From Veillonella intestinalis (GTDB taxonomy: Bacteria > Bacillota > Negativicutes > Veillonellales > Veillonellaceae), in contig NZ_CALPDB010000004.1 of NCBI RefSeq assembly GCF_943193155.1, forward strand, positions 186,001-250,000: a stretch of DNA of 64,000 nt. The letters are read 5' to 3'. Position 1 is the stretch's first letter, and each line of letters opens with the position of its first letter. A program made the translations under genes and the position numbers. The notes under the pieces are model-generated. The model had not been told where the DNA came from. It made no database searches and worked only from the letters and a program-made list of their open reading frames with translations. Shown here one piece after another: positions 1-64,000 of this stretch.

Positions 1-399
1 TGGGGCATCATAATAGTAGAAGGTCGCATTTTTTACAGTTATTTCTGTAATGTGATGGGGGGAGAGCATACTTTCTGGTGGAAAGCCATCAGGAATAGCC
101 CCTTTAATAGCCACCCCGTTGTCCATATAGAGTACCGTAAAAACACCATCTTGGAAGGGTCTAAAACGCATCAAATTATCGGCTGTGTTGATAACTCGTG
201 ATTGCAAGGTACTACGCATTTCAGAGTCTTCCCACAATTGTGTAAATTGTAGAATGAAGACGGATAGCATGAGTAACATAAGGAGCAAAAAGATAGAGTA
301 CCAACCAGTGATTTTTAAAGTAATGGGCAATCGGTTAAAAGGATTGCCTAAGAGTCCGTTTTCGTTGCGGACAAAGAGGGAACGAAACCAGTGTCCCAT
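1..399 (-). CDS. Two-component sensor histidine kinase, N-terminal part (cut by window edge)
   Basis: Open frame of 133 codons running off the left edge. Its ATG lies 20 bases after the stop of the response regulator gene, so the two form one unit on the minus strand. The start reads MGHWFRSLFVRNENG; a hydrophobic membrane segment follows at about residues 33-52, then a sequence that looks extracytoplasmic and ends at the edge. The kinase domains (HisKA, HATPase) would lie outside the window. The call rests on position directly behind an OmpR-type regulator and on the membrane-plus-sensor layout. The signal sensed cannot be told. Confidence 0.75.
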   Translation of the reverse strand, partial: MGHWFRSLFVRNENGLLGNPFNRLPITLKITGWYSIFLLLMLLMLSVFILQFTQLWEDSEMRSTLQSRVINTADNLMRFRPFQDGVFTVLYMDNGVAIKGAIPDGFPPESMLSPHHITEITVKNATFYYYDAP

Positions 400-418
400 T
401 CCCTGCAAATTTGATTCC

Positions 419-1093
419 TTATTCTTCCACTTTGAACACATAGCCAACACCTCGTACGGTATGAATTAATTTGGCTTCGTCGGCTACGTCAAGTTTCTTA
501 CGCAAGTCTTTAATATATACATCTATTAAGTTAGAATAACTTTCATAATCATATTCCCATACATGGTCAAGGATTTGTTGACGGGATAATACGATGTTTA
601 CATTACTTGCTAAATAATATAATAGGTCGAATTCTTTGGCTGTTAATACTAACTCATGGCCATGTAAAGTAGCGGTACGACTTTGGCTATTGATTGTCAA
701 AGGACCAGCTTCTAAATCATTGTGAGCATGGTTGTAGCTACGACGAGATAAGGCGTAGATACGAGCAATTAACTCTTCAAATTCAAAAGGTTTTACTAAA
801 TAGTCATCTCCACCATGATTAAAACCTTTGATTTTATCTTGAAGGGCATCTTTCGCTGTTAAGAATAAAACGGGTGTTTTATTACCTTCTTGGCGCAAAT
901 GTTGTACTACTGTGAAACCATCCATTTTAGGGATCATTACGTCCATTACAACAACATCATAGCTGGATGTATTGATATGGTCTAATGCGGTCTCACCGTC
1001 AAAACAGCAGTCTACTGTCATGGACTCTACGCGGAGGCGTTTGGCGATAATATTATTTAACATTTCTTCGTCTTCAACTAGTAAAACTTTCAT
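419..1093 (-). CDS. OmpR/PhoB-family response regulator
   Basis: 224 residues, the normal length for this family. The receiver domain (about 1-120) has the acidic pair near residues 7-9 (VEDEE), the phosphoacceptor Asp51 in VVVMDVMIPK, the conserved Thr/Ala (LTAKD) and the Lys of LVKPF. The C-terminal winged-helix DNA-binding domain (about 128-222) ends in the typical VRGVGYVFK. A good ribosome site (AGGAG) precedes the ATG. It is followed by its probable partner kinase. It lies back to back with the fumarate reductase operon across 600 bases, but nothing shows that it controls that operon. Confidence 0.92.
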   Translation of the reverse strand: MKVLLVEDEEMLNNIIAKRLRVESMTVDCCFDGETALDHINTSSYDVVVMDVMIPKMDGFTVVQHLRQEGNKTPVLFLTAKDALQDKIKGFNHGGDDYLVKPFEFEELIARIYALSRRSYNHAHNDLEAGPLTINSQSRTATLHGHELVLTAKEFDLLYYLASNVNIVLSRQQILDHVWEYDYESYSNLIDVYIKDLRKKLDVADEAKLIHTVRGVGYVFKVEE

Positions 1094-1696
1094 ATAATCA
1101 CTCCTGTCTTACAGAAATAAGCCTGTTTCACACCCAATATGGAAGGTAACAGACTATAATCAAACACAAATATATTTGATGCTCTTCGTAATTAATTATA
1201 ACAATTAATTAATAGCAATTTTATGCGCCCAGTATAACGTAAGGGAATGAACTCATTATGAAGAGATATCCTTTGGGCATTAAATTTATGATAACTAAAT
1301 TGTGCACCTTTGTGTTTTATGCATAGATTAGACGTTTTTTGGACGTTTAAAGGAAAAACAGAAAAAAACAGAAAAAAACGATGATAATGGTTTTCGTTTA
1401 GTTATTACTTTTTTCTATTCTGAAATATAAAAGAATAGAATACATATAAAATAAACGTTGATTTACTGGGAAATGACAGTTGTATATGCATTAATTATAC
1501 CCTAAATTGAAGGGAATTAACTAATTGATATAAATTATCATTTGTGAAGTATGTTTTCAAGTATGAGTAATTGAGTTTGGACAAAAACCTTTAAAAACCG
1601 CTATAATTAAGTAACAAGCTATAGGATTGGTATGCAACAGGTATCGCATACCGTTAATAAGACTGTAGGAAGTAGGTACAAGTTTAGGAGGTTATT
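1094..1696. other. 600-base AT-rich divergent intergenic region
   Basis: No gene is supported here. The region separates the two-component genes (minus) from the fumarate reductase operon (plus). It holds several inverted repeats: TAATTAAT at 1189-1196 with ATTAATTA at 1204-1211; TTCTATTCT at 1413-1421 with AGAATAGAA at 1432-1440; a 15-base Fur-like dyad at 1526-1540; and GGTATGC/GCATACC at 1629-1652. A candidate promoter lies at 1577-1607. These probably are regulator sites and leader hairpins for the flanking units. Confidence 0.5.
1577..1607 (+). promoter_or_regulatory. Candidate promoter of the fumarate reductase operon
   Basis: TTGGAC at 1577-1582 and a perfect TATAAT at 1602-1607, 19 bases apart, which is longer than ideal. 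The start would fall near 1614, leaving an 80-base leader that contains the GGTATGC/GCATACC hairpin (1629-1652) before the ribosome site AGGAGG. Confidence 0.5.
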
Positions 1697-3415
1697 ATGG
1701 AACAGTTTGATGTTCTAGTAATAGGCAGCGGCGGAGCTGGCCAACGAGCAGCTTTAGAAGCAGCTCATCAAGAAGGTTTGCGCGTTGCTCTTATTACCAA
1801 AATTTTCCCTAGTCGTTCAGCAACGGCTATGGCTCAAGGCGGTATTAATGGCGTATTAAACAATGTAGCAAAAGAAGACACTATTGAAGATCATATCTTT
1901 GATACTGTAAAAGGTAGTGACTATCTTGCTGACCAGGACGCTGTTGAATTCTTTATCAGTCGTTGTCCTGAATTAATCAAAGAACTTGATTACTTTGGTG
2001 TGCCATTCTCCCGTACTAGTGAAAACAAAATTGCACAACGTAATTTCGGTGGTCAAGCATATCCTCGTACATGCTATAGTGCCGATAAAACTGGTCATGT
2101 AATTTTGCATACCTTGTATGAACAATGCTTAAAGGAAAATGTACATTTCCTTCAAGATTGGTACTTATTAGACATCGTAAAAACTGACGACGGCTCTGTA
2201 GGTGGCGTTGTTGCTTGGAATATGAAAGAAGGCCGTGTAGAAAAAATCGCTACTACTGCATTAGTAATCGCTACTGGCGGTGCTGGTCGTATGTACTGGA
2301 CACGTACTTCTAATCCTTACCTTTCTACTGGTGACGGCATGGCAGCTTGCTTCCGCGCTGGTGTAGCTTTGAAAGACCCTGAAATGGTTCAGTTCCATCC
2401 AACTGGTCTTGGTAAGAGCGGTATCTTAATGTCCGAAGCTGTTCGTGGTGAAGGTGGTTACCTCTTAAATAATAAAGGGGAACGTTTTATGAAGGACTAT
2501 GCGCCTAGTAAAATGGAATTAGCACCTCGTGACGTTGTAGCAAAAGCTATCGAAACTGAAATCGCTGAAGGCCGTGGCTTTGGTACTGGTCTTGATGCCT
2601 ATGTAGTAGCTGACGTTCGTCACTTACCAAAAGAAGTTATTCTTGAAAAACTTCATGGTATTCGTGACTTGGCTATCACATTCGAACATGCTGACCCATT
2701 AGTTCAACCAATTCCAATTCGTCCAACTTGTCACTATTCCATGGGCGGTATTGATGTTAACGATTACAAAACTTGCGGTACTTGTGTACCAGGTTTATTT
2801 GCTGCTGGTGAAGCTGCTTGTGTATCCGTACATGGTGCTAACCGTCTTGGTGGTAACTCCTTGGCTGACGCTGTTGTATTCGGTAAAGTAGCTGGTGAAG
2901 GCGCTGTAGATTATGTAAAAAATAATGCAGCTAAAGACGCTACTAAAGCTCTTAATGATGCAGCTAATAGCTGGGAACAAAAATTCCGCGAAGTAACTAG
3001 TCGTACAACTGGTCGTCCTATTGCTGAAATTCGTGATGAAATGGCTCTTTCCATGTGGAATAACGTAGGTATTTTCCGCGAAGAAGCTAAAATGGAAAAA
3101 GAATTAGAAACTTTAAATCGCTTGATTGAAGAATATAAAACTTGCTACGTAGGCGATACTAACCGTACGTTCAATATGGCTTTCGTAAATTACATTGAAG
3201 TTGGTAGCTTGTTAACAGTAGCAAAAGCTGTTACTTTAGGCGCTCTTCGTCGTAAAGAAAGTCGTGGTAGTCACCTTCGTGAAGATTACACGAAACGTGA
3301 TGATGCTAACTTCTTGAATCATACTGTAATTAAACTTAAAGAAGATGGCGAATACGAAGTAGGTCAAAGTGAAGTTGTAATTACCCGCTTCGAACCAAAA
3401 GAAAGGACGTACTAA
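1697..3415 (+). CDS. frdA: Fumarate reductase / succinate dehydrogenase flavoprotein subunit
   Basis: 572 residues, standard length. FAD fold at the N-terminus (GSGGAG at 10-15). Active-site elements are all readable: HPTG, RGEGG, HYSMGGI and GANRLGGNSLAD. In the Escherichia coli FrdA segment PMRSHTVAAEGG the His carries covalent FAD; the matching segment here is PSRSATAMAQGG, so Ala42 replaces that His and FAD is probably bound non-covalently. No Tat or Sec signal, so cytoplasmic. First gene of a three-gene operon, with two bases to the next gene. Reduces fumarate as electron sink, or interconverts with succinate. Start chosen by AGGAGG seven bases upstream. Confidence 0.93.
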   Translation: MEQFDVLVIGSGGAGQRAALEAAHQEGLRVALITKIFPSRSATAMAQGGINGVLNNVAKEDTIEDHIFDTVKGSDYLADQDAVEFFISRCPELIKELDYFGVPFSRTSENKIAQRNFGGQAYPRTCYSADKTGHVILHTLYEQCLKENVHFLQDWYLLDIVKTDDGSVGGVVAWNMKEGRVEKIATTALVIATGGAGRMYWTRTSNPYLSTGDGMAACFRAGVALKDPEMVQFHPTGLGKSGILMSEAVRGEGGYLLNNKGERFMKDYAPSKMELAPRDVVAKAIETEIAEGRGFGTGLDAYVVADVRHLPKEVILEKLHGIRDLAITFEHADPLVQPIPIRPTCHYSMGGIDVNDYKTCGTCVPGLFAAGEAACVSVHGANRLGGNSLADAVVFGKVAGEGAVDYVKNNAAKDATKALNDAANSWEQKFREVTSRTTGRPIAEIRDEMALSMWNNVGIFREEAKMEKELETLNRLIEEYKTCYVGDTNRTFNMAFVNYIEVGSLLTVAKAVTLGALRRKESRGSHLREDYTKRDDANFLNHTVIKLKEDGEYEVGQSEVVITRFEPKERTY

Positions 3416-3416
3416 G

Positions 3417-4373
3417 ATGAGACAGATTACTTATAATATCCATCGTTATAATGAAGGTCGCTCCTATGTACAGACCTATTCCTTTGACTATGAACCAGAT
3501 CGTACAATCCTTTGGGGCCTTCAAAAAATTAAAGATACTATCGATCCAAGCTTAACATTCATCGCTGCTTGCCGTAGTGCGGTTTGTGGCGCTTGCTCCA
3601 TCAAAGTTAATGGTCAAGCTATGCTTGGTTGTGAAAGCAAAATTGACGATATTACTGAACGTTTTGGTAGTGATACGATTGAAATTGCTCCAATCGGTAA
3701 CTTCGATGTAATCCGTGACCTTGCTGTTGACTGGGAAGCTAAAGTTAACCGTCTTAAAACAGTGGCTCCATGGATTTTCATGAAACCTGAATTTAATCGT
3801 GATATGGGTTCTCGTCAAACTCCAGAAGATTTCAAAAAATTTGTTACTAACACAGAATGTATCCTTTGCGGTTGCTGTGCTTCCGAATGTAATAAATTGA
3901 CTGCAAATCGTGAAGACTTCTTGGATCCATATGTATATACAAAAGCAAATCGCTTTGTTCAAGATTCCCGTGATGTTGCACCAATGGCTCACGTAAATCC
4001 TGCTTTTGAAAATGGTCTTTGGAAATGCGTTCATTGCATGAACTGTATCTCCCGTTGTCCAAAACATTTAAAACCAGCTAAAGATATCTCTGAACTTCGT
4101 GCAGTAGCTACTAAAGCTGGCTTGACTAATAAAGGTACTCGCCATGCTATCGCATTCCGTGAAGACCTTATTAAAACAGGCCGCTTGAACGAAGTAACAA
4201 TGAGTCTTAAAACAGATGGTCTTGTAGACTCCGCTAAACAAGGTCTCTACGCTATGCGTCTCTGGGCACATGGTAAGATTAATCCTCTTGAACTTGTAGT
4301 TCCACACAAACCAGTTCAAGGTATTAAGGATGTGCGCACCATTGTTAAAGCAGCAGAGGAGGCAGAAAGATAA
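3417..4373 (+). CDS. frdB: Fumarate reductase iron-sulfur subunit
   Basis: 318 residues, about 70 longer than classical FrdB because of a C-terminal extension. The [2Fe-2S] cysteines are C52, C57, C60 and C72. The second cluster motif is CILCGCCASEC. The third is CVHCMNCISRC: four cysteines where enzymes with a [3Fe-4S] cluster have a non-Cys at the second position, so a [4Fe-4S] cluster is likely here. Such an extra Cys is typical of enzymes that use a CCG-domain subunit instead of a haem membrane anchor. Overlaps the next gene by one base (TAATG). Passes electrons between the CCG subunit and the flavoprotein. Confidence 0.92.
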   Translation: MRQITYNIHRYNEGRSYVQTYSFDYEPDRTILWGLQKIKDTIDPSLTFIAACRSAVCGACSIKVNGQAMLGCESKIDDITERFGSDTIEIAPIGNFDVIRDLAVDWEAKVNRLKTVAPWIFMKPEFNRDMGSRQTPEDFKKFVTNTECILCGCCASECNKLTANREDFLDPYVYTKANRFVQDSRDVAPMAHVNPAFENGLWKCVHCMNCISRCPKHLKPAKDISELRAVATKAGLTNKGTRHAIAFREDLIKTGRLNEVTMSLKTDGLVDSAKQGLYAMRLWAHGKINPLELVVPHKPVQGIKDVRTIVKAAEEAER

Positions 4374-5251
4374 TGAAATACGCATTTTTCCCTGGTTGTG
4401 TACTTGAAGGTGCCGCCAAAGAAGATTTTATCGCCACTGTTGCGGTTGCTAAGAAATTAGGCATTCAAATTGAAGAATTAGAAGGTTGGACTTGCTGTGG
4501 TGCATCCCATGTTCAAGATATCGACCCATTAGGCGTTCTTGCTACGAATGCTCGTAATATTGCTTTAGCTGAAGCACAAGGCGTTCAGTTAATGACAGTT
4601 TGTAACACTTGTACGTTGATGCTTCGTGAAGCTAAAAACGAACTTGATCGCGATGAAACTCAACGCGCTCGCGTTAACAATATTTTAGGTCAAGCGGGCT
4701 TAAAATATAAAGGTACTAGCGATGTAACTCATTTCTTATGGGTATTAATTCGTGATTATGGTTTGAACAACCTAAAAGCTAAAGTTGTTAAACCTTTAAG
4801 TGGCCTTCGTGTGGCTGAATATTATGGTTGCCATATTCTTCGTCCAGCTGAAGAAACTGGTTTTGAAGATTTCCAAATCCCAACTAGTTTAGCTGACGTA
4901 ATCAAAGCTATTGGTGCTACACCAATCGACTTCTCTCGTAAGCTTGATTGCTGTGGTTTCCATGCTGTATATCCAGCTCATGATTCCGTAATGCAAATGA
5001 CTGGTTCCATCAATGCTGATGCAGCTAAAGAAGGGGCTGACTGTGTAGTAACACCTTGCCCACTTTGTCAAATGCAGCTTGATATGTTCCAGAAAGAAGC
5101 AAAACAATATGTTCCAAACGACAAAGATATGCCTATTATTCATATGAGTCAGTTAATCGGTTTAGCATTAGGTATTAGCCCTGCTGAACTTGGTATGACT
5201 AAACGCCATATGACTAGCACTGCAGCTTTGAATCGTTTCGTAGGTGCATAA
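4373..5251 (+). CDS. HdrB/SdhE/MfrE-like CCG-domain subunit of fumarate reductase
   Basis: 292 residues with two CCG domains. The first has FFPGC near the start, WTCCG and CNTC; the second has YYGCH, LDCCGF and CPLC. These motifs bind the non-cubane [4Fe-4S] clusters of heterodisulfide reductase subunit B. The protein replaces SdhC/D: no membrane anchor gene is present. By family knowledge it takes electrons from a quinol (as in MfrABE of epsilonproteobacteria) or from thiols (as in archaeal thiol:fumarate reductase). Which donor applies here cannot be told from sequence. Last gene of the operon, followed by a strong terminator. Confidence 0.88.
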   Translation: MKYAFFPGCVLEGAAKEDFIATVAVAKKLGIQIEELEGWTCCGASHVQDIDPLGVLATNARNIALAEAQGVQLMTVCNTCTLMLREAKNELDRDETQRARVNNILGQAGLKYKGTSDVTHFLWVLIRDYGLNNLKAKVVKPLSGLRVAEYYGCHILRPAEETGFEDFQIPTSLADVIKAIGATPIDFSRKLDCCGFHAVYPAHDSVMQMTGSINADAAKEGADCVVTPCPLCQMQLDMFQKEAKQYVPNDKDMPIIHMSQLIGLALGISPAELGMTKRHMTSTAALNRFVGA

Positions 5252-5294
5252 TATTAGGTAATACAGGTTCTCGTTAGATAGCTTGTACCTATAA

Positions 5295-5336
5295 AAATCC
5301 CCTGTTCATTAAGATGAACAGGGGATTTATTTTTAT
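5295..5336 (+). terminator. Rho-independent terminator of the fumarate reductase operon
   Basis: Perfect 15-base-pair stem (5295-5309 with 5314-5328) closed by a four-base loop and followed by a T-rich run. It lies 44 bases after the last gene. Confidence 0.93.
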
Positions 5337-5356
5337 TAAATTTATATATAATATTT

Positions 5357-5404
5357 AAAAGATGGGCAAAATGTGTTACTAAAAGATGGATAAAATGTGT
5401 TACT
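5357..5404. repeat. Two adjacent 24-base direct repeats
   Basis: Copies at 5357-5380 and 5381-5404 differ at two positions (GGGC versus GGAT). They sit between the frd terminator and the 3' end of the LUD gene, outside any gene. Probably a slippage duplication. Confidence 0.85.
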
Positions 5405-5448
5405 AGTTAAAGGCTTTGTATTTTTACATACAGTTTAAGGCAAGGGGA

Positions 5449-6126
5449 TTAGAAACCTAAGTCTTCATTGATGATAATAATCTCCATAATATCCATATTA
5501 CGCATTTTTTTATAGTAGATTGTTAAGGCATTGCAAATTCGATCAGGTGAAGCACAATCATAACATTTATCTTGACGAATGGCGCAAGGGTTTTTAGTAG
5601 ATTTTTTGTTTTTTACTACATTTTGTGGCGCGGCAATATTCCGTGCACGATAAATGGCTGAGCTTAGGTCAGGCGTGATTTTATTGATGCCTACAACAAA
5701 GAATACTTCTTCTGAACCAAAAAGGGAGCAGGCTACACGATTGCCAGTTCCATCAATATTTACCATTTCCCCTGTTTGGGCTAGGGCATTAACTGAGGTG
5801 AGGAATACGTCTCGTTGCATAGTGCGTAACGCAGTTTGGCGAAAGTTTTCACCGTCTAAGGGGCGTTGGATGTCAGTTATCTCTTTATTCTGTCCTTCTA
5901 AGGCTTCATAGACCTGTATAGTTTGTAAGGTTCTAGAATCGCCTAAGGCCACTCGTTTATTTTGAATTCGTGATTTTAAATAGGCAATAGCCTCTTGGCG
6001 ATTTTCAAAATAATGAACTACAAAATTATTGCGTTCCAAATTTTTAATAGTTTTGTTAATATCAATTGTCATTTCATTTGGTGTAGGATTAGTTACTGCA
6101 TCAATGGTAGTATTTGTATTAGCCAT
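5449..6126 (-). CDS. LUD-domain protein (lactate-utilisation LutC/YkgG family)
   Basis: 225 residues. Family traits: an N-terminal helix with LERNNFVVHYFENRQEA, then VALGDSRTL, MQRDVFLTSVNALAQTGEMVNIDGTGNR and FGSEEVFFVVGINK. The C-terminal part has four cysteines (C181, C188, C191, C198), the pattern seen in stand-alone LUD proteins and likely to bind metal or an Fe-S cluster. LutA and LutB partners are not beside it, so a role in lactate oxidation is inferred only from the family. Ribosome site AAGGAG precedes the ATG. Single gene, divergent from the trp operon. Confidence 0.85.
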   Translation of the reverse strand: MANTNTTIDAVTNPTPNEMTIDINKTIKNLERNNFVVHYFENRQEAIAYLKSRIQNKRVALGDSRTLQTIQVYEALEGQNKEITDIQRPLDGENFRQTALRTMQRDVFLTSVNALAQTGEMVNIDGTGNRVACSLFGSEEVFFVVGINKITPDLSSAIYRARNIAAPQNVVKNKKSTKNPCAIRQDKCYDCASPDRICNALTIYYKKMRNMDIMEIIIINEDLGF

Positions 6127-6227
6127 GGGATTCTCCTTAATGGTTATGAAATGGTATATATAGTATATATAGTGTATATTTGTATTGTACCACGATGAAT
6201 TTATTGTTCCTAGGCGTAAATTTTATC

Positions 6228-6256
6228 TTGACAGATGAGAAAAATCTGTTTATTAT
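6228..6256 (+). promoter_or_regulatory. Promoter of the trp operon
   Basis: Consensus TTGACA at 6228-6233, 17 bases, then TATTAT at 6251-6256 (an overlapping TATAAT lies at 6254-6259). It precedes the T-box leader by about 170 bases. Confidence 0.7.
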
Positions 6257-6423
6257 AATATACAACCTTAGTGGACAGAGTATTACTTCAAAAGGACAAA
6301 CTTGTGGAATTTGTATGTCGTTGAATGTAAACTAAAGACTAATAAGGTTGATTATTTGAGAAGATAGAGAATACTTAGCTGATAAAAAAGAGTGAGAGAC
6401 ATTTGCTAAGTTTTATAATTAAA

Positions 6424-6800
6424 TAAGGTGCTCTTAAACCGTAGAGACGGAGATAAAAATAGGACGTGCACTTACAGAGAGTGAAGGTGGCTGAGATTTC
6501 ACAGAACGCAGCTTATTAAATGGACCGTTGAGGGCGCTAGGAACGATTGGACACTTTGCTTTTAGCTAGATAGCTAGGTATAAGTAAAAGCAATGCGGAT
6601 TTTATGTCTGATTTAGTATGTAGCGACGCGACATTGGCGTTAACAATGAGGGGTATGTTAGTACCCTGCGAATGAGAGGGATATGTATGTAATTAGTTAC
6701 TAGTAGGGTATACTGTAATTATTATAGCTATTCAAACAAGGTGGTACCGCGAGTTTATAAGACCCGCCCTTGGCATGTATTTGCCAAGGGCGTTTTTTTA
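6424..6800 (+). promoter_or_regulatory. Tryptophan-specific T-box leader with terminator
   Basis: The T-box core AAGGTGGTACCGCG is at 6738-6751, directly before a terminator (stem CGCCCTTGGC at 6765-6774 with GCCAAGGGCG at 6783-6792, then seven T). Stem I lies at about 6435-6535 and has the distal part GAGAGTGAAGGTGGCTGAG. The probable specifier is TGG (Trp) at 6521-6523, followed by A and by CCGT, which pairs with ACGG on the 5' side. Uncharged tRNA-Trp would stabilise the antiterminator and turn on the biosynthesis genes. The exact 5' limit is approximate. Confidence 0.93.
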
Positions 6801-6819
6801 TACCCAAAGGAGAGTAAGT

Positions 6820-8340
6820 ATGAGTTCTATATCATTAGAAGAATTAAAAAGATATCAATCAGAATTTCCTATAGTGCCAATTTACAAAGAAATATTTGCT
6901 GATGTACGAACACCTATTTCTGTTTTAAAAGCGTTAAAGAAAGTTAGTAAAACAGCATTTCTATTAGAAAGTGCTGATAATAAAGAGAATTGGGGGCGTT
7001 ATTCGTTTTTAGGCTTTGATCCGCTATTAGAAATTACGTGCAAAGAATCTGTGATGACAATCAAAGGGGTGACGACACAACAGTTTACTACAACAGCGCC
7101 AAATGAAGTGATTCGCCATATTTTAAACGAGTATAAAAGTCCTCAGCTAGCAGGGCTACCTACTTTTACAGGTGGTTTAGTTGGCTACTTTGGCTATGAA
7201 TATATGAGCTATGCAGAACCTACGCTGCAAGAAGGATTTCAGAGACAAAGGGAGCGATTAGCTAAGGTAGATGAGAGTGTTAAACCGAGTTTTAATGATG
7301 TAGATTTAATGCTCTTTGACAAAGTAATTGCTTTTGATCATTACCGCAATAAGATATTTGTAATCGTCAATATTCGGACGGATGAACTGGAGACCAATTA
7401 TTATAAAGGGCAATTAGAATTGGAAAGTTTGGTTAAATTAGTGGTAGCTGGCGAAGAGGCTGAATTAGCTTCAGGGCAACTTCTTACTGAATTTAAGGGT
7501 GAGTTTACAGAAGCTGAATTTATAACAGCTGTAGAGACTGTGAAAACATATATTAAGGAAGGGGATATTTTTCAAGGCGTTCTTTCTAATGGACAGTCAG
7601 CAAAGTTTCAAGGCAGTCTGTTAAATGCCTATCGCGTGTTGCGAACTACAAATCCTTCGCCTTATATGTTCTATTTTAGTAGCCCTCAATTAGAACTTAC
7701 TGGTGCTTCGCCAGAGACATTAGTGAAAGTTCGCCAAGGTCAGGTAGCCACTTTTCCCATAGCTGGTACAATGCCACGAGGGCGGACAGAAGCAGAAGAT
7801 ATAGCATATGAGCAGCAGTTATTGAACGATGAGAAGGAATTGGCAGAGCACAATATGTTAGTTGATTTAGGGCGTAATGATTTAGGCCGTGTATGTCAAT
7901 TTGGTACGGTACAAGTTGAATCATTGCGAGATGTTCAGCGGTTTTCTCATGTTATGCATATTTGTTCCTCTGTTACAGGTACTTTGCGAGACGGAAAGGA
8001 TGCGTTAGATGCTTTAAGTGCTACTTTACCAGCAGGCACTTTATCCGGGGCGCCGAAGATACGGGCGGTTCAAATTTTGCAAGACCTTGAAAAATCACCA
8101 CGCGGTATTTATGCAGGGGCTATCGGCTATATTGATTTTTCAGGTAATATGGATACTTGCATTGGGATTCGCATGGCCGTAGCTAAAGAAGGACAGGTTC
8201 TTGTGCGAGCTGGTGCAGGGATTGTGCAAGATAGTATTGCGGAGCGTGAATATGAAGAAACTCGCAATAAAGCTCAGGCAATGATTGAAGCAATTCAAAA
8301 AGGAGCAATGGTGACAGCCTATGGTATTACTGATAGATAA
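6820..8340 (+). CDS. trpE: Anthranilate synthase component I
   Basis: 506 residues from the ATG at 6820, which has AAAGGAGAG upstream; an earlier in-frame ATG lies inside the terminator and was rejected. The C-terminal chorismate-binding domain carries the usual motifs: IFQGVLSNGQ, PSPYMFYF, GASPETLV, PIAGTMPRG, HNMLVDLGRND, LPAGTLSGAPK and GAIGYIDFSG. It converts chorismate and glutamine-derived ammonia to anthranilate together with TrpG. One change: the usual Q-x-V-x-S motif appears as QGVLSNGQ. First gene of the operon, under T-box control. Its end overlaps trpG by 20 bases. Confidence 0.96.
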   Translation: MSSISLEELKRYQSEFPIVPIYKEIFADVRTPISVLKALKKVSKTAFLLESADNKENWGRYSFLGFDPLLEITCKESVMTIKGVTTQQFTTTAPNEVIRHILNEYKSPQLAGLPTFTGGLVGYFGYEYMSYAEPTLQEGFQRQRERLAKVDESVKPSFNDVDLMLFDKVIAFDHYRNKIFVIVNIRTDELETNYYKGQLELESLVKLVVAGEEAELASGQLLTEFKGEFTEAEFITAVETVKTYIKEGDIFQGVLSNGQSAKFQGSLLNAYRVLRTTNPSPYMFYFSSPQLELTGASPETLVKVRQGQVATFPIAGTMPRGRTEAEDIAYEQQLLNDEKELAEHNMLVDLGRNDLGRVCQFGTVQVESLRDVQRFSHVMHICSSVTGTLRDGKDALDALSATLPAGTLSGAPKIRAVQILQDLEKSPRGIYAGAIGYIDFSGNMDTCIGIRMAVAKEGQVLVRAGAGIVQDSIAEREYEETRNKAQAMIEAIQKGAMVTAYGITDR

Positions 8341-8887
8341 TTATGATAGTTTTTCCTTTAATTTGTACCAATTAATAGGTTCTATGAGTGCGAAGGTAAA
8401 AGTAGTTCGTAGTGATGAACTAACGGTGCCTGAGGTGCTAGCATTACAGCCAAGTCATATTGTATTGTCCCCAGGACCTGGGCGACCTAGTGAGGCGGGC
8501 ATTTATGAAACATTGATTTCAGAAATAAAAGGCAACATTCCTTTGTTGGGCGTATGTTTAGGGCATCAAGCAATTGCTGAAGCCTATGGCGGTACGATTG
8601 GCTATGCTAAAGAGATACTTCATGGTAAGGCCAGTGAGGTTACGCAATTGACGAAATCTGTCTTATTCGAAGATATACCGACTACCTTTCAGGTAGCACG
8701 TTATCATTCGTTAGCAGTAATAGGGGATACGTTACCGAATGACTTAGTAATAACAGCTGAGACAGCGGATGGTGAAATTATGGCGTTAGAACATCGTCAA
8801 TATCCTATTTTTGGAGTACAGTTTCATCCAGAATCAATTTTGACCCCTTGTGGGGCACAATTAATAGAGAATTTTTTAGCCCTATAA
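8321..8887 (+). CDS. trpG: Anthranilate synthase component II (glutamine amidotransferase)
   Basis: 188 residues, a class I glutamine amidotransferase. Starts LLIDNYDSFSFNLYQ; oxyanion motif SPGPGRPSEAG; nucleophile Cys79 in GVCLGHQAIAE; catalytic His and Glu in FGVQFHPES. The gene begins inside the end of trpE (20-base overlap), so translation is coupled and the two subunits should be made in equal amounts. It is not fused to TrpD. It could also serve folate synthesis (PabA role), since these subunits are often shared. Confidence 0.95.
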   Translation: MVLLIDNYDSFSFNLYQLIGSMSAKVKVVRSDELTVPEVLALQPSHIVLSPGPGRPSEAGIYETLISEIKGNIPLLGVCLGHQAIAEAYGGTIGYAKEILHGKASEVTQLTKSVLFEDIPTTFQVARYHSLAVIGDTLPNDLVITAETADGEIMALEHRQYPIFGVQFHPESILTPCGAQLIENFLAL

Positions 8888-8942
8888 ATGAGATACGGGT
8901 AATACGTTGATAAAAAAGAGAATGAGAAAGAAGAGTGAAAAC

Positions 8943-9959
8943 ATGATACAAGAAGCAATCGAAACGGTAATAGAAGGTCGTGATTTGACCTATCAAATGG
9001 CTTTGCGAGCTATGCGTGAAATTATGGAAGGGCGAGCAAATGAAGCACAAATGGGGGCTTTGCTTGGGGCTATGCGTTTAAAAGGCGAAAGTATTGATGA
9101 AATTACTGGCTTTGCTCAAGGCATGCGTGAAAAGGCGGTGCCAGTAGTTCATGAGCAAGAGGTGTTTGAAATTGTAGGAACTGGTGGAGATAAGGCAAAT
9201 ACTTTTAACATTTCCACTACGGCAGGTTTTGTTATTGCCGCAGGCGGAGTACCCGTAGCTAAGCATGGCAATCGCAGCGTATCCAGTAAATGTGGCGCAG
9301 CCGACTGTTTAGAAGCATTAGGTGTTCAATTAGCCGTGCCTAGTAATAGCAATCAGACTATACTGAACAAGGTGGGCATGTGTTTTATGTTTGCCCCTTT
9401 GTACCATAGTTCTATGAAATATGCTGCCCCAGTTCGTAAAGCTTTGGGTATTCGCACTGTATTTAATGTGTTGGGGCCTTTAACAAATCCTGCGGGAGCC
9501 ACTAAACAGTTAATGGGAGTTTATGATAAAAGTCTAGTAGAACCATTAGCGCAAGTGTTAGCTAATTTAGGTGTTCAGCGTGGCGCTGTAGTTCATGGCT
9601 TTGATGGGTTAGATGAAATTACAGCTTGTGATAAGACCTATATTTGTGAGATTAAAGAGGGCAAATTAATTTCGTATATTTTAGATCCGGCTGATTATGG
9701 TCTAGAGTACGCAAAGCCCGCGGATTTAGTAGGTGGCGATGGTCCTACTAATGCAGCCATTACACGGGCTGTGTTGAGCGGTGAACTTGGTCCGCGGCGA
9801 GATGCAGTGCTTTTGAATGCTGGTGTAAGTTTCCATTTAGCAGAACCAAACACCTCTATTGCAGAAGGTATTACAAAAGCAGCACGTTTAATTGATGAAG
9901 GTAAAGCTTTGGCCGTTTTGGAGGCTTTAGTAGAAGCTACTAATGAGGCGGTAGGATAA
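8943..9959 (+). CDS. trpD: Anthranilate phosphoribosyltransferase
   Basis: 338 residues from ATG 8943, matching the usual family length. In-frame starts at 8907 (TTG) and 8922 (ATG) would add 12 or 7 basic residues and have poorer ribosome sites. PRPP- and anthranilate-binding motifs are readable: VGTGGDKANTFNIST, AKHGNRSVSSKCGAADCLEALG, FAPLYHSSMKYAAPVRKALGIRT and NPAG. Transfers phosphoribose from PRPP to anthranilate. Third gene of the trp operon, 12 bases before trpC. Confidence 0.95.
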   Translation: MIQEAIETVIEGRDLTYQMALRAMREIMEGRANEAQMGALLGAMRLKGESIDEITGFAQGMREKAVPVVHEQEVFEIVGTGGDKANTFNISTTAGFVIAAGGVPVAKHGNRSVSSKCGAADCLEALGVQLAVPSNSNQTILNKVGMCFMFAPLYHSSMKYAAPVRKALGIRTVFNVLGPLTNPAGATKQLMGVYDKSLVEPLAQVLANLGVQRGAVVHGFDGLDEITACDKTYICEIKEGKLISYILDPADYGLEYAKPADLVGGDGPTNAAITRAVLSGELGPRRDAVLLNAGVSFHLAEPNTSIAEGITKAARLIDEGKALAVLEALVEATNEAVG

Positions 9960-9971
9960 GAGAGGTGACGT

Positions 9972-11405
9972 ATGATTCTTGATACAATTGTGGAAGCAAC
10001 ACGTAGGCGCATTACTAAAGAAAAAAGTGAGAGGGCTTTAGAGGAATTAAAGGTACTCGCTACGTCACTAGCTGATTCAGAGTTGAGTAGAGGACCTTTT
10101 TCGTATCCCTTTGAAAAAGCTTTACGGGCGAGCGACATGAATTTTATTTGTGAAATAAAAAAGGCATCACCTTCTAAAGGAGTAATTGCGCCCTCCTTTC
10201 CTTTTGAACAGATTGCCAAAGAATATGAAGAAGCAGGGGCTGCGGCTATTTCTATATTGACAGAGCCAGAGTTCTTTAAGGGGCATGTTTCTTATTTAAT
10301 GCGGATTCGAGAACAAGTTACATTGCCCTTGTTGCAAAAAGATTTTTTTATTGATGAATATCAGATTTATGGGGCAAAAGTATATGGGGCACAGGCCATT
10401 TTGTTAATCTGTGCGATTTTAACAGATGAAGAATTACAACGTTTTTATAATTTAGCTGATAGCTTAGGCTTATCTTGCTTAGTAGAAACTCATAGTGCTG
10501 AAGAAATAGAGCGAGCCTTAGCCATAGGAGCACGTATTATTGGTGTTAATAATCGAGATTTGCGAGATTTTACAGTCCATATTAAGCATAGTTTAGAATT
10601 GCGCCATTTAGTACCACCAGAGGTAATATTTGTGTCTGAAAGCGGTTTGGAATGTGCCAGTCATATTCAGCAATTACGCGAACATCATATACAAGCGGCC
10701 CTCATTGGGGAGCATTTCATGCGAGCTCCTAATAAAAAAGCGGCCTTGTCTGATTTATATGGTAGAACTAAACCTGTGATGACTAAAATTTGTGGTTTAA
10801 AACGACTCGAAGACATAGCAATTATTAATGAATTGGCGATAAAACCACAGTATGTAGGCTTTGTGTTTGCTAAGAGTTCACGTCAAGTAACAGCGAAGCA
10901 AGCTAAGGCATTGGCGGATTGTTTAACGCCAGGGATTCAAAAAGTAGGCGTTTTTGTGGAAGAGTCTGTAGCGCAAATTATGGAAATCGTAAAGATAGTT
11001 CCTTTGGATGTAGTGCAAGTATGTGGAGCACAGGCTGAAACAACTGTGAGGGCTTTGCAGCACCATTTATCCATCCCTATTTGGCGGGCCGTGTCTTTGC
11101 AGTCTAAGGCAGATTTAATGGCTTGTGAAAGTTCACAAGCGGATTTACTGCTCTTTGATACATATAAGCAAGGCTATAGCGGTGGCACTGGTGAAACTTT
11201 TGATTGGACACTTTTAGAAGATTGTAAACGACCTTATTTTTTAGCTGGTGGTTTAGGCACACATAATATTGCCCGTGCTATTCGTCAAGTACAGCCTTAT
11301 GGGGTAGATATTAGTAGTGGGGTCGAAACAAATCGTGTAAAAGATAAGATAAAGATAGAGCAATTTTTGCAAACGGTATCCGACGTAACCGAAGCTGATA
11401 GATAA
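9972..11405 (+). CDS. trpCF: Bifunctional indole-3-glycerol-phosphate synthase / phosphoribosylanthranilate isomerase
   Basis: 477 residues, two TIM barrels in one chain. The TrpC part (about 1-255) has FICEIKKASPSKG, LLQKDFFIDEYQIY, VETHSAEEIERA, IIGVNNRDLRDF and VSESGL. The TrpF part (about 262-470) has TKICGLKRLEDI, YVGFVFAKSSRQV, KVGVFVEE and the C-terminal phosphate site LAGGL. It carries out two successive steps, from phosphoribosylanthranilate to indole glycerol phosphate. The fusion is well known in enterobacteria and occurs here in a Firmicute-type operon. The last six codons (VTEADR) lie in a tandem DNA repeat that crosses the stop. Confidence 0.95.
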   Translation: MILDTIVEATRRRITKEKSERALEELKVLATSLADSELSRGPFSYPFEKALRASDMNFICEIKKASPSKGVIAPSFPFEQIAKEYEEAGAAAISILTEPEFFKGHVSYLMRIREQVTLPLLQKDFFIDEYQIYGAKVYGAQAILLICAILTDEELQRFYNLADSLGLSCLVETHSAEEIERALAIGARIIGVNNRDLRDFTVHIKHSLELRHLVPPEVIFVSESGLECASHIQQLREHHIQAALIGEHFMRAPNKKAALSDLYGRTKPVMTKICGLKRLEDIAIINELAIKPQYVGFVFAKSSRQVTAKQAKALADCLTPGIQKVGVFVEESVAQIMEIVKIVPLDVVQVCGAQAETTVRALQHHLSIPIWRAVSLQSKADLMACESSQADLLLFDTYKQGYSGGTGETFDWTLLEDCKRPYFLAGGLGTHNIARAIRQVQPYGVDISSGVETNRVKDKIKIEQFLQTVSDVTEADR

Positions 11406-11439
11406 ATAGATATAACTGAAGCTGACAGATAAAAAGATA
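11386..11439. repeat. 27-base tandem repeat across the trpCF stop codon
   Basis: Copies at 11386-11412 and 11413-11439 match at 24 of 27 positions, and a shorter third remnant may follow. The first copy codes VTEADR and the stop; the second repeats the same text in the untranslated gap before trpB. Confidence 0.85.
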
Positions 11440-11498
11440 TAACAGAGATATATATGACAATTATATAGCAAGGTGAATTGTGTGAAAGAGGTAAGACT

Positions 11499-12695
11499 AT
11501 GACAGAATTTAATCGAAAAGGGCGCTATGGTGAACATGGTGGTCAATACATTCCCGAAATATTAATGAATGCAGTTCTTGAAGTGGAAGCTGCTTATGAA
11601 CAATATAAAAATGATCCAGCTTTTATTGCTGAATTAGAAGCGTTACAAGTAAATTATACGGGGCGGCCCTCACTTTTATATTATGCAAAGCATATGAGTG
11701 ATGACTTAGGGGGTGCTAAGATTTATTTAAAACGAGAAGACTTAAATCATACAGGTTCTCATAAGATTAATAATGTTCTTGGTCAAGTTTTATTGGCACA
11801 ACGAATGGGGAAAAAGCGGATTATTGCTGAAACAGGGGCAGGACAACATGGGGTAGCGGCTGCAACTGCAGCGGCGCTCCTTGGTATGGAATGTGAAATT
11901 TTTATGGGTAAAGAAGATACGGAGCGACAAGCACTTAATGTGTATCGTATGGAACTGTTAGGTGCTAAGGTATATCCTGTTACTTCGGGCACTATGACCT
12001 TAAAAGATGCGGTAAGTGAAACCTTACGCGAATGGACTCGTCGTGTAGAGGATACTTATTATGCAATGGGGTCAGCTGTAGGGCCACACCCGTTTCCTAT
12101 GATTGTCCGTGATTTTCAAAGTATTATTAGTAAAGAAGCAAGAGAACAGATTTTGCAAGCTGAAGGTAAACTGCCTAGCATGGTTATGGCTTGTGTAGGC
12201 GGTGGTAGTAATGCAATAGGTATGTTTCATCATTTTATTGCTGATGAAACGGTTCAATTGGTAGGTTGTGAAGCGGCTGGTTTAGGCATTGAAACTAAAG
12301 AGCATGCAGCTACGTTAGCAAAAGGTACACCTGGTATTTTCCACGGTATGCGCTCTTATTTTGTACAGAATGAATATGGACAGATTGCGCCAGTGTATTC
12401 TATCTCAGCAGGCCTTGATTATCCAGGCATTGGACCAGAACACTCCCATTTGCATGATATAGGCAGAGCTACTTATGTGCCGATTACTGATGAAGAAGCT
12501 GTTACTGCTTTTGAATACGTTTCACGAACAGAAGGTATTATACCGGCGATTGAAAGTGCTCATGCCTTGGCACATGCTATGAAAGTGGCGCCGACAATGG
12601 GACGTGATGAATCTATCATTATTTGTTTATCTGGTCGTGGTGACAAAGATGTAGCCGCTATGGCTAAATATAGGGGGCACGATATTCATGAATAA
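11499..12695 (+). CDS. trpB: Tryptophan synthase beta chain
   Basis: 398 residues from ATG 11499 (ribosome site AAAGAGGT); a TTG-type start seven codons earlier was rejected. Starts [13 protein letters not shown] as in TrpB1. The PLP lysine is K89 in HTGSHKINN. Other motifs: [17 protein letters not shown], the PLP phosphate loop [24 protein letters not shown] and the C-terminal CLSGRGDKD. Joins indole and serine to tryptophan in an alpha2-beta2 complex with TrpA. Its last eight bases overlap trpA, so the two are coupled. Confidence 0.97.
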
Positions 12696-13488
12696 GACAA
12701 TGTATACAGACAATTTTGACATATCTACAGCGTTTGCTAAGGGCAAAGCGTTTATTGGCTTTTTAACAGCTGGTGATCCGAGTTTAGAGGCTACTGCGCG
12801 CTATATCCAAATAATGGCAGCAGCTGGGGCGGACTTAATAGAGATTGGCATTCCTTTTTCTGACCCTGTTGCTGAAGGGGAAGTTATTCAGCGGGCTTCG
12901 GAACGAGCCTTAGCCCAAGGGGCGTTGACCGATGCCATTTTTGATATGGTCGCCACTGTGCGTAAGACAGTGACAATTCCTTTGGTTTTTATGACCTATT
13001 TAAATCCTGTCTATGTATATGGGGCAGAGCGATTTTTTGCACGTTGTAAGGAGCTAAATATTCGTGGCATTATTGTGCCAGATTTACCGTACGAAGAAAA
13101 AGGTGAAATTGAGTCTGTTGCCAATGCCTATGATGTGACTTTGATTTCTTTAATTGCCCCTACATCGGAGCAACGAATTGAACAAATTACGAAGGAGGCA
13201 AAAGGCTTTATTTATTGCGTTTCGTCTTTAGGTGTTACAGGGGTCCGTAAAAATATTACTACCGATGTGGCTAGTTTAGTGACTACTATTAAAAAATATA
13301 CAGCCATTCCTGTAGCCATTGGTTTTGGTATTGCAGAACCTGAACAAGCTAAAAATATGGCTACCATAGGGGATGGGGCTATTGTAGGTTCGGCGATTGT
13401 AAAAATTATTGAAGCCCATGGTAATCAAGCAGATACAGCTTTAGAGGCTTATGTAAAAGCTATGAAAGCCGCTGTTAGTGAAGTTTAA
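12688..13488 (+). CDS. trpA: Tryptophan synthase alpha chain
   Basis: 266 residues, normal length. Catalytic Glu52 and Asp59 are in [15 protein letters not shown]; phosphate-binding loops follow at GFGIAEPEQ and [10 protein letters not shown]. Cleaves indole glycerol phosphate and channels indole to TrpB. The ATG at 12688 overlaps the trpB stop (ATGAATAA); a second Met four codons later is a possible alternative. Last gene of the complete trpEGD(CF)BA operon. Confidence 0.96.
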
Positions 13489-13527
13489 TAGAGATATTGA
13501 ATAGAGAACTGTGAGAAATGTCTAATG

Positions 13528-13561
13528 AGTAGGCTTTTTACCTACTTGTTAGGCGTTTTTT
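13528..13561 (+). terminator. Weak candidate terminator after trpA
   Basis: AGTAGG at 13528-13533 pairs with CCTACT at 13541-13546. A second short stem (CCTA/TAGG) ends at a run of six T (13556-13561). The stems are short, so termination may be partial. Confidence 0.4.
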
Positions 13562-13703
13562 CATGAAATGTTTAGGTCCATTCGGTATAGTTTCTAATAG
13601 GGAGATTACTCGTTTGAAAGCTATGATTGAAACGTTAGGGCGAGTTTTAAATGATGCGGCTATTTGATAATGACTTTCAGTGATAGCGATAAATGAAAAA
13701 ACA

Positions 13704-13712
13704 TGATATAAT
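13704..13712 (+). promoter_or_regulatory. Extended -10 promoter of the SLH gene
   Basis: TGATATAAT, that is TGN plus a perfect TATAAT at 13707-13712, 33 bases before the start codon. No clear -35 box is seen, as allowed for extended -10 promoters. Confidence 0.5.
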
Positions 13713-13744
13713 ATGGATGAATTAAGTTAATAAGGAGACTAACC

Positions 13745-14599
13745 ATGAATTGGAAAAGAGTGTTATTAGTAGCCACTGTATGCACGGTTTGCACCATGAG
13801 TGCTAGTCAAGCCGATAATCGTTTAGCTGATGTAAAGCCTACTGATTGGGCGTACCAAGGAATACAGACTTTGGTAAAGCATGGGGCTATTACTGATACT
13901 AAAGGCTTGAACTTAAATGGGCAAGTATATACTCGTTATGAATTAACGCCTCTTGTGGCTGATATTGTAGAGAAACGGGAACAGATGAATGACACGGATA
14001 AAAATATTGCCATTCGTTTGTATAGTGAATTCCGTGATGATTTAATGCAATATAATCGTGATCAAGAAATTAGAGAAGGTAAGCGTGATGAAAGTGCTGC
14101 TGCTAATGGTGAAACGCCAGCTTTGACGAAGGAAGAAATTGCGGAACGCATGAAGTCTTTTGAAGTTGACCGCAGTCGTATCCAGACCGGCGGTGATGTG
14201 CGTATTCGCTTTGGCAAAGGTGGGAAAAATGATTTCCGCACCCGTGTAGGCGTTGTTATTGGCGGTAGTGATGTGGCCGCACCGGATGCTTTATTTGATA
14301 AAGTAGGTCGTCGAGCTATTGAAGAAGCAGATAAAGAAGCAGAAAAATCACGTGCTCAATTTGCTAAAAATCGAGCACGCATAGAAGCAGAAGAGGCTAA
14401 AGAAATAGCGGAGGCACAAAAGAAAGCCGATAAGGATGCGGAAGCTCAAAAGAAAACAGATACAGAAGTTGGGGCTCAAAATCAATCTGAGTCTGATAAG
14501 AATATAGCTAAAGCAGTTGAGGCTGAACAGGAAGCCAATAAAACAGCTGTATCAGGAGAAACTAATACAGCTACTGCAATAGAAGAAACTAAGGCATAG
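13745..14599 (+). CDS. Secreted SLH-domain protein with Lys/Glu/Ala-rich coiled-coil tail
   Basis: 284 residues. Signal peptide 1-23 (cut after SQA). One SLH domain at about 26-75 (LADVKPTDWAYQGIQTLVKHG, then RYELTPLVADIVE). Next comes a segment with IQTGGDVRIRF, which resembles the start of the barrel in OmpM-type porins, but no beta-barrel follows. Instead residues 190-284 are charged and helical (EEADKEAEKSRAQ, then EAQKKADKDAEAQKK). In Negativicutes SLH domains bind polyaminated peptidoglycan and tether the outer membrane. This looks like a shortened periplasmic relative of OmpM. The exact role is unknown. Confidence 0.75.
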   Translation: MNWKRVLLVATVCTVCTMSASQADNRLADVKPTDWAYQGIQTLVKHGAITDTKGLNLNGQVYTRYELTPLVADIVEKREQMNDTDKNIAIRLYSEFRDDLMQYNRDQEIREGKRDESAAANGETPALTKEEIAERMKSFEVDRSRIQTGGDVRIRFGKGGKNDFRTRVGVVIGGSDVAAPDALFDKVGRRAIEEADKEAEKSRAQFAKNRARIEAEEAKEIAEAQKKADKDAEAQKKTDTEVGAQNQSESDKNIAKAVEAEQEANKTAVSGETNTATAIEETKA

Positions 14600-14616
14600 G
14601 CTAATGTAACATATAA

Positions 14617-14650
14617 TAGTAACCATTTTAGTTGTGAGTTTGGGTTACTA
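14617..14650. promoter_or_regulatory. Inverted repeat before the metal transporter gene
   Basis: TAGTAACC at 14617-14624 and GGTTACTA at 14643-14650 form perfect eight-base arms around an 18-base spacer, just after a TATAAT at 14612-14617. No T-run follows, so a regulator site is more likely than a terminator. Confidence 0.4.
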
Positions 14651-14707
14651 GGGGGCATTAGAATGACCGTTTAGTAATGAAACAATAGATAGGGAATGGT
14701 GAAGTGT

Positions 14708-15967
14708 ATGTTTTTGCGTCGTGTTAAAGAAAAATTAAATACAGTCCATCAACAACGAATGCAAGTATCTGAAGTATTTCGTTATATTGGACCAGGTATT
14801 ATTGTAACAGTAGGTTTTATTGATCCCGGTAACTGGGCAGCCAATTTAGCTGCTGGGGCCATGTTTGGCTATGATTTGTTGTGGGTTGTTACCTTGTCTA
14901 CAATTATGTTAATTCTTTTGCAACATAATGTGGCTCATTTAGGAATTGTTACCGGTCGGTGTTTGTCGGAATGTGCCTATGAAGCATTGCCACGCTGGTT
15001 GTCGCGAATTTTGTTAAGTACCGCTGGGTTAGCGGCTGCTGCTACGGCGTTAGCAGAATTTATAGGGGCGGCCATAGCACTTAAGATGCTCTTTGGAATT
15101 CCTTTATTTATTGGCTCGATTCTGACGGCTATTATTTGTACCCTTATGTTGTTAACCAATTCGTATAGTAAGCTCGAAAAGGTAATTGCCGGTTTCGTTT
15201 CGCTCATTGCATTGGCGTATTTAGCTGAATTATCTATGGTGGATGTAGATTGGGCTGCGTCTGGCTTAGCTTGGGTGAATCCTACGTTACCTAATGAATC
15301 TATGTTGGTTATTTTGAGTATTTTAGGGGCTGTTATTATGCCTCATAATTTATTCTTGCATTCTGAAATTATTCAGAGCCGTGAGTTTAACAAAGAAGAT
15401 CCAAAAGTAATGCAAAAACGTTTGCGTTATGAGTTTTTAGATACTATTTTTTCTATGGGCATTGGCTGGGCTATTAATTCGGCTATGATTATTTTGGCTG
15501 CGGCTACGTTTTTCCAGCAGGGAATTATAGTAGAAGAGTTAGAACAGGCACAAGAGTTGTTGGTACCCCTTATTGGTCCGTCGGCAGGGATTATTTTTGC
15601 ACTTGCTTTATTGTTTGCTGGATTTGCTTCTTCCGCTACAGCGGGGATGGCAGGAGCCAGTATTTTTGCCGGTATGTTTGGTGAATCTTACGATATGAAA
15701 GATTTTCATAGTCGTATTGGCTTAGCGTTGACGTATATTCCTGCTTTAGTGCTTATTTTGTTTATTCAAGATTCCTTTAAAGCGTTGCTTATTTCACAAA
15801 TGTTCTTGAGTCTACAGTTGCCATTTACCATTTTCTTGCAATTATATTTGACTGGCTCAGCTAAAGTTATGGGTGTTTATAAGAACAAACCATCTACAGC
15901 TGTTATGTTGTGGGTTATTGGTATTGTAGTAACAGGCATGAATATTTTCCTGTTATTTGAAGCATAA
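14708..15967 (+). CDS. mntH: Nramp-family divalent metal (Mn/Fe) transporter
   Basis: 419 residues with about 11 membrane helices. The two Nramp signature helices are present: DPGNWAANLAAG in TM1 and VIMPHNLFLHSEI in TM6, which supply the metal-binding Asp, Asn and Met. Moves Mn2+ or Fe2+ into the cytoplasm with protons. The start is uncertain: ATG 14708 has GGTGA in good position; ATG 14696 would add four residues. Single gene between an inverted repeat and a strong terminator. Confidence 0.93.
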   Translation: MFLRRVKEKLNTVHQQRMQVSEVFRYIGPGIIVTVGFIDPGNWAANLAAGAMFGYDLLWVVTLSTIMLILLQHNVAHLGIVTGRCLSECAYEALPRWLSRILLSTAGLAAAATALAEFIGAAIALKMLFGIPLFIGSILTAIICTLMLLTNSYSKLEKVIAGFVSLIALAYLAELSMVDVDWAASGLAWVNPTLPNESMLVILSILGAVIMPHNLFLHSEIIQSREFNKEDPKVMQKRLRYEFLDTIFSMGIGWAINSAMIILAAATFFQQGIIVEELEQAQELLVPLIGPSAGIIFALALLFAGFASSATAGMAGASIFAGMFGESYDMKDFHSRIGLALTYIPALVLILFIQDSFKALLISQMFLSLQLPFTIFLQLYLTGSAKVMGVYKNKPSTAVMLWVIGIVVTGMNIFLLFEA

Positions 15968-16053
15968 TTTTCTTGTTATTTGAAATATAAATGTTTGAAG
16001 CGTAAGCTATTAGTGAAAAAATTTTATAATTAGTATATTAGCTTAGACTAGTT

Positions 16054-16097
16054 AGAGTTGGGAGTATGCACTTAATAAGTATCTCCCAACTCTTTTG
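16054..16097 (+). terminator. Rho-independent terminator after the metal transporter
   Basis: Eleven-base-pair stem AGAGTTGGGAG (16054-16064) with CTCCCAACTCT (16083-16093), followed by TTTT. Confidence 0.85.
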
Positions 16098-16147
16098 TGT
16101 TGTAGGAGTAGGCGTTGGCCTTTTCCTAGACGTATAGTCATGGAGCT

Positions 16148-16164
16148 TGAAAATATGCTATAAT
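16148..16164 (+). promoter_or_regulatory. Extended -10 promoter
   Basis: TGCTATAAT (TATAAT at 16159-16164), about 95 bases before the first gene of the 16259-17591 unit. TTGAAA at 16148 is too close to act as a -35 box. Confidence 0.5.
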
Positions 16165-16258
16165 TATGTAATTAATGAGAAAATATAAGCGCTTTTAGCG
16201 ATTGTATAATTAATTCTTTCAGTGTCATGATTTCATTTGTAAATAGGAGGTAATAACT

Positions 16259-16861
16259 ATGGCAGATGTTCTTCGTTCTGACTATGAAGAGATTGTTGAA
16301 GATGTGTCGGTTCAGCTGCAATCACAATTGAATGCAGCCGAATCAGGTGCGATTATAGATTTATTTCAAAGCGATACCTTAGATCCAGCACAAAACTTTT
16401 TATTCTTTGGTGCTACGGAGCGTGCTTTATTAGAATACCGCAAAGGGCATAATAAAAAGACCGTGTTCGTGCGGGTACAGCCAGAAGGCTTAGCAACCGC
16501 GGAACCTGTGGCAACACCAGTAAGTGCTTTGTTAGACCGTTTAATTTTACGGCGCATGGATGAATTCATGCATGACAAAATTTTTATCGAAGATATTTTC
16601 TATGATGGGGAGCAGATTACCTACAGTGGAGCGGGCTTGAAAAATCGTCATGTAGTATTGCTTATTGATGGCATTGATGAAGGATCTCCTTATTTAAGTG
16701 AAGTTATATCTTTATGTGAAGAGATGAAGGCTAAGTTTATTGTTGCATTACCTCTTGTAATTTGGAGTGAAGCAGTACAAGAACGTTTGGCTCTTGAATT
16801 AAGTGAAGCTGGTGATGGGCAGCAAGGAATTGAAATCGATGAAAATACTCCTGTCTCCTAG
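16259..16861 (+). CDS. Unknown protein with phosphoribosyltransferase-like fold signature
   Basis: 200 residues, not recognised. Residues 125-165 read NRHVVLLIDGIDEG, then SPYLSEVISLCEEMKAK and FIVALPLV. This matches the shape of the PRPP-binding loop of type I phosphoribosyltransferases (VVLVDDxxxTG, then T/S, a helix and a strand), but the second acidic residue is replaced by Gly. It may therefore be an inactive or regulatory relative. Soluble, no signal peptide. AGGAGG precedes the ATG. It overlaps yaaA by 23 bases, so the two are translated together. Function unknown. Confidence 0.6.
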   Translation: MADVLRSDYEEIVEDVSVQLQSQLNAAESGAIIDLFQSDTLDPAQNFLFFGATERALLEYRKGHNKKTVFVRVQPEGLATAEPVATPVSALLDRLILRRMDEFMHDKIFIEDIFYDGEQITYSGAGLKNRHVVLLIDGIDEGSPYLSEVISLCEEMKAKFIVALPLVIWSEAVQERLALELSEAGDGQQGIEIDENTPVS

Positions 16862-17591
16862 TAAGACTAAGACTTTGCAAGGTGAACCAAGGGCGCCACT
16901 ATTTCAAAGTGAGATGACTGCAGCAATTATTTCTCATCTTCAAACATTAAATGCGTCCGAATTAGGTAAAGCATTAAAGCTCGCTGAACCTAAAGCAGAG
17001 CCTTTGGTAGTGTTTTATAAAGACTATGAAACGCTACCCACTGGTACAGCGATTGAAAGTTATAATGGTTTAGCTTTTAAAAATCTGGCTTGGTCTAGCT
17101 TATCTGAAGCGGCACAGCAGTTTGGTGCTGACCATGTATATATTTTGTCTGCTTTATATGGTCTTATAAGTCCTTTGAGTCCGATTAAAGCGTATCGACT
17201 TGATTTAGTAGATCGAATTTTTCCTAACGGCGCCCCCGCAGATGGCCCATTAGGTGGCTATACATCTTTGTATGAGTATTGGACGCCTGTAGTGACAAAG
17301 GCCTTGGCTGCAGAAGATTGGTTATTGAATTTAGCTTCTAAGGAATACTACAAATTAGTGGATCATCCACGAATGGTTACAGTAGAATTTTTAGAGTTCA
17401 AACAAGGCGTTTGGAAGCAGTTAAGTACCTCCTCTAAACAAATGCGCGGGCAATTAGCTCATTATATGCTAGCGCATGGAGCGATGTCTTGGCTTGATTT
17501 GCCGTTACAAATTGGTGAATTCACACGTTATACAGAATTACCAACTACGTTAACCGAGCCATTAGTGGTGGCGTATCATCGTAACTCTTAA
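16839..17591 (+). CDS. yaaA: YaaA/DUF328 family peroxide-stress protein
   Basis: 250 residues from ATG 16839 (ribosome site AAGGAA). Family traits: N-terminal MKILLSPSKTK, YNGLAFKNL, LSALYGLISPLSPIKAYRLD, the YWTPVV segment, LASKEYYKLV and the C-terminal RGQLAHYML. In Escherichia coli YaaA limits free iron during peroxide stress and binds DNA; the same role is inferred here. Coupled to the phosphoribosyltransferase-like gene. Confidence 0.9.
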   Translation: MKILLSPSKTKTLQGEPRAPLFQSEMTAAIISHLQTLNASELGKALKLAEPKAEPLVVFYKDYETLPTGTAIESYNGLAFKNLAWSSLSEAAQQFGADHVYILSALYGLISPLSPIKAYRLDLVDRIFPNGAPADGPLGGYTSLYEYWTPVVTKALAAEDWLLNLASKEYYKLVDHPRMVTVEFLEFKQGVWKQLSTSSKQMRGQLAHYMLAHGAMSWLDLPLQIGEFTRYTELPTTLTEPLVVAYHRNS

Positions 17592-17683
17592 TTAGTAAGT
17601 AAGTGAGAGTTGTGCGGCGGTGAAGAGGATGACATATAATTAAAGTTAGTTAATATAGTAAAGAGAGAACAGTAAGAGTGACT

Positions 17684-18802
17684 ATGACAGTACAAGATAT
17701 TTTGAAGAAAGACTTAGTGGGTTCTGACACTCTGACCGTGGAAGAATTACGTTTCTTGATGAGTGTTACTGATGAAGCTGACTTACAGGCTATTTATAAA
17801 AAAGCCTATGAAGTAAAAGCTCGTTATGTAGATAAAGTGGCGTATTATCGTGGTTTGATTGAATTTTCAAATCGCTGCATAAAAAACTGTGAATATTGTG
17901 GAATTCGCCGCGAAAATGACAAAACAGAACGTTTTGATATGAATCGCGAAGATATTATAAAAATGGCGCAGTGGGCGTATGATCATGAATATGGTTCTAT
18001 TACGTTACAGTCCGGTGAGCGCAGTGATGAAGCCTTTGTTGATTATGTGGTTGAATTAATTCGTGATATTAAGGCTATCGGTGATGGCTCTTTGGGCATT
18101 ACTATGTGTGTAGGGGAGCAGTCGGAGGAAGCTTATCGCCGTATGGTAGAAGCTGGGGCTAGCCGTTATTTGTTACGGATTGAAACAAGTAATCCTGAAT
18201 TATATAGTAAGATTCATCCGAATGATGAGCTTCATTCCTTTGAAAAACGAGTAGCTTGTTTAAAAAGCTTGCGCAAAGTAGGTTTCCAAGTAGGCACTGG
18301 GGTTATGATTGGGTTGCCTCATCAGACGGAAGAGGATTTAGTGAATGATATCTTATTCTATCGTGATATGGATATTGATATGATTGGCATGGGGCCTTAT
18401 GTAGTGCATCATGATACGCCATTAGGACAAGAAGCCTTGGCTATGGGTCTAGATGATAAGGCTGGCAAATTACGGCGCATTCAATTAGGACTAAAAATGA
18501 TTGCCTTAACTCGTCTATTCTTAAAGGATGTAAATATAGCAGCCACTACCGCTTTACAAGCGCTTGATCCATTGGGGCGTGAGAAAGGCTTAGCCGCAGG
18601 GGCTAATATTTTAATGCCGATTATTACTATTCCAGAGCATCGGGCTAAATATTTATTGTATGATAATAAGCCTTGTGTAGATGATAATGCGGATAAATGT
18701 AAGGATTGCTTAACCCGTCGCGTTATGTCCATAGGTGATATGGTGGGCTGGAAACAAAATGGTGATTCTAAACACTATGGCAAACGAACTGGTTTATATT
18801 AA
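17684..18802 (+). CDS. hydE: [FeFe]-hydrogenase H-cluster radical SAM maturase HydE
   Basis: 372 residues. Radical SAM motif CIKNCEYCGI (CxxxCxxC), then SITLQSGERSDEAFVD, LGITMCVGEQSEEAYRRM, YLLRIETSNPELY and GVMIGLPHQTEEDLV, all typical of HydE rather than biotin synthase or ThiH. A C-terminal CVDDNADKCKDC cysteine group is present. Helps build the di-iron cluster of [FeFe]-hydrogenase. HydF, HydG and the hydrogenase are not in the window. Start at ATG 17684; a GTG two codons earlier is possible. Followed by a strong terminator. Confidence 0.92.
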   Translation: MTVQDILKKDLVGSDTLTVEELRFLMSVTDEADLQAIYKKAYEVKARYVDKVAYYRGLIEFSNRCIKNCEYCGIRRENDKTERFDMNREDIIKMAQWAYDHEYGSITLQSGERSDEAFVDYVVELIRDIKAIGDGSLGITMCVGEQSEEAYRRMVEAGASRYLLRIETSNPELYSKIHPNDELHSFEKRVACLKSLRKVGFQVGTGVMIGLPHQTEEDLVNDILFYRDMDIDMIGMGPYVVHHDTPLGQEALAMGLDDKAGKLRRIQLGLKMIALTRLFLKDVNIAATTALQALDPLGREKGLAAGANILMPIITIPEHRAKYLLYDNKPCVDDNADKCKDCLTRRVMSIGDMVGWKQNGDSKHYGKRTGLY

Positions 18803-18835
18803 GCCGATTAGTTTGTATAGTTAATAAATTGTATG

Positions 18836-18873
18836 AAACAGGTAATTACTAATTTAGTAATTGCCTGTTTTTT
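18836..18873 (+). terminator. Rho-independent terminator after hydE
   Basis: Long stem: AAACAGGTAATTACTA pairs with TAGTAATTGCCTGTTT with one mismatch, and the T-run continues to 18873. Confidence 0.9.
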
Positions 18874-18977
18874 GTTACAACGTATAGATAATAGGGGGAT
18901 AGAGGATAAAAATGATAGACTTATTAAAAATATTACAAATTTATTAAGAGGTATTACAAATTGGTATGTTATTAGTA

Positions 18978-19006
18978 TTGGCATTTATAATGACTTAGCG
19001 TATAAT
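18978..19006 (+). promoter_or_regulatory. Promoter of the DUF3100 / M20 operon
   Basis: TTGGCA at 18978-18983, exactly 17 bases, perfect TATAAT at 19001-19006. The start codon is 50 bases further on. One of the best sigma-A type promoters in the window. Confidence 0.75.
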
Positions 19007-19056
19007 CAAATGTATATTTTTGAGTATACATTTATATATTGTGGGAGGACAAAACG

Positions 19057-19845
19057 ATGGAGCTATTGAAAAATTGGAAGATTCATCTGCTGTGCTTGCT
19101 TATTACTTTGGTGGCGGAGTGGATAGGCATTCAGAAATTTGGTATTATTGTATTTTTGCCTTTACTCTATTCTTTGGTAATTGGTCTTGTTGTATCAATT
19201 CCTAAATTGAAAATTGTGACAGAGGAACAAATGATAGCGGCCTCTGATTATCTTAATATTTCAATTATGTTGCTTATGACAAAGGTTGGCTTGGGGATTG
19301 GACCTAATTTACATATTATTTTAAACTCAGGCTGGGCTTTGATTTTACAAGAAATTGGTCATTTCTTTGGTACTATTATTTTCGGTTTACCAATTGCCTT
19401 GTTAGTAGGTATGCGCCGTGAAGCAGTAGGCGCATGTTATTCCATTGACCGTGAAGCGAATGTGGCAATTATTATCGATCGCTATGGCTTCCATTCTCCA
19501 GAAGGTCGAGGTGTAATGGGGATGTATATTTGCGGTACTTTATTTGGTGCAATGTGGATTTCCGTATTAGCTGGTATGGTAGCGCAATTACAGTGGTTCC
19601 ACCCATTGGCTTTAGCTATGGGCGCTGGTATCGGTAGTGCTAGTATGATGGCGGCGGCTACAGGCTCAATCGTAGCGGTCCACCCTGAATTTGAACGTGA
19701 AATTATGGCCATGGCAGGCGCTGCCAATTTATTGACCACTGTGGTAGGGGTGTATTTTAGTTTATTTATCTCCTTGCCAGTTATGGAACGTTTGTATACG
19801 ATTTGCTCACGTGCATTAGGTCATGACACGAAGGAGGTGCGCTAA
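19057..19845 (+). CDS. DUF3100-type integral membrane protein
   Basis: 262 residues with about seven or eight hydrophobic helices. Starts MELLKNWKIHLLCLLITLVAE; a central loop VGMRREAVGACYSIDREANVA and a C-terminal GAGIGSASMMAAATGS are conserved-looking. I assign it to DUF3100 from overall resemblance; no function is established. GGGAGG precedes ATG 19057. Its stop overlaps the next start by one base. Together with the second membrane protein and the amidohydrolase it looks like a two-part transporter feeding a cytoplasmic enzyme. Confidence 0.7.
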   Translation: MELLKNWKIHLLCLLITLVAEWIGIQKFGIIVFLPLLYSLVIGLVVSIPKLKIVTEEQMIAASDYLNISIMLLMTKVGLGIGPNLHIILNSGWALILQEIGHFFGTIIFGLPIALLVGMRREAVGACYSIDREANVAIIIDRYGFHSPEGRGVMGMYICGTLFGAMWISVLAGMVAQLQWFHPLALAMGAGIGSASMMAAATGSIVAVHPEFEREIMAMAGAANLLTTVVGVYFSLFISLPVMERLYTICSRALGHDTKEVR

Positions 19846-20324
19846 TGAGCGGGGAAAAGACAATGACAGTTCAAGAAAAAATTATCCAATTTTTAATTGT
19901 TGTTATCATTGCAGCAGTGATTACAGCTATAGGCAATGTGTTAGATGGAAAACATGCATTCGGGCCTAGTATGGTAGGTTGCTTTGTATTAGCGGCTATT
20001 GCGTTTACTGGTGCTGTTATATCCTATATTCCAGGTTTTAATAAATTACCGATGGTATTCTGGGTTTCTATTTTAGGCGTTGTATTATCAATCCCTGGTG
20101 TGCCTGGGAGTGAATGGATTACTAAGCAAGCGGCTGAGGTTACTTTTTTAGCAACAACAACTCCTGTATTAGCGTATGCTGGTTTGTCCTTAGGTAAAGA
20201 TTTAGGTGCTTTTAAACAATTGTCCTGGCGTATTATTCCAGTAGCCTTGGCAGTAGCGGCAGGAACATTCATTTGTGCTGTTTTAGTAGCACAAGTTGTA
20301 TTGCATTGGGAGGGAGTTATCTAA
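19845..20324 (+). CDS. Small integral membrane protein, partner of the DUF3100 protein
   Basis: 159 residues with about four or five helices (FLIVVIIAAVITAIG; MVGCFVLAAIAFTG; FWVSILGVVLSI; IIPVALAVAAGTF). No family recognised with certainty. AAGGAGG is placed well for the ATG at 19845, which overlaps the upstream stop. The tight spacing on both sides (one-base overlap, zero gap) argues that it forms a complex with the upstream protein. Confidence 0.65.
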   Translation: MSGEKTMTVQEKIIQFLIVVIIAAVITAIGNVLDGKHAFGPSMVGCFVLAAIAFTGAVISYIPGFNKLPMVFWVSILGVVLSIPGVPGSEWITKQAAEVTFLATTTPVLAYAGLSLGKDLGAFKQLSWRIIPVALAVAAGTFICAVLVAQVVLHWEGVI

Positions 20325-21650
20325 ATGGGTTTAACTAAAGCAGAAGTGAAAGATCGGGTATGTCGTGCCATTGAAGCGGCGATGCCTAAATTAATGGATG
20401 TGGCAGAGACTATCATGGCGGCACCTGAATTAGGATATAAAGAAGCGAAAACGACAGCGCTAGTACAAAAATTATTTACAGAACTTAATATTCCTTTTAC
20501 AACGGGCCATGCCTTAACAGGTGTAAAAGGTCGTTTGAAAGGGAAGAGTGATGCGTATCGCGTAGCGATGATTGGCGAATTAGATGCTATTATTTGTCCT
20601 AAACATCCGCGTGCTGATGTGATGACTGGAGCGGCTCATTGCTGTGGGCATAATGTGCAAATTGCTAATATGTTAGCCGTTGCGATTGGCTTGCAGGCCG
20701 AAGGTGTATTAGAGGAATTGAATGGCGAAGTTGTTGTATTTGCAGTACCTGCTGAAGAGTATGTAGAGATAGATTATCGAAATACTTTGCGTGAAGCAGG
20801 AAAAATACGTTATTTAGGTGGTAAGCAACAGCTGATTTATGAAGGCGCTTTTGATGATATTGATATGGCCATGCAAATGCATGTAGAAACAGCAACTACG
20901 CCAACTGGTGAAATGGGGCTTGGCTCTACTTCTAATGGGTTTATTGGTAAATTAATTACCTATCATGGCAAAGCAGCTCATGCGGCAGCCGCACCTCATG
21001 AAGGGGTTAATGCACTGCAAGCAGCTATGTTAGGTGTGATGGGTGTTAATGCCATTCGTGATACCTTTAAGGAAAGCGATTATTTCCGCTTCCATCCAAT
21101 TATTAATAGTGGTGGTAGTCTAGTGAATGTAGTGCCTGATAGTGTGTCGATGGAAAGCTATGTGCGGGCGTCTAATGTGGCAGGCATGATAGAGGCTAAT
21201 AAGAAGGTAAATCGAGCTCTTAAAGCAGGGGCTGATGCGGTAGGAGCTACCTGTGAAATCAATGACTTACCTGGGTATATGCCTATGCGTAATGATACGA
21301 CTATGAATCAATTCTTAAAAGAGAACTCCATACCTCTATTTGGTGAAGCGAATGTAATACAAGGGCCTCATATGGCTGGCAGTACTGATATGGGCGATGT
21401 GGCACATATTATTCCTGTAATTCATCCATGGGTAGGTTGTATTGAAGGTGTTTTACATGGCGCTGATTATAAAATCTCTGTGCCAGAGGTAGCTTTTACA
21501 AAAACGGCTCAAGCTTTGGCTATGACAATTGTTGATTTGTTATATGGTGAAGCAGAAGGTGCTCAAGCAGTAAAAGCAAATTATGAACCTGTATTTACTA
21601 AGGAAGAATACATTGCACTTATGGATAGTATTAGTGAAAATAAAGAATAA
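20325..21650 (+). CDS. M20-family amidohydrolase (aminobenzoyl-glutamate / aminoacyl hydrolase type)
   Basis: 441 residues. The M20D layout is readable: metal-site segments around GAAHCCGHNVQIANM, VFAVPAEEYVE and MQMHVETATT. The lid domain has YHGKAAHAAAAPHEGVNALQAAM, and a last metal ligand lies in IQGPHMAGSTDMGDV. Related enzymes split p-aminobenzoyl-glutamate or N-acyl amino acids. Soluble. It follows two membrane proteins without a gap, so the substrate is probably brought in by them. The natural substrate is not evident. Confidence 0.82.
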   Translation: MGLTKAEVKDRVCRAIEAAMPKLMDVAETIMAAPELGYKEAKTTALVQKLFTELNIPFTTGHALTGVKGRLKGKSDAYRVAMIGELDAIICPKHPRADVMTGAAHCCGHNVQIANMLAVAIGLQAEGVLEELNGEVVVFAVPAEEYVEIDYRNTLREAGKIRYLGGKQQLIYEGAFDDIDMAMQMHVETATTPTGEMGLGSTSNGFIGKLITYHGKAAHAAAAPHEGVNALQAAMLGVMGVNAIRDTFKESDYFRFHPIINSGGSLVNVVPDSVSMESYVRASNVAGMIEANKKVNRALKAGADAVGATCEINDLPGYMPMRNDTTMNQFLKENSIPLFGEANVIQGPHMAGSTDMGDVAHIIPVIHPWVGCIEGVLHGADYKISVPEVAFTKTAQALAMTIVDLLYGEAEGAQAVKANYEPVFTKEEYIALMDSISENKE

Positions 21651-21689
21651 TAAAAAGTTATAATAAAAAATCTATAAATCAGAGATGAT

Positions 21690-21751
21690 AAAAAGGGACT
21701 ATAACAAAAGATAGTAGATATATTTACTATCTCCGTTATAGCCCCTTTTTT
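21690..21751 (+). terminator. Terminator after the M20 gene
   Basis: AAAAAGGGACTATAAC near 21690 pairs with GTTATAGCCCCTTTTTT at 21735-21751. An inner arm GATAGTA/TACTATC extends the hairpin. A T-run follows. Confidence 0.85.
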
Positions 21752-21879
21752 GCGTGTTCAGAGATTTTAGATATTAAATGTTATATTACATAAACTCATC
21801 TATAATAAAATATACATAAAATAATATTGATTTTAATTGACGGTTTTAGTAGCAATGGTATTTATAATAGTGTGTTGTA

Positions 21880-21925
21880 TAAAAAAAGAGGCAGAAAGTG
21901 TATATTAAGCACTTTCTGCCTCTTT
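21880..21925 (-). terminator. Terminator of mscL
   Basis: AAAGAGGCAGAAAGTG and CACTTTCTGCCTCTTT make a perfect 16-base-pair stem. Read on the minus strand it ends in seven T, 14 bases after the mscL stop. Confidence 0.9.
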
Positions 21926-21938
21926 AATATAGGTTTTC

Positions 21939-22397
21939 TTATGAAGCTTTTACTTCTGGTGTAATTTCAGATGTACAATGTGGACAACGAGTAGCATCTT
22001 CCGCTACTTCCTGTTTACAGAACGGACAAAGTGTTGGATCTTCAACAACTTCTTCTTTTTTAGGGAATAGACGGTTAACTTGTTTAATTACAAGGTAAAT
22101 CGCAAATGCTACGATTAAGAATTGGATTAATGCATTTAAGAAACTACCATAGGCAATAACTGGAATACCAGCTGCTTTGGCTTCTGCTAAAGTAGCTGCC
22201 TGTTGCCCGTTTAAGCTAATAAAGAAATCAGTGAAATCAACGCCACCAAGAACCAAACCAATTGGAGGCATAATAATATCGCTAACTAAAGACGATACAA
22301 TTTTGCCAAAAGCGGCACCAATAACAACACCGACTGCTAAGTCAATGACATTGCCTCGTAAGGCAAATTCTTTAAAACCTTTAATAAAATCGCTCAT
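21939..22397 (-). CDS. mscL: Large-conductance mechanosensitive channel with C-terminal zinc ribbon
   Basis: 152 residues. Residues 1-110 are a standard Msc[21 protein letters not shown] in TM1 and [17 protein letters not shown] in TM2. Releases solutes on hypo-osmotic shock. Residues 121-145 add a zinc ribbon with C124, C127, C138 and C141 (CPFCKQ, then RCPHC), at the place of the usual cytoplasmic helix bundle. A good ribosome site precedes the ATG. Single gene. Confidence 0.93.
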
Positions 22398-22705
22398 GTT
22401 TCATTCCTCCTAATGATACCCTTACATCACATATAGTTAGTTTTATATGTGGCTTTGTTAACTGTATGGTATTATATCTATAATTTCTGAAAATAGTATA
22501 GCATAACTTGTAGGGACTGTACACAAGAAAATTTATAAATTTCGATATGAATGTTATGCCGTATAAAATAGTAGTGAAAGCCGTTTTACAGGCATTTTTG
22601 TAGGTGTAGCGAATAGATTAAGCCGTCATAATATAAGTGCTTTATGACGGCTTGATTTATTAAATATGTTTCATGACATAGTCTTATTATAATTTACAAT
22701 GAATA
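22398..22705. other. Intergenic region between cytX and mscL
   Basis: Contains the mscL promoter region (ATTATA on the plus strand at 22471-22476 reads TATAAT on the minus strand) and a 12-base-pair hairpin at 22620-22653. Nothing else is seen. Confidence 0.4.
22620..22653 (-). terminator. Hairpin downstream of cytX, probable terminator
   Basis: AAGCCGTCATAA and TTATGACGGCTT form a perfect 12-base-pair stem, 53 bases after the cytX stop. No strong T-run follows on the minus strand. Confidence 0.55.
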
Positions 22706-23902
22706 TTAACTACGTTTCGATGATACGAAACGGCCTGTTACATAGGTAAGGGCGGCAATAATAAGCATAACGGGAAAGGTTGTGCCCATTGGTGTTTCAT
22801 AGGTCAATACATTGCGATATAGAATAAAACCAAATAGCCATAAGGCTAGGTTGGGTAGGTAAAATTTACGCCCAGATGCATCCTGCTTAAGGAGAAAGTA
22901 TTGGGTAAAGAGAATCGCAATCATGGGCGTGAATACTGAACCAATGAGAAATAAGAAGTTTTCATACTCTGTCATAGGTATAAAAATAGCTAGCAATATA
23001 CCTATAATTGTTAGACTAATGGCGGTCTTTTTTTCAGATAGTTGAGGCCAAATGCTGACGGCGCTTACACCGGCGGAAAAGGCATCAAGATAGGTCGTAG
23101 TAACTGTTGCAAAAATTATAATGAGTAATGGCCATAAGCCAAGCCCTGTTTTGAGCATAACGGCTGCAATATCTGTTTCTCCTGCATATATGGCAGAACT
23201 AAGGCCAATTACATACATCCAAATACTAACTACTGTATAGGTTAGCGTGCTTACAATAGTGGCGCCTAGAGGCTTTTCCGCGTGGCGCGTATAGTCTGAT
23301 ACTAAAGGTAGCCAAGAAAGGGGCATGGCGGTAGCTAATTCAACTGCTGCGCCAAAAGAAAGGGCTTGATTATCGGTTATAGGCACTATTTGAGCTATGC
23401 TGGCTTGTGGATTAAAGATGATGAAGCTAAGCCAAACTGTTAGTATAAATAGGAGTGTCACTGCTATTAAGTTAAGGCGGGTCAAATTTGTAAAGCCTAG
23501 TAGTAGCCAAAGAATGATAAGGCCACCAATGATAAGTGACCATAGGGTGGTTCCTAAGGGATAAATGGCATCAGTTGCAGCGGCTCCGGTTATAATCATA
23601 ACGGTAGTCCAGCCGATGAGTTGTAACACATTGGCTAACGCGAAGCCTGAAGCGCCTTGTCGCCCAAAGGCAAAGCGTACTGTTTCCATGGCACTAGCGC
23701 CTGTTTGGGCGCCTATAAGACCGGCTAAGAAGAAGAGGGAGCCACCGATGAGATGGCCTAAGATAATAGCCCAAAGTCCTTGCGTAAATCCCAGTGGCGC
23801 GAATAAGGTGCCTGTAAAAATCTCAGCGATTGACAAGGCGGCGCCAAACCATAATAAACTGTGGGATAAAAGCTTAGTTTTAGGAATTGTTGTTGTACTC
23901 AT
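22706..23902 (-). CDS. cytX: CytX-type hydroxymethylpyrimidine permease (NCS1 family)
   Basis: 398 residues, about 12 membrane helices, with N-terminal LLWFGAALSIAEIFTGTLFAPLG as in CodB/CytX transporters. Its place behind thiW under a TPP riboswitch indicates uptake of a thiamin precursor, most likely hydroxymethylpyrimidine, rather than cytosine. A ribosome site (GGAAAGGG) precedes the ATG. It lies 66 bases after thiW in the same unit. Confidence 0.88.
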   Translation of the reverse strand: MSTTTIPKTKLLSHSLLWFGAALSIAEIFTGTLFAPLGFTQGLWAIILGHLIGGSLFFLAGLIGAQTGASAMETVRFAFGRQGASGFALANVLQLIGWTTVMIITGAAATDAIYPLGTTLWSLIIGGLIILWLLLGFTNLTRLNLIAVTLLFILTVWLSFIIFNPQASIAQIVPITDNQALSFGAAVELATAMPLSWLPLVSDYTRHAEKPLGATIVSTLTYTVVSIWMYVIGLSSAIYAGETDIAAVMLKTGLGLWPLLIIIFATVTTTYLDAFSAGVSAVSIWPQLSEKKTAISLTIIGILLAIFIPMTEYENFLFLIGSVFTPMIAILFTQYFLLKQDASGRKFYLPNLALWLFGFILYRNVLTYETPMGTTFPVMLIIAALTYVTGRFVSSKRS

Positions 23903-23968
23903 AGAATACCCTTTCCAACGGCTTATGCTTGGCAGGTTTATATGAGTTAACTAACTGTTTACTGCCAA

Positions 23969-24490
23969 TTATAAGGTATGTTGTTGTAAGTTACGTAAAG
24001 CTCCTGTGCGGCGTAATGTGAACAGTAAAATTCCTGCCAATAGGGAGCCACCTATGGTAGAAATTAAAAAAGGAACCACATAGGTATAAAAGGCAATTTG
24101 CCCCGCCGTTTTGCCAAGCACTAAAATGGCTAGCGGATATGCCGATAAGCCACCTAAAATACCAGTGCCGAAGACTTCAGCAATTAAGGTGAGTATTAGA
24201 CTTCCCGTACGATGATAAACAATCCCAGCTAAGAGGGCGCCCCACATGCTGCCTGGATAGGCTAAGATACTACCCAAACCAAGAAGTAAACGTAAGCTAC
24301 TTGCGCAAAAGGCAACACTTACGCCTGCATAGCGGCCTAGGAAAACAGCACAAAGAATATTTACCATATGTTGTATAGGCGCACATTTACTAATTCCTAC
24401 GGGAAAGGAAAAGGTACTGCCCACTACGGCAACGGCTACTAATAAACTGGCAATGGTTACTTTTTTTACATTACTTAAAGATGGATTCAT
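23969..24490 (-). CDS. thiW: ThiW, substrate-binding S component of a thiazole ECF transporter
   Basis: 173 residues from ATG 24490 (ribosome site AGGTG); a GTG three codons earlier is possible. About five hydrophobic helices. The motif FSFPVGISKCAPIQHMVNILCAVFLG in the first third is typical of ThiW. Binds hydroxyethylthiazole and works with a shared ECF energising module, whose genes are not here. First gene behind a TPP riboswitch. Confidence 0.9.
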   Translation of the reverse strand: MNPSLSNVKKVTIASLLVAVAVVGSTFSFPVGISKCAPIQHMVNILCAVFLGRYAGVSVAFCASSLRLLLGLGSILAYPGSMWGALLAGIVYHRTGSLILTLIAEVFGTGILGGLSAYPLAILVLGKTAGQIAFYTYVVPFLISTIGGSLLAGILLFTLRRTGALRNLQQHTL

Positions 24491-24499
24491 TACAAACAC

Positions 24500-24600
24500 C
24501 TATTGCGGTCGAGACTGAATGGTCTCCTCTCACGCCGGAACACGGCTTCCCATCGCTGTAATGACAACTGTCGGGCGCTCCCCCGCCAGCTGGTCTATAA
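24500..24600 (-). other. GC-rich segment of four short hairpins between riboswitch terminator and thiW
   Basis: Read on the minus strand, four small perfect or near-perfect stems follow one another: GGCG/CGCC, GACA/TGTC, GCCG/CGGC and GAGAC/GTCTC. The segment is clearly richer in G and C than its surroundings. It is not needed for the riboswitch terminator. Role unknown. Confidence 0.5.
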
Positions 24601-24611
24601 TTAGACTGTAT

Positions 24612-24645
24612 AAAAAAACAGAGGCACCAAATACGGTACCTCTGC
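24612..24645 (-). terminator. Riboswitch-controlled terminator
   Basis: On the minus strand GCAGAGGTACC pairs with GGTGCCTCTG, followed by seven T. It sits 24 bases after the TPP aptamer, so ligand binding should switch it on. Confidence 0.88.
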
Positions 24646-24668
24646 AAGAGTTTGTGTCGTCTATAACA

Positions 24669-24754
24669 TCTTCCTACGACGGCATTATCCGTATCAGGTA
24701 TAAGGGTCGAAGTTAGATGACTTCCTCTCAGCCTACAAATATAAGCTCCCCTGA
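24669..24754 (-). promoter_or_regulatory. TPP (thiamin pyrophosphate) riboswitch
   Basis: The conserved THI-box blocks read in order on the minus strand: AGGGGAGC, GGCTGAGAGG, ACCCTTATACCTGAT, ACGGATAATGCCG and CGTAGGAAG. It lies upstream of a terminator and the thiW-cytX genes, both thiamin-precursor transporters. High TPP should stop their transcription. Confidence 0.95.
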
Positions 24755-24920
24755 AATTTATACCGTGATTATAGCACAGCTCACTTAGATTATGCAACTC
24801 CTATCTGTGAATATTTTAAATTGCTTAGCTTAGAGGTTGTAGATATTCTTTACAGTAGTTGTTAGTTATGTTATTATAATACAATCATTAAAATAGTAAC
24901 TGCCACCGGGTAGTGTGCGT

Positions 24921-24978
24921 AAGCATATTGTACATATCATTAGGTCTTAGAAGATATGTAGAGTATGCTTTTTCTTTT
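24921..24978 (+). promoter_or_regulatory. Terminator-like hairpin in the leader of the GNAT gene
   Basis: AAGCATA (24921-24927) pairs with TATGCTT (24964-24970) and TACATATC (24931-24938) with GATATGTA (24953-24960), with a 3x3 internal loop. TTTCTTTT follows. No plus-strand gene lies upstream; the candidate -10 TATAAT is at 24875-24880. So this is probably an attenuator in the leader. Confidence 0.55.
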
Positions 24979-25018
24979 AAAAATTATTAAGTATTTATAG
25001 ACTAAAGGAGTGAGGGGC

Positions 25019-25567
25019 ATGAGTCTTACCTTGAGAAAGATAACACTTGATGATATTTCAGAATTACAACGTATAGCTATAGAAACATTTAGAGAAACTT
25101 TTGGTCATCATAATACAGAGGCCGAATTAGAGGACTATTTTAATACGGCTTTTAATCCTGAAACCTTAGCAGCTGAAGTTATGGATAGTGAATCACAACA
25201 TTATTTTGCCTTAGTCGATGGTGTAGTAGTGGGATATTTAAAGCTTAATCAAGGCGCTGCTCAAACGGAACAGGAACTACCTAATGGTTTTGAAATACAA
25301 CGAATTTATGTATTAAAGGCATTTCAGGGGCAAGGGCTAGGTCGCCTTTTGTTTGAAAAAGCGTTACAAGTAGCTTGTGAAACCGATTGTGAATGGGTAT
25401 GGTTAGGCGTTTGGGACCAAAATTATAAAGCGCAACGTTTTTATGAAAAATATAAATTTGAACGTTTTAGTGAGCATCAATTTCCTGTAGGCGATAAAGT
25501 TGACATCGATTGGATGTTGCGTCGTTCCGTGGCTTCTTTACAAGCTGAGTTTGGTCAATCTAAGTAG
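25019..25567 (+). CDS. GNAT-family N-acetyltransferase
   Basis: 182 residues from ATG 25019 (AAGGAG at 25005-25010). The acetyl-CoA loop is FQGQGLGRLLFEKAL, preceded by the strand IQRIYV. WLGVWDQNYKAQRFYEKYKFE is the typical C-terminal GNAT signature, and the protein resembles the PaiA/YpeA type. The substrate is unknown. Single gene between a terminator-like leader and a bidirectional terminator. Confidence 0.88.
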   Translation: MSLTLRKITLDDISELQRIAIETFRETFGHHNTEAELEDYFNTAFNPETLAAEVMDSESQHYFALVDGVVVGYLKLNQGAAQTEQELPNGFEIQRIYVLKAFQGQGLGRLLFEKALQVACETDCEWVWLGVWDQNYKAQRFYEKYKFERFSEHQFPVGDKVDIDWMLRRSVASLQAEFGQSK

Positions 25568-25653
25568 TGTTTAATCTTAGATATTATGTCTAATTGTAGA
25601 TGTTGGGATTGTACCTCAAATAGTTAATGTATGGTAATTTAATAATAAAAAGG

Positions 25654-25720
25654 AAAAGCCCTTATTCAGTTGTTACTACTATGCTATATAGCATGTTAGT
25701 TGCTGAATAAGGGCTTTTTT
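25654..25720. terminator. Bidirectional terminator between the GNAT gene and fruA
   Basis: AAAAGCCCTTATTCAG pairs with CTGAATAAGGGCTTTT (16 base pairs), T-rich on both strands. The loop holds a perfect 14-base palindrome, ATGCTATATAGCAT (25681-25694). Confidence 0.9.
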
Positions 25721-25790
25721 GCAGGATAAAATTTTAAAAGAAAGATTTTATAGGAAGTATTTATTTAAAAATAAACATTATACTATGCAT

Positions 25791-27791
25791 TTAGTTTTTT
25801 AGCGGTTTTTTAAGAATAGCTAATAATAGCGCTGTTATAACAGAACCGATAAGGATAGCTCCTAAATACATGAGCGGGTTTCCAATAGTTGGTACTACAA
25901 AGATACCCCCATGCGGTGCTCGTAAAGTACATTCGAAGGCCATAGATAAGGCACCTGCAGCAGCAGCGCCGACAATACAAGACGGAATGACACGAATTGG
26001 ATCTGCTGCAGCAAATGGAATCGCTCCTTCTGTGATAAAGGAGAAGCCCATAACATAGTTAGTAATGCCTGATTTGCGTTCTGCTGGGGTAAAGCGATTA
26101 GGGAAGAAGGTAGTGCATAGGGCAATGGCTAATGGAGGCACCATACCACCGGCCATAACTGCGGCCATAACGCCATATTCACCAGTAGCTAATAAGCCCG
26201 TGCCAATTACATAGGCCGCTTTATTAACAGGCCCACCCATATCAACGGCCATCATACCCGCAAAGATGAGACCGATGACAATACGACTGCTTGTGTTCAT
26301 GCTTTTTAAGGCGTTCATAAGACTTTCGTTTAAGGCCCCTACAGGTGGATTAATGATAAAGGTAATTATAATGCCCATAAGAAGTACGCCCAGAACAGGA
26401 TATAGTAATACTGGTTTGATACCTTCTAAGGTATGAGGTAAGCCTGCAAAGGCTTTTTTCAAGAGGAGCATTAAATAGCCCGCTACAAAGCCTGCTAACA
26501 AGGCCCCTAAGAAACCAGAACCACCTGCATTGGCTAGGTAGCCACCGACAAAGCCGACGGCTAGACCTGGACGGTCAGCAATACTCATGCCGATAAAACC
26601 AGCGAGCACTGGTAGCATAAAGCTGAAAGAAGCACCGCCAATTTTCATAAAGAAGGCCGCGAGCTCTGTGCCGGACCCAAATTTACTTGGGTCAGCAGGG
26701 TTAAAATCATCAAATAAGAAAGCTAAGGCAATGAGAATACCACCTCCAATAACGAACGGTAGCATGTGAGAAACGCCATTCATTAAGTGCTTATAAATTT
26801 GACGACCTATGCTATCATTTGCTGTTACGGCTTGGCTGTTGATATCCTCTTGGTTAGCTTGATAAAGTGGCGGTGTGCCAGTCGTTGCTTCTGTAAGAAG
26901 TTCCTTAGCTTTATTAATACCATCAGCTACTTTAACTTGGATTAAGGGCTTGCCATTGAAACGAGCCATAGGGACACTTTTGTCAGCCGCTACAATGATA
27001 CAAGTAGCATTGGCAATATCATCAGCAGTTAACGCATCTTTAACGCCACTAGCACCGTTTTGTTCTACTTTAATAGAAATGCCCATGTCGGCAGCTGTAC
27101 GACTTAGTGCTTCAGCAGCCATAGCTGTATGAGCGATGCCAGTAGGACAGGCTGTAACGGCTAATACTTGGTAGTGATTAGTAGTAGCGGTATTTTCTTT
27201 TGATGATGTTGCTGTTTCTGTGGAGGTACCGGCTTTAGTATCCTCTGTTGCCATAGGGGCAGCGGTAGTTACAGGTGTTACATTTTGTTCTACCATAGCT
27301 AATGCTTCCGTTTCTGTCATGTTAGGTTTGAATTGGTCGGCCTCTTTAATATCAATTAAAGCAAGAAAGCCTTCAATCGTTTGTGCTTTTATCAAAGCCT
27401 CTTTAAAATCAGGATCCATGATGAGTGTAGCCAAATTAGCGAGTACTTGTACATGTGTGTCAGCCTCGCCTTCAGGGGCAGCAATCATGAAAAATAAGCG
27501 TGATGGTTCGCCATCGAGGCTTTCAAAGTCCATTCCAGCTGGTACTGTCATGGCGGCTAGTCCTGGGGTAGCCACTCCAGAACTTTTAGCATGAGGTGTG
27601 GCCAGCCCCATACCAAGACCAGTTGAACCTGATTCTTCACGGGTAAAGACATCTTTAATATATTGTTCTTTATCGGTTATATTGCCGCTGGCGGCCATTA
27701 AGTCGGCTAATTGTCGAATCGCTTCTTCCTTAGTGGTAGGTGAAGCTTGCAGTTGAATGGATTGTTTTTTTAATAAGTCCGTAATTTTCAT
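25791..27791 (-). CDS. fruA: Fructose PTS enzyme IIABC
   Basis: 666 residues. The IIA domain (about 1-150) has the phosphorylated His67 in GLGMGLATPHAKS. A Thr/Ala-rich linker (165-205) follows. The IIB domain (about 206-305) has Cys215 in AVTACPTGIAHTAMAAEAL. The membrane IIC domain runs from about 335 to 666 (VIGGGILIALAFLFDD, FAGMMAVDMGGPVNKAAY). Takes up fructose as fructose 1-phosphate, using phosphate from HPr. Ten bases after fruK in the fruRKA operon. Confidence 0.96.
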   Translation of the reverse strand: MKITDLLKKQSIQLQASPTTKEEAIRQLADLMAASGNITDKEQYIKDVFTREESGSTGLGMGLATPHAKSSGVATPGLAAMTVPAGMDFESLDGEPSRLFFMIAAPEGEADTHVQVLANLATLIMDPDFKEALIKAQTIEGFLALIDIKEADQFKPNMTETEALAMVEQNVTPVTTAAPMATEDTKAGTSTETATSSKENTATTNHYQVLAVTACPTGIAHTAMAAEALSRTAADMGISIKVEQNGASGVKDALTADDIANATCIIVAADKSVPMARFNGKPLIQVKVADGINKAKELLTEATTGTPPLYQANQEDINSQAVTANDSIGRQIYKHLMNGVSHMLPFVIGGGILIALAFLFDDFNPADPSKFGSGTELAAFFMKIGGASFSFMLPVLAGFIGMSIADRPGLAVGFVGGYLANAGGSGFLGALLAGFVAGYLMLLLKKAFAGLPHTLEGIKPVLLYPVLGVLLMGIIITFIINPPVGALNESLMNALKSMNTSSRIVIGLIFAGMMAVDMGGPVNKAAYVIGTGLLATGEYGVMAAVMAGGMVPPLAIALCTTFFPNRFTPAERKSGITNYVMGFSFITEGAIPFAAADPIRVIPSCIVGAAAAGALSMAFECTLRAPHGGIFVVPTIGNPLMYLGAILIGSVITALLLAILKKPLKN

Positions 27792-27800
27792 AATGTCCTC

Positions 27801-28697
27801 CTACAGTAATGCTTCTATGTCAGCTCGACTGGCTAACCATTCTTGAAACGCTGAGGCAGAGCCAGCGGCAACCCCCATAGCCAGGGCTTTATCATAATCT
27901 CCTTGTGATTCTAAATAGCCTGCTAAGAAGCCTGCTACCATGGAATCACCAGAGCCTACTGAGTTAACTAAGGTCCCTGTAGGTACTTGTTTGGTGCGTA
28001 CTTGACCTTGCTCATCGAGAAGTATAGCGCCTTCACCTGCACGAGATACTAATACATTACGCGCTCCTTTAGCTTGTAATTGGCGAGCGGCTTCGATGAT
28101 ATGATCTTCCGTTTCAAAGGTTGTCTGAAATACACTTTCTAGTTCATGATGATTTGGCTTGATTAGAAAGGGCTTATAGGCTAATACATTCAGTAGTAAA
28201 TCTTGGGCGGCGTCAACGATAATTTGGATGTTACGCCCTTGAAGACGTTCCATAATCTGCCGATACATAGTAGTAGGTAGTCCTTTTGGTATACTGCCAG
28301 ATAAAACAAGAATGTCACCAGCTACCAAGCTATCTAATTGAGTATATAGTTTTTCTATATCCTGTTCAGTAATTGTAGGGCCTTGGGCGTTTATTTCCGT
28401 TTCTCCTTGGCTTTTTAATTTTACATTAATACGAGAATTGCCCTGAGGTAATCGGATAAAGGCTTCATTACAGCCCTCTTGATTAAGTTGGCGAATGATT
28501 TCATCGCCTGTGAAACCGGCAACAAAGCCAAGGGCTGTATTGTCGTGGCCTAGATGGCGTAGCACTATCGATACATTAATGCCTTTGCCACCAGCAACAA
28601 TGAAATCTTCATAGGTTCGATTGACACCATTTGGTTGAAACGTATGTAAGCGCATAACATAATCCAAAGAGGGATTAAATGTTACTGTATAGATCAT
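27801..28697 (-). CDS. fruK: 1-Phosphofructokinase
   Basis: 298 residues, PfkB/ribokinase family. Starts MIYTVTFNPSLDYVMRL; GGKGINVSIVLRHLG, LVSRAGEGAILL and the C-terminal anion-hole motif VNSVGSGDSMVAGFLAGY are readable. Turns fructose 1-phosphate into fructose 1,6-bisphosphate. The start overlaps the fruR stop by four bases. Confidence 0.95.
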   Translation of the reverse strand: MIYTVTFNPSLDYVMRLHTFQPNGVNRTYEDFIVAGGKGINVSIVLRHLGHDNTALGFVAGFTGDEIIRQLNQEGCNEAFIRLPQGNSRINVKLKSQGETEINAQGPTITEQDIEKLYTQLDSLVAGDILVLSGSIPKGLPTTMYRQIMERLQGRNIQIIVDAAQDLLLNVLAYKPFLIKPNHHELESVFQTTFETEDHIIEAARQLQAKGARNVLVSRAGEGAILLDEQGQVRTKQVPTGTLVNSVGSGDSMVAGFLAGYLESQGDYDKALAMGVAAGSASAFQEWLASRADIEALL

Positions 28698-29440
28698 GGC
28701 AATACCTCTCTTACAGTTGTATAGGAGGCGTAAGCCCCTTTTACACGGGTAGTAATAATTGTGGCGCTTTCTAGGGTTGCAAAGGTAATAGGCGAAACTG
28801 TATCAAATTTAGAAGAATCACATAATACATAGGCGTGGTGGCAACGTTGCATAGCTTTAGCTTTAATGGCTGCTTCTGCTGGATCGGGAGTGCTAAACCC
28901 TCCTTTAATACTAACGCCGTTGGCACCAAAGAAGCCTTTGGTGAAATTAAAAACTTCTAATTGCTGTAAGGCAGTGTCACCGATAATAGCCCCAGTGACA
29001 GCTTTTACTTGACCACCTAGTAAAATAACACGGCAGTGACGAGCCGCTAAGAAGGCGGCATGAGAAGTGCCATTAGTTACAAATGTAACATTTTGTGCTT
29101 TTACATAAGGGAGTATATGCTCCGTAGTAGTGCCAGCATCGATGAAAATAAAATCATGGTCTTCAATGAGACTAGCTGCTTCACGGGCTATCGCTTCTTT
29201 TTCTTCGGTAAATAAGCTAGCCTTAGTGTTAATATCTGGTTCTGTAGTGAAATAATCTACATCGCAACTAACAGCGCCACCGTGCACTTTTTGTAAAAGG
29301 CCTTTGTTGTGTAGTTCGGTTAAATCGCGTCGAATAGTCGCCGCCGAAGAATCTAAGTCTTGCACTAATTCTTGAACGGTAACAGCTCGTTTCATACGAA
29401 GTCTATCGAGAATTAAAGATTGGCGTTCTTCAGATAACAT
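28694..29440 (-). CDS. fruR: DeoR-family repressor of the fructose operon
   Basis: 248 residues. N-terminal winged HTH (ERQSLILDRLRMKRAVTVQELVQDL, then SSAATIRRDL). The C-terminal sugar-phosphate sensor domain has FIDAGTTTEHILPYV, FVTNGTSHAAFLA and GFFGANGVS. Probably binds fructose 1-phosphate and represses its own operon. First gene of fruRKA. Confidence 0.92.
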   Translation of the reverse strand: MLSEERQSLILDRLRMKRAVTVQELVQDLDSSAATIRRDLTELHNKGLLQKVHGGAVSCDVDYFTTEPDINTKASLFTEEKEAIAREAASLIEDHDFIFIDAGTTTEHILPYVKAQNVTFVTNGTSHAAFLAARHCRVILLGGQVKAVTGAIIGDTALQQLEVFNFTKGFFGANGVSIKGGFSTPDPAEAAIKAKAMQRCHHAYVLCDSSKFDTVSPITFATLESATIITTRVKGAYASYTTVREVLP

Positions 29441-29698
29441 GAGTAGCTCCTAACATTAGATACATTACGAATACATATATTATAAATATGTGCAAATATT
29501 ATATAAATACATGTATAGAGATAGTTTAATATATTTAGTATATTTTACAGCTTATTTACAATATAATCATAAACGCTCATTAAGTCAATGATAAAACCTT
29601 TTATTTGCTCAAAAGTAATCAATAACGATAAAATAGTTATTATAATGCTTATTTTGCATAGTATATATTAGCTTGACGTATTAGATGTGTTAGCAATA

Positions 29699-29732
29699 TA
29701 GTAAACCATACCTAAATGATTGGAGTTGACAA
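29699..29732 (+). promoter_or_regulatory. Weaker BirA-type operator, overlapping a TTGACA box
   Basis: Half sites TAGTAAACC and AGTTGACAA, 16 bases apart, compared with the biotin-repressor consensus TTGTAAACC / GGTTTACAA: eight and seven of nine match. It covers TTGACA at 29726-29731, a possible -35 box. Confidence 0.5.
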
Positions 29733-29769
29733 TAGTAAGCCTACATGGTTAAATAACATTGAAATTACT

Positions 29770-29801
29770 TTGTAAACCTTGCATAGATATCTGGATAACA
29801 A
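29770..29801 (+). promoter_or_regulatory. BirA (biotin repressor) operator of bioDA
   Basis: A perfect left half TTGTAAACC (29770-29778), 14 bases, and right half GGATAACAA (29793-29801), eight of nine to GGTTAACAA. This is the expected dyad and spacing for BirA, upstream of two biotin synthesis genes. Confidence 0.75.
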
Positions 29802-29882
29802 AAGAGGTTGTTATGTAAGGCGTATATATAAGCGATTTGGTATATTGGTATTTAGGTAGCGTCAGGTAGGAAGGGATTCGTT

Positions 29883-30572
29883 ATGGCACAAGATGTAAAG
29901 AGCAGGGGTTTATTTGTTGTCGGGACAGGCACAGATGTGGGTAAGACCTATATTACCGGTTTGCTAGTTAAAGCATTGCGTGAAGGTGGCTATGAGGCTG
30001 GTTATTATAAAGCGGCTGTTAGTGGTGCACCGTCTATTGCAGCTAGTGATGCTGGCTATGTAAAAAAAGTAGCGCACCTAGAAGCTCCTGATGAAACATT
30101 ATTGTCTTATTTATATGATCATGCAGTGTCACCTCATTTAGCGGCTCAATGGGAGGGACATCCAGTAGAACAGAGTGTTATTACTACGGCGTTTGAAGCG
30201 GCTAAGAAACGGTATGATTATGTGACGATGGAAGGCAGTGGTGGCATTATGTGCCCTCTTCGTTATGATGAAACAGACCAGATTTTCCTAGAAGATGTGA
30301 TTCAGTGGTTCCATTTGCCAACTTTATTGGTGGCTCATGCTGGTTTAGGAACGATTAATGCAACGGTGCTTACTATTGAATATTTACGAGCTCGTAATAT
30401 TCCTGTAAAGGGTGTTATTTTGAACTATTATACAGATAGTCCCATGGAACAGGATAATAAAGTTATGATTGAAACTTTGACTGGAGTACCTGTTATAGCC
30501 TGTGTGCCAGAAGGGGCTAGTGATTTAGCTGTTAGCCCTGATACCTTAGCTGCTTTATATGAGGAAGTATAA
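29883..30572 (+). CDS. bioD: Dethiobiotin synthetase
   Basis: 229 residues. P-loop GTGTDVGKTYITG at 14-26. The substrate-binding YYKAAVSG and the GSGGIMCPL motif are present. Closes the ureido ring of dethiobiotin with CO2 and ATP. First gene of a bioD-bioA pair under a BirA operator. bioB and bioF are not in the window. Confidence 0.94.
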   Translation: MAQDVKSRGLFVVGTGTDVGKTYITGLLVKALREGGYEAGYYKAAVSGAPSIAASDAGYVKKVAHLEAPDETLLSYLYDHAVSPHLAAQWEGHPVEQSVITTAFEAAKKRYDYVTMEGSGGIMCPLRYDETDQIFLEDVIQWFHLPTLLVAHAGLGTINATVLTIEYLRARNIPVKGVILNYYTDSPMEQDNKVMIETLTGVPVIACVPEGASDLAVSPDTLAALYEEV

Positions 30573-30602
30573 GGTATGCGAGGAAAATCTGTTACGGGGA
30601 AG

Positions 30603-30690
30603 ACATATAAAACATAAAGTACAAGGCATAAAGTGTAAGGCATAAGGTATGGTATAAAGTATAAAGTAAAGATATAAGATATAAAGCAAA
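30603..30690. repeat. Degenerate short repeats (ATAAAGTA-like) between bioD and bioA
   Basis: About eight imperfect copies of an ATAAAGT/ATAAGGT unit with spacers of 2-8 bases. Adenine-rich on the plus strand. Not coding. Confidence 0.6.
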
Positions 30691-30750
30691 ATAGAGGTAG
30701 TTAGATTAGGTAGTTAGAGGTATTTACGAGTATTCATAGAGGTGATACAC

Positions 30751-32100
30751 ATGAAATCACAGGTGTGGGTTGAAAAAGATTTAGCGCATATTTGGCATCC
30801 TTGTTCGCAAATGAAAGATTATGAAACATTGCCACCTATTGTAATCAATCATGGTAAAGGTTCGTATTTATATGATGTTGATGGGAAAGAATATATAGAT
30901 ATTATCAGTTCCTGGTGGTGTAATTTATTAGGTCATTGCAATCCTAAGATTAATGAAGCCATTAAGTCGCAATTAGATACGTTGGAGCATGTAATTTTTG
31001 CTAATTTAAGTCATAAACCAGCTATTACATTAGCTGAAAAATTAGTAGAAATTTTGCCTAAAGGGCTAAATAAATTACATTTTAATGATAATGGTTCCGG
31101 TGCTGTTGAGTGCGCTCTCAAAGTAGCATTTCAGTATCAATACCAAACGGGTCATCCCGAACGGCAGAAGTTTATGTGCTTAAGTGAAAGCTATCATGGT
31201 GAAACTATGGGTGCTTTGGCGGTAGGCAGTATGGATTTGTTTGCAAAAATGTACCAACCTATGTTGATGGAAACGATTCATACAGAAGCGCCAGATTGCT
31301 ATCGTTGCCCTTATGCTAAAACACGAGAAACTTGTGATTGTGAATGTTTTGTTCATATGGAAGAAAATTTTGCTAAGCACAGTCATGAATTAGCGGCTGT
31401 TATTGTAGAACCTATTGTACAAGGCTGTGCTGGTATGCGAATATATCCGCCTGCTTATTTACAAAAACTTCGAGCTCTTTGTGATGAATATGGGGTACTA
31501 CTTATTGCTGATGAAATTGCTACAGGCTTTGGTCGTACGGGTAAATTATTTGCTTGTGATCATGCTGGTATTACACCTGATATTATGACAATCTCCAAAG
31601 CATTGACTGGGGGCTATATGCCGATGTCGATTATGGCTGTAACAGATGCTATTTATGATGCTTTTTATGCAGATTATTTTGAATATAAAGCGTTTATGCA
31701 TAGTCATACTTATAGTGGTAACCCATTAGGTTGTGCTGCTGCGTTAGCAACGATTGATATTTTGCAACATGATGGTGTTATGGAAGAAGCACAACAGAAA
31801 GCTGTGTTTTTACATGCGGCGTTACAAGAGGCTTTGGGAAATCATCCAAATGTAGGAGAAATTCGTCACATTGGTCTTATAAATGCCATAGAATTAGTTA
31901 AAGATCCTAAGACGAAAGAGCCTTTGCCAAGTAAGGCTCGGACAGGCTATGAGATTTACAAAAAAGCCTTGGATAGAGGTCTATTATTGCGTCCTTTAGG
32001 GGATATTTTATACTTTAATCCTGCATTGACAATTAGTGAGGAAACTTTAGAAGAGGCAATTCGTCGGACCGTTGCATCCTTTGATGAAGTATTAGGCTGA
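30751..32100 (+). CDS. bioA: Adenosylmethionine-8-amino-7-oxononanoate aminotransferase
   Basis: 449 residues from ATG 30751 (GAGGTG upstream). Class III aminotransferase. It has HIWHPCSQMKDYE and SSWWCNLLGHCNP near the start, NDNGSGAVECALKVAF, SYHGETMGAL, LIADEIATGFGRTGK and the PLP Lys in TISKALTGGYMP. A Cys cluster (CYRCPYAKTRETCDCEC) is typical of Firmicute BioA. Makes 7,8-diaminopelargonate. Second gene of the bio unit. Confidence 0.95.
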   Translation: MKSQVWVEKDLAHIWHPCSQMKDYETLPPIVINHGKGSYLYDVDGKEYIDIISSWWCNLLGHCNPKINEAIKSQLDTLEHVIFANLSHKPAITLAEKLVEILPKGLNKLHFNDNGSGAVECALKVAFQYQYQTGHPERQKFMCLSESYHGETMGALAVGSMDLFAKMYQPMLMETIHTEAPDCYRCPYAKTRETCDCECFVHMEENFAKHSHELAAVIVEPIVQGCAGMRIYPPAYLQKLRALCDEYGVLLIADEIATGFGRTGKLFACDHAGITPDIMTISKALTGGYMPMSIMAVTDAIYDAFYADYFEYKAFMHSHTYSGNPLGCAAALATIDILQHDGVMEEAQQKAVFLHAALQEALGNHPNVGEIRHIGLINAIELVKDPKTKEPLPSKARTGYEIYKKALDRGLLLRPLGDILYFNPALTISEETLEEAIRRTVASFDEVLG

Positions 32101-32255
32101 TGGTTAGTATATCGTTTGTTAGTATGGACATTAGATAGTAGTTTATTTTAGTTCGATAATTGCGAATAACTTTCAACTTAATATAATCATTATTAATAAT
32201 TTGCATTTGCTATTATGATAAAATAAGAGTAATCTATATATAGAAAATATTAAAT

Positions 32256-32272
32256 ATGATAAAATTTATCAT
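32256..32272. promoter_or_regulatory. Perfect palindrome resembling a Fur-family box
   Basis: ATGATAAA-A-TTTATCAT, 17 bases. The inner TGATAAA-A-TTTATCA is a 7-1-7 dyad that matches the Fur consensus TGATAATNATTATCA at six of seven in each half. It lies 59 bases before the methyltransferase start. Confidence 0.5.
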
Positions 32273-32330
32273 TTAAACTATATATCTATACTTGACGCAT
32301 CTCGTAGAGAGCGTTATATGGAGGACTTTT

Positions 32331-33155
32331 ATGAGTAATACAACGGTAACAAATGTAAATACAAATAATGAAGAATGGCAAGTAGAGCGTGATGCTTGGA
32401 ATAGTCGGTCAGAGTTTTTTGTAGAGTTACATGAAAAAATAGAACGAACAGCACAAGTTGACTATTTTATTAGCTTTTTGAAAAAGCATAATTTATTACC
32501 TGCTACTGGTGGTAGCACCTTAGATATTGGTTGTGGCGTTGGTGATTATGCATTAGGTTTGGCTAAACTAGGCTATAAAGCAACAGGCATTGACTTGTCT
32601 AACGGCATGATTGAAGGGGGGCGTCAGTTAGCTGAAAAGGAAGAGTTAGATCTTGATTTATATGTTGCTCCTTGGAGTGAAGTTACACGTTTGACGTTAG
32701 GTTGGGATAAAACCTTTGATTTGGCATATAGTTTCTTCTGCCCAGTTATGTTTGACCCACAAAATATTGAAGCTATGAGCCGTACTAGTCGTGATAAGTG
32801 CTTGTTAGTTGCTTTTGCAGGACGGCAAGATACAATTGTAGATGCCTTAACAGAGCATTTCTATGGAGTGGATGATTTTGATTGGCAAGCTAATATTGAT
32901 GGTGTTTTGAATATGGCTAATTCCGTAGGGGAAAATGTTAAGGTAGAATATATTACAACCCCAGAAGAAGAATTCTTTACAGAAGAAGAGGCATTACGCT
33001 ATTTTACAATGCGTCTTCATAGTGAAGAATGGGGTACGGTAGAAGCCATGAAAGAACAGATTTTGCCACTATTAGCACCATATCGTCAAGCTGATGGACG
33101 AATTCGTAATACGTCAGAAGATAAAGTGGCATGGATTTCTTGGTCTGTGAAGTAA
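32331..33155 (+). CDS. Class I SAM-dependent methyltransferase
   Basis: 274 residues from ATG 32331 (GGAGG upstream). SAM motif I is LDIGCGVGDYALG (64-76), followed by ATGIDLSNGMIEGG. Small-molecule methyltransferase type; AWNSRSEFFVELHEKIERT near the start may bind the acceptor. The substrate is unknown. Single gene behind a Fur-like palindrome, so metal control is possible. Confidence 0.85.
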   Translation: MSNTTVTNVNTNNEEWQVERDAWNSRSEFFVELHEKIERTAQVDYFISFLKKHNLLPATGGSTLDIGCGVGDYALGLAKLGYKATGIDLSNGMIEGGRQLAEKEELDLDLYVAPWSEVTRLTLGWDKTFDLAYSFFCPVMFDPQNIEAMSRTSRDKCLLVAFAGRQDTIVDALTEHFYGVDDFDWQANIDGVLNMANSVGENVKVEYITTPEEEFFTEEEALRYFTMRLHSEEWGTVEAMKEQILPLLAPYRQADGRIRNTSEDKVAWISWSVK

Positions 33156-33220
33156 GCAAACATATTAGTATAGTCTATGAAGTAAATGATAATATGTTTT
33201 GAGATAGAATACATTGCATA

Positions 33221-33262
33221 AAAAGCGGTTTGGAATGAGTCCTCATTTCAAACCGCTTTTAG
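33221..33262 (+). terminator. Terminator after the methyltransferase
   Basis: AAAAGCGGTTTG pairs with CAAACCGCTTTT, with a further AATGA/CATT inner part. A short T-run follows. Confidence 0.85.
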
Positions 33263-33283
33263 TCTTTGTCTAACTATTGAGAC

Positions 33284-33311
33284 TTGCAAACTATGACTAA
33301 GCGGGTATAAT
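33284..33311 (+). promoter_or_regulatory. Promoter of the small secreted protein gene
   Basis: TTGCAA at 33284-33289, 16 bases, TATAAT at 33306-33311, about 110 bases before the gene. Confidence 0.6.
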
Positions 33312-33420
33312 GGTAGTTAGACGAATTTCGATGATTTGATATTTGGGTGCATAGTGTTACTAATAAGTAGCTAAGTGCATATGTTTTGATTGTTAATATT
33401 AGTAGAAAGAAGGCGAGTTT

Positions 33421-33810
33421 ATGAAATATATATCAAAAACATTAGCTGTATTAGGCTTAGTGGGCGCTTTGAGTGCTGGCTTGATGAGTTCAGTACAGGC
33501 ACAAGATTATTGGTATTATGTTGGGGCAGATAGCCATGATAATACTTTGTCGATTGATAATAGTAGTGTAGATAAGGAAGACGATGTAGCGCAGCTTTGG
33601 ATTCGCGTGGTACAACCAGGGGGCGACTATTATTTTGAAAAAATGGAAATAAAAAAATCGGCCCGCACTATTCAGACTTTGGAAATTCGCTATTTCCATA
33701 ATAATGGGATTCCTTATAATGATGTAGAATACACCTATGATACGAAACCGCAAGCTGTGACTGAAGGTACGATGGGCGAAGATATCTATAAATTAGTATG
33801 GGGTGCCTAA
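33421..33810 (+). CDS. Small secreted protein, surface-adhesin-E-like
   Basis: 129 residues. Signal peptide 1-27 (cut after VQA). The mature part is rich in Tyr and Asp: WYYVGADSHDNTLSIDN, then LWIRVVQPGGDYYFEKMEI. It recalls the compact beta domain of Haemophilus surface protein E, but the match is by eye only. Probably periplasmic. Its end overlaps or abuts the AEC transporter gene. Confidence 0.6.
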   Translation: MKYISKTLAVLGLVGALSAGLMSSVQAQDYWYYVGADSHDNTLSIDNSSVDKEDDVAQLWIRVVQPGGDYYFEKMEIKKSARTIQTLEIRYFHNNGIPYNDVEYTYDTKPQAVTEGTMGEDIYKLVWGA

Positions 33811-33817
33811 GAATCCG

Positions 33818-34774
33818 ATGATATTGCATATCTTTTTGACAACTGTTATGCCAATTCTCATGCTTGTACTAATTGGCTATTTTATGGATAGAAAGTTTCA
33901 CCTGGATTTAGATACACTTAGTAAGATTAATTTTTATGTGGTGGCTCCAGCTTTTTTGTTTACGAATACCTATAGTTATACAGTGACCGCCGAAAGTGCA
34001 AAAGTAGTGTGGCTTACAATCATTGGTTTTATTGCTACTTGGCTGGCTAGTCTGTTGTTTGAAAAGGGCCTCCGTTTGCAAAAAGAAAAGTGCGGCATTT
34101 TTAGAAATGCAGTGTTATTTAATAACTGCGGCAATATTGGTGTACCACTTATTGTTTTTATTTACTCCAATGATCCTTTCTTGCAGAATGGGCAACCCAT
34201 TTGGCTCCAAGCGGCTATTGCCATTCAGATTGTAGTATTTGTTTGGCAAAATATAGTGACTAATAGCTTTGGTTTTTATTTTGCTGGACAAGGTAAAATG
34301 AGCCGCTATGATGCATTTTTGCTTGTATTTAAAATGCCTATTATTTACGCGGTAGCTGGTGCGTTGCTTTGTAATTTTGGCGCTATCCCTATTAAAGACA
34401 CTTTCTTTTGGCCGGTTCTTATGAATGTAAGTAATGCCCTCGTGATGGTCGCTTTATTTACCTTAGGCGTTCAATTAGCTCGGACGCCATTTAACTTCTT
34501 TAATCGGGAAGTTATGTGGGGCAGTGCCGTGCGATTGTTAATAGGTCCCCTTGTGGCTTGGGCGACCATTGCAGCCTATGATGTGTTGGTAGAGCCTGTG
34601 TCTGCTCTTGTTATGCAAGTGCTTGTTATTTCTGCCGCTGTACCTAGTGGCGTGACGACCGCACTGATTGCGGGCGTTTTAAAGACAGAAACAGAATATG
34701 CCACGCAGTTAGTCGTGGCAACCACCGTGTTATCCGCTGTTACCTTACCTGTTGTTATAATGTTAGTGAAATAG
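33818..34774 (+). CDS. AEC-family (auxin efflux carrier type) permease
   Basis: 318 residues, about ten membrane helices. Family traits: PILMLVLIGYFMDRK at the start, LSKINFYVVAPAFLF, FNNCGNIGVPL and the C-terminal AAVPSGVTTALIAGV. Bacterial members move malonate, malate or other organic acids. The start may instead be GTG 33803, which overlaps the upstream gene. The substrate is unknown. Confidence 0.85.
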   Translation: MILHIFLTTVMPILMLVLIGYFMDRKFHLDLDTLSKINFYVVAPAFLFTNTYSYTVTAESAKVVWLTIIGFIATWLASLLFEKGLRLQKEKCGIFRNAVLFNNCGNIGVPLIVFIYSNDPFLQNGQPIWLQAAIAIQIVVFVWQNIVTNSFGFYFAGQGKMSRYDAFLLVFKMPIIYAVAGALLCNFGAIPIKDTFFWPVLMNVSNALVMVALFTLGVQLARTPFNFFNREVMWGSAVRLLIGPLVAWATIAAYDVLVEPVSALVMQVLVISAAVPSGVTTALIAGVLKTETEYATQLVVATTVLSAVTLPVVIMLVK

Positions 34775-34900
34775 CGTTATATGCTTTAGCTCGGTGTGTT
34801 TATAGTGAGTCGGTTATAAGCAGGCTTGTTGGATGCGTAAGCTAGATGTTGTAAACTGAATGTGTAAATGGATGTATAATACAAATAAATGAATAGAAAG

Positions 34901-34978
34901 AAGCCCCTACGATGGTGCTGTAGATTATTGTTCGTAAGAACTTAATCTTGTTAGCACTGTTGTAGGGGCTTAATTGTT
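34901..34978. terminator. Long bidirectional terminator hairpin between the AEC gene and gltS
   Basis: AAGCCCCTAC (34901-34910) pairs with GTAGGGGCTT (34962-34971). Inner stems GTGCT/AGCAC, AGATTA/TAATCT and GTTC/GAAC extend it. T-rich on both strands. Confidence 0.8.
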
Positions 34979-35056
34979 TTTAATAGAAATATTGAGTTAT
35001 TAGAGTTTACTCAGTAAACAGGTCTGATCTGACCTGCTGTATAAACCTCGAGATGC

Positions 35057-36298
35057 TTACCAATTGGCCATCCAGGTAATAATAATGGCATTGACAAAGT
35101 CAATGAGGAAGGCACCAACGAGGGATACGATGAGCCATGCACGAGGGGAAGGGCCATATTTTTCTGCTAAGGATTGCATGTTAGCTAAGCCGTTAGCTGT
35201 AGCACCCATAGCAAAGCCGATACCACCGACACCAAGCATTACACTATCGTAATTTTTGCCGAAGAGTAAGAAGTAACCGAGCCAAGCAAAAGCAATCATT
35301 AAGAGTGTTTGTGCAATTAAGATAACCACTAATGGAAGAGCAAGGTTAACAAGTTCATATAGTTTCAAGCTATTAATAGCCATAGTAACGTATACGGTAA
35401 GAGCAACTTCGGATACTACGTTGAGGCCGCCCCCTTGTACACGATAGGCACCAGTAAAGTCGCCAATATTACGGATAACGGCAGCAATGAGCATAGCACC
35501 GATATAGGCTGGTAACGTAATGAATGTATTTAAATAATCACTAAGTACAGCACCTAGACCTACGCCAACGAAAACGAAAGCTGCAGCTTTTAAAACGCCA
35601 TTTACATCTGTAGTTTCTTCTTCTTCAAGAATGGACATATCAAATACATGTGGTTCTAATTGTGTAGTGGCAGCTGATTCGCCATTTTCTGACTTATGAG
35701 CACCTGGTGTTTTAATATTATAGCGTTTGATTAAGAATTCACCGAATGGGCCACCAAGCACGAGGGCCACTACCATACCAAAGGTGGCAGCTGTAATAGC
35801 TACTGTGGTAGCGCCTTGGATGCCATAAGTAGATTCAAAATAAGGACCAAAAGCGGCAGAAGTACCAAGCCCGCCTATGAGTGAAACGGCACCAGCAAGA
35901 ATTCCATAATGAGGGTCAATACCCATAGCACCAGCAATAGACATGCCAAGTAAGTTTTGGAAGAAGCCAAGTACGGAGGAAATGACTAAATAAAGAATTA
36001 GTGCTAAACCACCATATTTAATTAACTTTAGACTGGCCATCATACCAATGGTAGTAAAAAATACTAACAATGCTACGGTAGAGAGGGTATTATCAAAATC
36101 AACTTGAAGAATACCATTTACACGTAAACCTGATAGGATAAAAGCTAGGGGTAGACCACCGATTACTGCGGCTGGTAAGCTGAGTTTTTGAAATAAAGAT
36201 ACTTTGCTTTTAATCCAAACCCCAATGAAATACGTTACAAATGCGAGTGCGACAGCTTGCGTACTGCTAATTTTGACTGTCAAGATTTCTGCGCCCAT
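35057..36298 (-). CDS. gltS: Sodium/glutamate symporter
   Basis: 413 residues from ATG 36298 (AAAGGAGG eight bases upstream). GltS family: about ten to twelve helices in two halves, with FFTTIGMMASLKLIKYGG, GAVSLIGGLGTSAAFGP and the second-half repeat GVGGIGFAMGATANGL. A hydrophilic loop at about 200-235 separates the halves. Imports glutamate with Na+. Single gene with a 220-base leader. Confidence 0.93.
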   Translation of the reverse strand: MGAEILTVKISSTQAVALAFVTYFIGVWIKSKVSLFQKLSLPAAVIGGLPLAFILSGLRVNGILQVDFDNTLSTVALLVFFTTIGMMASLKLIKYGGLALILYLVISSVLGFFQNLLGMSIAGAMGIDPHYGILAGAVSLIGGLGTSAAFGPYFESTYGIQGATTVAITAATFGMVVALVLGGPFGEFLIKRYNIKTPGAHKSENGESAATTQLEPHVFDMSILEEEETTDVNGVLKAAAFVFVGVGLGAVLSDYLNTFITLPAYIGAMLIAAVIRNIGDFTGAYRVQGGGLNVVSEVALTVYVTMAINSLKLYELVNLALPLVVILIAQTLLMIAFAWLGYFLLFGKNYDSVMLGVGGIGFAMGATANGLANMQSLAEKYGPSPRAWLIVSLVGAFLIDFVNAIIITWMANW

Positions 36299-36869
36299 AA
36301 ACAACGCCTCCTTTAAGCAATGTGAATTACCCCTTCCATATGTTAGGTTAAATTTCGGGGCCTCTCATATACGCTCTAAGAATGAAGTTAGCTATAGGCG
36401 TGGCTAACAAAGAAAATGATTTCAACTTGCGTAATATGAGATCAAATATAATTTAACTTGGGAAAGTAGATTTCATATAGAAGGGTACTTTCTTGCACGT
36501 AATTTTACGACTGACTTAATTATACTATGTGGTTGCTTAAAAATACAATAGTTTTACGAAAATTTTCTATGTATACAAAAATCATGTACACCTCTATAGC
36601 CTTATTGTACCTGTAATTATAGTGTTTTAGGATTTTGAATAAAAATGGTGATATATTCTATAATTTGTGTATTCATTACAATAAATGCGACTGTTTATAC
36701 GATAAAATTCAGAAAACTTTCATTAAAAAAGATTATTTGACAGACGAATGTTATGTAGATAAAGACGTTTTGTTAGGCTATGTTATAAAAAATACTGCAT
36801 TTATAGCCGACAGGTATATAAGTGCAGTATAAAAGTAAATATTCTTTTTTTATGAGGTATCTACATAGT
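36299..36869. other. Intergenic region upstream of gltS
   Basis: 570 bases holding the gltS promoter (36519-36548), a long leader with small dyads (GTTAGC/GCTAAC at 36387-36408; CGTAATTTTACG at 36498-36509) and no supported gene. A 65-codon frame at 36635-36832 (plus) was judged spurious. Confidence 0.45.
36519..36548 (-). promoter_or_regulatory. Candidate gltS promoter
   Basis: On the minus strand TTGTAT, 18 bases, perfect TATAAT. It would give a 5' leader of about 220 bases. Confidence 0.55.
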
Positions 36870-38105
36870 CTATAAAGTATCTAAATGTTGCAGCAAATCA
36901 AGCATATATTGTGCGCCTGCTATTAAATCATTTATGTCGATTGCTTCGGCTGGATTGTGGCTAATGCCTTTTTCACAAGGTATAAAAATCATACCAACTT
37001 CTGTATAATCGCCCCAGTTCATAGCATCATGACCGGCACCACTTGGTAAGGTCATATAATTATAATTATGTTTTTTGGCTACATTTTCCATAGCATTAAT
37101 CATAGTTTCGCTCATCATTAGTGGTTTTTCATTAGCAATCAATTCAGTATCAATAGGGATTTGACGAGTTTTGCTAATAGACTCAATGGCTTGTAAGATG
37201 GCAGTAGTAGCATCTTCTTTGGCGGTGTCTGAAATACTACGAATATCAAGTCCTAAGGTGACTTCTCCAGGAATTACATTCATTACACCTGGTGTTGCTT
37301 CAATTACGCCAATGGTAGCCACTACAGGAATCGTTGTGTTTGTTTTAGCAATAGTTTCCGTAGCTAAGATAATTTCCGCAGCTGCACAGAGTCCATCATA
37401 GCGATGATCCATAGGGGTAGCACCACTATGACCAGCTGTGCCGTGTATATGAACTTTGTAGCGGGTTGGTGCAGCAATGCCAGTTACAATACCAATTTGA
37501 TGTTTGGTAGCTTCTAATACAAGCCCTTGTTCAATATGAAGCTCTAGGAAGGCTTTGAGTGGTGTTGTATAGGATTGATGCGGCACTTTTTCAGGGTCAA
37601 AGCCTCGTTGCTGTAAGACTTCATACAGGCTAAGACCATCTTTACCGGTTAATTGCATGAGCCGTTGTTTGCTTAATTGGCCACGCATAGCTTGACTGCC
37701 TAAGGTGGCGGAACCAAAACGACTTGATTCTTCACACATAAAGAGGGCAATATCAATAGGTGATTGCAGGCGGATTTCGTTTTCTTTTAGGGCGGTAACT
37801 ACTTCAATAGCCGCGATGATACCAGCGAGACCATCAAAGTGGCCGCCTTGTGGCACACTGTCAGTGTGAGAGCCCATCATAATAGCAGGGGCATGGGAAT
37901 CCAAGCCTTCGTAACGACCTATTACATTGCCAAAGTCATCATAATGTAAGGTGAGGCCAAGTTCTTTTAAACAGTTAATTAAGTAGTCACGACCAGCCCA
38001 GTCTTGATCGGTAAAGGCAACTCGATTAATTCCTGGTACACCTTCGATTGTACTTAGGGTAAGCATTTGCTGCAGATGATGTTGTAAGCGGTCTTGTTGA
38101 ATCAT
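36870..38105 (-). CDS. M20-family Zn amidase (N-carbamoyl-amino-acid hydrolase / allantoate amidohydrolase)
   Basis: 411 residues. Motifs: MMGSHTDSVPQGGHFDGLAG (metal site), FMCEESSRFGSATLGS (metal and catalytic Glu), FLELHIEQGLVLE, GTAGHSGATPMDHRYD and LPSGAGHDAMNWGD. This is the HyuC/AllC branch. Splits N-carbamoyl amino acids or allantoate. GGAGCC precedes the ATG. It lies 53 bases behind pocR with a hairpin between, so may be expressed with the regulator. A link to diol use is not obvious. Confidence 0.88.
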   Translation of the reverse strand: MIQQDRLQHHLQQMLTLSTIEGVPGINRVAFTDQDWAGRDYLINCLKELGLTLHYDDFGNVIGRYEGLDSHAPAIMMGSHTDSVPQGGHFDGLAGIIAAIEVVTALKENEIRLQSPIDIALFMCEESSRFGSATLGSQAMRGQLSKQRLMQLTGKDGLSLYEVLQQRGFDPEKVPHQSYTTPLKAFLELHIEQGLVLEATKHQIGIVTGIAAPTRYKVHIHGTAGHSGATPMDHRYDGLCAAAEIILATETIAKTNTTIPVVATIGVIEATPGVMNVIPGEVTLGLDIRSISDTAKEDATTAILQAIESISKTRQIPIDTELIANEKPLMMSETMINAMENVAKKHNYNYMTLPSGAGHDAMNWGDYTEVGMIFIPCEKGISHNPAEAIDINDLIAGAQYMLDLLQHLDTL

Positions 38106-38117
38106 GAGGGCTCCTTT

Positions 38118-38157
38118 AAATCTGTTAAGTTTACGGCGTTGTAAACTTAACGGATTT
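38118..38157 (-). terminator. Hairpin between pocR and the amidase gene
   Basis: AAATCTGTTAAGTTTAC pairs with GTAAACTTAACGGATTT (16 of 17), starting two bases after the pocR stop. The T-run is strong only on the plus strand, so on the minus strand it may act as a partial terminator or processing site. Confidence 0.55.
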
Positions 38158-38158
38158 T

Positions 38159-39043
38159 TTATTTATATTTTCTACGATATGAATGTGGTGTTTCAGAAGT
38201 GGCTTCTTTGAATACTTTGCAGAAATAACTAGGGCGATTATAGCCTAGATTACGAGCGATGGATTCAATGGAAGAATCTGAACCACGAAGCATGAGTTTA
38301 GCTTGCTCTAATTTGCGTTCATTAATGTATTGTACTAAGGATAAGCCCACGTCTTGTTTAAAAATTTTAGACAGATAGGACTCACTTAAGTATACATGAT
38401 TAGCAATATCCCGTAAGGATGGATTATGGCAGAGATTTTTATCGATATAAGTTAAGGCTCGTTTAATTTCTGGACGATAGGTAGTTTTCATTTGCTGACA
38501 ACTACTGCAATTTGTACTTTGTAACTCTGGTAAATCCAGACTCATGTTGAGTATATCAGGGAAATGATGACCAGCCATAAGGTTTAGAACCTTTGTAGCG
38601 CTGGTGATTTCTTCTGATGAATAGTTTGGTAATTGGCGATAGTAACTTTTTAAGGTACTATCGTTTTGCCATTCACTACGAGCCGTGATTAAGGGCATTT
38701 GTGAATCTGTAGCAATGGTCTGACCAGCTACAATATAACCTAATAAATGGCCATTATGAATAATGGGTACAGAAATATCAATAATTCCTGCATGACAGCG
38801 ATAAGCAGACGGACAGCGTCCTTTAGAGGCTTCTAGGCCTCCATAAGCATCGCAATAAGCACACAGTTTAGATAAGGTTGGATGGCTGCGAATGTATTTA
38901 CAGAACTTACTGAAATTATATTTGTTGGACAATACGCGGCCTCGTAAATCTACATATACAGCTGCTAAATCTGTGATGTTAGTAAAATCGCGCATGATTT
39001 CATTAATCATGGTTGATTCAGTCTTAAAATTACTGGTTGGCAC
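38159..39043 (-). CDS. pocR: PocR-type AraC-family activator of the pdu operon
   Basis: 294 residues. The N-terminal PocR sensory domain (about 10-165) has a Cys-rich part: CKYIRSHPTLSKLCAYCD, then GRCPSAYRCHAGIIDISVPI and GYIVAGQ. The C-terminal AraC double HTH (about 190-294) has ALTYIDKNLCHNPSLRDIAN, HVYLSESYLSKIFKQ and LGYNRPSYFCKVFKEAT. In enterobacteria PocR activates pdu and cob genes with propanediol. GTG 39043 has GGGGGTGG upstream; GTG 39052 and ATG 39010 are other options. Divergent from pduA. Confidence 0.9.
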   Translation of the reverse strand: MPTSNFKTESTMINEIMRDFTNITDLAAVYVDLRGRVLSNKYNFSKFCKYIRSHPTLSKLCAYCDAYGGLEASKGRCPSAYRCHAGIIDISVPIIHNGHLLGYIVAGQTIATDSQMPLITARSEWQNDSTLKSYYRQLPNYSSEEITSATKVLNLMAGHHFPDILNMSLDLPELQSTNCSSCQQMKTTYRPEIKRALTYIDKNLCHNPSLRDIANHVYLSESYLSKIFKQDVGLSLVQYINERKLEQAKLMLRGSDSSIESIARNLGYNRPSYFCKVFKEATSETPHSYRRKYK

Positions 39044-39184
39044 CGTTGCCACCCCCTTTTTTCTGTTGTATGGGCGTACAAAGAAAATAAAAAAAGATTA
39101 AAAAGTAGTAATACTTGAAATGATAAAAAATCATGATTAATACAGAACTTACTATAATTTTATGACTTTTGATAATACTTATTA

Positions 39185-39269
39185 TAACAAAAAATTGTTA
39201 AAAGCAGAATGAAATAATGTAATTTAACAAAAATGTGTTAAAAAATGAAATACTGTTATTTTGTATACT
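39185..39269 (+). promoter_or_regulatory. Paired operator sites and -10 box of the pdu operon
   Basis: Two dyads TAACA-N6-TGTTA at 39185-39200 and 39225-39240 are exactly 40 bases apart, close to four helical turns. A -10 box TATACT is at 39264-39269. The expected -35 position is poor (AAAAAT), and the second dyad ends directly before it. This is the layout of an activator-dependent promoter, so these are probable PocR sites. Confidence 0.6.
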
Positions 39270-39329
39270 AAATTTACACAGAACCGCACTAATTGTGGTA
39301 AAAAAATAGGATTGCGCCAAAGATAGGAG

Positions 39330-39626
39330 ATGAATTGTATGTCGCAAGAAGCATTAGGCATGGTTGAAACAAAAGGCCTTGTAGGGGCCGTTGAAGCAGC
39401 TGATGCCATGGTAAAAGCCGCTAATGTAACATTAATTGGCACTGAAAAAATTGGGTCTGGTTTGGTAACAGTTATGGTACGTGGCGATGTTGGTGCTGTT
39501 AAAGCCTCTGTAGATGCAGGTGCTGCGGCAGCAGAACGAGTTGGCCAAGTCGTATCTACCCATGTAATTCCACGCCCTCATAGTGAAGTGGAACGCTTAC
39601 TCTTAAAGGAAAAAGGTGATGCGTAA
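39330..39626 (+). CDS. pduA: Microcompartment shell hexamer PduA
   Basis: 98 residues, one BMC domain: [22 protein letters not shown], pore loop [24 protein letters not shown] and [12 protein letters not shown]. The GSGLV pore with its Ser lines the channel that lets propanediol in while holding propionaldehyde. First gene of the pdu operon (AGGAG upstream). Its stop overlaps the pduB start by one base. Closely similar to PduJ (46342-46611). Confidence 0.95.
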
Positions 39627-40441
39627 TGAGTAATACGGACAAAATGGTAGACGAAATTCTAAAGCGTGTATTAAGCAAAGCTGATACTTTATCAGCAACA
39701 GCAGACAAGCAAAGTGAAAGCAAAGGAGCGGAACAAGTTATGGCGAATAGTTGCAGTTTAACAGAATTTATTGGCACAGCTAAATTCGGTGACACAATTG
39801 GTTTAGTAATAGCAAATGTTGATCAGCAAGTGCTTGATGCAATGAAATTGACAAAAAAATATCGTTCAATTGGTGTTGTAGGTGCTCGTACTGGTGCCGG
39901 TCCACACATTATGGCAGCTGACGAAGCGGTAAAAGCAACCAACACAGAAATCGTAAGTATTGAATTAGCTCGTGACACTAAAGGTGGCGCTGGTCATGGT
40001 TCTTTGATTATCTTTGGTGGCGATGATGTTTCTGATGTAAAACGTGCTGTAGAAGTAACACTTAAAGAAGTGGAACGCACATTTGGCGACGTATATGGCA
40101 ATGAAGCAGGTCATATTGAATTACAATATACAGCTCGTGCTAGTCATGCGATTAACACCGCTTTTGGCGCACCAGAAGGCAAAGCTTTTGGTCTTATTGT
40201 AGGCGCTCCAGCTGCTATTGGTGTAGTTATGGCTGATGCTGCTGTTAAAGCTGCTAATGTTGATGTAATTGGCTATGCATCCCCAGCTAATGGCACAAGC
40301 TTCTCCAACGAAGTAATTTTACAAATTTCTGGTGATTCCGGTGCTGTTCGTCAAGCGGTTATTACTGCTCGTGAAATCGGTAAAGAATTATTAGGTACCT
40401 TAGGTAGCGAACCTAAAAATGATGCCCCTTCTTATATCTAA
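39626..40441 (+). CDS. pduB: Microcompartment shell trimer PduB (with internal start for PduB')
   Basis: 271 residues: a tail of about 38 residues (TDKMVDEILKRVLSKAD) and two BMC domains (about 45-260). An internal ATG at 39740 (Met39) is preceded by AAAGGAG at 39723-39729, ten bases away, so the short form PduB' is very likely made too, as in Salmonella. The long form's tail is known to join the shell to the enzyme core. Confidence 0.95.
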   Translation: MSNTDKMVDEILKRVLSKADTLSATADKQSESKGAEQVMANSCSLTEFIGTAKFGDTIGLVIANVDQQVLDAMKLTKKYRSIGVVGARTGAGPHIMAADEAVKATNTEIVSIELARDTKGGAGHGSLIIFGGDDVSDVKRAVEVTLKEVERTFGDVYGNEAGHIELQYTARASHAINTAFGAPEGKAFGLIVGAPAAIGVVMADAAVKAANVDVIGYASPANGTSFSNEVILQISGDSGAVRQAVITAREIGKELLGTLGSEPKNDAPSYI

Positions 40442-40468
40442 ACCTTATACAGAAAGGAAGCTTGAAAT

Positions 40469-42130
40469 ATGAGATCAAAACGTTTTGAAGTATTAAGTCA
40501 GCGCCCTGTTAATCAGGATGGATATGTAAAAGAGTGGGTAGAAGAAGGCTTTATAGCTATGGAATCCCCACAAGATCCAAAGCCTAGTATCCGCATTGAA
40601 AATGGTAAAATTGTTGAACTTGACGGCAAGCGTCGTGAAGATTTCGACTTAATTGATACATTTATTGCTAACTATGCAGTTCGCTTAGAACGAGCTGAAG
40701 AAGTTATGGCTATGGATTCTCGTCAAATCGCTAATATGATTTTGACACCAACTGTGCCACGCAGTGAAATTGCTAGTTTAGCAAAATCTATGACACCAGC
40801 GAAAATGGTAGAAGTAGTAAGTCATTTCAATGTTGTTGAAATGATGCAATGTATGCAAAAAATGCGTGCTCGTCGCACTATGGCTAACCAAGCTCATGTA
40901 ACTAATGTAAACGATAATCCTGTACAAATCGCAGCGGATGCGGCTGAAGGAGCTTTCCGTGGTTTTGCGGAAGAAGAAACTACAGTAGCTGTTGCTCGTT
41001 ATGCACCATTAAACGCTATTAGTATTCTTGTTGGTTCCCAAGCAGGTCGCCCAGGCGTATTGACTCAATGCTCCTTGGAAGAAGCGACTGAATTGGAACT
41101 TGGTATGCGTGGTTTCACAGCTTATGCAGAAACTATTTCCGTATATGGTACGGAAGATGTATTTACTGATGGTGATGATACACCATGGTCTAAAGCATTC
41201 TTAGCATCTGCTTATGCTTCTCGTGGTTTAAAAATGCGTTTCACCTCTGGTACTGGTTCAGAAGTACAGATGGGCCAAGCGGAAGGTAAATCCATGTTAT
41301 ACCTTGAAACACGTTGTCTCTATATTACTAAAGGGGCTGGCGTACAAGGTATCCAAAATGGTTCTGTAAGTTGTATCGGTATTCCAGCAGCTGTACCATC
41401 TGGTATTCGTGCTGTTATTGCAGAAAACTTAATTGCTGCTATGCTCGATCTTGAATGTGCTTCTAGTAATGACCAAACATTCAGTCATTCCGACTTACGT
41501 CGTACAGCACGTACACTTATGCAGTTCTGCCCTGGTACAGACTTCATTTGCTCTGGTTATAGCTCTACGCCAAACTATGACAACATGTTTGCTGGCTCTA
41601 ACTGGGATGCAGAAGATTATGATGACTGGACGATTATTCAACGTGACCTCAAAGTTAACGGTGGTTTGAAACCAGTGCGTGAAGAAGAAGTGGTAGCAGT
41701 TCGTAATAAAGCGGCGCGTGCTCTTCAAGGCTTATTTGCTGAATTAGGTTTGCCAGCTATTACTGATGAAGAAGTAGAAGCAGCAACCTATGCACATGGT
41801 TCCAAAGATATGCCTGAACGTGATAAAGTAGCGGACATTAAAGGGGCTGCTGATATTATGGCTCGTGGCGTAACTGGTATTGACTTTGTTAAAGGCCTCG
41901 CTAAACGTGGTTTTAATGATATTGCTCAAAGTGTACTTAACTTGTTAAAACAAAAAGTTGCTGGTGACTATTTACAAACGGCTGCTATTTTCGACGATAA
42001 ATTTAATGTAAACTCCGCTATTAATAATCCAAATGATTATGCTGGCGTAGGTACTGGTTATCGTTTGGAAGGCGAAGATTGGGAAACCATCAAAAATATT
42101 CCAAATGCAATTAATCCACGAGATATATAA
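40469..42130 (+). CDS. pduC: B12-dependent propanediol/glycerol dehydratase large subunit
   Basis: 553 residues, the usual length for PduC/DhaB1. Starts MRSKRFEVLSQRPVNQDGYVKEW. Active-site segments with the substrate and Ca/K ligands are recognisable: QAHVTNVNDNPVQIAADAAEG, SQAGRPGVLTQCSLEEATEL, TSGTGSEVQMGQAEG, CIGIPAAVPSGIRA and SSNDQTFSHSDLR. Turns 1,2-propanediol into propionaldehyde, and probably glycerol into 3-hydroxypropionaldehyde. Works as (CDE)2 inside the shell. Confidence 0.97.
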   Translation: MRSKRFEVLSQRPVNQDGYVKEWVEEGFIAMESPQDPKPSIRIENGKIVELDGKRREDFDLIDTFIANYAVRLERAEEVMAMDSRQIANMILTPTVPRSEIASLAKSMTPAKMVEVVSHFNVVEMMQCMQKMRARRTMANQAHVTNVNDNPVQIAADAAEGAFRGFAEEETTVAVARYAPLNAISILVGSQAGRPGVLTQCSLEEATELELGMRGFTAYAETISVYGTEDVFTDGDDTPWSKAFLASAYASRGLKMRFTSGTGSEVQMGQAEGKSMLYLETRCLYITKGAGVQGIQNGSVSCIGIPAAVPSGIRAVIAENLIAAMLDLECASSNDQTFSHSDLRRTARTLMQFCPGTDFICSGYSSTPNYDNMFAGSNWDAEDYDDWTIIQRDLKVNGGLKPVREEEVVAVRNKAARALQGLFAELGLPAITDEEVEAATYAHGSKDMPERDKVADIKGAADIMARGVTGIDFVKGLAKRGFNDIAQSVLNLLKQKVAGDYLQTAAIFDDKFNVNSAINNPNDYAGVGTGYRLEGEDWETIKNIPNAINPRDI

Positions 42131-42142
42131 GGAGGAATCCAC

Positions 42143-42823
42143 ATGGCTGAAGTTAATGAGCAAGTTTTACGCGCACTCATCATGGAAGTGCTTAAAGAAA
42201 TGGGCACTGCTAGCGAGCCTGTAACATTCTCTGGCTCCTCCGCAGCACCTGCTTCGCGTCCTAAAGAAGAAGATACTGATGATACTTGGATTCAAACAGG
42301 TGGTCCAGCTGAATCTCATACAGCCCCTGATGAAGTAGTTATCGCAGTAGGTCCTGCCTTTGGTCGTAGCCAACGGACTACGATTGTAGGGGTACCTCAT
42401 CGCAATGTAATCCGTCAATTAGTAGCTGGTATTGAAGAAGAAGGTTTAAAAGCACGAGTTGTACGTGTATATCGTTCTTCTGACGTGGCGGCTGTAGCTG
42501 TTGAAGGGGATAAATTATCTGGTTCCGGTATTTGTATCGGTATTCAGTCTAAAGGAACGACAGTAATTCACCAACGCGATTTACAGCCTCTTTCCAACTT
42601 AGAATTATTCCCACAAGCTCCATTACTTACGGAAGAAGTATATCGCGCCATTGGTAAAAATGCGGCTAAATATGCTAAAGGGGAATCCCCAACACCAGTA
42701 GCGACCTTAAATGACCAGATGGCACGGCCTAAATATCAAGCCTTGTCAGCCCTATTACACATTAAAGAAACAAAACGGGTAGTTAAAGGTAAACCGGCTG
42801 ATGAATGCCGCGTGAGCCTATAA
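42143..42823 (+). CDS. pduD: Propanediol dehydratase medium subunit
   Basis: 226 residues. N-terminal amphipathic helix [18 protein letters not shown] is a typical encapsulation peptide, followed by a Ser/Pro linker to about residue 55. The core has [56 protein letters not shown] and [21 protein letters not shown], which contact cobalamin. AAGGAGG precedes the ATG. Confidence 0.96.
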
Positions 42824-42833
42824 GGAGGCCACT

Positions 42834-43352
42834 ATGAGTACAGAAATGGAATCTATGATTCGTAAGATTTTAGAAGATATGCAAAAAGGAACGCCAGCAC
42901 CAACTACAGCTAGCACAACGCACACATCTTCCAGTGAACGTGTGGCTACCGTAGCTGACTATCCAATTGCTAAAAAACATCCTGAATGGATTCGCATTGG
43001 TAATAAGAGCCTTGATGACATTACTTTAGATAGTGTTATGAATGGTCAAGTATCTATGGATGATATGCGTATTAGCCCAGAGATTTTGAAGGCACAAGGT
43101 CAAATTGCTAAAGCAGGCGGTCGTGACCAAATCGAATTCAACTTCTCCCGTGCTGCTGAAATGACAAAAGTAGGGGATAAACGCTTACTTGAAATGTACA
43201 ATGCACTTCGCCCTTATCGTTCTTCTAAACAAGAATTATTGGCGATGGCTGATGAATTAGAAAGAGAATATGGCGCTGTGATTTGTGCTGATTTCGTTCG
43301 TGAAGCAGCTGAAAATTATGAACGCCGTAAAAAATTAAAAGGTGATAACTAA
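42834..43352 (+). CDS. pduE: Propanediol dehydratase small subunit
   Basis: 172 residues. A short N-terminal helix (MESMIRKILEDMQKG) and a Thr/Ser linker, then the conserved core: DYPIAKKHPEWI, LDDITLDSVMNGQVSMDDMRIS, QAQIAKAGG-like GQIAKAGGRDQIEFNF and LLEMYNALRPYRSSKQEL. The N-terminal helix looks like a second targeting peptide on the same enzyme. Ten bases after pduD. Confidence 0.95.
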   Translation: MSTEMESMIRKILEDMQKGTPAPTTASTTHTSSSERVATVADYPIAKKHPEWIRIGNKSLDDITLDSVMNGQVSMDDMRISPEILKAQGQIAKAGGRDQIEFNFSRAAEMTKVGDKRLLEMYNALRPYRSSKQELLAMADELEREYGAVICADFVREAAENYERRKKLKGDN

Positions 43353-43370
43353 GAGTTAGGAGTTAAGCAT

Positions 43371-45197
43371 ATGAAGCGAGTCGTTGGTATTGATATAGGA
43401 AATTCTACAACTGAATCAGCCTTAGCGGAAATTCACGAGTCTGGTGAAGTTCGTTTCCTAGGGTCGGCCATTGCTGATACGACTGGCATTAAGGGGACGA
43501 AGGATAATATTCAAGGTTTATTTGCTTCCCTTCGACAATTAGTCGCAAAAACGGGCTTGTCCTTGCAGGACATCGATTTAATACGTATCAATGAAGCTAC
43601 CCCGGTTATTGGCGATGTGGCGATGGAAACAATTACGGAGACTATTATTACCGAATCAACGATGATCGGTCATAATCCAAAAACCCCTGGTGGCCTTGGT
43701 ATTGGTGTGGGTCAGACGGCTCATATTTTACAACTGCTAGATAAACCTATGACTGAGGACTACATCGTAGTAGTACCGAAAGAAATAGATTTTCAACTGG
43801 TCGCTGAATTGATTAACGCCTATGTAGTTAAAGGGTATCGCATTACAGGTGCTATATTACAAGCCGATGATGGCGTGCTCGTAGCTAATCGTTTACAACA
43901 ACCTATTCCTATTATTGATGAAGTAGCCTTTGTAGATAAAGTACCACTTGGTATGTTAGCAGCTGTAGAAGTAGTTGAGCCAGGTAAAGTTATTTCCCAA
44001 TTGTCTAATCCTTATGGCATTGCTACCGTGTTTAAACTGTCTGCTGAAGAGACCAAGAATATTGTACCTATAGCAAGAGCTCTCATTGGTAATCGGTCAG
44101 CCGTAGTAATTAAAACTCCAGCTGGGGATGTAAAAGAGCGGGTAATTCCCGCTGGCTCGGTGGTTGTTAGTGGTGATGGTCGCACTGTATCAGTGGATAT
44201 ATCGGCAGGGGCGGAACAGATTATGGCCACCCTTGGACAAGTATCGAAAATTGAAAATGTATGTGGCGAAGCTGGCACCAATGTAGGCGGTATGCTTGAA
44301 AAAGTACGTCAAACTATGGCTAATTTGACGAATAAATCACCAAATGAAGTGTTTATTGAAGACTTATTAGCCGTAGATACGTCAGTACCTATTAATGTAA
44401 AAGGGGGGCTCGCTGGAGAGTTCTCCATGGAACAAGCAGTAGGCATTGCTTCGATGGTAAAATCAGATCATTTACAGATGGAGATTATTGCTAAAGAAGT
44501 AGAGCGAGAATTGCGCATTCCTGTTGAAATTGGTGGCCAAGAAGCGGAGTCGGCTATTCTGGGTGCACTAACAACACCAGGCACAGAAACACCGCTGGCG
44601 ATTCTTGACTTAGGTGCTGGTTCAACTGATGCTTCTATTATGGGACCTGATGGCAAGGTAAAAGCGATTCATTTAGCCGGTGCTGGTAATATGGTAACCA
44701 TGTTAATTAACTCGGAGCTTGGCTTAGAAGATATTCATTTAGCAGAAAGTATTAAGAAATTCCCGTTAGCAAAGGTAATTAGTGTGTACCACATTCGTCA
44801 TGAAGATGGCAATGTGCAGTTCTTTACGGATCCATTACCAGCGTCGTTATTTGCTAAGACTGTTATTGTAACAGACGAAGGACTTGTACCGATTGAAGGC
44901 GACATGTCCATGGAAAAAATAAAGATTGTGCGACAGACTGCTAAAGAACGTGTATTTGTAACTAATTCCTTACGTGCTCTTCGTGCTGTAAGTCCAACGC
45001 ACAATGTACGAGATATTCCATTTGTAGTTATTGTAGGTGGTTCTGCATTAGACTTTGAAGTACCACAACTAGTAACAGATGCCTTATCTCATTACAATTT
45101 AGTGGCTGGACGAGGTAATGTACGGGGCACAGAAGGAGCTCGTAACGCAGTAGCTACAGGACTTATCTTAGCCTATGCAAAGGAACGGAGGCGATAA
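43371..45197 (+). CDS. pduG: Diol dehydratase reactivase large subunit
   Basis: 608 residues, actin/Hsp70-type ATPase. VGIDIGNSTTESALAE is the first phosphate motif; LAILDLGAGSTDASIM is the second. GLGIGVGQTAHILQLLDKPM and AGTNVGGMLEKVRQTM are typical of PduG/DdrA. With PduH it swaps damaged cobalamin for adenosylcobalamin in PduCDE. Ribosome site GGAG before the ATG. Confidence 0.96.
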   Translation: MKRVVGIDIGNSTTESALAEIHESGEVRFLGSAIADTTGIKGTKDNIQGLFASLRQLVAKTGLSLQDIDLIRINEATPVIGDVAMETITETIITESTMIGHNPKTPGGLGIGVGQTAHILQLLDKPMTEDYIVVVPKEIDFQLVAELINAYVVKGYRITGAILQADDGVLVANRLQQPIPIIDEVAFVDKVPLGMLAAVEVVEPGKVISQLSNPYGIATVFKLSAEETKNIVPIARALIGNRSAVVIKTPAGDVKERVIPAGSVVVSGDGRTVSVDISAGAEQIMATLGQVSKIENVCGEAGTNVGGMLEKVRQTMANLTNKSPNEVFIEDLLAVDTSVPINVKGGLAGEFSMEQAVGIASMVKSDHLQMEIIAKEVERELRIPVEIGGQEAESAILGALTTPGTETPLAILDLGAGSTDASIMGPDGKVKAIHLAGAGNMVTMLINSELGLEDIHLAESIKKFPLAKVISVYHIRHEDGNVQFFTDPLPASLFAKTVIVTDEGLVPIEGDMSMEKIKIVRQTAKERVFVTNSLRALRAVSPTHNVRDIPFVVIVGGSALDFEVPQLVTDALSHYNLVAGRGNVRGTEGARNAVATGLILAYAKERRR

Positions 45198-45199
45198 AT

Positions 45200-45577
45200 A
45201 TGGAACTTGTCATTACGGCAAAGCCAACCATTATGATTTATTACCACCGTGGTGTAGGGATGGATCAATTTCAAGATGTCTTATATGGCATTGAAGAAGA
45301 AGGGATTCCCTATACTTTAGAAGAACGAGCTACTAGTAGCGAAGTGCTTACTATGGCTGATGAAGCATCACATGTATCTGCTTTGTCAGTAGGCTTAGGT
45401 TGCACAGCGGATACCTTAGTATTGAGTTATAAAAACTTGCCACCGGAACAGTTTATGTATCGGTTGCAATCGTATAAAAATGAGCGGCAAGCCATGCGGG
45501 CGTTGGGGGCCAATGCAGCTCGCTTAGTAAAGGGAAATCCCTTTAAGTCCGACCCCAGATTGGAGGTGGCATTTTGA
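45200..45577 (+). CDS. pduH: Diol dehydratase reactivase small subunit
   Basis: 125 residues. [30 protein letters not shown] and the C-terminal [15 protein letters not shown] match PduH/DdrB. The fold resembles PduD, which it displaces during reactivation. Two bases after pduG; its TGA stop overlaps the TTG start of the next gene. Confidence 0.93.
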
Positions 45578-46293
45578 AAGACGCATTAGGACTCGTAGAA
45601 GTAGCTGGTTTAGCAACGGCGATTCATGTAGCGGATGCCATGGTAAAGTCAGCTAATGTGGCTATTATCGATATCGAAAAAGCGAAAGGCAGCGGTTGGA
45701 TGACCGTGAAGGTTCGCGGCGATGTAGGCGCAGTACAGGCAGCCGTTCAAGCTGGGGCAGCGCAAGCAGAGCAATTTGCTCATTTAATTGCTCAAAAAGT
45801 AATTCCAAGACCGGCAGAAGGTTTGGATGCTTGGTTGTTAGCGAGTGGCGGCAATGCTGTATTACAAGGGCTTGCTGAAAAAACTACAGCTGATGATACA
45901 AAGGCAAGCACTGATGTTTCAAAGACTGCTGTTGAAAAACCAAAGGCAACAGTCGATAAGCCAAAGGCAACGGCTGATAAGTCAAAGGCGGTTGATGAGG
46001 CAAAGGCAGCTAAAACAGATATGCCAGCTACAGCGAAGGCAGAAGCTGTTACTGAACTAGATGAAACAAAGAGTGCATTGCTAGAGGTGTTTAAGCCAGG
46101 TAGTACGGCTAAAGCAGAAGCTAAGTCAACTACGGCTACAAGCAAATCTAGTACAGCGACTAAATCAAGTGCAACGGCATCAGGCACTGCTAGTAAGGCA
46201 AGCAGTACGGCTAAAGCTACTAGTAGTACAACATCTAAAGGGGCACCGAAAAAAAGACCTAGTCGCGCTAAAACAACGAAGCCAAAGGCATAA
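45574..46293 (+). CDS. pduK: PduK-like shell protein with histone-like Lys/Ala/Ser/Thr tail
   Basis: 239 residues. Residues 1-90 are a BMC domain ([20 protein letters not shown], pore [13 protein letters not shown]). Residues 105-239 are low complexity. First come seven-residue repeats ([21 protein letters not shown]), then an acidic/hydrophobic helix [17 protein letters not shown] at 160-176, then a K/S/T/A run ending [15 protein letters not shown]. No cysteine is present. The operon position H-K-J supports PduK. TTG start with GGAGG seven bases upstream, coupled to pduH. The tail may bind enzymes, polyanions or neighbouring shells; this is inference. Confidence 0.85.
45934..46011 (+). repeat. 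21-base coding repeat in the pduK tail
   Basis: Three imperfect copies of a 21-base unit coding K-P-K-A-T-x-D, then a decayed fourth. Lies within the low-complexity tail of the shell protein. Confidence 0.7.
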
Positions 46294-46341
46294 GCCTTCG
46301 GTATATACAAATAGTAAAGATGTTTTAAAGGAGGATTTACA

Positions 46342-46611
46342 ATGAATAATGCATTAGGCATGGTAGAAACAAAAGGATTAGTAGGCGCTATTGAAGCGGC
46401 TGACGCAATGGTAAAAGCAGCAAATGTAACGTTGACTGGCTATGAAAAAATCGGTTCTGGTTTAGTAACTGTTATGGTTCGTGGTGATGTTGGGGCTGTT
46501 AAAGCAGCTGTTGATGCTGGTTGTGCAGCAGCTAGCAAAGTGGGTGAAGTGGTATCCACTCATGTAATCCCTCGTCCTCATGGCGATGTAGAAGGCATTT
46601 TAGTTAAATAA
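46342..46611 (+). CDS. pduJ: Microcompartment shell hexamer PduJ
   Basis: 89 residues, a single BMC domain almost identical to PduA over its length, with the same KIGSGLVTV pore loop and a shorter C-terminus. Usually the most abundant shell protein. AAAGGAGG lies eight bases before the ATG, one of the strongest ribosome sites in the operon. Confidence 0.95.
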
Positions 46612-46632
46612 TAACGTATAAAGGATGTAATT

Positions 46633-47253
46633 ATGGATAGAGATGCTTTAAAAGCGCTCATTCGTCAAGTTATCCAAGAAGCACAAACGCCAGTGATTCC
46701 TATTGGTATATCTAATCGACATATCCATTTGAGTCAAGCTGATTATGATCATTTATTTCCTCATGTAACATTGGAGCGAAAAAAGGATTTGAAACAGCCT
46801 GGCGAGTTTGCCTCAGAGCAGGTAGTAACCTTAGTGGGACCTAAGAATGAAATCACTAAGGTTCGCCTCTTAGGGCCTTTGCGCAAAGAGTCACAAGTTG
46901 AAATTTCTATGACCGATGCTCGTACCTTAGGTGTGAATCCACCAATCGTATTATCGGGACATTTGGAAACAGCAGTGCCGATTACGCTTAAAACAGAGCA
47001 TGCGCAATTGACCTTACCTTGCTGTATTGTGGCGAAACGACATATTCATGTGAATGCAGAGGATGCGCCTAAATTAGGCGTTACCAATGGTGAATCAGTA
47101 GCTGTGCGGGTGCGAACTGATCAACGAACAACGGTGTTTGAAGATGTGATTATTCGCGTATCCCCTAACTATGTGACTGAAATGCACTTGGATACAGATG
47201 AGGCGAATGCAGCTCAAGTAGGAAATGACACGACAGCAACAATTATAAGGTAG
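46633..47253 (+). CDS. pduL: Phosphate propanoyltransferase PduL
   Basis: 206 residues. N-terminal amphipathic helix MDRDALKALIRQVIQEA is an encapsulation peptide. The two barrel domains carry the zinc and phosphate motifs: ISNRHIHLS near 27, QPGEFASEQ, LLGPLRKESQVEIS and AKRHIHVNAEDA. Turns propionyl-CoA into propionyl phosphate and recycles CoA inside the shell. Confidence 0.96.
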   Translation: MDRDALKALIRQVIQEAQTPVIPIGISNRHIHLSQADYDHLFPHVTLERKKDLKQPGEFASEQVVTLVGPKNEITKVRLLGPLRKESQVEISMTDARTLGVNPPIVLSGHLETAVPITLKTEHAQLTLPCCIVAKRHIHVNAEDAPKLGVTNGESVAVRVRTDQRTTVFEDVIIRVSPNYVTEMHLDTDEANAAQVGNDTTATIIR

Positions 47254-47262
47254 GTGGCAAGT

Positions 47263-48105
47263 ATGCGAAGCATAGACGAAGTGAATGAATTATTGGCAGC
47301 GTTTAACCAATGTGTGTTAGAAGGCGCTACACGGACAATTTCAGAAAAAGAAGCCCATACATTACGTGTAGGTATTGATCTTGGAACATCTTCTATCGTA
47401 ATTGCCGTAGTAGATGCACAGGGGCTGCCTGTATATGGCGCTTTGGAATATGCAAAAGCAGTACGTGATGGATTAGTAGTAGATTATATAGGGGCTGTTA
47501 CGATTACAAGACAGTTAAAAGCTAAAGCGGAAGAGGCACTAGGTTGTACTTTGACTAGAGCAGCGGCAGCCGTACCACCAGGCACATTAGGTAAAAATAA
47601 AGATGTAGTAGGCCATGTATTAGAAGGTGCTGATTTTGAAGTATCCGCTATATACGATGAACCAACGGCTGCAGCTAATGTGCTTGGCTTAGTTAATGGG
47701 GCTGTGGTTGATGTAGGTGGTGGCACGACTGGTATTACCATCATTAAACGGAGTAAAGTTAGCTATACCGTTGATGAACCAACTGGGGGCTCTCATATGA
47801 CATTGGTGTTAAGTGGGAGTTATGGACTTTCTCAAGATGAAGCAGAGGTATTAAAGCGTGATGCTTCACGAGAACGAGAAGTGTATCCCTTGGTACGGCC
47901 AGTGGTTGAAAAAATGGCTATTATTTCCGCCAATGCTTTGGTAACTGGTAAATATCGTAAGAATGGTCCTGTACATGTAGTCGGTGGTGCTACGAACTTC
48001 ACTGAATTTGCCGATACTTTTAAAAAGGTGCTGGGACGTGAGGTGATTAAGCCTCTATATCCGGAATTTGTAACACCTTTAGGAATTGCCTTAGGCAGTT
48101 CGTAG
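47263..48105 (+). CDS. eutJ: EutJ-like Hsp70-family protein
   Basis: 280 residues from ATG 47263 (AAGGTAGGTGG upstream). Hsp70/actin fold: RVGIDLGTSSIVIAVVDAQG, DEPTAAANVLGLVNGAVVDVGGGTTGI and the C-terminal HVVGGATNFTEFA. EutJ accompanies ethanolamine operons and the pdu operons of lactobacilli, always near pduL/M. Probably a chaperone for microcompartment enzymes. Function not proven. Confidence 0.88.
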   Translation: MRSIDEVNELLAAFNQCVLEGATRTISEKEAHTLRVGIDLGTSSIVIAVVDAQGLPVYGALEYAKAVRDGLVVDYIGAVTITRQLKAKAEEALGCTLTRAAAAVPPGTLGKNKDVVGHVLEGADFEVSAIYDEPTAAANVLGLVNGAVVDVGGGTTGITIIKRSKVSYTVDEPTGGSHMTLVLSGSYGLSQDEAEVLKRDASREREVYPLVRPVVEKMAIISANALVTGKYRKNGPVHVVGGATNFTEFADTFKKVLGREVIKPLYPEFVTPLGIALGSS

Positions 48106-48127
48106 AGGCTCTGAAACAGAGGTAATT

Positions 48128-48619
48128 ATGGACGAACTTATTGCAGTAGTACTCAAACGCTTGCAGGCGCGAATGGAAAGCCAAGGCACAGTAGACTTGG
48201 CTGACGAAAGCCAGCTTGTTGAAACTATTCTGCTTCGTCATCAGCGTATCGAAGTGACAGGTGTAACCCAGGCCCATTTGGAGGCATTAGTACAACGCCA
48301 GCCAGGTCCTTGGTTAACTTGGTTAGATCAAGCGATTGCCTATGGTTGTGAAATTACATTAGTCACGACTATGGCTGTAAATCAACAATGGAATCCACAT
48401 ATGGTGTTAGCTTGGCCACTTCGTTTTATGGATAAACAAGGACGGACAGTATATAGTTTTAAGGAGCGGATAATTAGTGCGTCAGCGATTCGTACCTGCA
48501 AGACGAAGTCCGTTATTCTTAAATTTTGTGGACAACGATTCACCGCCTTAGGGTTTGACGAATTGCGGTCCCGCCAGCTGGAATGTGTAGAAGGGACGAA
48601 ACGATATGCAGACTGGTAG
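48128..48619 (+). CDS. pduM: Microcompartment assembly protein PduM
   Basis: 163 residues. Position between eutJ and pduN and the sequence WLTWLDQAIAYGCEITLVTT plus the C-terminal RFTALGFDELRSRQLE support PduM. Needed for correct assembly in Salmonella; no enzyme activity known. The N-terminus MDELIAVVLKRLQARMES is an amphipathic helix like an encapsulation peptide. Overlaps pduN by 14 bases. Confidence 0.82.
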   Translation: MDELIAVVLKRLQARMESQGTVDLADESQLVETILLRHQRIEVTGVTQAHLEALVQRQPGPWLTWLDQAIAYGCEITLVTTMAVNQQWNPHMVLAWPLRFMDKQGRTVYSFKERIISASAIRTCKTKSVILKFCGQRFTALGFDELRSRQLECVEGTKRYADW

Positions 48620-48878
48620 AGTAATAGGTAGTATTGTATCAACACAAAAGCATGATTCCTTAGTAGGCTTAAAGCTTATGATTGTACAATACGTAGATGG
48701 CAACCAAGAACCGTTACCTTCCTATGAAGTGGCGGCCGACACGGTGAGCGCGGGGATTGGTGAATATGTGTTATTAACACGTGGTTCGTCAGCACGTCAT
48801 GTGTTTGGCGATGGACAAAATAATAATAGTGCTGTAGATTGCGCTATTGTTGGTATTATTGATAGTTTTGATAAGTGA
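48606..48878 (+). CDS. pduN: Microcompartment vertex pentamer PduN
   Basis: 90 residues, EutN/CcmL family: GRVIGSIVSTQKHDSLVGLKL, then YEVAADTVSAGIGEYVLLTRGSSAR and AIVGIIDSFD. Caps the vertices of the shell. Starts inside the end of pduM, so the two are coupled. Confidence 0.94.
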   Translation: MQTGRVIGSIVSTQKHDSLVGLKLMIVQYVDGNQEPLPSYEVAADTVSAGIGEYVLLTRGSSARHVFGDGQNNNSAVDCAIVGIIDSFDK

Positions 48879-48889
48879 GGAGGCCAGCC

Positions 48890-49987
48890 ATGGCAATTTA
48901 CACAAAAACTGGCGACAAAGGTACGACAGGACTCTTTGACGGCACTCGTGTAGCAAAGAACTCAGAACGAGTGAATACATATGGTACGCTTGACGAGTTA
49001 AATGCGCACTTAAGTGTGTGTGAAAAGCTGGTTCGGTATCCAGAAACGAAAACTATCTTACATCGGTTACAAGGCTTGCTTTTTCAGCTTTGTGCAGAAG
49101 TAGCGACAGTGGATCAAGCTAAATTACAACAATATAGCACCCTCGTTAGCGAGGCGGATATAAAAGAGCTAGAAGCAATCATTGATCGCTATACGCAAGC
49201 CTTGCCACCGCTTAGAAGTTTTATATATCAAGGTAATAATTTAGCTGCTGCAGAATTGCATGTAGCTCGTACAGTATGTCGTAGAGCAGAGCGCATGCTC
49301 AATGGGATGCGACAAGGTGAACCAGTAAGACCAACAGCGTTGGCTTTTGTAAATCGCCTATCTGATTGTATTTATACCTTAGCTCGTATGGAAGACTTTA
49401 TCTTTCACGTAGATGAAATTGTAACAAAAGTAGTAGCAAAAATAGAACAATTACCGGCTGAAGATGTCAGTAAAGGTGATTCAATACAACTTAGCTCAAC
49501 AGAGATAGGTAAGACAGATGTAGTGCCAGCGACCTTTGGGCAGGCTAGTGCGTTAGATAGTAATGAGGAAGCACAAGTGCTGCGGCGTATGGCACAACAA
49601 TTATTGGAAGGTGCCACTGCAAAAAGTGAAGCTATAGGCGTACCTGTAGTGATTGCCATTGTGGATCGTCATGGTAATCCCGTGTTGACGTATCGCATGG
49701 TAGATGCTTTGTTAGTAAGTACTGATATTGCCGAAGGCAAAGCGTATACAGCAGTAGCACTTAAATGTAAGACTGAACAACTAAATGAAGTAACTCAGCC
49801 AGGTGCTGAGTTATATCAAATAGAATCTATGGTTACACGCCCCTTAGTAACATTTGGTGGCGGGTTTCCCTTGACAGTGGCAGGGCGAATTATAGGCGGT
49901 CTCGGCATTAGTGGCGGGACAGTGGCTGAAGATATTGCTATTGGAAAGTATGCCATGGATTACATGGAGGCTAATTATGGAAAATAG
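48890..49987 (+). CDS. pduO: PduO-type cob(I)alamin adenosyltransferase with C-terminal GlcG/DUF336 domain
   Basis: 365 residues from ATG 48890 (GTGAGGAGG upstream). The ATR domain (about 1-190) has the ATP motif TKTGDKGTTGLFDGTRV and RRAERMLNG, then FVNRLSDCIYTLARM. The C-terminal GlcG/HbpS domain (about 235-365) has EAIGVPVVIAIVDRHGNPV and FPLTVAGRIIGGLGISGG, known to bind haem in lactobacillar PduO. Makes adenosylcobalamin for PduCDE. Overlaps pduP by 11 bases. Confidence 0.95.
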   Translation: MAIYTKTGDKGTTGLFDGTRVAKNSERVNTYGTLDELNAHLSVCEKLVRYPETKTILHRLQGLLFQLCAEVATVDQAKLQQYSTLVSEADIKELEAIIDRYTQALPPLRSFIYQGNNLAAAELHVARTVCRRAERMLNGMRQGEPVRPTALAFVNRLSDCIYTLARMEDFIFHVDEIVTKVVAKIEQLPAEDVSKGDSIQLSSTEIGKTDVVPATFGQASALDSNEEAQVLRRMAQQLLEGATAKSEAIGVPVVIAIVDRHGNPVLTYRMVDALLVSTDIAEGKAYTAVALKCKTEQLNEVTQPGAELYQIESMVTRPLVTFGGGFPLTVAGRIIGGLGISGGTVAEDIAIGKYAMDYMEANYGK

Positions 49988-51392
49988 ACAAGAATTAGAA
50001 CGCATGATTCGCTCAATGGTAATGAGCATGATGAACGGCACCGATACAGGCGCTGCTGTTAGTGAAGGGGCGTTACCTGACGAACCAGGTGTTTTTACAA
50101 CTGTAAATGCAGCTGTAGCAGCTGCTAAACAAGCGCAAATTCAATTTGAAGAATGTACCTTAGCAACGCGTAGCAAAGCGATTGAAGCAATTCGCCAAGG
50201 GATGCGTCCGCTAGTGAATAAATTGGCTCAAATGACCTATGAAGAAACTGGCATGGGACGGGTGGCCGATAAAATTATTAAATTAAACTTAACAATTGAT
50301 AAAACGCCAGGTGTAGAGGATTTAAAGACAGAATGTGAAACAGGCGATAATGGTATGACTTTATATGAATTATCTCCTTATGGCGTTATTGGCGCTGTTA
50401 CACCAAGTACCAACCCAAGTGAAACTTTGATTTGTAATGCTATTGGTATGTTGGCAGCGGGCAATGCTATTTTCTTTAGTGTACATCCTGGGGCTAAGCA
50501 ATTATCCCGTTGGTTGGTAAGCCAATTGAATCGTATTGTAGCCGATGCTATTGGTATTAATAACTTAATTGTTACCATTGCAGAACCTTCTATTGAAGCA
50601 GCTCAAGAAATGATGGTACATCCAGATATTCCGTTATTAGTAGTAACAGGTGGCCCTGGGGTAGTACATCAAGCTTTATGCAGTGGCAAGAAGGTTATTG
50701 GCGCTGGTGCTGGTAATCCACCAGCTTTTGTTGATGAAACAGCAGATATTCGTAAAGCAGCTCAAGATATTGTAATGGGGGCTAGCTTTGATAATAATAT
50801 TCTCTGCATTGCTGAAAAAAGTGTAGTAGCTATTCGTTCTATCGTTGATCAGTTAATTAGTGAAATGAAACTGGCAGGAGCGATCCTCATTGAGAAGGAA
50901 GAAGAGATTCAGAAGTTACTTGATATTACACTACAAAAAAATGAGACACCAAGCCGTAAATATGTAGGTCGTAATGCAGGTGTTATCTTACGTGATGCTG
51001 GTATTGAAGTAGATGGTGATCCTCGTTTGATTATTATGAAAACGGATAAACATCATCCATTCGCTACGATTGAAATGCTTATGCCAATTTTACCAATCAT
51101 AACAGTAGATAGCTTTGAAGAAGGGTTAGCTACAGCGTTATTCTTAGAAGCAGGCTTGCATCATACAGCTACTATGCATTCCTTAAATATGGAGCGCCTT
51201 AATAAAATGGCACGGGCTATGAAAACATCTATTTTTGTTAAGAATGGCCCATCTTATGCTGGTCTTGGCTATAACGGAGAAGGCACTACAACCTTTACGA
51301 TTGCTACACCAACTGGGGAAGCGACTACTTCGGCTCGTCATTTTGCGCGTCGCCGTCGTTGCTGCTTAACTACAGGCTTCCAAATCCGCTAG
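49977..51392 (+). CDS. pduP: CoA-acylating propionaldehyde dehydrogenase
   Basis: 471 residues from ATG 49977 (GGAGG upstream). The N-terminal helix RQELERMIRSMVMSMM is an encapsulation peptide. Aldehyde dehydrogenase motifs: VIGAVTPSTNPSETLICNAIG, GGPGVVHQAL, GAGAGNPPAFVDE and the catalytic Cys in SFDNNILCIAEKS. Oxidises propionaldehyde to propionyl-CoA with NAD+. Overlaps pduO. Confidence 0.96.
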   Translation: MENRQELERMIRSMVMSMMNGTDTGAAVSEGALPDEPGVFTTVNAAVAAAKQAQIQFEECTLATRSKAIEAIRQGMRPLVNKLAQMTYEETGMGRVADKIIKLNLTIDKTPGVEDLKTECETGDNGMTLYELSPYGVIGAVTPSTNPSETLICNAIGMLAAGNAIFFSVHPGAKQLSRWLVSQLNRIVADAIGINNLIVTIAEPSIEAAQEMMVHPDIPLLVVTGGPGVVHQALCSGKKVIGAGAGNPPAFVDETADIRKAAQDIVMGASFDNNILCIAEKSVVAIRSIVDQLISEMKLAGAILIEKEEEIQKLLDITLQKNETPSRKYVGRNAGVILRDAGIEVDGDPRLIIMKTDKHHPFATIEMLMPILPIITVDSFEEGLATALFLEAGLHHTATMHSLNMERLNKMARAMKTSIFVKNGPSYAGLGYNGEGTTTFTIATPTGEATTSARHFARRRRCCLTTGFQIR

Positions 51393-51403
51393 GAGGTAGT
51401 CTC

Positions 51404-52525
51404 ATGAATAAATGGACCTTTCCTACGCAAATCTATGCAGGTGAAGATGCCTTATTGCGTTTAAGTCATTTTAAGCAAGAAAAAATTCTAGTTGTATGTG
51501 ATCCGTTTTTAGAAGGGACGGCTAATTTAGAAGAAGTATTAAATTTGATGCGTCCTCATAATGCGGTAAGTGTATATACTGACGTAGTTCCTGACCCGCC
51601 TATTGGGCATGTGGTAAAAGGGGTAGAGTTAGTACAACAGCAGCAACCATCCGTGGTAGTGGCCATTGGTGGTGGTTCCGCTATTGATTTAACGAAAGCG
51701 ATATTATATTTTGTTCGCAAAATGGGCTATCAAGGGGTTCGTCATTTTACAGTAGTACCTACAACCAGTGGTACTGGCTCTGAAGTGACCTCCTTTGCAG
51801 TGATTACAGACCCGCAATCACAGACAAAGTATCCCATTGTAGATGATAGTTTATTGCCACAAGAAGCAATTCTAACACCTTTATTTGTGAAAACAGCACC
51901 ACCAAAGGTAACGGCCTATAGTGGTATGGATGTATTAGTTCATGCCATTGAAGCCCTCGTGGCTAAAGGAGCCAATCATTTTACCGATGCGTTAGCAGAA
52001 AAAGCATTGGCATTAGTATTTACATACTTGCCTAAGTGCTTTGCACCAGCTGCTACAGAAGCCAATCGGATGGCTATGCATGAAGCCTCTTGCATGGCTG
52101 GGCTAGCTTTTAATCAAGCGGGGTTAGGGATTACTCACGCTTTGGCGCATCAATTAGGTGGTCAATTCCATATTCCTCATGGATTAGCAAATACAATGTT
52201 AGTAGCACGCGTGGTTATGTTTAATGCTTTTCACGATGAAACTGCGTATAAAAAATATGTCCAGCTAGCAAAGAAGCTCGGCTTTGCAGAGGCTGATGAA
52301 GATTCGCGGGATGCTTTAGTGGCATTAGTAAAAGCAATTTTAAATTTGGCCCGTTCTTTGGAGTGCCCGCTCAATATTACGGCAGCTGCTTCAGTTTCGG
52401 CCCAAGAAGCAAGACAGAAAGTATCAGCTATGGCGGCTAAAGCATTACAAGATATGACCTATCAAACGAATCCATATGCCGCTTCGCAAGATGATTTGGA
52501 AAATCTATTATTGATGATTATGTAA
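51404..52525 (+). CDS. pduQ: Iron-containing 1-propanol dehydrogenase
   Basis: 373 residues from ATG 51404 (AGGAGGT upstream). NAD site VVAIGGGSAIDLTKAI; TSGTGSEVTSFAVIT; the metal-binding His residues are in HEASCMAGLAF, GITHALAHQLGGQFHIPHGLANT. Reduces propionaldehyde to propanol and regenerates NAD+ for PduP within the compartment. Confidence 0.94.
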   Translation: MNKWTFPTQIYAGEDALLRLSHFKQEKILVVCDPFLEGTANLEEVLNLMRPHNAVSVYTDVVPDPPIGHVVKGVELVQQQQPSVVVAIGGGSAIDLTKAILYFVRKMGYQGVRHFTVVPTTSGTGSEVTSFAVITDPQSQTKYPIVDDSLLPQEAILTPLFVKTAPPKVTAYSGMDVLVHAIEALVAKGANHFTDALAEKALALVFTYLPKCFAPAATEANRMAMHEASCMAGLAFNQAGLGITHALAHQLGGQFHIPHGLANTMLVARVVMFNAFHDETAYKKYVQLAKKLGFAEADEDSRDALVALVKAILNLARSLECPLNITAAASVSAQEARQKVSAMAAKALQDMTYQTNPYAASQDDLENLLLMIM

Positions 52526-52535
52526 GGAGCCGCGT

Positions 52536-53261
52536 ATGGACACAACACAAATCCTGATTAGTGAATTTATTGGTACGGCTGTATTAATGGCATTTGGCAG
52601 TGGTACAAATGCTTCTGTTTTACTGAAAAATACATTGGCAAAGGCTTTTAACCCGAATTGGATGACGATTATGTTTGGTTGGGCCTTTGGGGTTGCCTTT
52701 GCGGTGTATATTGGGATTGCCCTAGGTGGCCCTGCTCATTTGAATCCTGCTTTGACAATAGCATTAGCTGCTGGTGGCATGTTCCCATGGGACCATGTAT
52801 TACCAGTTAGTTTAGCTCAAATTGCAGGTGCCTTTATGGGTTCGGCTTTGGTTATGCTACATTATTATCCTCATTTTAAACAGACGAAAGAGGACGAAGG
52901 TAATGTGGTAGGGATTTTTGCTACAGCACCAACTAGTGATAATCGTGTGCTAAACGTAATTTCTGAAATTATTGCAACCTTTATGTTTATGCTCGCTATT
53001 TTATGCTTAGGCAAAATGGGGGATGGTTTATTCCCGTTTATCGTAGGTGTTTTAGTAGCTTCTATTGGTTTATCGTTCGGTTCAACTACAGGGTTTGCGT
53101 TAAATCCAGCTCGTGATTTCGGGCCTCGTTTAGCCTATACTATTTTGCCAGTACCAAATCGTGGTGCGACAAATTGGGCGTATGCGTGGGTGCCAATCAT
53201 TGGGCCAATTATCGGTGCTAGTGCAGCTGTAGGTTTATTCTTAGCGATTGCACCTAAATAG
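52536..53261 (+). CDS. pduF: Propanediol/glycerol diffusion facilitator (aquaglyceroporin)
   Basis: 241 residues, MIP family, six helices. Two NPA boxes: HLNPALTIALAAGG and GFALNPARDFGPRLAY; the Asp after the second box marks the glycerol-conducting type. Lets propanediol or glycerol into the cell. Eleven bases after pduQ (AAGGAG). In Salmonella pduF lies beside pocR instead. Confidence 0.93.
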   Translation: MDTTQILISEFIGTAVLMAFGSGTNASVLLKNTLAKAFNPNWMTIMFGWAFGVAFAVYIGIALGGPAHLNPALTIALAAGGMFPWDHVLPVSLAQIAGAFMGSALVMLHYYPHFKQTKEDEGNVVGIFATAPTSDNRVLNVISEIIATFMFMLAILCLGKMGDGLFPFIVGVLVASIGLSFGSTTGFALNPARDFGPRLAYTILPVPNRGATNWAYAWVPIIGPIIGASAAVGLFLAIAPK

Positions 53262-53318
53262 TTAGTAATAGACTAGATAATTTGCTAAATTAATCTAAGT
53301 CTAAGACTATATATTTGT

Positions 53319-53380
53319 GATGGGTCTGTAATATAAAACCTCCCAAAAGTAGCGTTTGCTAATTTATATTACAGGCCATC
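53319..53380 (+). other. Long hairpin between pduF and pduU
   Basis: GATGG-GT-CTGTAATATAAA (53319-53337) pairs with TTTATATTACAG-G-CCATC (53363-53380). The 25-base loop holds a small AGC/GCT stem. No T-run follows, so it may be an RNA processing or stability element. Confidence 0.65.
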
Positions 53381-53450
53381 ATTTAAGATAATTACAAGTC
53401 ATCATAATGAGATATTAATAGGGACACATATTGGTAGAAAGGATATATGT

Positions 53451-53813
53451 ATGGATTTTTTAGAAGCAGTTGAAAACAAACAACGTATTATCCAAGAGTT
53501 TGTACCTGGTAAACAGGTTACGATTGCACATATCATTGCCAATCCAAAACCTGAATTATTCCGTAAAATGGGATTGGAAGAAAAGCAGCGTAGTGCTATT
53601 GGTATTTTAACAATTACTCCTGGTGAAGGGACTATCATTGCTGCAGATATTGCTACTAAAGCAGCAGGCATTGAATTGGGATTTGTGGATCGCTTTTCAG
53701 GCGCCTTGTTAATTACTGGGGATGTATCGAGCGTAGAGTCTGCTATGAAGGGTGTTATTGATGGGTTAGATAAAATTTTAGGTTTTTTCCCTACAAAAAT
53801 TACGCGTACCTAG
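53451..53813 (+). CDS. pduU: Shell protein PduU (EutS-like, permuted BMC domain)
   Basis: 120 residues. [21 protein letters not shown], then [51 protein letters not shown] match PduU/EutS, a circularly permuted hexamer with a small N-terminal barrel that plugs the pore. A ribosome site AAAGGA precedes the ATG. Set off from pduF by 190 bases with a hairpin. Confidence 0.93.
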
Positions 53814-54041
53814 TTTAATGTTGATTGTATGGTGTAGTATGGATAATATAATCTAATATGGATAGTATAAATCTGTATAGATACGTATAATTTAGTGTGG
53901 ATTATATCGACTGATTATTAGTGTAATGCTTATAAATGTTGTATTATGTGTACTTTGCAATAGGTATTCATAGTAATTCTGTAGTATAATAAATAGGTGA
54001 TTTAAGTGATACCATATCGACTTAGATTGTGAGGTGATTAT

Positions 54042-54488
54042 ATGGAACAGGCGCTAAAGACTGTAATTATGGTAGGACGTACGGAGGTTGGTAAAACAAC
54101 ACTAGCTAATACATTGATGTATGGTAGTCCTGAAGCCTTAAAAACACAATCGATTGGTCGAATTGGGTCGATTATTGATACGCCAGGCGAGTTTATTGAA
54201 AATCCAATCTATTATCGGGCTATTTTATTAAGTGCCTATGATGCGGATATAGTATTGTTTTTGAATGAAGCTAACGAATCGGAAAGCATCTTTCCTCCTA
54301 ATTTTGCAGCCTCTTTTAATCGTGAGGTTATTGGAGTTGTAACGAAAGTAGATTTAGGGGGCGACGTAACTAGAGCTCGCAAGAATTTGGAAGCTGCTGG
54401 CGTAAAAACAATTTTTGAGATTTCCGTACATGATACTGAATCAGTACAGCGTTTACGTGACTATATTGCGCAGGATAAAGAAGCGTAA
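54042..54488 (+). CDS. pduV: EutP/PduV-family small GTPase
   Basis: 148 residues. P-loop GRTEVGKTTL at 12-21, G3 DTPGEF, G4-like TKVD (Asn replaced by Thr). The IENPIYYRAILLSAYDADIVLFL segment is typical. PduV docks on PduU and has been tied to microcompartment movement in engineered cells. GAGGTG precedes the ATG. Confidence 0.93.
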   Translation: MEQALKTVIMVGRTEVGKTTLANTLMYGSPEALKTQSIGRIGSIIDTPGEFIENPIYYRAILLSAYDADIVLFLNEANESESIFPPNFAASFNREVIGVVTKVDLGGDVTRARKNLEAAGVKTIFEISVHDTESVQRLRDYIAQDKEA

Positions 54489-54600
54489 GAAAAGTATAGA
54501 ATGAGCTGTATTATTTATTGTAGTTTGTATGGGATGGATAGATAAGACCTATATTTTTATTAAGCGTAACTATTAGTAGTGGATATGATGGTGGTAACGA

Positions 54601-55086
54601 ATGAATTTTAAGCAAAACTTAGCAAGTGTATTAGCTGGTGCCTACAAGTTAGATTATCGTTGGCTCCACATTAAAGATGATGAAATTTTTATTTATAAAG
54701 ATGTAAACGATACAGGTGAAACACCGCTAGCTTTACATTTTGATCCTAGCTTTAATCAGCAGGTGATTGCTCTTTGTAAAGAGACTGTTGGTTCTATTAG
54801 TGAACCAATTTTGATTAATACAATTTTAGAAGCTCATTGTGCGGCAGAAGCGCATGAAATTTATTATGATGAAACCTTATACGCACAAAAGGCTATGGCT
54901 ATTCGACATAAGCCAAATGAATTGACCGCTATTTGTGAAACGGGGGAACGTTATTTATTAACCTTGAATGGTGTTGTAAAAACAAACCCTGGTGATTGGG
55001 TAATTCGAGGGGTAAATGGTGAAGAATATCCTTGTGACCCTGAGATTTTTAAAATGCTCTACGATGTAATGGATGATGCTAAATAA
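54601..55086 (+). CDS. Unknown protein at the end of the pdu region
   Basis: 161 residues, not recognised. N-terminal half is a charged alpha/beta segment (WLHIKDDEIFIYKDVNDTGE). The C-terminal part NGVVKTNPGDWVIRGVNGEEYPCDPEIFKMLYDV recalls short proteins of phages and prophages that end GDW-(V/I)-I-x-G-V-x-G-E-x-Y-x-C. Same strand as pduV, 112 bases downstream, ended by a terminator. Cytoplasmic. Role unknown. Confidence 0.65.
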   Translation: MNFKQNLASVLAGAYKLDYRWLHIKDDEIFIYKDVNDTGETPLALHFDPSFNQQVIALCKETVGSISEPILINTILEAHCAAEAHEIYYDETLYAQKAMAIRHKPNELTAICETGERYLLTLNGVVKTNPGDWVIRGVNGEEYPCDPEIFKMLYDVMDDAK

Positions 55087-55115
55087 TCACCTTACTATTT
55101 AACTTTGTATATTCA

Positions 55116-55146
55116 GGCACTGGCCGTATAGGCGAGTGCCTTTTTT
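55116..55146 (+). terminator. Terminator after the unknown gene
   Basis: GGCACT pairs with AGTGCC, with inner GGCC/GGC pairing, followed by six T. Confidence 0.85.
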
Positions 55147-55154
55147 GATACATA

Positions 55155-55210
55155 AAACGCCCTTCTCGTGGATTTGATTCGTGCGAATTAATCTTTGAGA
55201 AGGGCTTTGT
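55155..55210 (-). terminator. Terminator of mobA
   Basis: GCCCTTCTC (55159-55167) pairs with GAGAAGGGC (55197-55205); inner GATT/AATC and TTCG/CGAA stems extend the hairpin. TTTT follows on the minus strand. Confidence 0.75.
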
Positions 55211-55261
55211 TATATTTGTTATATTGTTGTATATCTAGTATATTACTATATTGCTATATAC

Positions 55262-55915
55262 CTATTCTGGTTTATGGACAAGAACTTTTTCTGTATCGAT
55301 ATGAGGAATCTTGTGGAAATATTCTTGTGCATATTCTAAATCTTCAGGCGTATTAATGTCGATGAAGATATCCGCTTCTAAGGTGTTTTCTTTTAATGGT
55401 AATTGAAGTAGCGGCACTTCTTTGTAGAAAGAGTGTAGAAGTTTTTCACCAGCTTCGATTTTTTCTTTCATGATTGGTAAGAGCTGGCGATTATAAATAG
55501 CGTGTAAGCAAATATCCTTACCATTAAGCATTGGCACAACTACTTGTGCTACTCCTTGGCTTTCTACCATGCGATCTAACACCACTAAAGACAAGAATGG
55601 CATATCTACGCCAATAACAAAGATATTTTCTGCATTACAGTGCTCAAAGGCGGTAGCTACAGCGCCTAGGGTATTGTGACCAGGATAGTTATCTTCCACT
55701 ACATTAGCGTCTTTTAAAGGTTCGAAGCGATCGAAGAGGGTCTTATTATCGGTAACAATAATGGGATCCTTTTCAAAGGAAAAAGCAAGCATTGTGTAGA
55801 TAGTTTCGATTAGAGTTTGATCGCCAAATTTGGCAAATACTTTATTGTACCCCATGCGAGAACTGTTGTGGCCTGCTAAGATAACCGGTTGTAAACTTGA
55901 TAATTTTTCATACAT
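55262..55915 (-). CDS. mobA: Molybdenum cofactor guanylyltransferase MobA-like
   Basis: 217 residues. PVILAGHNSSRMGYNKVF is the nucleotide-loop motif, but the usual LAGG reads LAGH (His16). Later motifs are intact: VIGVDMPFLS, and the C-terminal FIDINTPEDLEYA. Adds GMP from GTP to molybdopterin. GGGGG lies before the ATG. Single gene; no other Mo genes nearby. Confidence 0.85.
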   Translation of the reverse strand: MYEKLSSLQPVILAGHNSSRMGYNKVFAKFGDQTLIETIYTMLAFSFEKDPIIVTDNKTLFDRFEPLKDANVVEDNYPGHNTLGAVATAFEHCNAENIFVIGVDMPFLSLVVLDRMVESQGVAQVVVPMLNGKDICLHAIYNRQLLPIMKEKIEAGEKLLHSFYKEVPLLQLPLKENTLEADIFIDINTPEDLEYAQEYFHKIPHIDTEKVLVHKPE

Positions 55916-56176
55916 AATAATAACCCCCTTTATATTGTGTGTCTAATTTAATGATACCATAAACGCATAATTAAAATAAAGAAAAATCATGATGAAATTA
56001 TGAGTTATGGTATAAATTTTGCATAATAGTACACAGGTAAGGGGGTTATATGAGAATAAGGTATACTCGAAATATAAAGTTGAAAATCACTTTTAATAGT
56101 AAGCCCATAAGGAACTATTAGTCATTATGTTGCTTAGTGGAGGCTGTATCTCTCAGATTGGTGGCTAAGTTGGTAA

Positions 56177-57877
56177 TTACTTGTCGGATGTTTTAAAACG
56201 TAGTGTAAAGGTTGTGCCTTGACCAGGTTCACTTTTTACAGCGACAGAGCCACTATGAATTTCCATGATATGTTTTACTAAAGCAAGACCTAAACCACTG
56301 CCTTCGCGCTTGCTATTACGACTTGGATCAGCTTGGTAGAAGCGTTCGAATATACGGCTTTGTTTATCCTTAGGGATACCAATGCCTTCATCTGTAATAG
56401 TGACGATAGTAAACCCTTCTTTTAATTCCATATCAACAACTATGTGATTATCTATAGTTTTGCTAAATTTGATAGCGTTGTCAAAGAGATTAATGAAAAC
56501 CTCTTCTACTAATTTAGGAGACATGAGAAAAGCGGGGCTTTCCCCAGTCATAGCTAAGGTAATATTCTTCCCTTGGCGCTTTGTAGCTAGTTGTTGCCAA
56601 GCTGAATTGATAACTGAACGAAGGGACGTTTTTTCAAATAAAACTTCGGAGCCTCCATCTTCAATACGGGAGAGTTTTAAGATAGTATCAATTAACTCTT
56701 GCATATGAAGGGCTGCCGTATGAATGTGGCCTCCTAGAACGGTAGCATCGTCTTTATTTGGATACATACCCTTGGCTAAAATTTCAGAGTAACCACTAAT
56801 AGTAGTTAGTGGCGTTTTTAATTCATGAGATACATTAGACGTGAATTCATGACGTCGTTGTTGCTCTAAGTAGCTTTGGGTAATATCTGAAATGATGATT
56901 AAGAGACGGCCTTTGTAACGATCATCTTCTGTGATATGGAAGACGATACGGAAATGTTGGTTATCCTTGTGAAGTAAGTATTCACCGCCTTGATGTTTGC
57001 GCATCGCATTGATTACATGTTTACGCCAGTCTACGTCATCCGTCAGGAGCAATAAGGATTCACCATGTAATTCCGTTTTATAATTTAAAAATTCTTTTAA
57101 ATGTTCGTTATAAGTAATAATGGTACCATCAAGTTCTGCTAGTAATAAGCCTTCCGCCATTTCTTCCATGATGGAACGAAGGGTGTTTTTCTCTGCTTGT
57201 AAACGAACGATCATGGCCTCTAGCTCATTCTTTTGGAAGGATAGACGAGAGAGTAGCGGTGTAATTTCAGTATAGGCTTCATCGATAACTAGTTTGGTAT
57301 CACTATGTGAAGTCCAAGCTTTTACAATTTCTTCAATTGGATAGATGGCATCTGCCGTCCAACGACGTGCTAATAGATAACAGCCACCCGACATGAGCAC
57401 GAAGAGAGCTAAGAGGCCAGGGGCCGCATCGATAATTACTTTATATACAGTAGAGCCATTACGTGATACTCGTAGAATGGAGTTGTCTGGTAAACGTAAG
57501 GCTTCATAGTAGCTAATGGAATGTAATGTTGCAGAATCACGAATATCACTACCTTCGCCTTTGAGAATAGCCTGTGCTATTTCAGGGCGCTGGAGATGAT
57601 TATCCATGGTTTCTGCATCGTGAGAAGAATCATAGAGGACTTTGCCTTCATAGGAAATCCAAGTAATGCGCAAAGTATTATTGGTGGATTTAGTAATGGC
57701 AGCTAATCTCTCTGGCGTCAAAGTACCGGTAGAGGCGATAATTTTGCCTTCTGTGTAAAGGACAGTACGAAAATCATCTTTCCAGTTATTATAGAATAGG
57801 TAGCTTAAAATAACGGTACTTACGACTAGACTTAACATACCTAAACCAAAGAGAGCCCGGAAAAATTTCTGTCTCAT
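56177..57877 (-). CDS. phoR: Phosphate-regulon sensor histidine kinase
   Basis: 566 residues. Two membrane helices (about 8-30 and 150-170) frame a 120-residue extracytoplasmic domain. Then a HAMP-like part, a PAS domain (about 230-335), HisKA with His351 in NVSHELKTPLTTISGYSE, and HATPase boxes (LFDNAIKFS, DEGIGIPKDKQSRIFERF, GSGLGLALVKH). The start overlaps the phoB stop by four bases. Gene order with pst supports a PhoR role. Confidence 0.92.
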   Translation of the reverse strand: MRQKFFRALFGLGMLSLVVSTVILSYLFYNNWKDDFRTVLYTEGKIIASTGTLTPERLAAITKSTNNTLRITWISYEGKVLYDSSHDAETMDNHLQRPEIAQAILKGEGSDIRDSATLHSISYYEALRLPDNSILRVSRNGSTVYKVIIDAAPGLLALFVLMSGGCYLLARRWTADAIYPIEEIVKAWTSHSDTKLVIDEAYTEITPLLSRLSFQKNELEAMIVRLQAEKNTLRSIMEEMAEGLLLAELDGTIITYNEHLKEFLNYKTELHGESLLLLTDDVDWRKHVINAMRKHQGGEYLLHKDNQHFRIVFHITEDDRYKGRLLIIISDITQSYLEQQRRHEFTSNVSHELKTPLTTISGYSEILAKGMYPNKDDATVLGGHIHTAALHMQELIDTILKLSRIEDGGSEVLFEKTSLRSVINSAWQQLATKRQGKNITLAMTGESPAFLMSPKLVEEVFINLFDNAIKFSKTIDNHIVVDMELKEGFTIVTITDEGIGIPKDKQSRIFERFYQADPSRNSKREGSGLGLALVKHIMEIHSGSVAVKSEPGQGTTFTLRFKTSDK

Positions 57878-58572
57878 ATGGTGGCCTCCCAGCGGTAGCC
57901 AATACCGCGCACTGTTTTAAGGTGACGACCTGCGGTACCCAAATGTTGGCGTAGGGTAACGACGTGCATATCTACGGTTCGAGATTCCCCTTCATAGGAG
58001 AAGCCCCACACCACTTCCATTATGCGTTCACGAGAAAGGGCAATCCCTGTATTTTCCATAAAGTATAAAAGAAGTTCATATTCTTTTAGGGTTAAAGTAA
58101 TCGGTTGATCTTCATAGGTGACAATGCGGCTATCTTTGTCGAGGACTAAGTTGCCACAGGTGAGAATTGATTTTTTTGGTGGGGCTGTAGGGCGAGTGCG
58201 CCGTAGTAAAGCTTTAATTCGAGATACTAATTCAACAACACCGAAGGGTTTTGAAATATAATCATCGGCACCACCATCAAGGCCTTGAACCACATCAATT
58301 TCTGATGTTTTGGCAGTAATCATAATAATAGGTAAGTCTGTTGTATCAGGGCGTTCGCGAAGTTTATGCAAGATAGAGAGCCCATCTTCTCCTTCTAGCA
58401 TAATATCCAGTAAGACAAGTTGAGGTCGGCGTTCTTCTAAGGCTGCCCAGAAAGGACTGCTCGACTCGAAGGTGCCGACCTCAAAGCCCTGCCCACTTAG
58501 TACATAGGAGATAAGACCGCGGATGCTATCTTCATCTTCTACACAATAGATTAAAGGCTGGGTTTGTTTCAT
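57874..58572 (-). CDS. phoB: Phosphate-regulon response regulator
   Basis: 232 residues, OmpR family. Receiver: YCVEDEDSIRG, Asp56 in LLDIMLEGEDG, ITAKT, ISKPFG. The winged helix ends TVRGIGYRWEATI, as in PhoB/PhoP. AAGGAG precedes the ATG. Separated from pstB by a strong terminator, so made at lower level than the transporter or from its own promoter. Confidence 0.92.
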   Translation of the reverse strand: MKQTQPLIYCVEDEDSIRGLISYVLSGQGFEVGTFESSSPFWAALEERRPQLVLLDIMLEGEDGLSILHKLRERPDTTDLPIIMITAKTSEIDVVQGLDGGADDYISKPFGVVELVSRIKALLRRTRPTAPPKKSILTCGNLVLDKDSRIVTYEDQPITLTLKEYELLLYFMENTGIALSRERIMEVVWGFSYEGESRTVDMHVVTLRQHLGTAGRHLKTVRGIGYRWEATI

Positions 58573-58593
58573 AGTAATCTCCTTATTGATGTA

Positions 58594-58627
58594 GAAAAAA
58601 AGGAACGAACTGCATTGAGTTCGTTCC
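58594..58627 (-). terminator. Terminator between pstB and phoB
   Basis: GGAACGAACT and AGTTCGTTCC form a perfect ten-base-pair stem with a six-base loop. On the minus strand seven T follow, 12 bases after the pstB stop. Confidence 0.9.
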
Positions 58628-58638
58628 GGGGCGAGTCA

Positions 58639-59469
58639 TTAACCGAAGCGACCATTAATGTAGTCTGCCGTTTTTGGCTGAGTTGGTTCGGTAAATATTG
58701 TCTTCGTTTTATTATATTCTATCAAATCTCCCATCAAGAAGAAAGCAGTTTTATCAGAAATACGGGCTGCTTGTTGCATATTATGCGTTACAATAACGAT
58801 AGTATAGTCTTCTTTGAGCTCTAAAGCTAGTTCTTCAATCTTAGCTGTAGAGATAGGATCTAGGGCACTAGTTGGTTCGTCCATGAGGATAACGTCAGGG
58901 CGAGTAGCCAACGTGCGGGCAATACAAAGACGTTGTTGCTGACCGCCAGATAGGCTAAGGGCACTTTTGTGCAAACGGTCTTTTACTTCATTCCATAAGG
59001 AGGCTTGGGTCAAGCTTTTTTCCACGATTTCATCGAGTTCACTAGCTTTAGTGATACCTTGCAAACGAGGGCCAAAAGCTACATTGTCATATAAGCTTTG
59101 AGGGAATGGATTTGGTTGTTGGAATACCATGCCTACACGGTGGCGTAGCACGATAGGTTCCATATCGGCGTAAATATCTTCTCCTTCGAGTAAGATTTTA
59201 CCTTTTACTGTTACATTCCCTTCTAAGTCATTCATGCGGTTTAAAATACGTAAGAATGTAGATTTACCGCAACCGGAAGGACCGATTAAGGCTGTAATTT
59301 CATTCTTTTTAATATCCATGTTGATATTTTTTAAGGCATGGAAGGAACCATAGAAAAAGTCTAAATTTTCTACAGTGAAAGCGTTGCCACGAGCTTCGTT
59401 AGCGATAGCTTTTGCTTGTGTATTAACAAGTACTTGTGGGTTAGGCATTACAACTTCAGAAATTTCCAT
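58639..59469 (-). CDS. pstB: Phosphate ABC transporter ATP-binding protein
   Basis: 276 residues. Walker [14 protein letters not shown]-loop [11 protein letters not shown], signature [12 protein letters not shown], Walker [14 protein letters not shown]-loop VTHNMQQA. The N-terminal 25 residues are an extension. Drives PstCA phosphate import. Overlaps the pstA stop by one base. Confidence 0.97.
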
Positions 59470-60371
59470 TATTTATTCTCTCCTAAGTTTTTACGATTAA
59501 GGTGACGGCTTAAGGCACGAGCACCGATACTAAATGTGAATACAAGGGCTAATAATAAGAGGGCGCTCAAGTTGGCCATAGCTTCGGCATTAGATGCAAG
59601 CGATTCACTACGGGAGGCCCAAATTTGTAAGGCTAAGGTTTCACCAGAACGGAATGGGTTAAAAGCGTTGGTAGGTGAGGTAATATCTGTACTTGCCCAA
59701 TTAATATCAGTACTCATACCTGCTGTAAACATAAGTGCCGCAGCTTCACCGAATACACGACCAGCGGCTAAGATAATCCCTGTAATAATGGCTGGGAAAG
59801 CGGCTGGTAGTAATACACGACTAATCGTTTGCCATTTGGTAGCGCCTAAGCCATAACTACCTTTTGCATAAGATGGTGGTAAGGCACGCAAGGCGTCTTC
59901 TGTAATGGTAGCGATAAGCGGTAAGGTTAAGATAGATACTGTTAAAGCACCAGCAAATAGATTCCATTGTGAGTTGGTCATGATGATAAATACGAGGTAA
60001 CCAAACAAACCAAGTACGATGGAAGGTAAGGAGGATAAGGTTTCAATGGATATACGCATAATCCGTTGTGCTTTACCTTCAGTAGCATATTCTGCCATAT
60101 AGATGCCACCACCGATACCGAGTGGTACGCTGATAAGAAGGGCTAAAAATACTAGGTAGACTGTGTTGAACAATTGATTGCCGATCCCCGTTGGCGAAAA
60201 GGCTAACAGTTCCAGTTTGAAATCGCTTAGGGCGTTCCACGCAATGTGACCTACAAAGGCGAGTAATAAGAGTAAGACAGCACCGGCTAAGCCGTGGAGG
60301 ACTAGGGTGATAAGTCTATCGGTGGATAAGGCCCGCTGACGAGGAGCGGGGATGGCTTTACTTGCTCTCAC
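59469..60371 (-). CDS. pstA: Phosphate ABC transporter permease PstA
   Basis: 300 residues, six helices. The coupling-helix motif is [36 protein letters not shown] and [10 protein letters not shown] are typical. Its start overlaps the end of pstC by 14 bases. Confidence 0.95.
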
Positions 60372-61266
60372 TGAGGGCGCCTCCTTTAGATGTAATGTAA
60401 CGGATTAGAAGAATAAAGAGTAAGGAAATAATAAAGAGTAAAAGGGCCATAGTCCATAAGGCCATATTATATTCACTGCCTTCCATAGTACCGCCCATAT
60501 CAGCAGCAATAGCACTCGTTAAGTTAACCGTAGGGTCAAGGAGTGAGGTTGGAAAGGCTTTCATCTTACCAATAACCATAGCAACCGCTAAAGCTTCACC
60601 AAAGGCACGTGCTAGGCCTAAGACAACGCCTGCTAAGATACCATGCTTAGCTACTGGCAAAACGATTTTGTAAATTACTTCCCAACGCGTAGCGCCTAGG
60701 CCATAGGCCCCTTGGCGGTAGGTTTTGGGAACACTGTTAATAGCATTCATCGTTACAGATGTAATCGTTGGAAAAATCATGAGTGCTAAAACGATGGAAG
60801 CAGCTAATACAGAAAAACCACTATGCGCATCGGTGTATTTTTGAATGAAAGGAACAAGAATAGTAAGGCCTAACCAACCATAGATGATTGAAGGAATTCC
60901 TACAAAAATTTCAATCACTGGTTGCCAGAATTTACGGCCTAGGCTAGGTGTGATTTCTGCCATATAAATGGCGAGTGCAATACTGATTGGAGTTGCCATC
61001 AATAATGCAAGGGCACAGGTAATAAGAGAGCCGACAATGTAAATGCCGGCTCCAACGTGGCCACCCCCGTCGAGCGTGTCGGCGGGTTGCCACTGCGTAG
61101 AAAATAGGAATTCTGAAAGACTGTGCCCGTAGATCGTAAAGGTCCCGGTACCGCGATAGAGCAAGAAGATCCCGATAGCTGCGGTTACGACTAACAAGAA
61201 GAGACCTGTACCTTTGATTACGTAACGCCAAATTCGATCGGCGCGAAGCGTGCTTTCAATGTTCAT
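60358..61266 (-). CDS. pstC: Phosphate ABC transporter permease PstC
   Basis: 302 residues, six helices. GIYIVGSLITCALALLMATPISIALAIYMAEI, GIPSIIYGW and AYGLGATRWEVIYKIVLP (coupling helix), with RAFGEALAVAMVIG. Three bases after pstS. Confidence 0.95.
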   Translation of the reverse strand: MNIESTLRADRIWRYVIKGTGLFLLVVTAAIGIFLLYRGTGTFTIYGHSLSEFLFSTQWQPADTLDGGGHVGAGIYIVGSLITCALALLMATPISIALAIYMAEITPSLGRKFWQPVIEIFVGIPSIIYGWLGLTILVPFIQKYTDAHSGFSVLAASIVLALMIFPTITSVTMNAINSVPKTYRQGAYGLGATRWEVIYKIVLPVAKHGILAGVVLGLARAFGEALAVAMVIGKMKAFPTSLLDPTVNLTSAIAADMGGTMEGSEYNMALWTMALLLFIISLLFILLIRYITSKGGALSESK

Positions 61267-61269
61267 CTA

Positions 61270-62154
61270 TTATTTCTCCGTTTTCACTTTAGAGGCTACA
61301 CCGTAACCTTTGGATTCTAACACTTTACCGTATTCATCAGACATGATGAAATCTAAGTATGCTTTTTGTAATGCATTAGGTTCCCCTTTAGTGTACATGT
61401 GTTCAAAGCCCCATACTTTGTAAGAACCGTTGTAACTATTTTCAAGAGTTGGTGCTACACCATCGATGGAGATAGCAGCTACGCTTGAGTTATTTAATAG
61501 ATAAGGTAAGGCTACATAACCGATAGCACCTGGTGTGTTGGAAATGCTTTGGATAAGTGCACCAGAATCATCTGTTTCTAAGGATTTGTTAGATGCTTCT
61601 TGGTTTTTATCAAGGGCAAATTCAGAGAAGAGTGCGCGTGTACCAGAAGTAGATGGACGAGTTACAAGAACTACGTTTTGATCAGGACCGCCTACATCTT
61701 TCCAGTTAGTTACTTTGCCAGTGAAGATATCGATTAATTGTTCTTTAGATAAGTTTGGCACTGCTTTAGCAACATCTTTGTTTGCTACAGCAGCTACAGT
61801 TACGATAGCTACTTTGTGGTCTACAAGTTCAGCTGCTTTTTCTTTTGGTAATTTGCTTTCTGCTGGCACGTCGGAGTTACCAATGTTTACAGTGCCATCA
61901 GATACTTGTTTAAGACCTGTGCCAGAACCACCACCATTTAATACGATGGATACATCAGGATGTTTCTTTTTAAATTCAGCCGCTGCATCTTTAGCAAGAG
62001 GGAGTAAGGCTGAAGAACCAGAAGAAGTGATTGTACCTTTTAAAGCTTGTTGTGAATCAGCTGGAGCCGAACCGCTGTTACCGCAACCTGCTAAACCTAA
62101 AGCTAACACACTTGCCATAACCATTGCTGTAAGAGCTTTACTTTTGAATTTCAT
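61270..62154 (-). CDS. pstS: Phosphate-binding lipoprotein PstS
   Basis: 294 residues. Lipoprotein signal 1-23 with lipobox LAGC (Cys24). Phosphate ligands are in TSSGSSALLPL, NGGGSGTGLKQV, NIGNSDVPAE and TRPSTSGTRALF. Captures phosphate outside the inner membrane and hands it to PstCA. AGGAGG precedes the ATG. First gene of the pst operon behind a Pho-box-like array. Confidence 0.96.
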   Translation of the reverse strand: MKFKSKALTAMVMASVLALGLAGCGNSGSAPADSQQALKGTITSSGSSALLPLAKDAAAEFKKKHPDVSIVLNGGGSGTGLKQVSDGTVNIGNSDVPAESKLPKEKAAELVDHKVAIVTVAAVANKDVAKAVPNLSKEQLIDIFTGKVTNWKDVGGPDQNVVLVTRPSTSGTRALFSEFALDKNQEASNKSLETDDSGALIQSISNTPGAIGYVALPYLLNNSSVAAISIDGVAPTLENSYNGSYKVWGFEHMYTKGEPNALQKAYLDFIMSDEYGKVLESKGYGVASKVKTEK

Positions 62155-62186
62155 GATTGAATTGCCTCCTAATCGATGGACGTATT

Positions 62187-62263
62187 TACAAATTTAGTTT
62201 GTATACACAGTATACATAAGGTTTGTAAAGTTTATGTCGGAAGCTTTGTAAAAGTTTTGTAAA
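62187..62263 (-). promoter_or_regulatory. Pho-box-like repeats and pstS promoter
   Basis: On the minus strand TTTACA occurs at 62258-62263, 62247-62252 and 62224-62229, with steps of 11 and 23 bases; the gap holds a degenerate copy (GACATA). The -10 TATACT (62209-62214) follows nine bases after the last copy. This matches PhoP sites of Firmicutes (TTTACA-like units every 11 bases). A dyad GTATAC-ACA-GTATAC covers the -10 and another dyad TACAAA/TTTGTA lies at 62187-62203. Confidence 0.7.
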
Positions 62264-62467
62264 TTTAATAATTAGTGGGAATACTCTCAAATTAAGGCCT
62301 AATTAAGGCCTATATAAATAGGTTTTATTATATTAATAACAAGAGCCGATTGTCTTGATAATACAGTGTATTATATGAGGGATCTAGTTTGATTATTTAG
62401 GCCCATGCTTGAAAAGAATTACGGTGAGGTATACAATAAGTGGTAGTAATTTTTATTGAGGTGACTT
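62264..62467. other. Intergenic region between pstS and alr
   Basis: AT-rich. No clear promoter for alr could be settled; TATTAT-like boxes occur at 62369-62376. No gene seen. Ribosome site GAGGTG lies seven bases before alr. Confidence 0.35.
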
Positions 62468-63577
62468 ATGAGACCTACTCACTTAGAAATTGATACGGCG
62501 ATTATCCGTGAAAATTTACGTCGTATTAAAGATAGTTTGCCAGAATGGAGTACTAGTACGGCTGTTATTAAAGCCAATGGATATGGTCATGGCAGTGTTA
62601 TGGTTGGCCGAATTGCGGTAGAAGAAGGTTACGAATCATTAGCGGTAGCATTTCCAGAAGAAGCTTTGCCATTACGGGCAGCAGGGATTACGGTTCCTAT
62701 TTATTTATTAGGGATTACGCTGCCACAGTCTTTTGATTTAATTATAGAAGGCAATTCACGGCCTGCTATTTGTGAATCTACTGATTTGGAGGCTTTAGAA
62801 GCTTGTGCAGCTCGTCATGAAACGATTATTGAATGTTGTATTGCCGTTGATACAGGGATGCACCGTATAGGTGTGCATCCAGATAGAGCGCTTGATTTTA
62901 TGCAGGAAGTAGAGTCGTATCCTCATCTTCGAGTAGATGGTTTCTTTTCACATATGGCGAGTGCTGATGCGGCAGATAAAACCAGTGCCCATAAACAGAC
63001 CGAGTTATTCCGGCATATGGTAGAAATGATTCGTGCTCATCGTTCAGATCCTTTCCGCTTTTCTATGGCCAATAGTGCTGGCTTATTGGCTGTGAAAGAT
63101 AGTCTGTTTACAGATGCTCGCCCTGGTATTATTCAATATGGGATTATGCCATCCTTAGATGTGCCAAATCGTTTAGGTCTACGTCCGGCGCTTAGTTTAC
63201 ATAGTAAAGTTGTTCATGTGCAACATTTAAAAGCCGGTGAACGGATTGGCTATGGTGGTACTTATACGACAGACCGTTTAACTACGATTGCTACAATTCC
63301 TGTAGGCTATGCTGATGGTTATCCAAGGAGTTTATCCAATCGGGGTGCTGTCTTAATTCATGGACATCGTTGTCCAATTGTAGGGCGTGTTTGCATGGAT
63401 CAGTTGATGGTAGCCATGCCTGAAGGGGTGCCAGTACATCCTGGTGATGCAGTGGTATTGATTGGTACACAGGGGGACGAAAGTATAACTGTATTGGAGA
63501 TTGCCACTTTGGTGGGTACTATTCCATATGAAATATTCTGTGATTTTTCAGAACGAGTGCCAAGAATTTATGTGTAG
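62468..63577 (+). CDS. alr: Alanine racemase
   Basis: 369 residues, fold type III PLP enzyme. PLP Lys35 is in AVIKANGYGHG; CIAVDTGMHRIG, DGFFSHMASAD and the second catalytic base Tyr in ERIGYGGTY follow, with VGYADGYPRSLSN and GRVCMDQLMV. Makes D-alanine for peptidoglycan. Single gene with its own terminator. Confidence 0.96.
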   Translation: MRPTHLEIDTAIIRENLRRIKDSLPEWSTSTAVIKANGYGHGSVMVGRIAVEEGYESLAVAFPEEALPLRAAGITVPIYLLGITLPQSFDLIIEGNSRPAICESTDLEALEACAARHETIIECCIAVDTGMHRIGVHPDRALDFMQEVESYPHLRVDGFFSHMASADAADKTSAHKQTELFRHMVEMIRAHRSDPFRFSMANSAGLLAVKDSLFTDARPGIIQYGIMPSLDVPNRLGLRPALSLHSKVVHVQHLKAGERIGYGGTYTTDRLTTIATIPVGYADGYPRSLSNRGAVLIHGHRCPIVGRVCMDQLMVAMPEGVPVHPGDAVVLIGTQGDESITVLEIATLVGTIPYEIFCDFSERVPRIYV

Positions 63578-63606
63578 TTGGTAATTGAAGAGAAATATAT
63601 TGATAT

Positions 63607-63649
63607 AAAAGCCGATACATCCAGTTAGAAATGGATGTATCGGCTTTTT
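63607..63649 (+). terminator. Terminator after alr
   Basis: AAAAGCCGATACATCC pairs with GGATGTATCGGCTTTT, a 16-base-pair stem with T-run; symmetrical, so it may also serve the minus strand. Confidence 0.92.
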
Positions 63650-63807
63650 AAGTTATGCGAAAATTTTGAATTCTTGGGCAAGATAGTTTATTGTTGATGG
63701 TAAAATTCTAGCATTTAATTGGGTGTAGCGTTATTCTAAGTGTATTTGAAAAGTTGAACAATATAAAAAATATATGGACTTCATTTAGTAAATGTTAAAA
63801 CATAAAG

Positions 63808-63999
63808 TTAATATTGAAAATTTTTAGTATCCATTAATTTTTCTATAATAGTACCGAATCGACGAAGGATATTTTTGATATTTTCTATATGCTCTGGGGT
63901 AGCATCGAAAATGAGGAAGCTAATGCTTAAGGCTGCTACAATTTTATGATTCATGCGTAGAGGTATGGCAATACAACGGGCATATTTTGTGATTTCCTC
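63808..63999 (-). CDS. IclR-family transcriptional regulator, C-terminal end (cut by window edge)
   Basis: 63 codons and a stop, entering from the right edge. ARCIAIPLRMNHKIVAALSIS is the characteristic strand-turn-strand of the IclR effector domain, and the end ENIKNILRRFGTIIEKLM is its last helix. The DNA-binding part lies outside the window, so the target pathway cannot be told. Ends 160 bases from the alr terminator. Confidence 0.8.
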   Translation of the reverse strand, partial: EEITKYARCIAIPLRMNHKIVAALSISFLIFDATPEHIENIKNILRRFGTIIEKLMDTKNFQY

Positions 64000-64000
64000 T

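Follow-up and report, generated by a model that had tools for sequence, protein, structure and literature searches.

We analysed a 64,000-nt stretch (hereafter the window) of the 2.03-Mb Veillonella intestinalis genome, in which a pocR-like gene for an AraC-family regulator (38159..39043, minus strand) and a pduA-like BMC shell gene (39330..39626, plus strand; PF00936) diverge, with 286 bp between them. The pocR-like gene was assigned from its PF10114 and HTH_18 domains and from relatives that carry an ATG at its start position. Its longest ORF opens at a GTG at 39052, and the ATG of the relatives corresponds to a position three codons further in; the gene therefore probably begins with the GTG at 39043. 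The pduA-like gene is the first of a pdu operon, the remainder of which extends over 39626..53261 (plus strand). According to Pfam and NCBIfam models, it contains shell genes, diol dehydratase subunits, a reactivase, pduL, a eutJ-like and a PDU_like gene, a gene for a vertex protein, pduO and pduP, as well as genes for a pduQ-like alcohol dehydrogenase and a MIP channel. The eutJ-type gene lies within the operon at 47254-48105, flanked by pduL and the PDU_like gene. An extra BMC shell gene and a pduV/eutP-like gene, both identified with Pfam, are found at 53451..54488 on the plus strand.

Two exact TAACA-N6-TGTTA sites lie 40 bp apart between pocR and pduA, as the initial annotation had reported. 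The distal site, dyad 1 (TAACAAAAAATTGTTA, 39185..39200), and the proximal one, site 2 or dyad 2 (TAACAAAAATGTGTTA, 39225..39240, plus strand), are both putative PocR boxes, and they are the only matches without mismatches in the window. Single sites of this kind are not rare, because the exact pattern occurs at three places genome-wide, compared with four for a reversed control; the third place is inside a 428-aa ORF. With up to two mismatches, the window holds 50 matches, both dyads counted, against a shuffle mean of 61, which is not above chance. Dinucleotide shuffling of the 286-bp intergenic region produced at least one exact site in 127 of 50,000 shuffles and two sites in none of them. 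The window contains 100 palindromes of the 5-6-5 form, among which the dyads are the sole equal-arm pair within 60 bp. It is the pair, and not either single site, that is improbable by chance. The two sites had also been described as sitting on the same face of the helix. As 40 bp corresponds to 3.8 turns at 10.5 bp per turn, this holds only approximately.

The sites lie among putative promoter elements. The −10 of the pdu promoter is TATACT (39264..39269, plus strand); in the alignment of the genus genomes it reads TATACT or TATAAT in six of seven, and V. magna has TAAAAT. Located 17 bp upstream of it, the hexamer AAAAAT (39241..39246, plus strand) occupies the position of the missing −35. 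It begins immediately after dyad 2, in agreement with the defective −35 that had been noted as touching the second dyad. On the minus strand, conservation led us to assign TGTTATAAT (39181..39189) as the probable extended −10 of pocR. All seven genus genomes retain this element, which shares bases with the left arm of dyad 1, and TGTTATACT is retained in all six Veillonella sensu stricto loci. Judging from these sequences, dyad 1 probably overlaps the pocR −10. A consensus promoter scan proposed a different minus-strand pair, TTAACA/TATTAT; the promoter-like sites in that scan were no more numerous than in shuffles.

We determined how well the arrangement is conserved within the genus in a set of seven genomes, the window's own among them. 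The combination CAAAAANNTGTTA...AAAAANGTGTTA occurred in exactly one copy per genome and always spanned 53 bp, which corresponds to a dyad spacing of 40 bp in all seven. The spacing was unchanged even in V. magna, although its intergenic region shares no more than 57-60% identity with those of the other genus genomes. Dyad 1 reads TAACAAAAAATTGTTA in six genomes and TAACAAAAATTTGTTA in the remaining one. In site 2, the right part AAAAAwGTGTTA is kept in every genome, while the left arm is TAACA in the window genome, TAGCA in two others, TGGCA in one and TCGTA in three. Paired full dyads, as originally described, are thus a property of the window genome and not of its relatives, where the left arm of site 2 drifts. 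The pattern TNRYAAAAAWKTGTTAW was found at 19 places in the seven genomes, 14 of which are the pairs; of the five others, the two that were inspected, both in the window genome, lie inside ORFs.

The protein encoded next to the dyads combines a PocR sensory domain (PF10114, 3.7e-37) with a C-terminal pair of AraC-type helix-turn-helix motifs (HTH_18, 1e-20). The two motifs have similar recognition segments, SYLSKIFK and SYFCKVFK. Its score against the NCBI equivalog model for PocR, NF047788, was 261.8 bits, which does not pass the curated cut-off of 500. The window protein is therefore a PocR orthologue by context and domains, and not by this strict model. Salmonella PocR shares 37% identity with it, and the Listeria protein 38%. 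Within the genus, the pocR products of Veillonella sp. R32 (95%), V. ratti and V. seminalis (both 83%) and V. magna (57%) share progressively less identity with it, which places the window genome in this group of Veillonella. Residues N42, R51, D64 and Q107 of Salmonella PocR are reported as important for the propanediol response in the accessible text of PMC11264322; all four are kept in the window protein, as N43, R52, D65 and Q108. The first of these is S in V. magna. In a phylum-wide sample, PocR genes were detected in 3 of 398 genomes at E 1e-45, including the window's own and one with the sensor part only. A scan of genome contigs identified 20 loci, and the 14 that are full or nearly full-length belong to Veillonella or Megasphaera.

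To extend the comparison beyond this group, we inspected pdu and cob promoters from one record each of Salmonella, Klebsiella, E. coli and Listeria. In the Salmonella gap after pocR (Pcob), TAGCAATATTTTGCTA begins at base 2 and TAACAATAAATTGTCA at base 78, so that their starts are 76 bp apart. The PocR boxes of this cob promoter are described in PMC11264322, as far as its text is accessible, as a 20-bp box I, a gap of 52 bp and a 48-bp box II. That text gives no letters; our placement of the two dyads on boxes I and II is compatible with its description. At Ppdu, E. coli has TAACAAATTATTGTCA and Salmonella, in the equivalent position, TAGCAAAATTTTGCTT. Dyad 1 together with these Salmonella and E. 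coli sites gave us the pattern TARCAAN4TTGYNA, which was then tried on Listeria and Klebsiella; the foreign boxes were in part picked by eye. The pattern matched once in the E. coli stretch, a count reached by 6 of 200 shuffles, and three times at two places in the Salmonella stretch, a count reached by none of 200. The 302-kb Salmonella record has two places, both within Pcob. Of the two in the 692-kb Klebsiella record, one is in Pcob and the other inside envR, and the Klebsiella pdu promoter contains only matches with two mismatches. The 407-kb Listeria record has the pattern at three places, the same number as for the reversed control. All three are in gaps: between pocR and pduA, before eutS-pduV-cobUSC, and ahead of an ECF transporter gene with cbi genes downstream, a gap from which an AraC-family gene diverges. 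These places fit a review whose accessible text names pdu and pocR as activated by PocR in Listeria, and cob and cbi as possible further targets (PMC7677406). In the seven Veillonella genomes, the pattern totalled 6 to 22 matches against 8 to 15 for the reversed control. Since these totals are within or above the control range, the pattern alone is not specific in Veillonella.

We also assessed the correspondence in both directions with matrices. With a matrix built from nine foreign boxes, the window dyads ranked first (39185) and second (39225) of 63,985 positions. Conversely, a matrix built from seven distinct Veillonella sites was used to scan six foreign loci, and a pdu or cob box ranked first in every one. 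In the Salmonella locus, Pcob I, Ppdu and Pcob II took ranks 1 to 3. In the two overlapping Listeria loci, rank 1 went to the pdu dyad, rank 2 to the eutS dyad and rank 3 to a further pdu site, GCGCAAAATTGTGTTA; in the third Listeria locus, the match ahead of the ECF gene came first. Rank 1 was also taken by E. coli Ppdu and by Klebsiella Pcob I, with Klebsiella Pcob II at rank 4. Because the foreign boxes had partly been picked by eye, we ran a pattern-free test on eight foreign promoters, which are not all independent, as the enterobacterial ones are related to each other. The most shared positions of the intergenic region were 39184 and 39185, with at most one of 12 arm positions off in five of the eight promoters, a result reached by none of 300 shuffles. 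At two mismatches the test was weaker: the best position was 39184 with seven of eight promoters, and 3 of 300 shuffles reached that number. Together, these matches suggest at the sequence level that the PocR switch has kept its DNA code across bacteria as distant as Veillonella, Salmonella, E. coli and Listeria.

The box does not accompany every PocR. In six Veillonella sensu stricto and four Megasphaera PocR loci, neither strand of the region upstream of pocR (459-540 bp) contained a match with up to one mismatch (0 of 10). Their PocR proteins are 40-51% identical to that of the window, whereas Listeria PocR, at only 38% identity, is nonetheless accompanied by a box. Five of the six Veillonella sensu stricto loci had one-mismatch matches elsewhere in the stretch examined. 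Their sequences suggest that PocR of Veillonella sensu stricto may read another sequence. Between pocR and the next shell gene, these loci share another conserved block, with repeats such as GCATTTT...GCATTTT. No box was present in the inspected promoter gaps of PocR-like loci from Enterobacter kobei, Citrobacter and Cetobacterium. The E. kobei locus had no match across 6.9 kb, Citrobacter had one one-mismatch place, distant from pocR, and Cetobacterium had two, both inside annotated genes. On a Citrobacter plasmid (3287-15843), a shell operon with a glycyl-radical protein in place of the B12-dependent dehydratase is followed by a PocR-like gene.

A search for the motif at cobalamin genes, which the initial annotation had proposed, found none in the window genome, where the box was present only at pdu/pocR. 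For this search we placed the exact matches relative to those cobalamin genes that had been located, which are not all of them. Besides the pdu/pocR box, the pattern TARCAAN4TTGYNA has 13 exact places in this genome, 10 inside ORFs of at least 110 aa and three in gaps beside other genes. The scan therefore does not support cobalamin genes as further targets of the box. Four cobalamin riboswitches scored above the cut-off in the genome, one of which lies near genes that we read from their ORFs as cobalamin-pathway-like. Within the window, the sole Rfam match above the cut-off is a TPP riboswitch at 24654-24762 on the minus strand.

Taking the directly computed features, namely the sites with their spacing and genus conservation, the absence of a −35, the PocR domains together with the conserved residues, and the resemblance to foreign pdu/cob promoters, we infer PocR binding, activation, ligand response and autoregulation at these sites. 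We consider it likely, with a probability of roughly 0.84, that the two sites form the operator of the neighbouring PocR, and that diol-bound PocR occupies both and activates the −35-less pdu promoter. PocR, encoded adjacent to the dyads, would be a diol-responsive activator of the AraC family. With 1,2-propanediol or a similar diol, it would occupy the distal (39185-39200) and proximal (39225-39240) boxes. From the proximal box, which ends where the −35 should begin, PocR would recruit RNA polymerase to this promoter, whose −10 is good, and this recruitment would switch on the pdu operon. With dyad 1 lying over the probable −10 of pocR, this one site may link the activation of pdu with the control of pocR itself, by activation or repression. 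The arrangement had been called the design expected for PocR activation, and the PocR domains, the conserved residues and the same dyad class at foreign pdu/cob promoters argue for that assessment.

The genus alignment had suggested a different architecture for the PocR elements, namely purely asymmetric AraC-type direct repeats, AAAAAwKTGTTA, spaced 40 bp apart. The protein would still be PocR and the mirror symmetry would be secondary, with the left arm TAACA of dyad 1 held in place by the minus-strand −10 of pocR and the left arm of site 2 accidental. This would account for a left arm of site 2 that varies between TAACA, TAGCA, TGGCA and TCGTA beside a TGTTA that is invariant in all seven genomes. 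It also agrees with the coincidence of the left arm of dyad 1 with TGTTATAAT, and with Veillonella sensu stricto, which keeps TGTTATACT in six of six loci without the right arm. The palindromic sites of Salmonella and Listeria caused us to demote this model to a rival, which we now regard as rather unlikely: both TAGCAATATTTTGCTA in Salmonella Pcob and TAACAATATATTGCTA in Listeria form near-perfect dyads, and no such −10 was identified there.

These foreign sites also bear on whether PocR is the regulator at all. Palindromes of the 5-6-5 form are a common type of operator for dimeric helix-turn-helix proteins, so the dyads might be bound by a different dimeric regulator unrelated to PocR, such as a repressor or a redox or catabolite sensor. 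Rex-type half-sites TTGTTA/TAACAA exist, but in reverse order. We find such a regulator improbable, given that Listeria and Salmonella carry this class of dyad at pdu/cob promoters and that the pair occurs once in the window genome, next to pocR. Chance symmetry is more improbable by far. The intergenic region is 74% A+T and single sites are at background level, but the absence of the pair from all 50,000 shuffles, the genus conservation and the cross-phylum matches all oppose an origin by chance.

The operator that we propose for PocR resembles known systems in part. AraC-type monomer sites, as in AraC and MarA, consist of two boxes about one turn apart, with a spacing of about 21 bp. Arms 11 bp apart and a proximal site next to the −35 are shared with such sites, whereas the near-palindromic boxes and the 40-bp spacing set the Veillonella arrangement apart. 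As in Salmonella cob boxes I and II, two boxes are positioned upstream of the −35 and next to pocR, and both Salmonella Pcob dyads match TARCAAN4TTGYNA, as dyad 1 does. The Veillonella starts are, however, 40 bp apart and not 76, and the promoter is that of pdu and not of cob. Salmonella Pcob arms are TGYTA/TGTCA where Veillonella has TGTTA, and the published Salmonella boxes measure 20 and 48 bp. In Listeria monocytogenes, pocR and pduA likewise diverge, and the gap contains TAACAATATATTGCTA, which matches perfectly, as well as GCGCAAAATTGTGTTA, a second site similar to Veillonella site 2; unlike in Veillonella, these sites start 87 bp rather than 40 bp apart.

One joint reading of these likenesses is that a near-palindromic PocR code, approximately TARCAA-N4-TTGYYA, is kept across Negativicutes, Bacilli and Gammaproteobacteria, with one PocR chain reading each of the 16-bp palindromes. 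We put this forward tentatively and with some doubt. Being similar, the two recognition segments, SYLSKIFK and SYFCKVFK, could be accommodated in adjacent major grooves, and a PocR dimer would hold two palindromes at tolerant spacings of 40, 76 or 87 bp. The code would have been lost or changed in Veillonella sensu stricto and Megasphaera.

The initial annotation stated that the PocR site is not widely defined outside enterobacteria, and our literature search agrees with this. Within the accessible text of the open literature, including PMC11264322, PMC3162504, PMC4245221 and PMC7677406, we found no PocR box consensus outside enterobacteria; an earlier consensus is possible, for example in the Salmonella papers of 1995/1996. 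According to the accessible text of a 2024 paper, in which the Salmonella boxes are the only ones described, it is still unclear how PocR interacts with its promoters (PMC11264322). On the basis of the sequences compared here, a cross-phylum PocR box consensus is possible. PocR is the switch for microcompartment-based propanediol use, and if the consensus holds from Veillonella to Listeria and Salmonella, PocR targets could be predicted directly, which would help the design of diol biosensors beyond enterobacteria. It would also raise the testable question of how an AraC-type protein reads a palindrome.

The additional Listeria boxes, before eutS-pduV-cobUSC and before the gene preceding cbi, had no counterpart that we could find in the window genome. 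A Listeria-style box ahead of the second shell/pduV group was not found: in a scan of the gaps preceding the shell and pduV/eutP-like genes at 53451..54488, there was no PocR box at up to two mismatches, and only three-mismatch matches were found. The gap ahead of the shell gene at 53451 in this second pdu gene group does contain a strong hairpin (53318-53381), with 12-base arms CTGTAATATAAA/TTTATATTACAG that become longer on folding, a folding energy of −22 kcal/mol and a z-score of −5.1 relative to shuffles.
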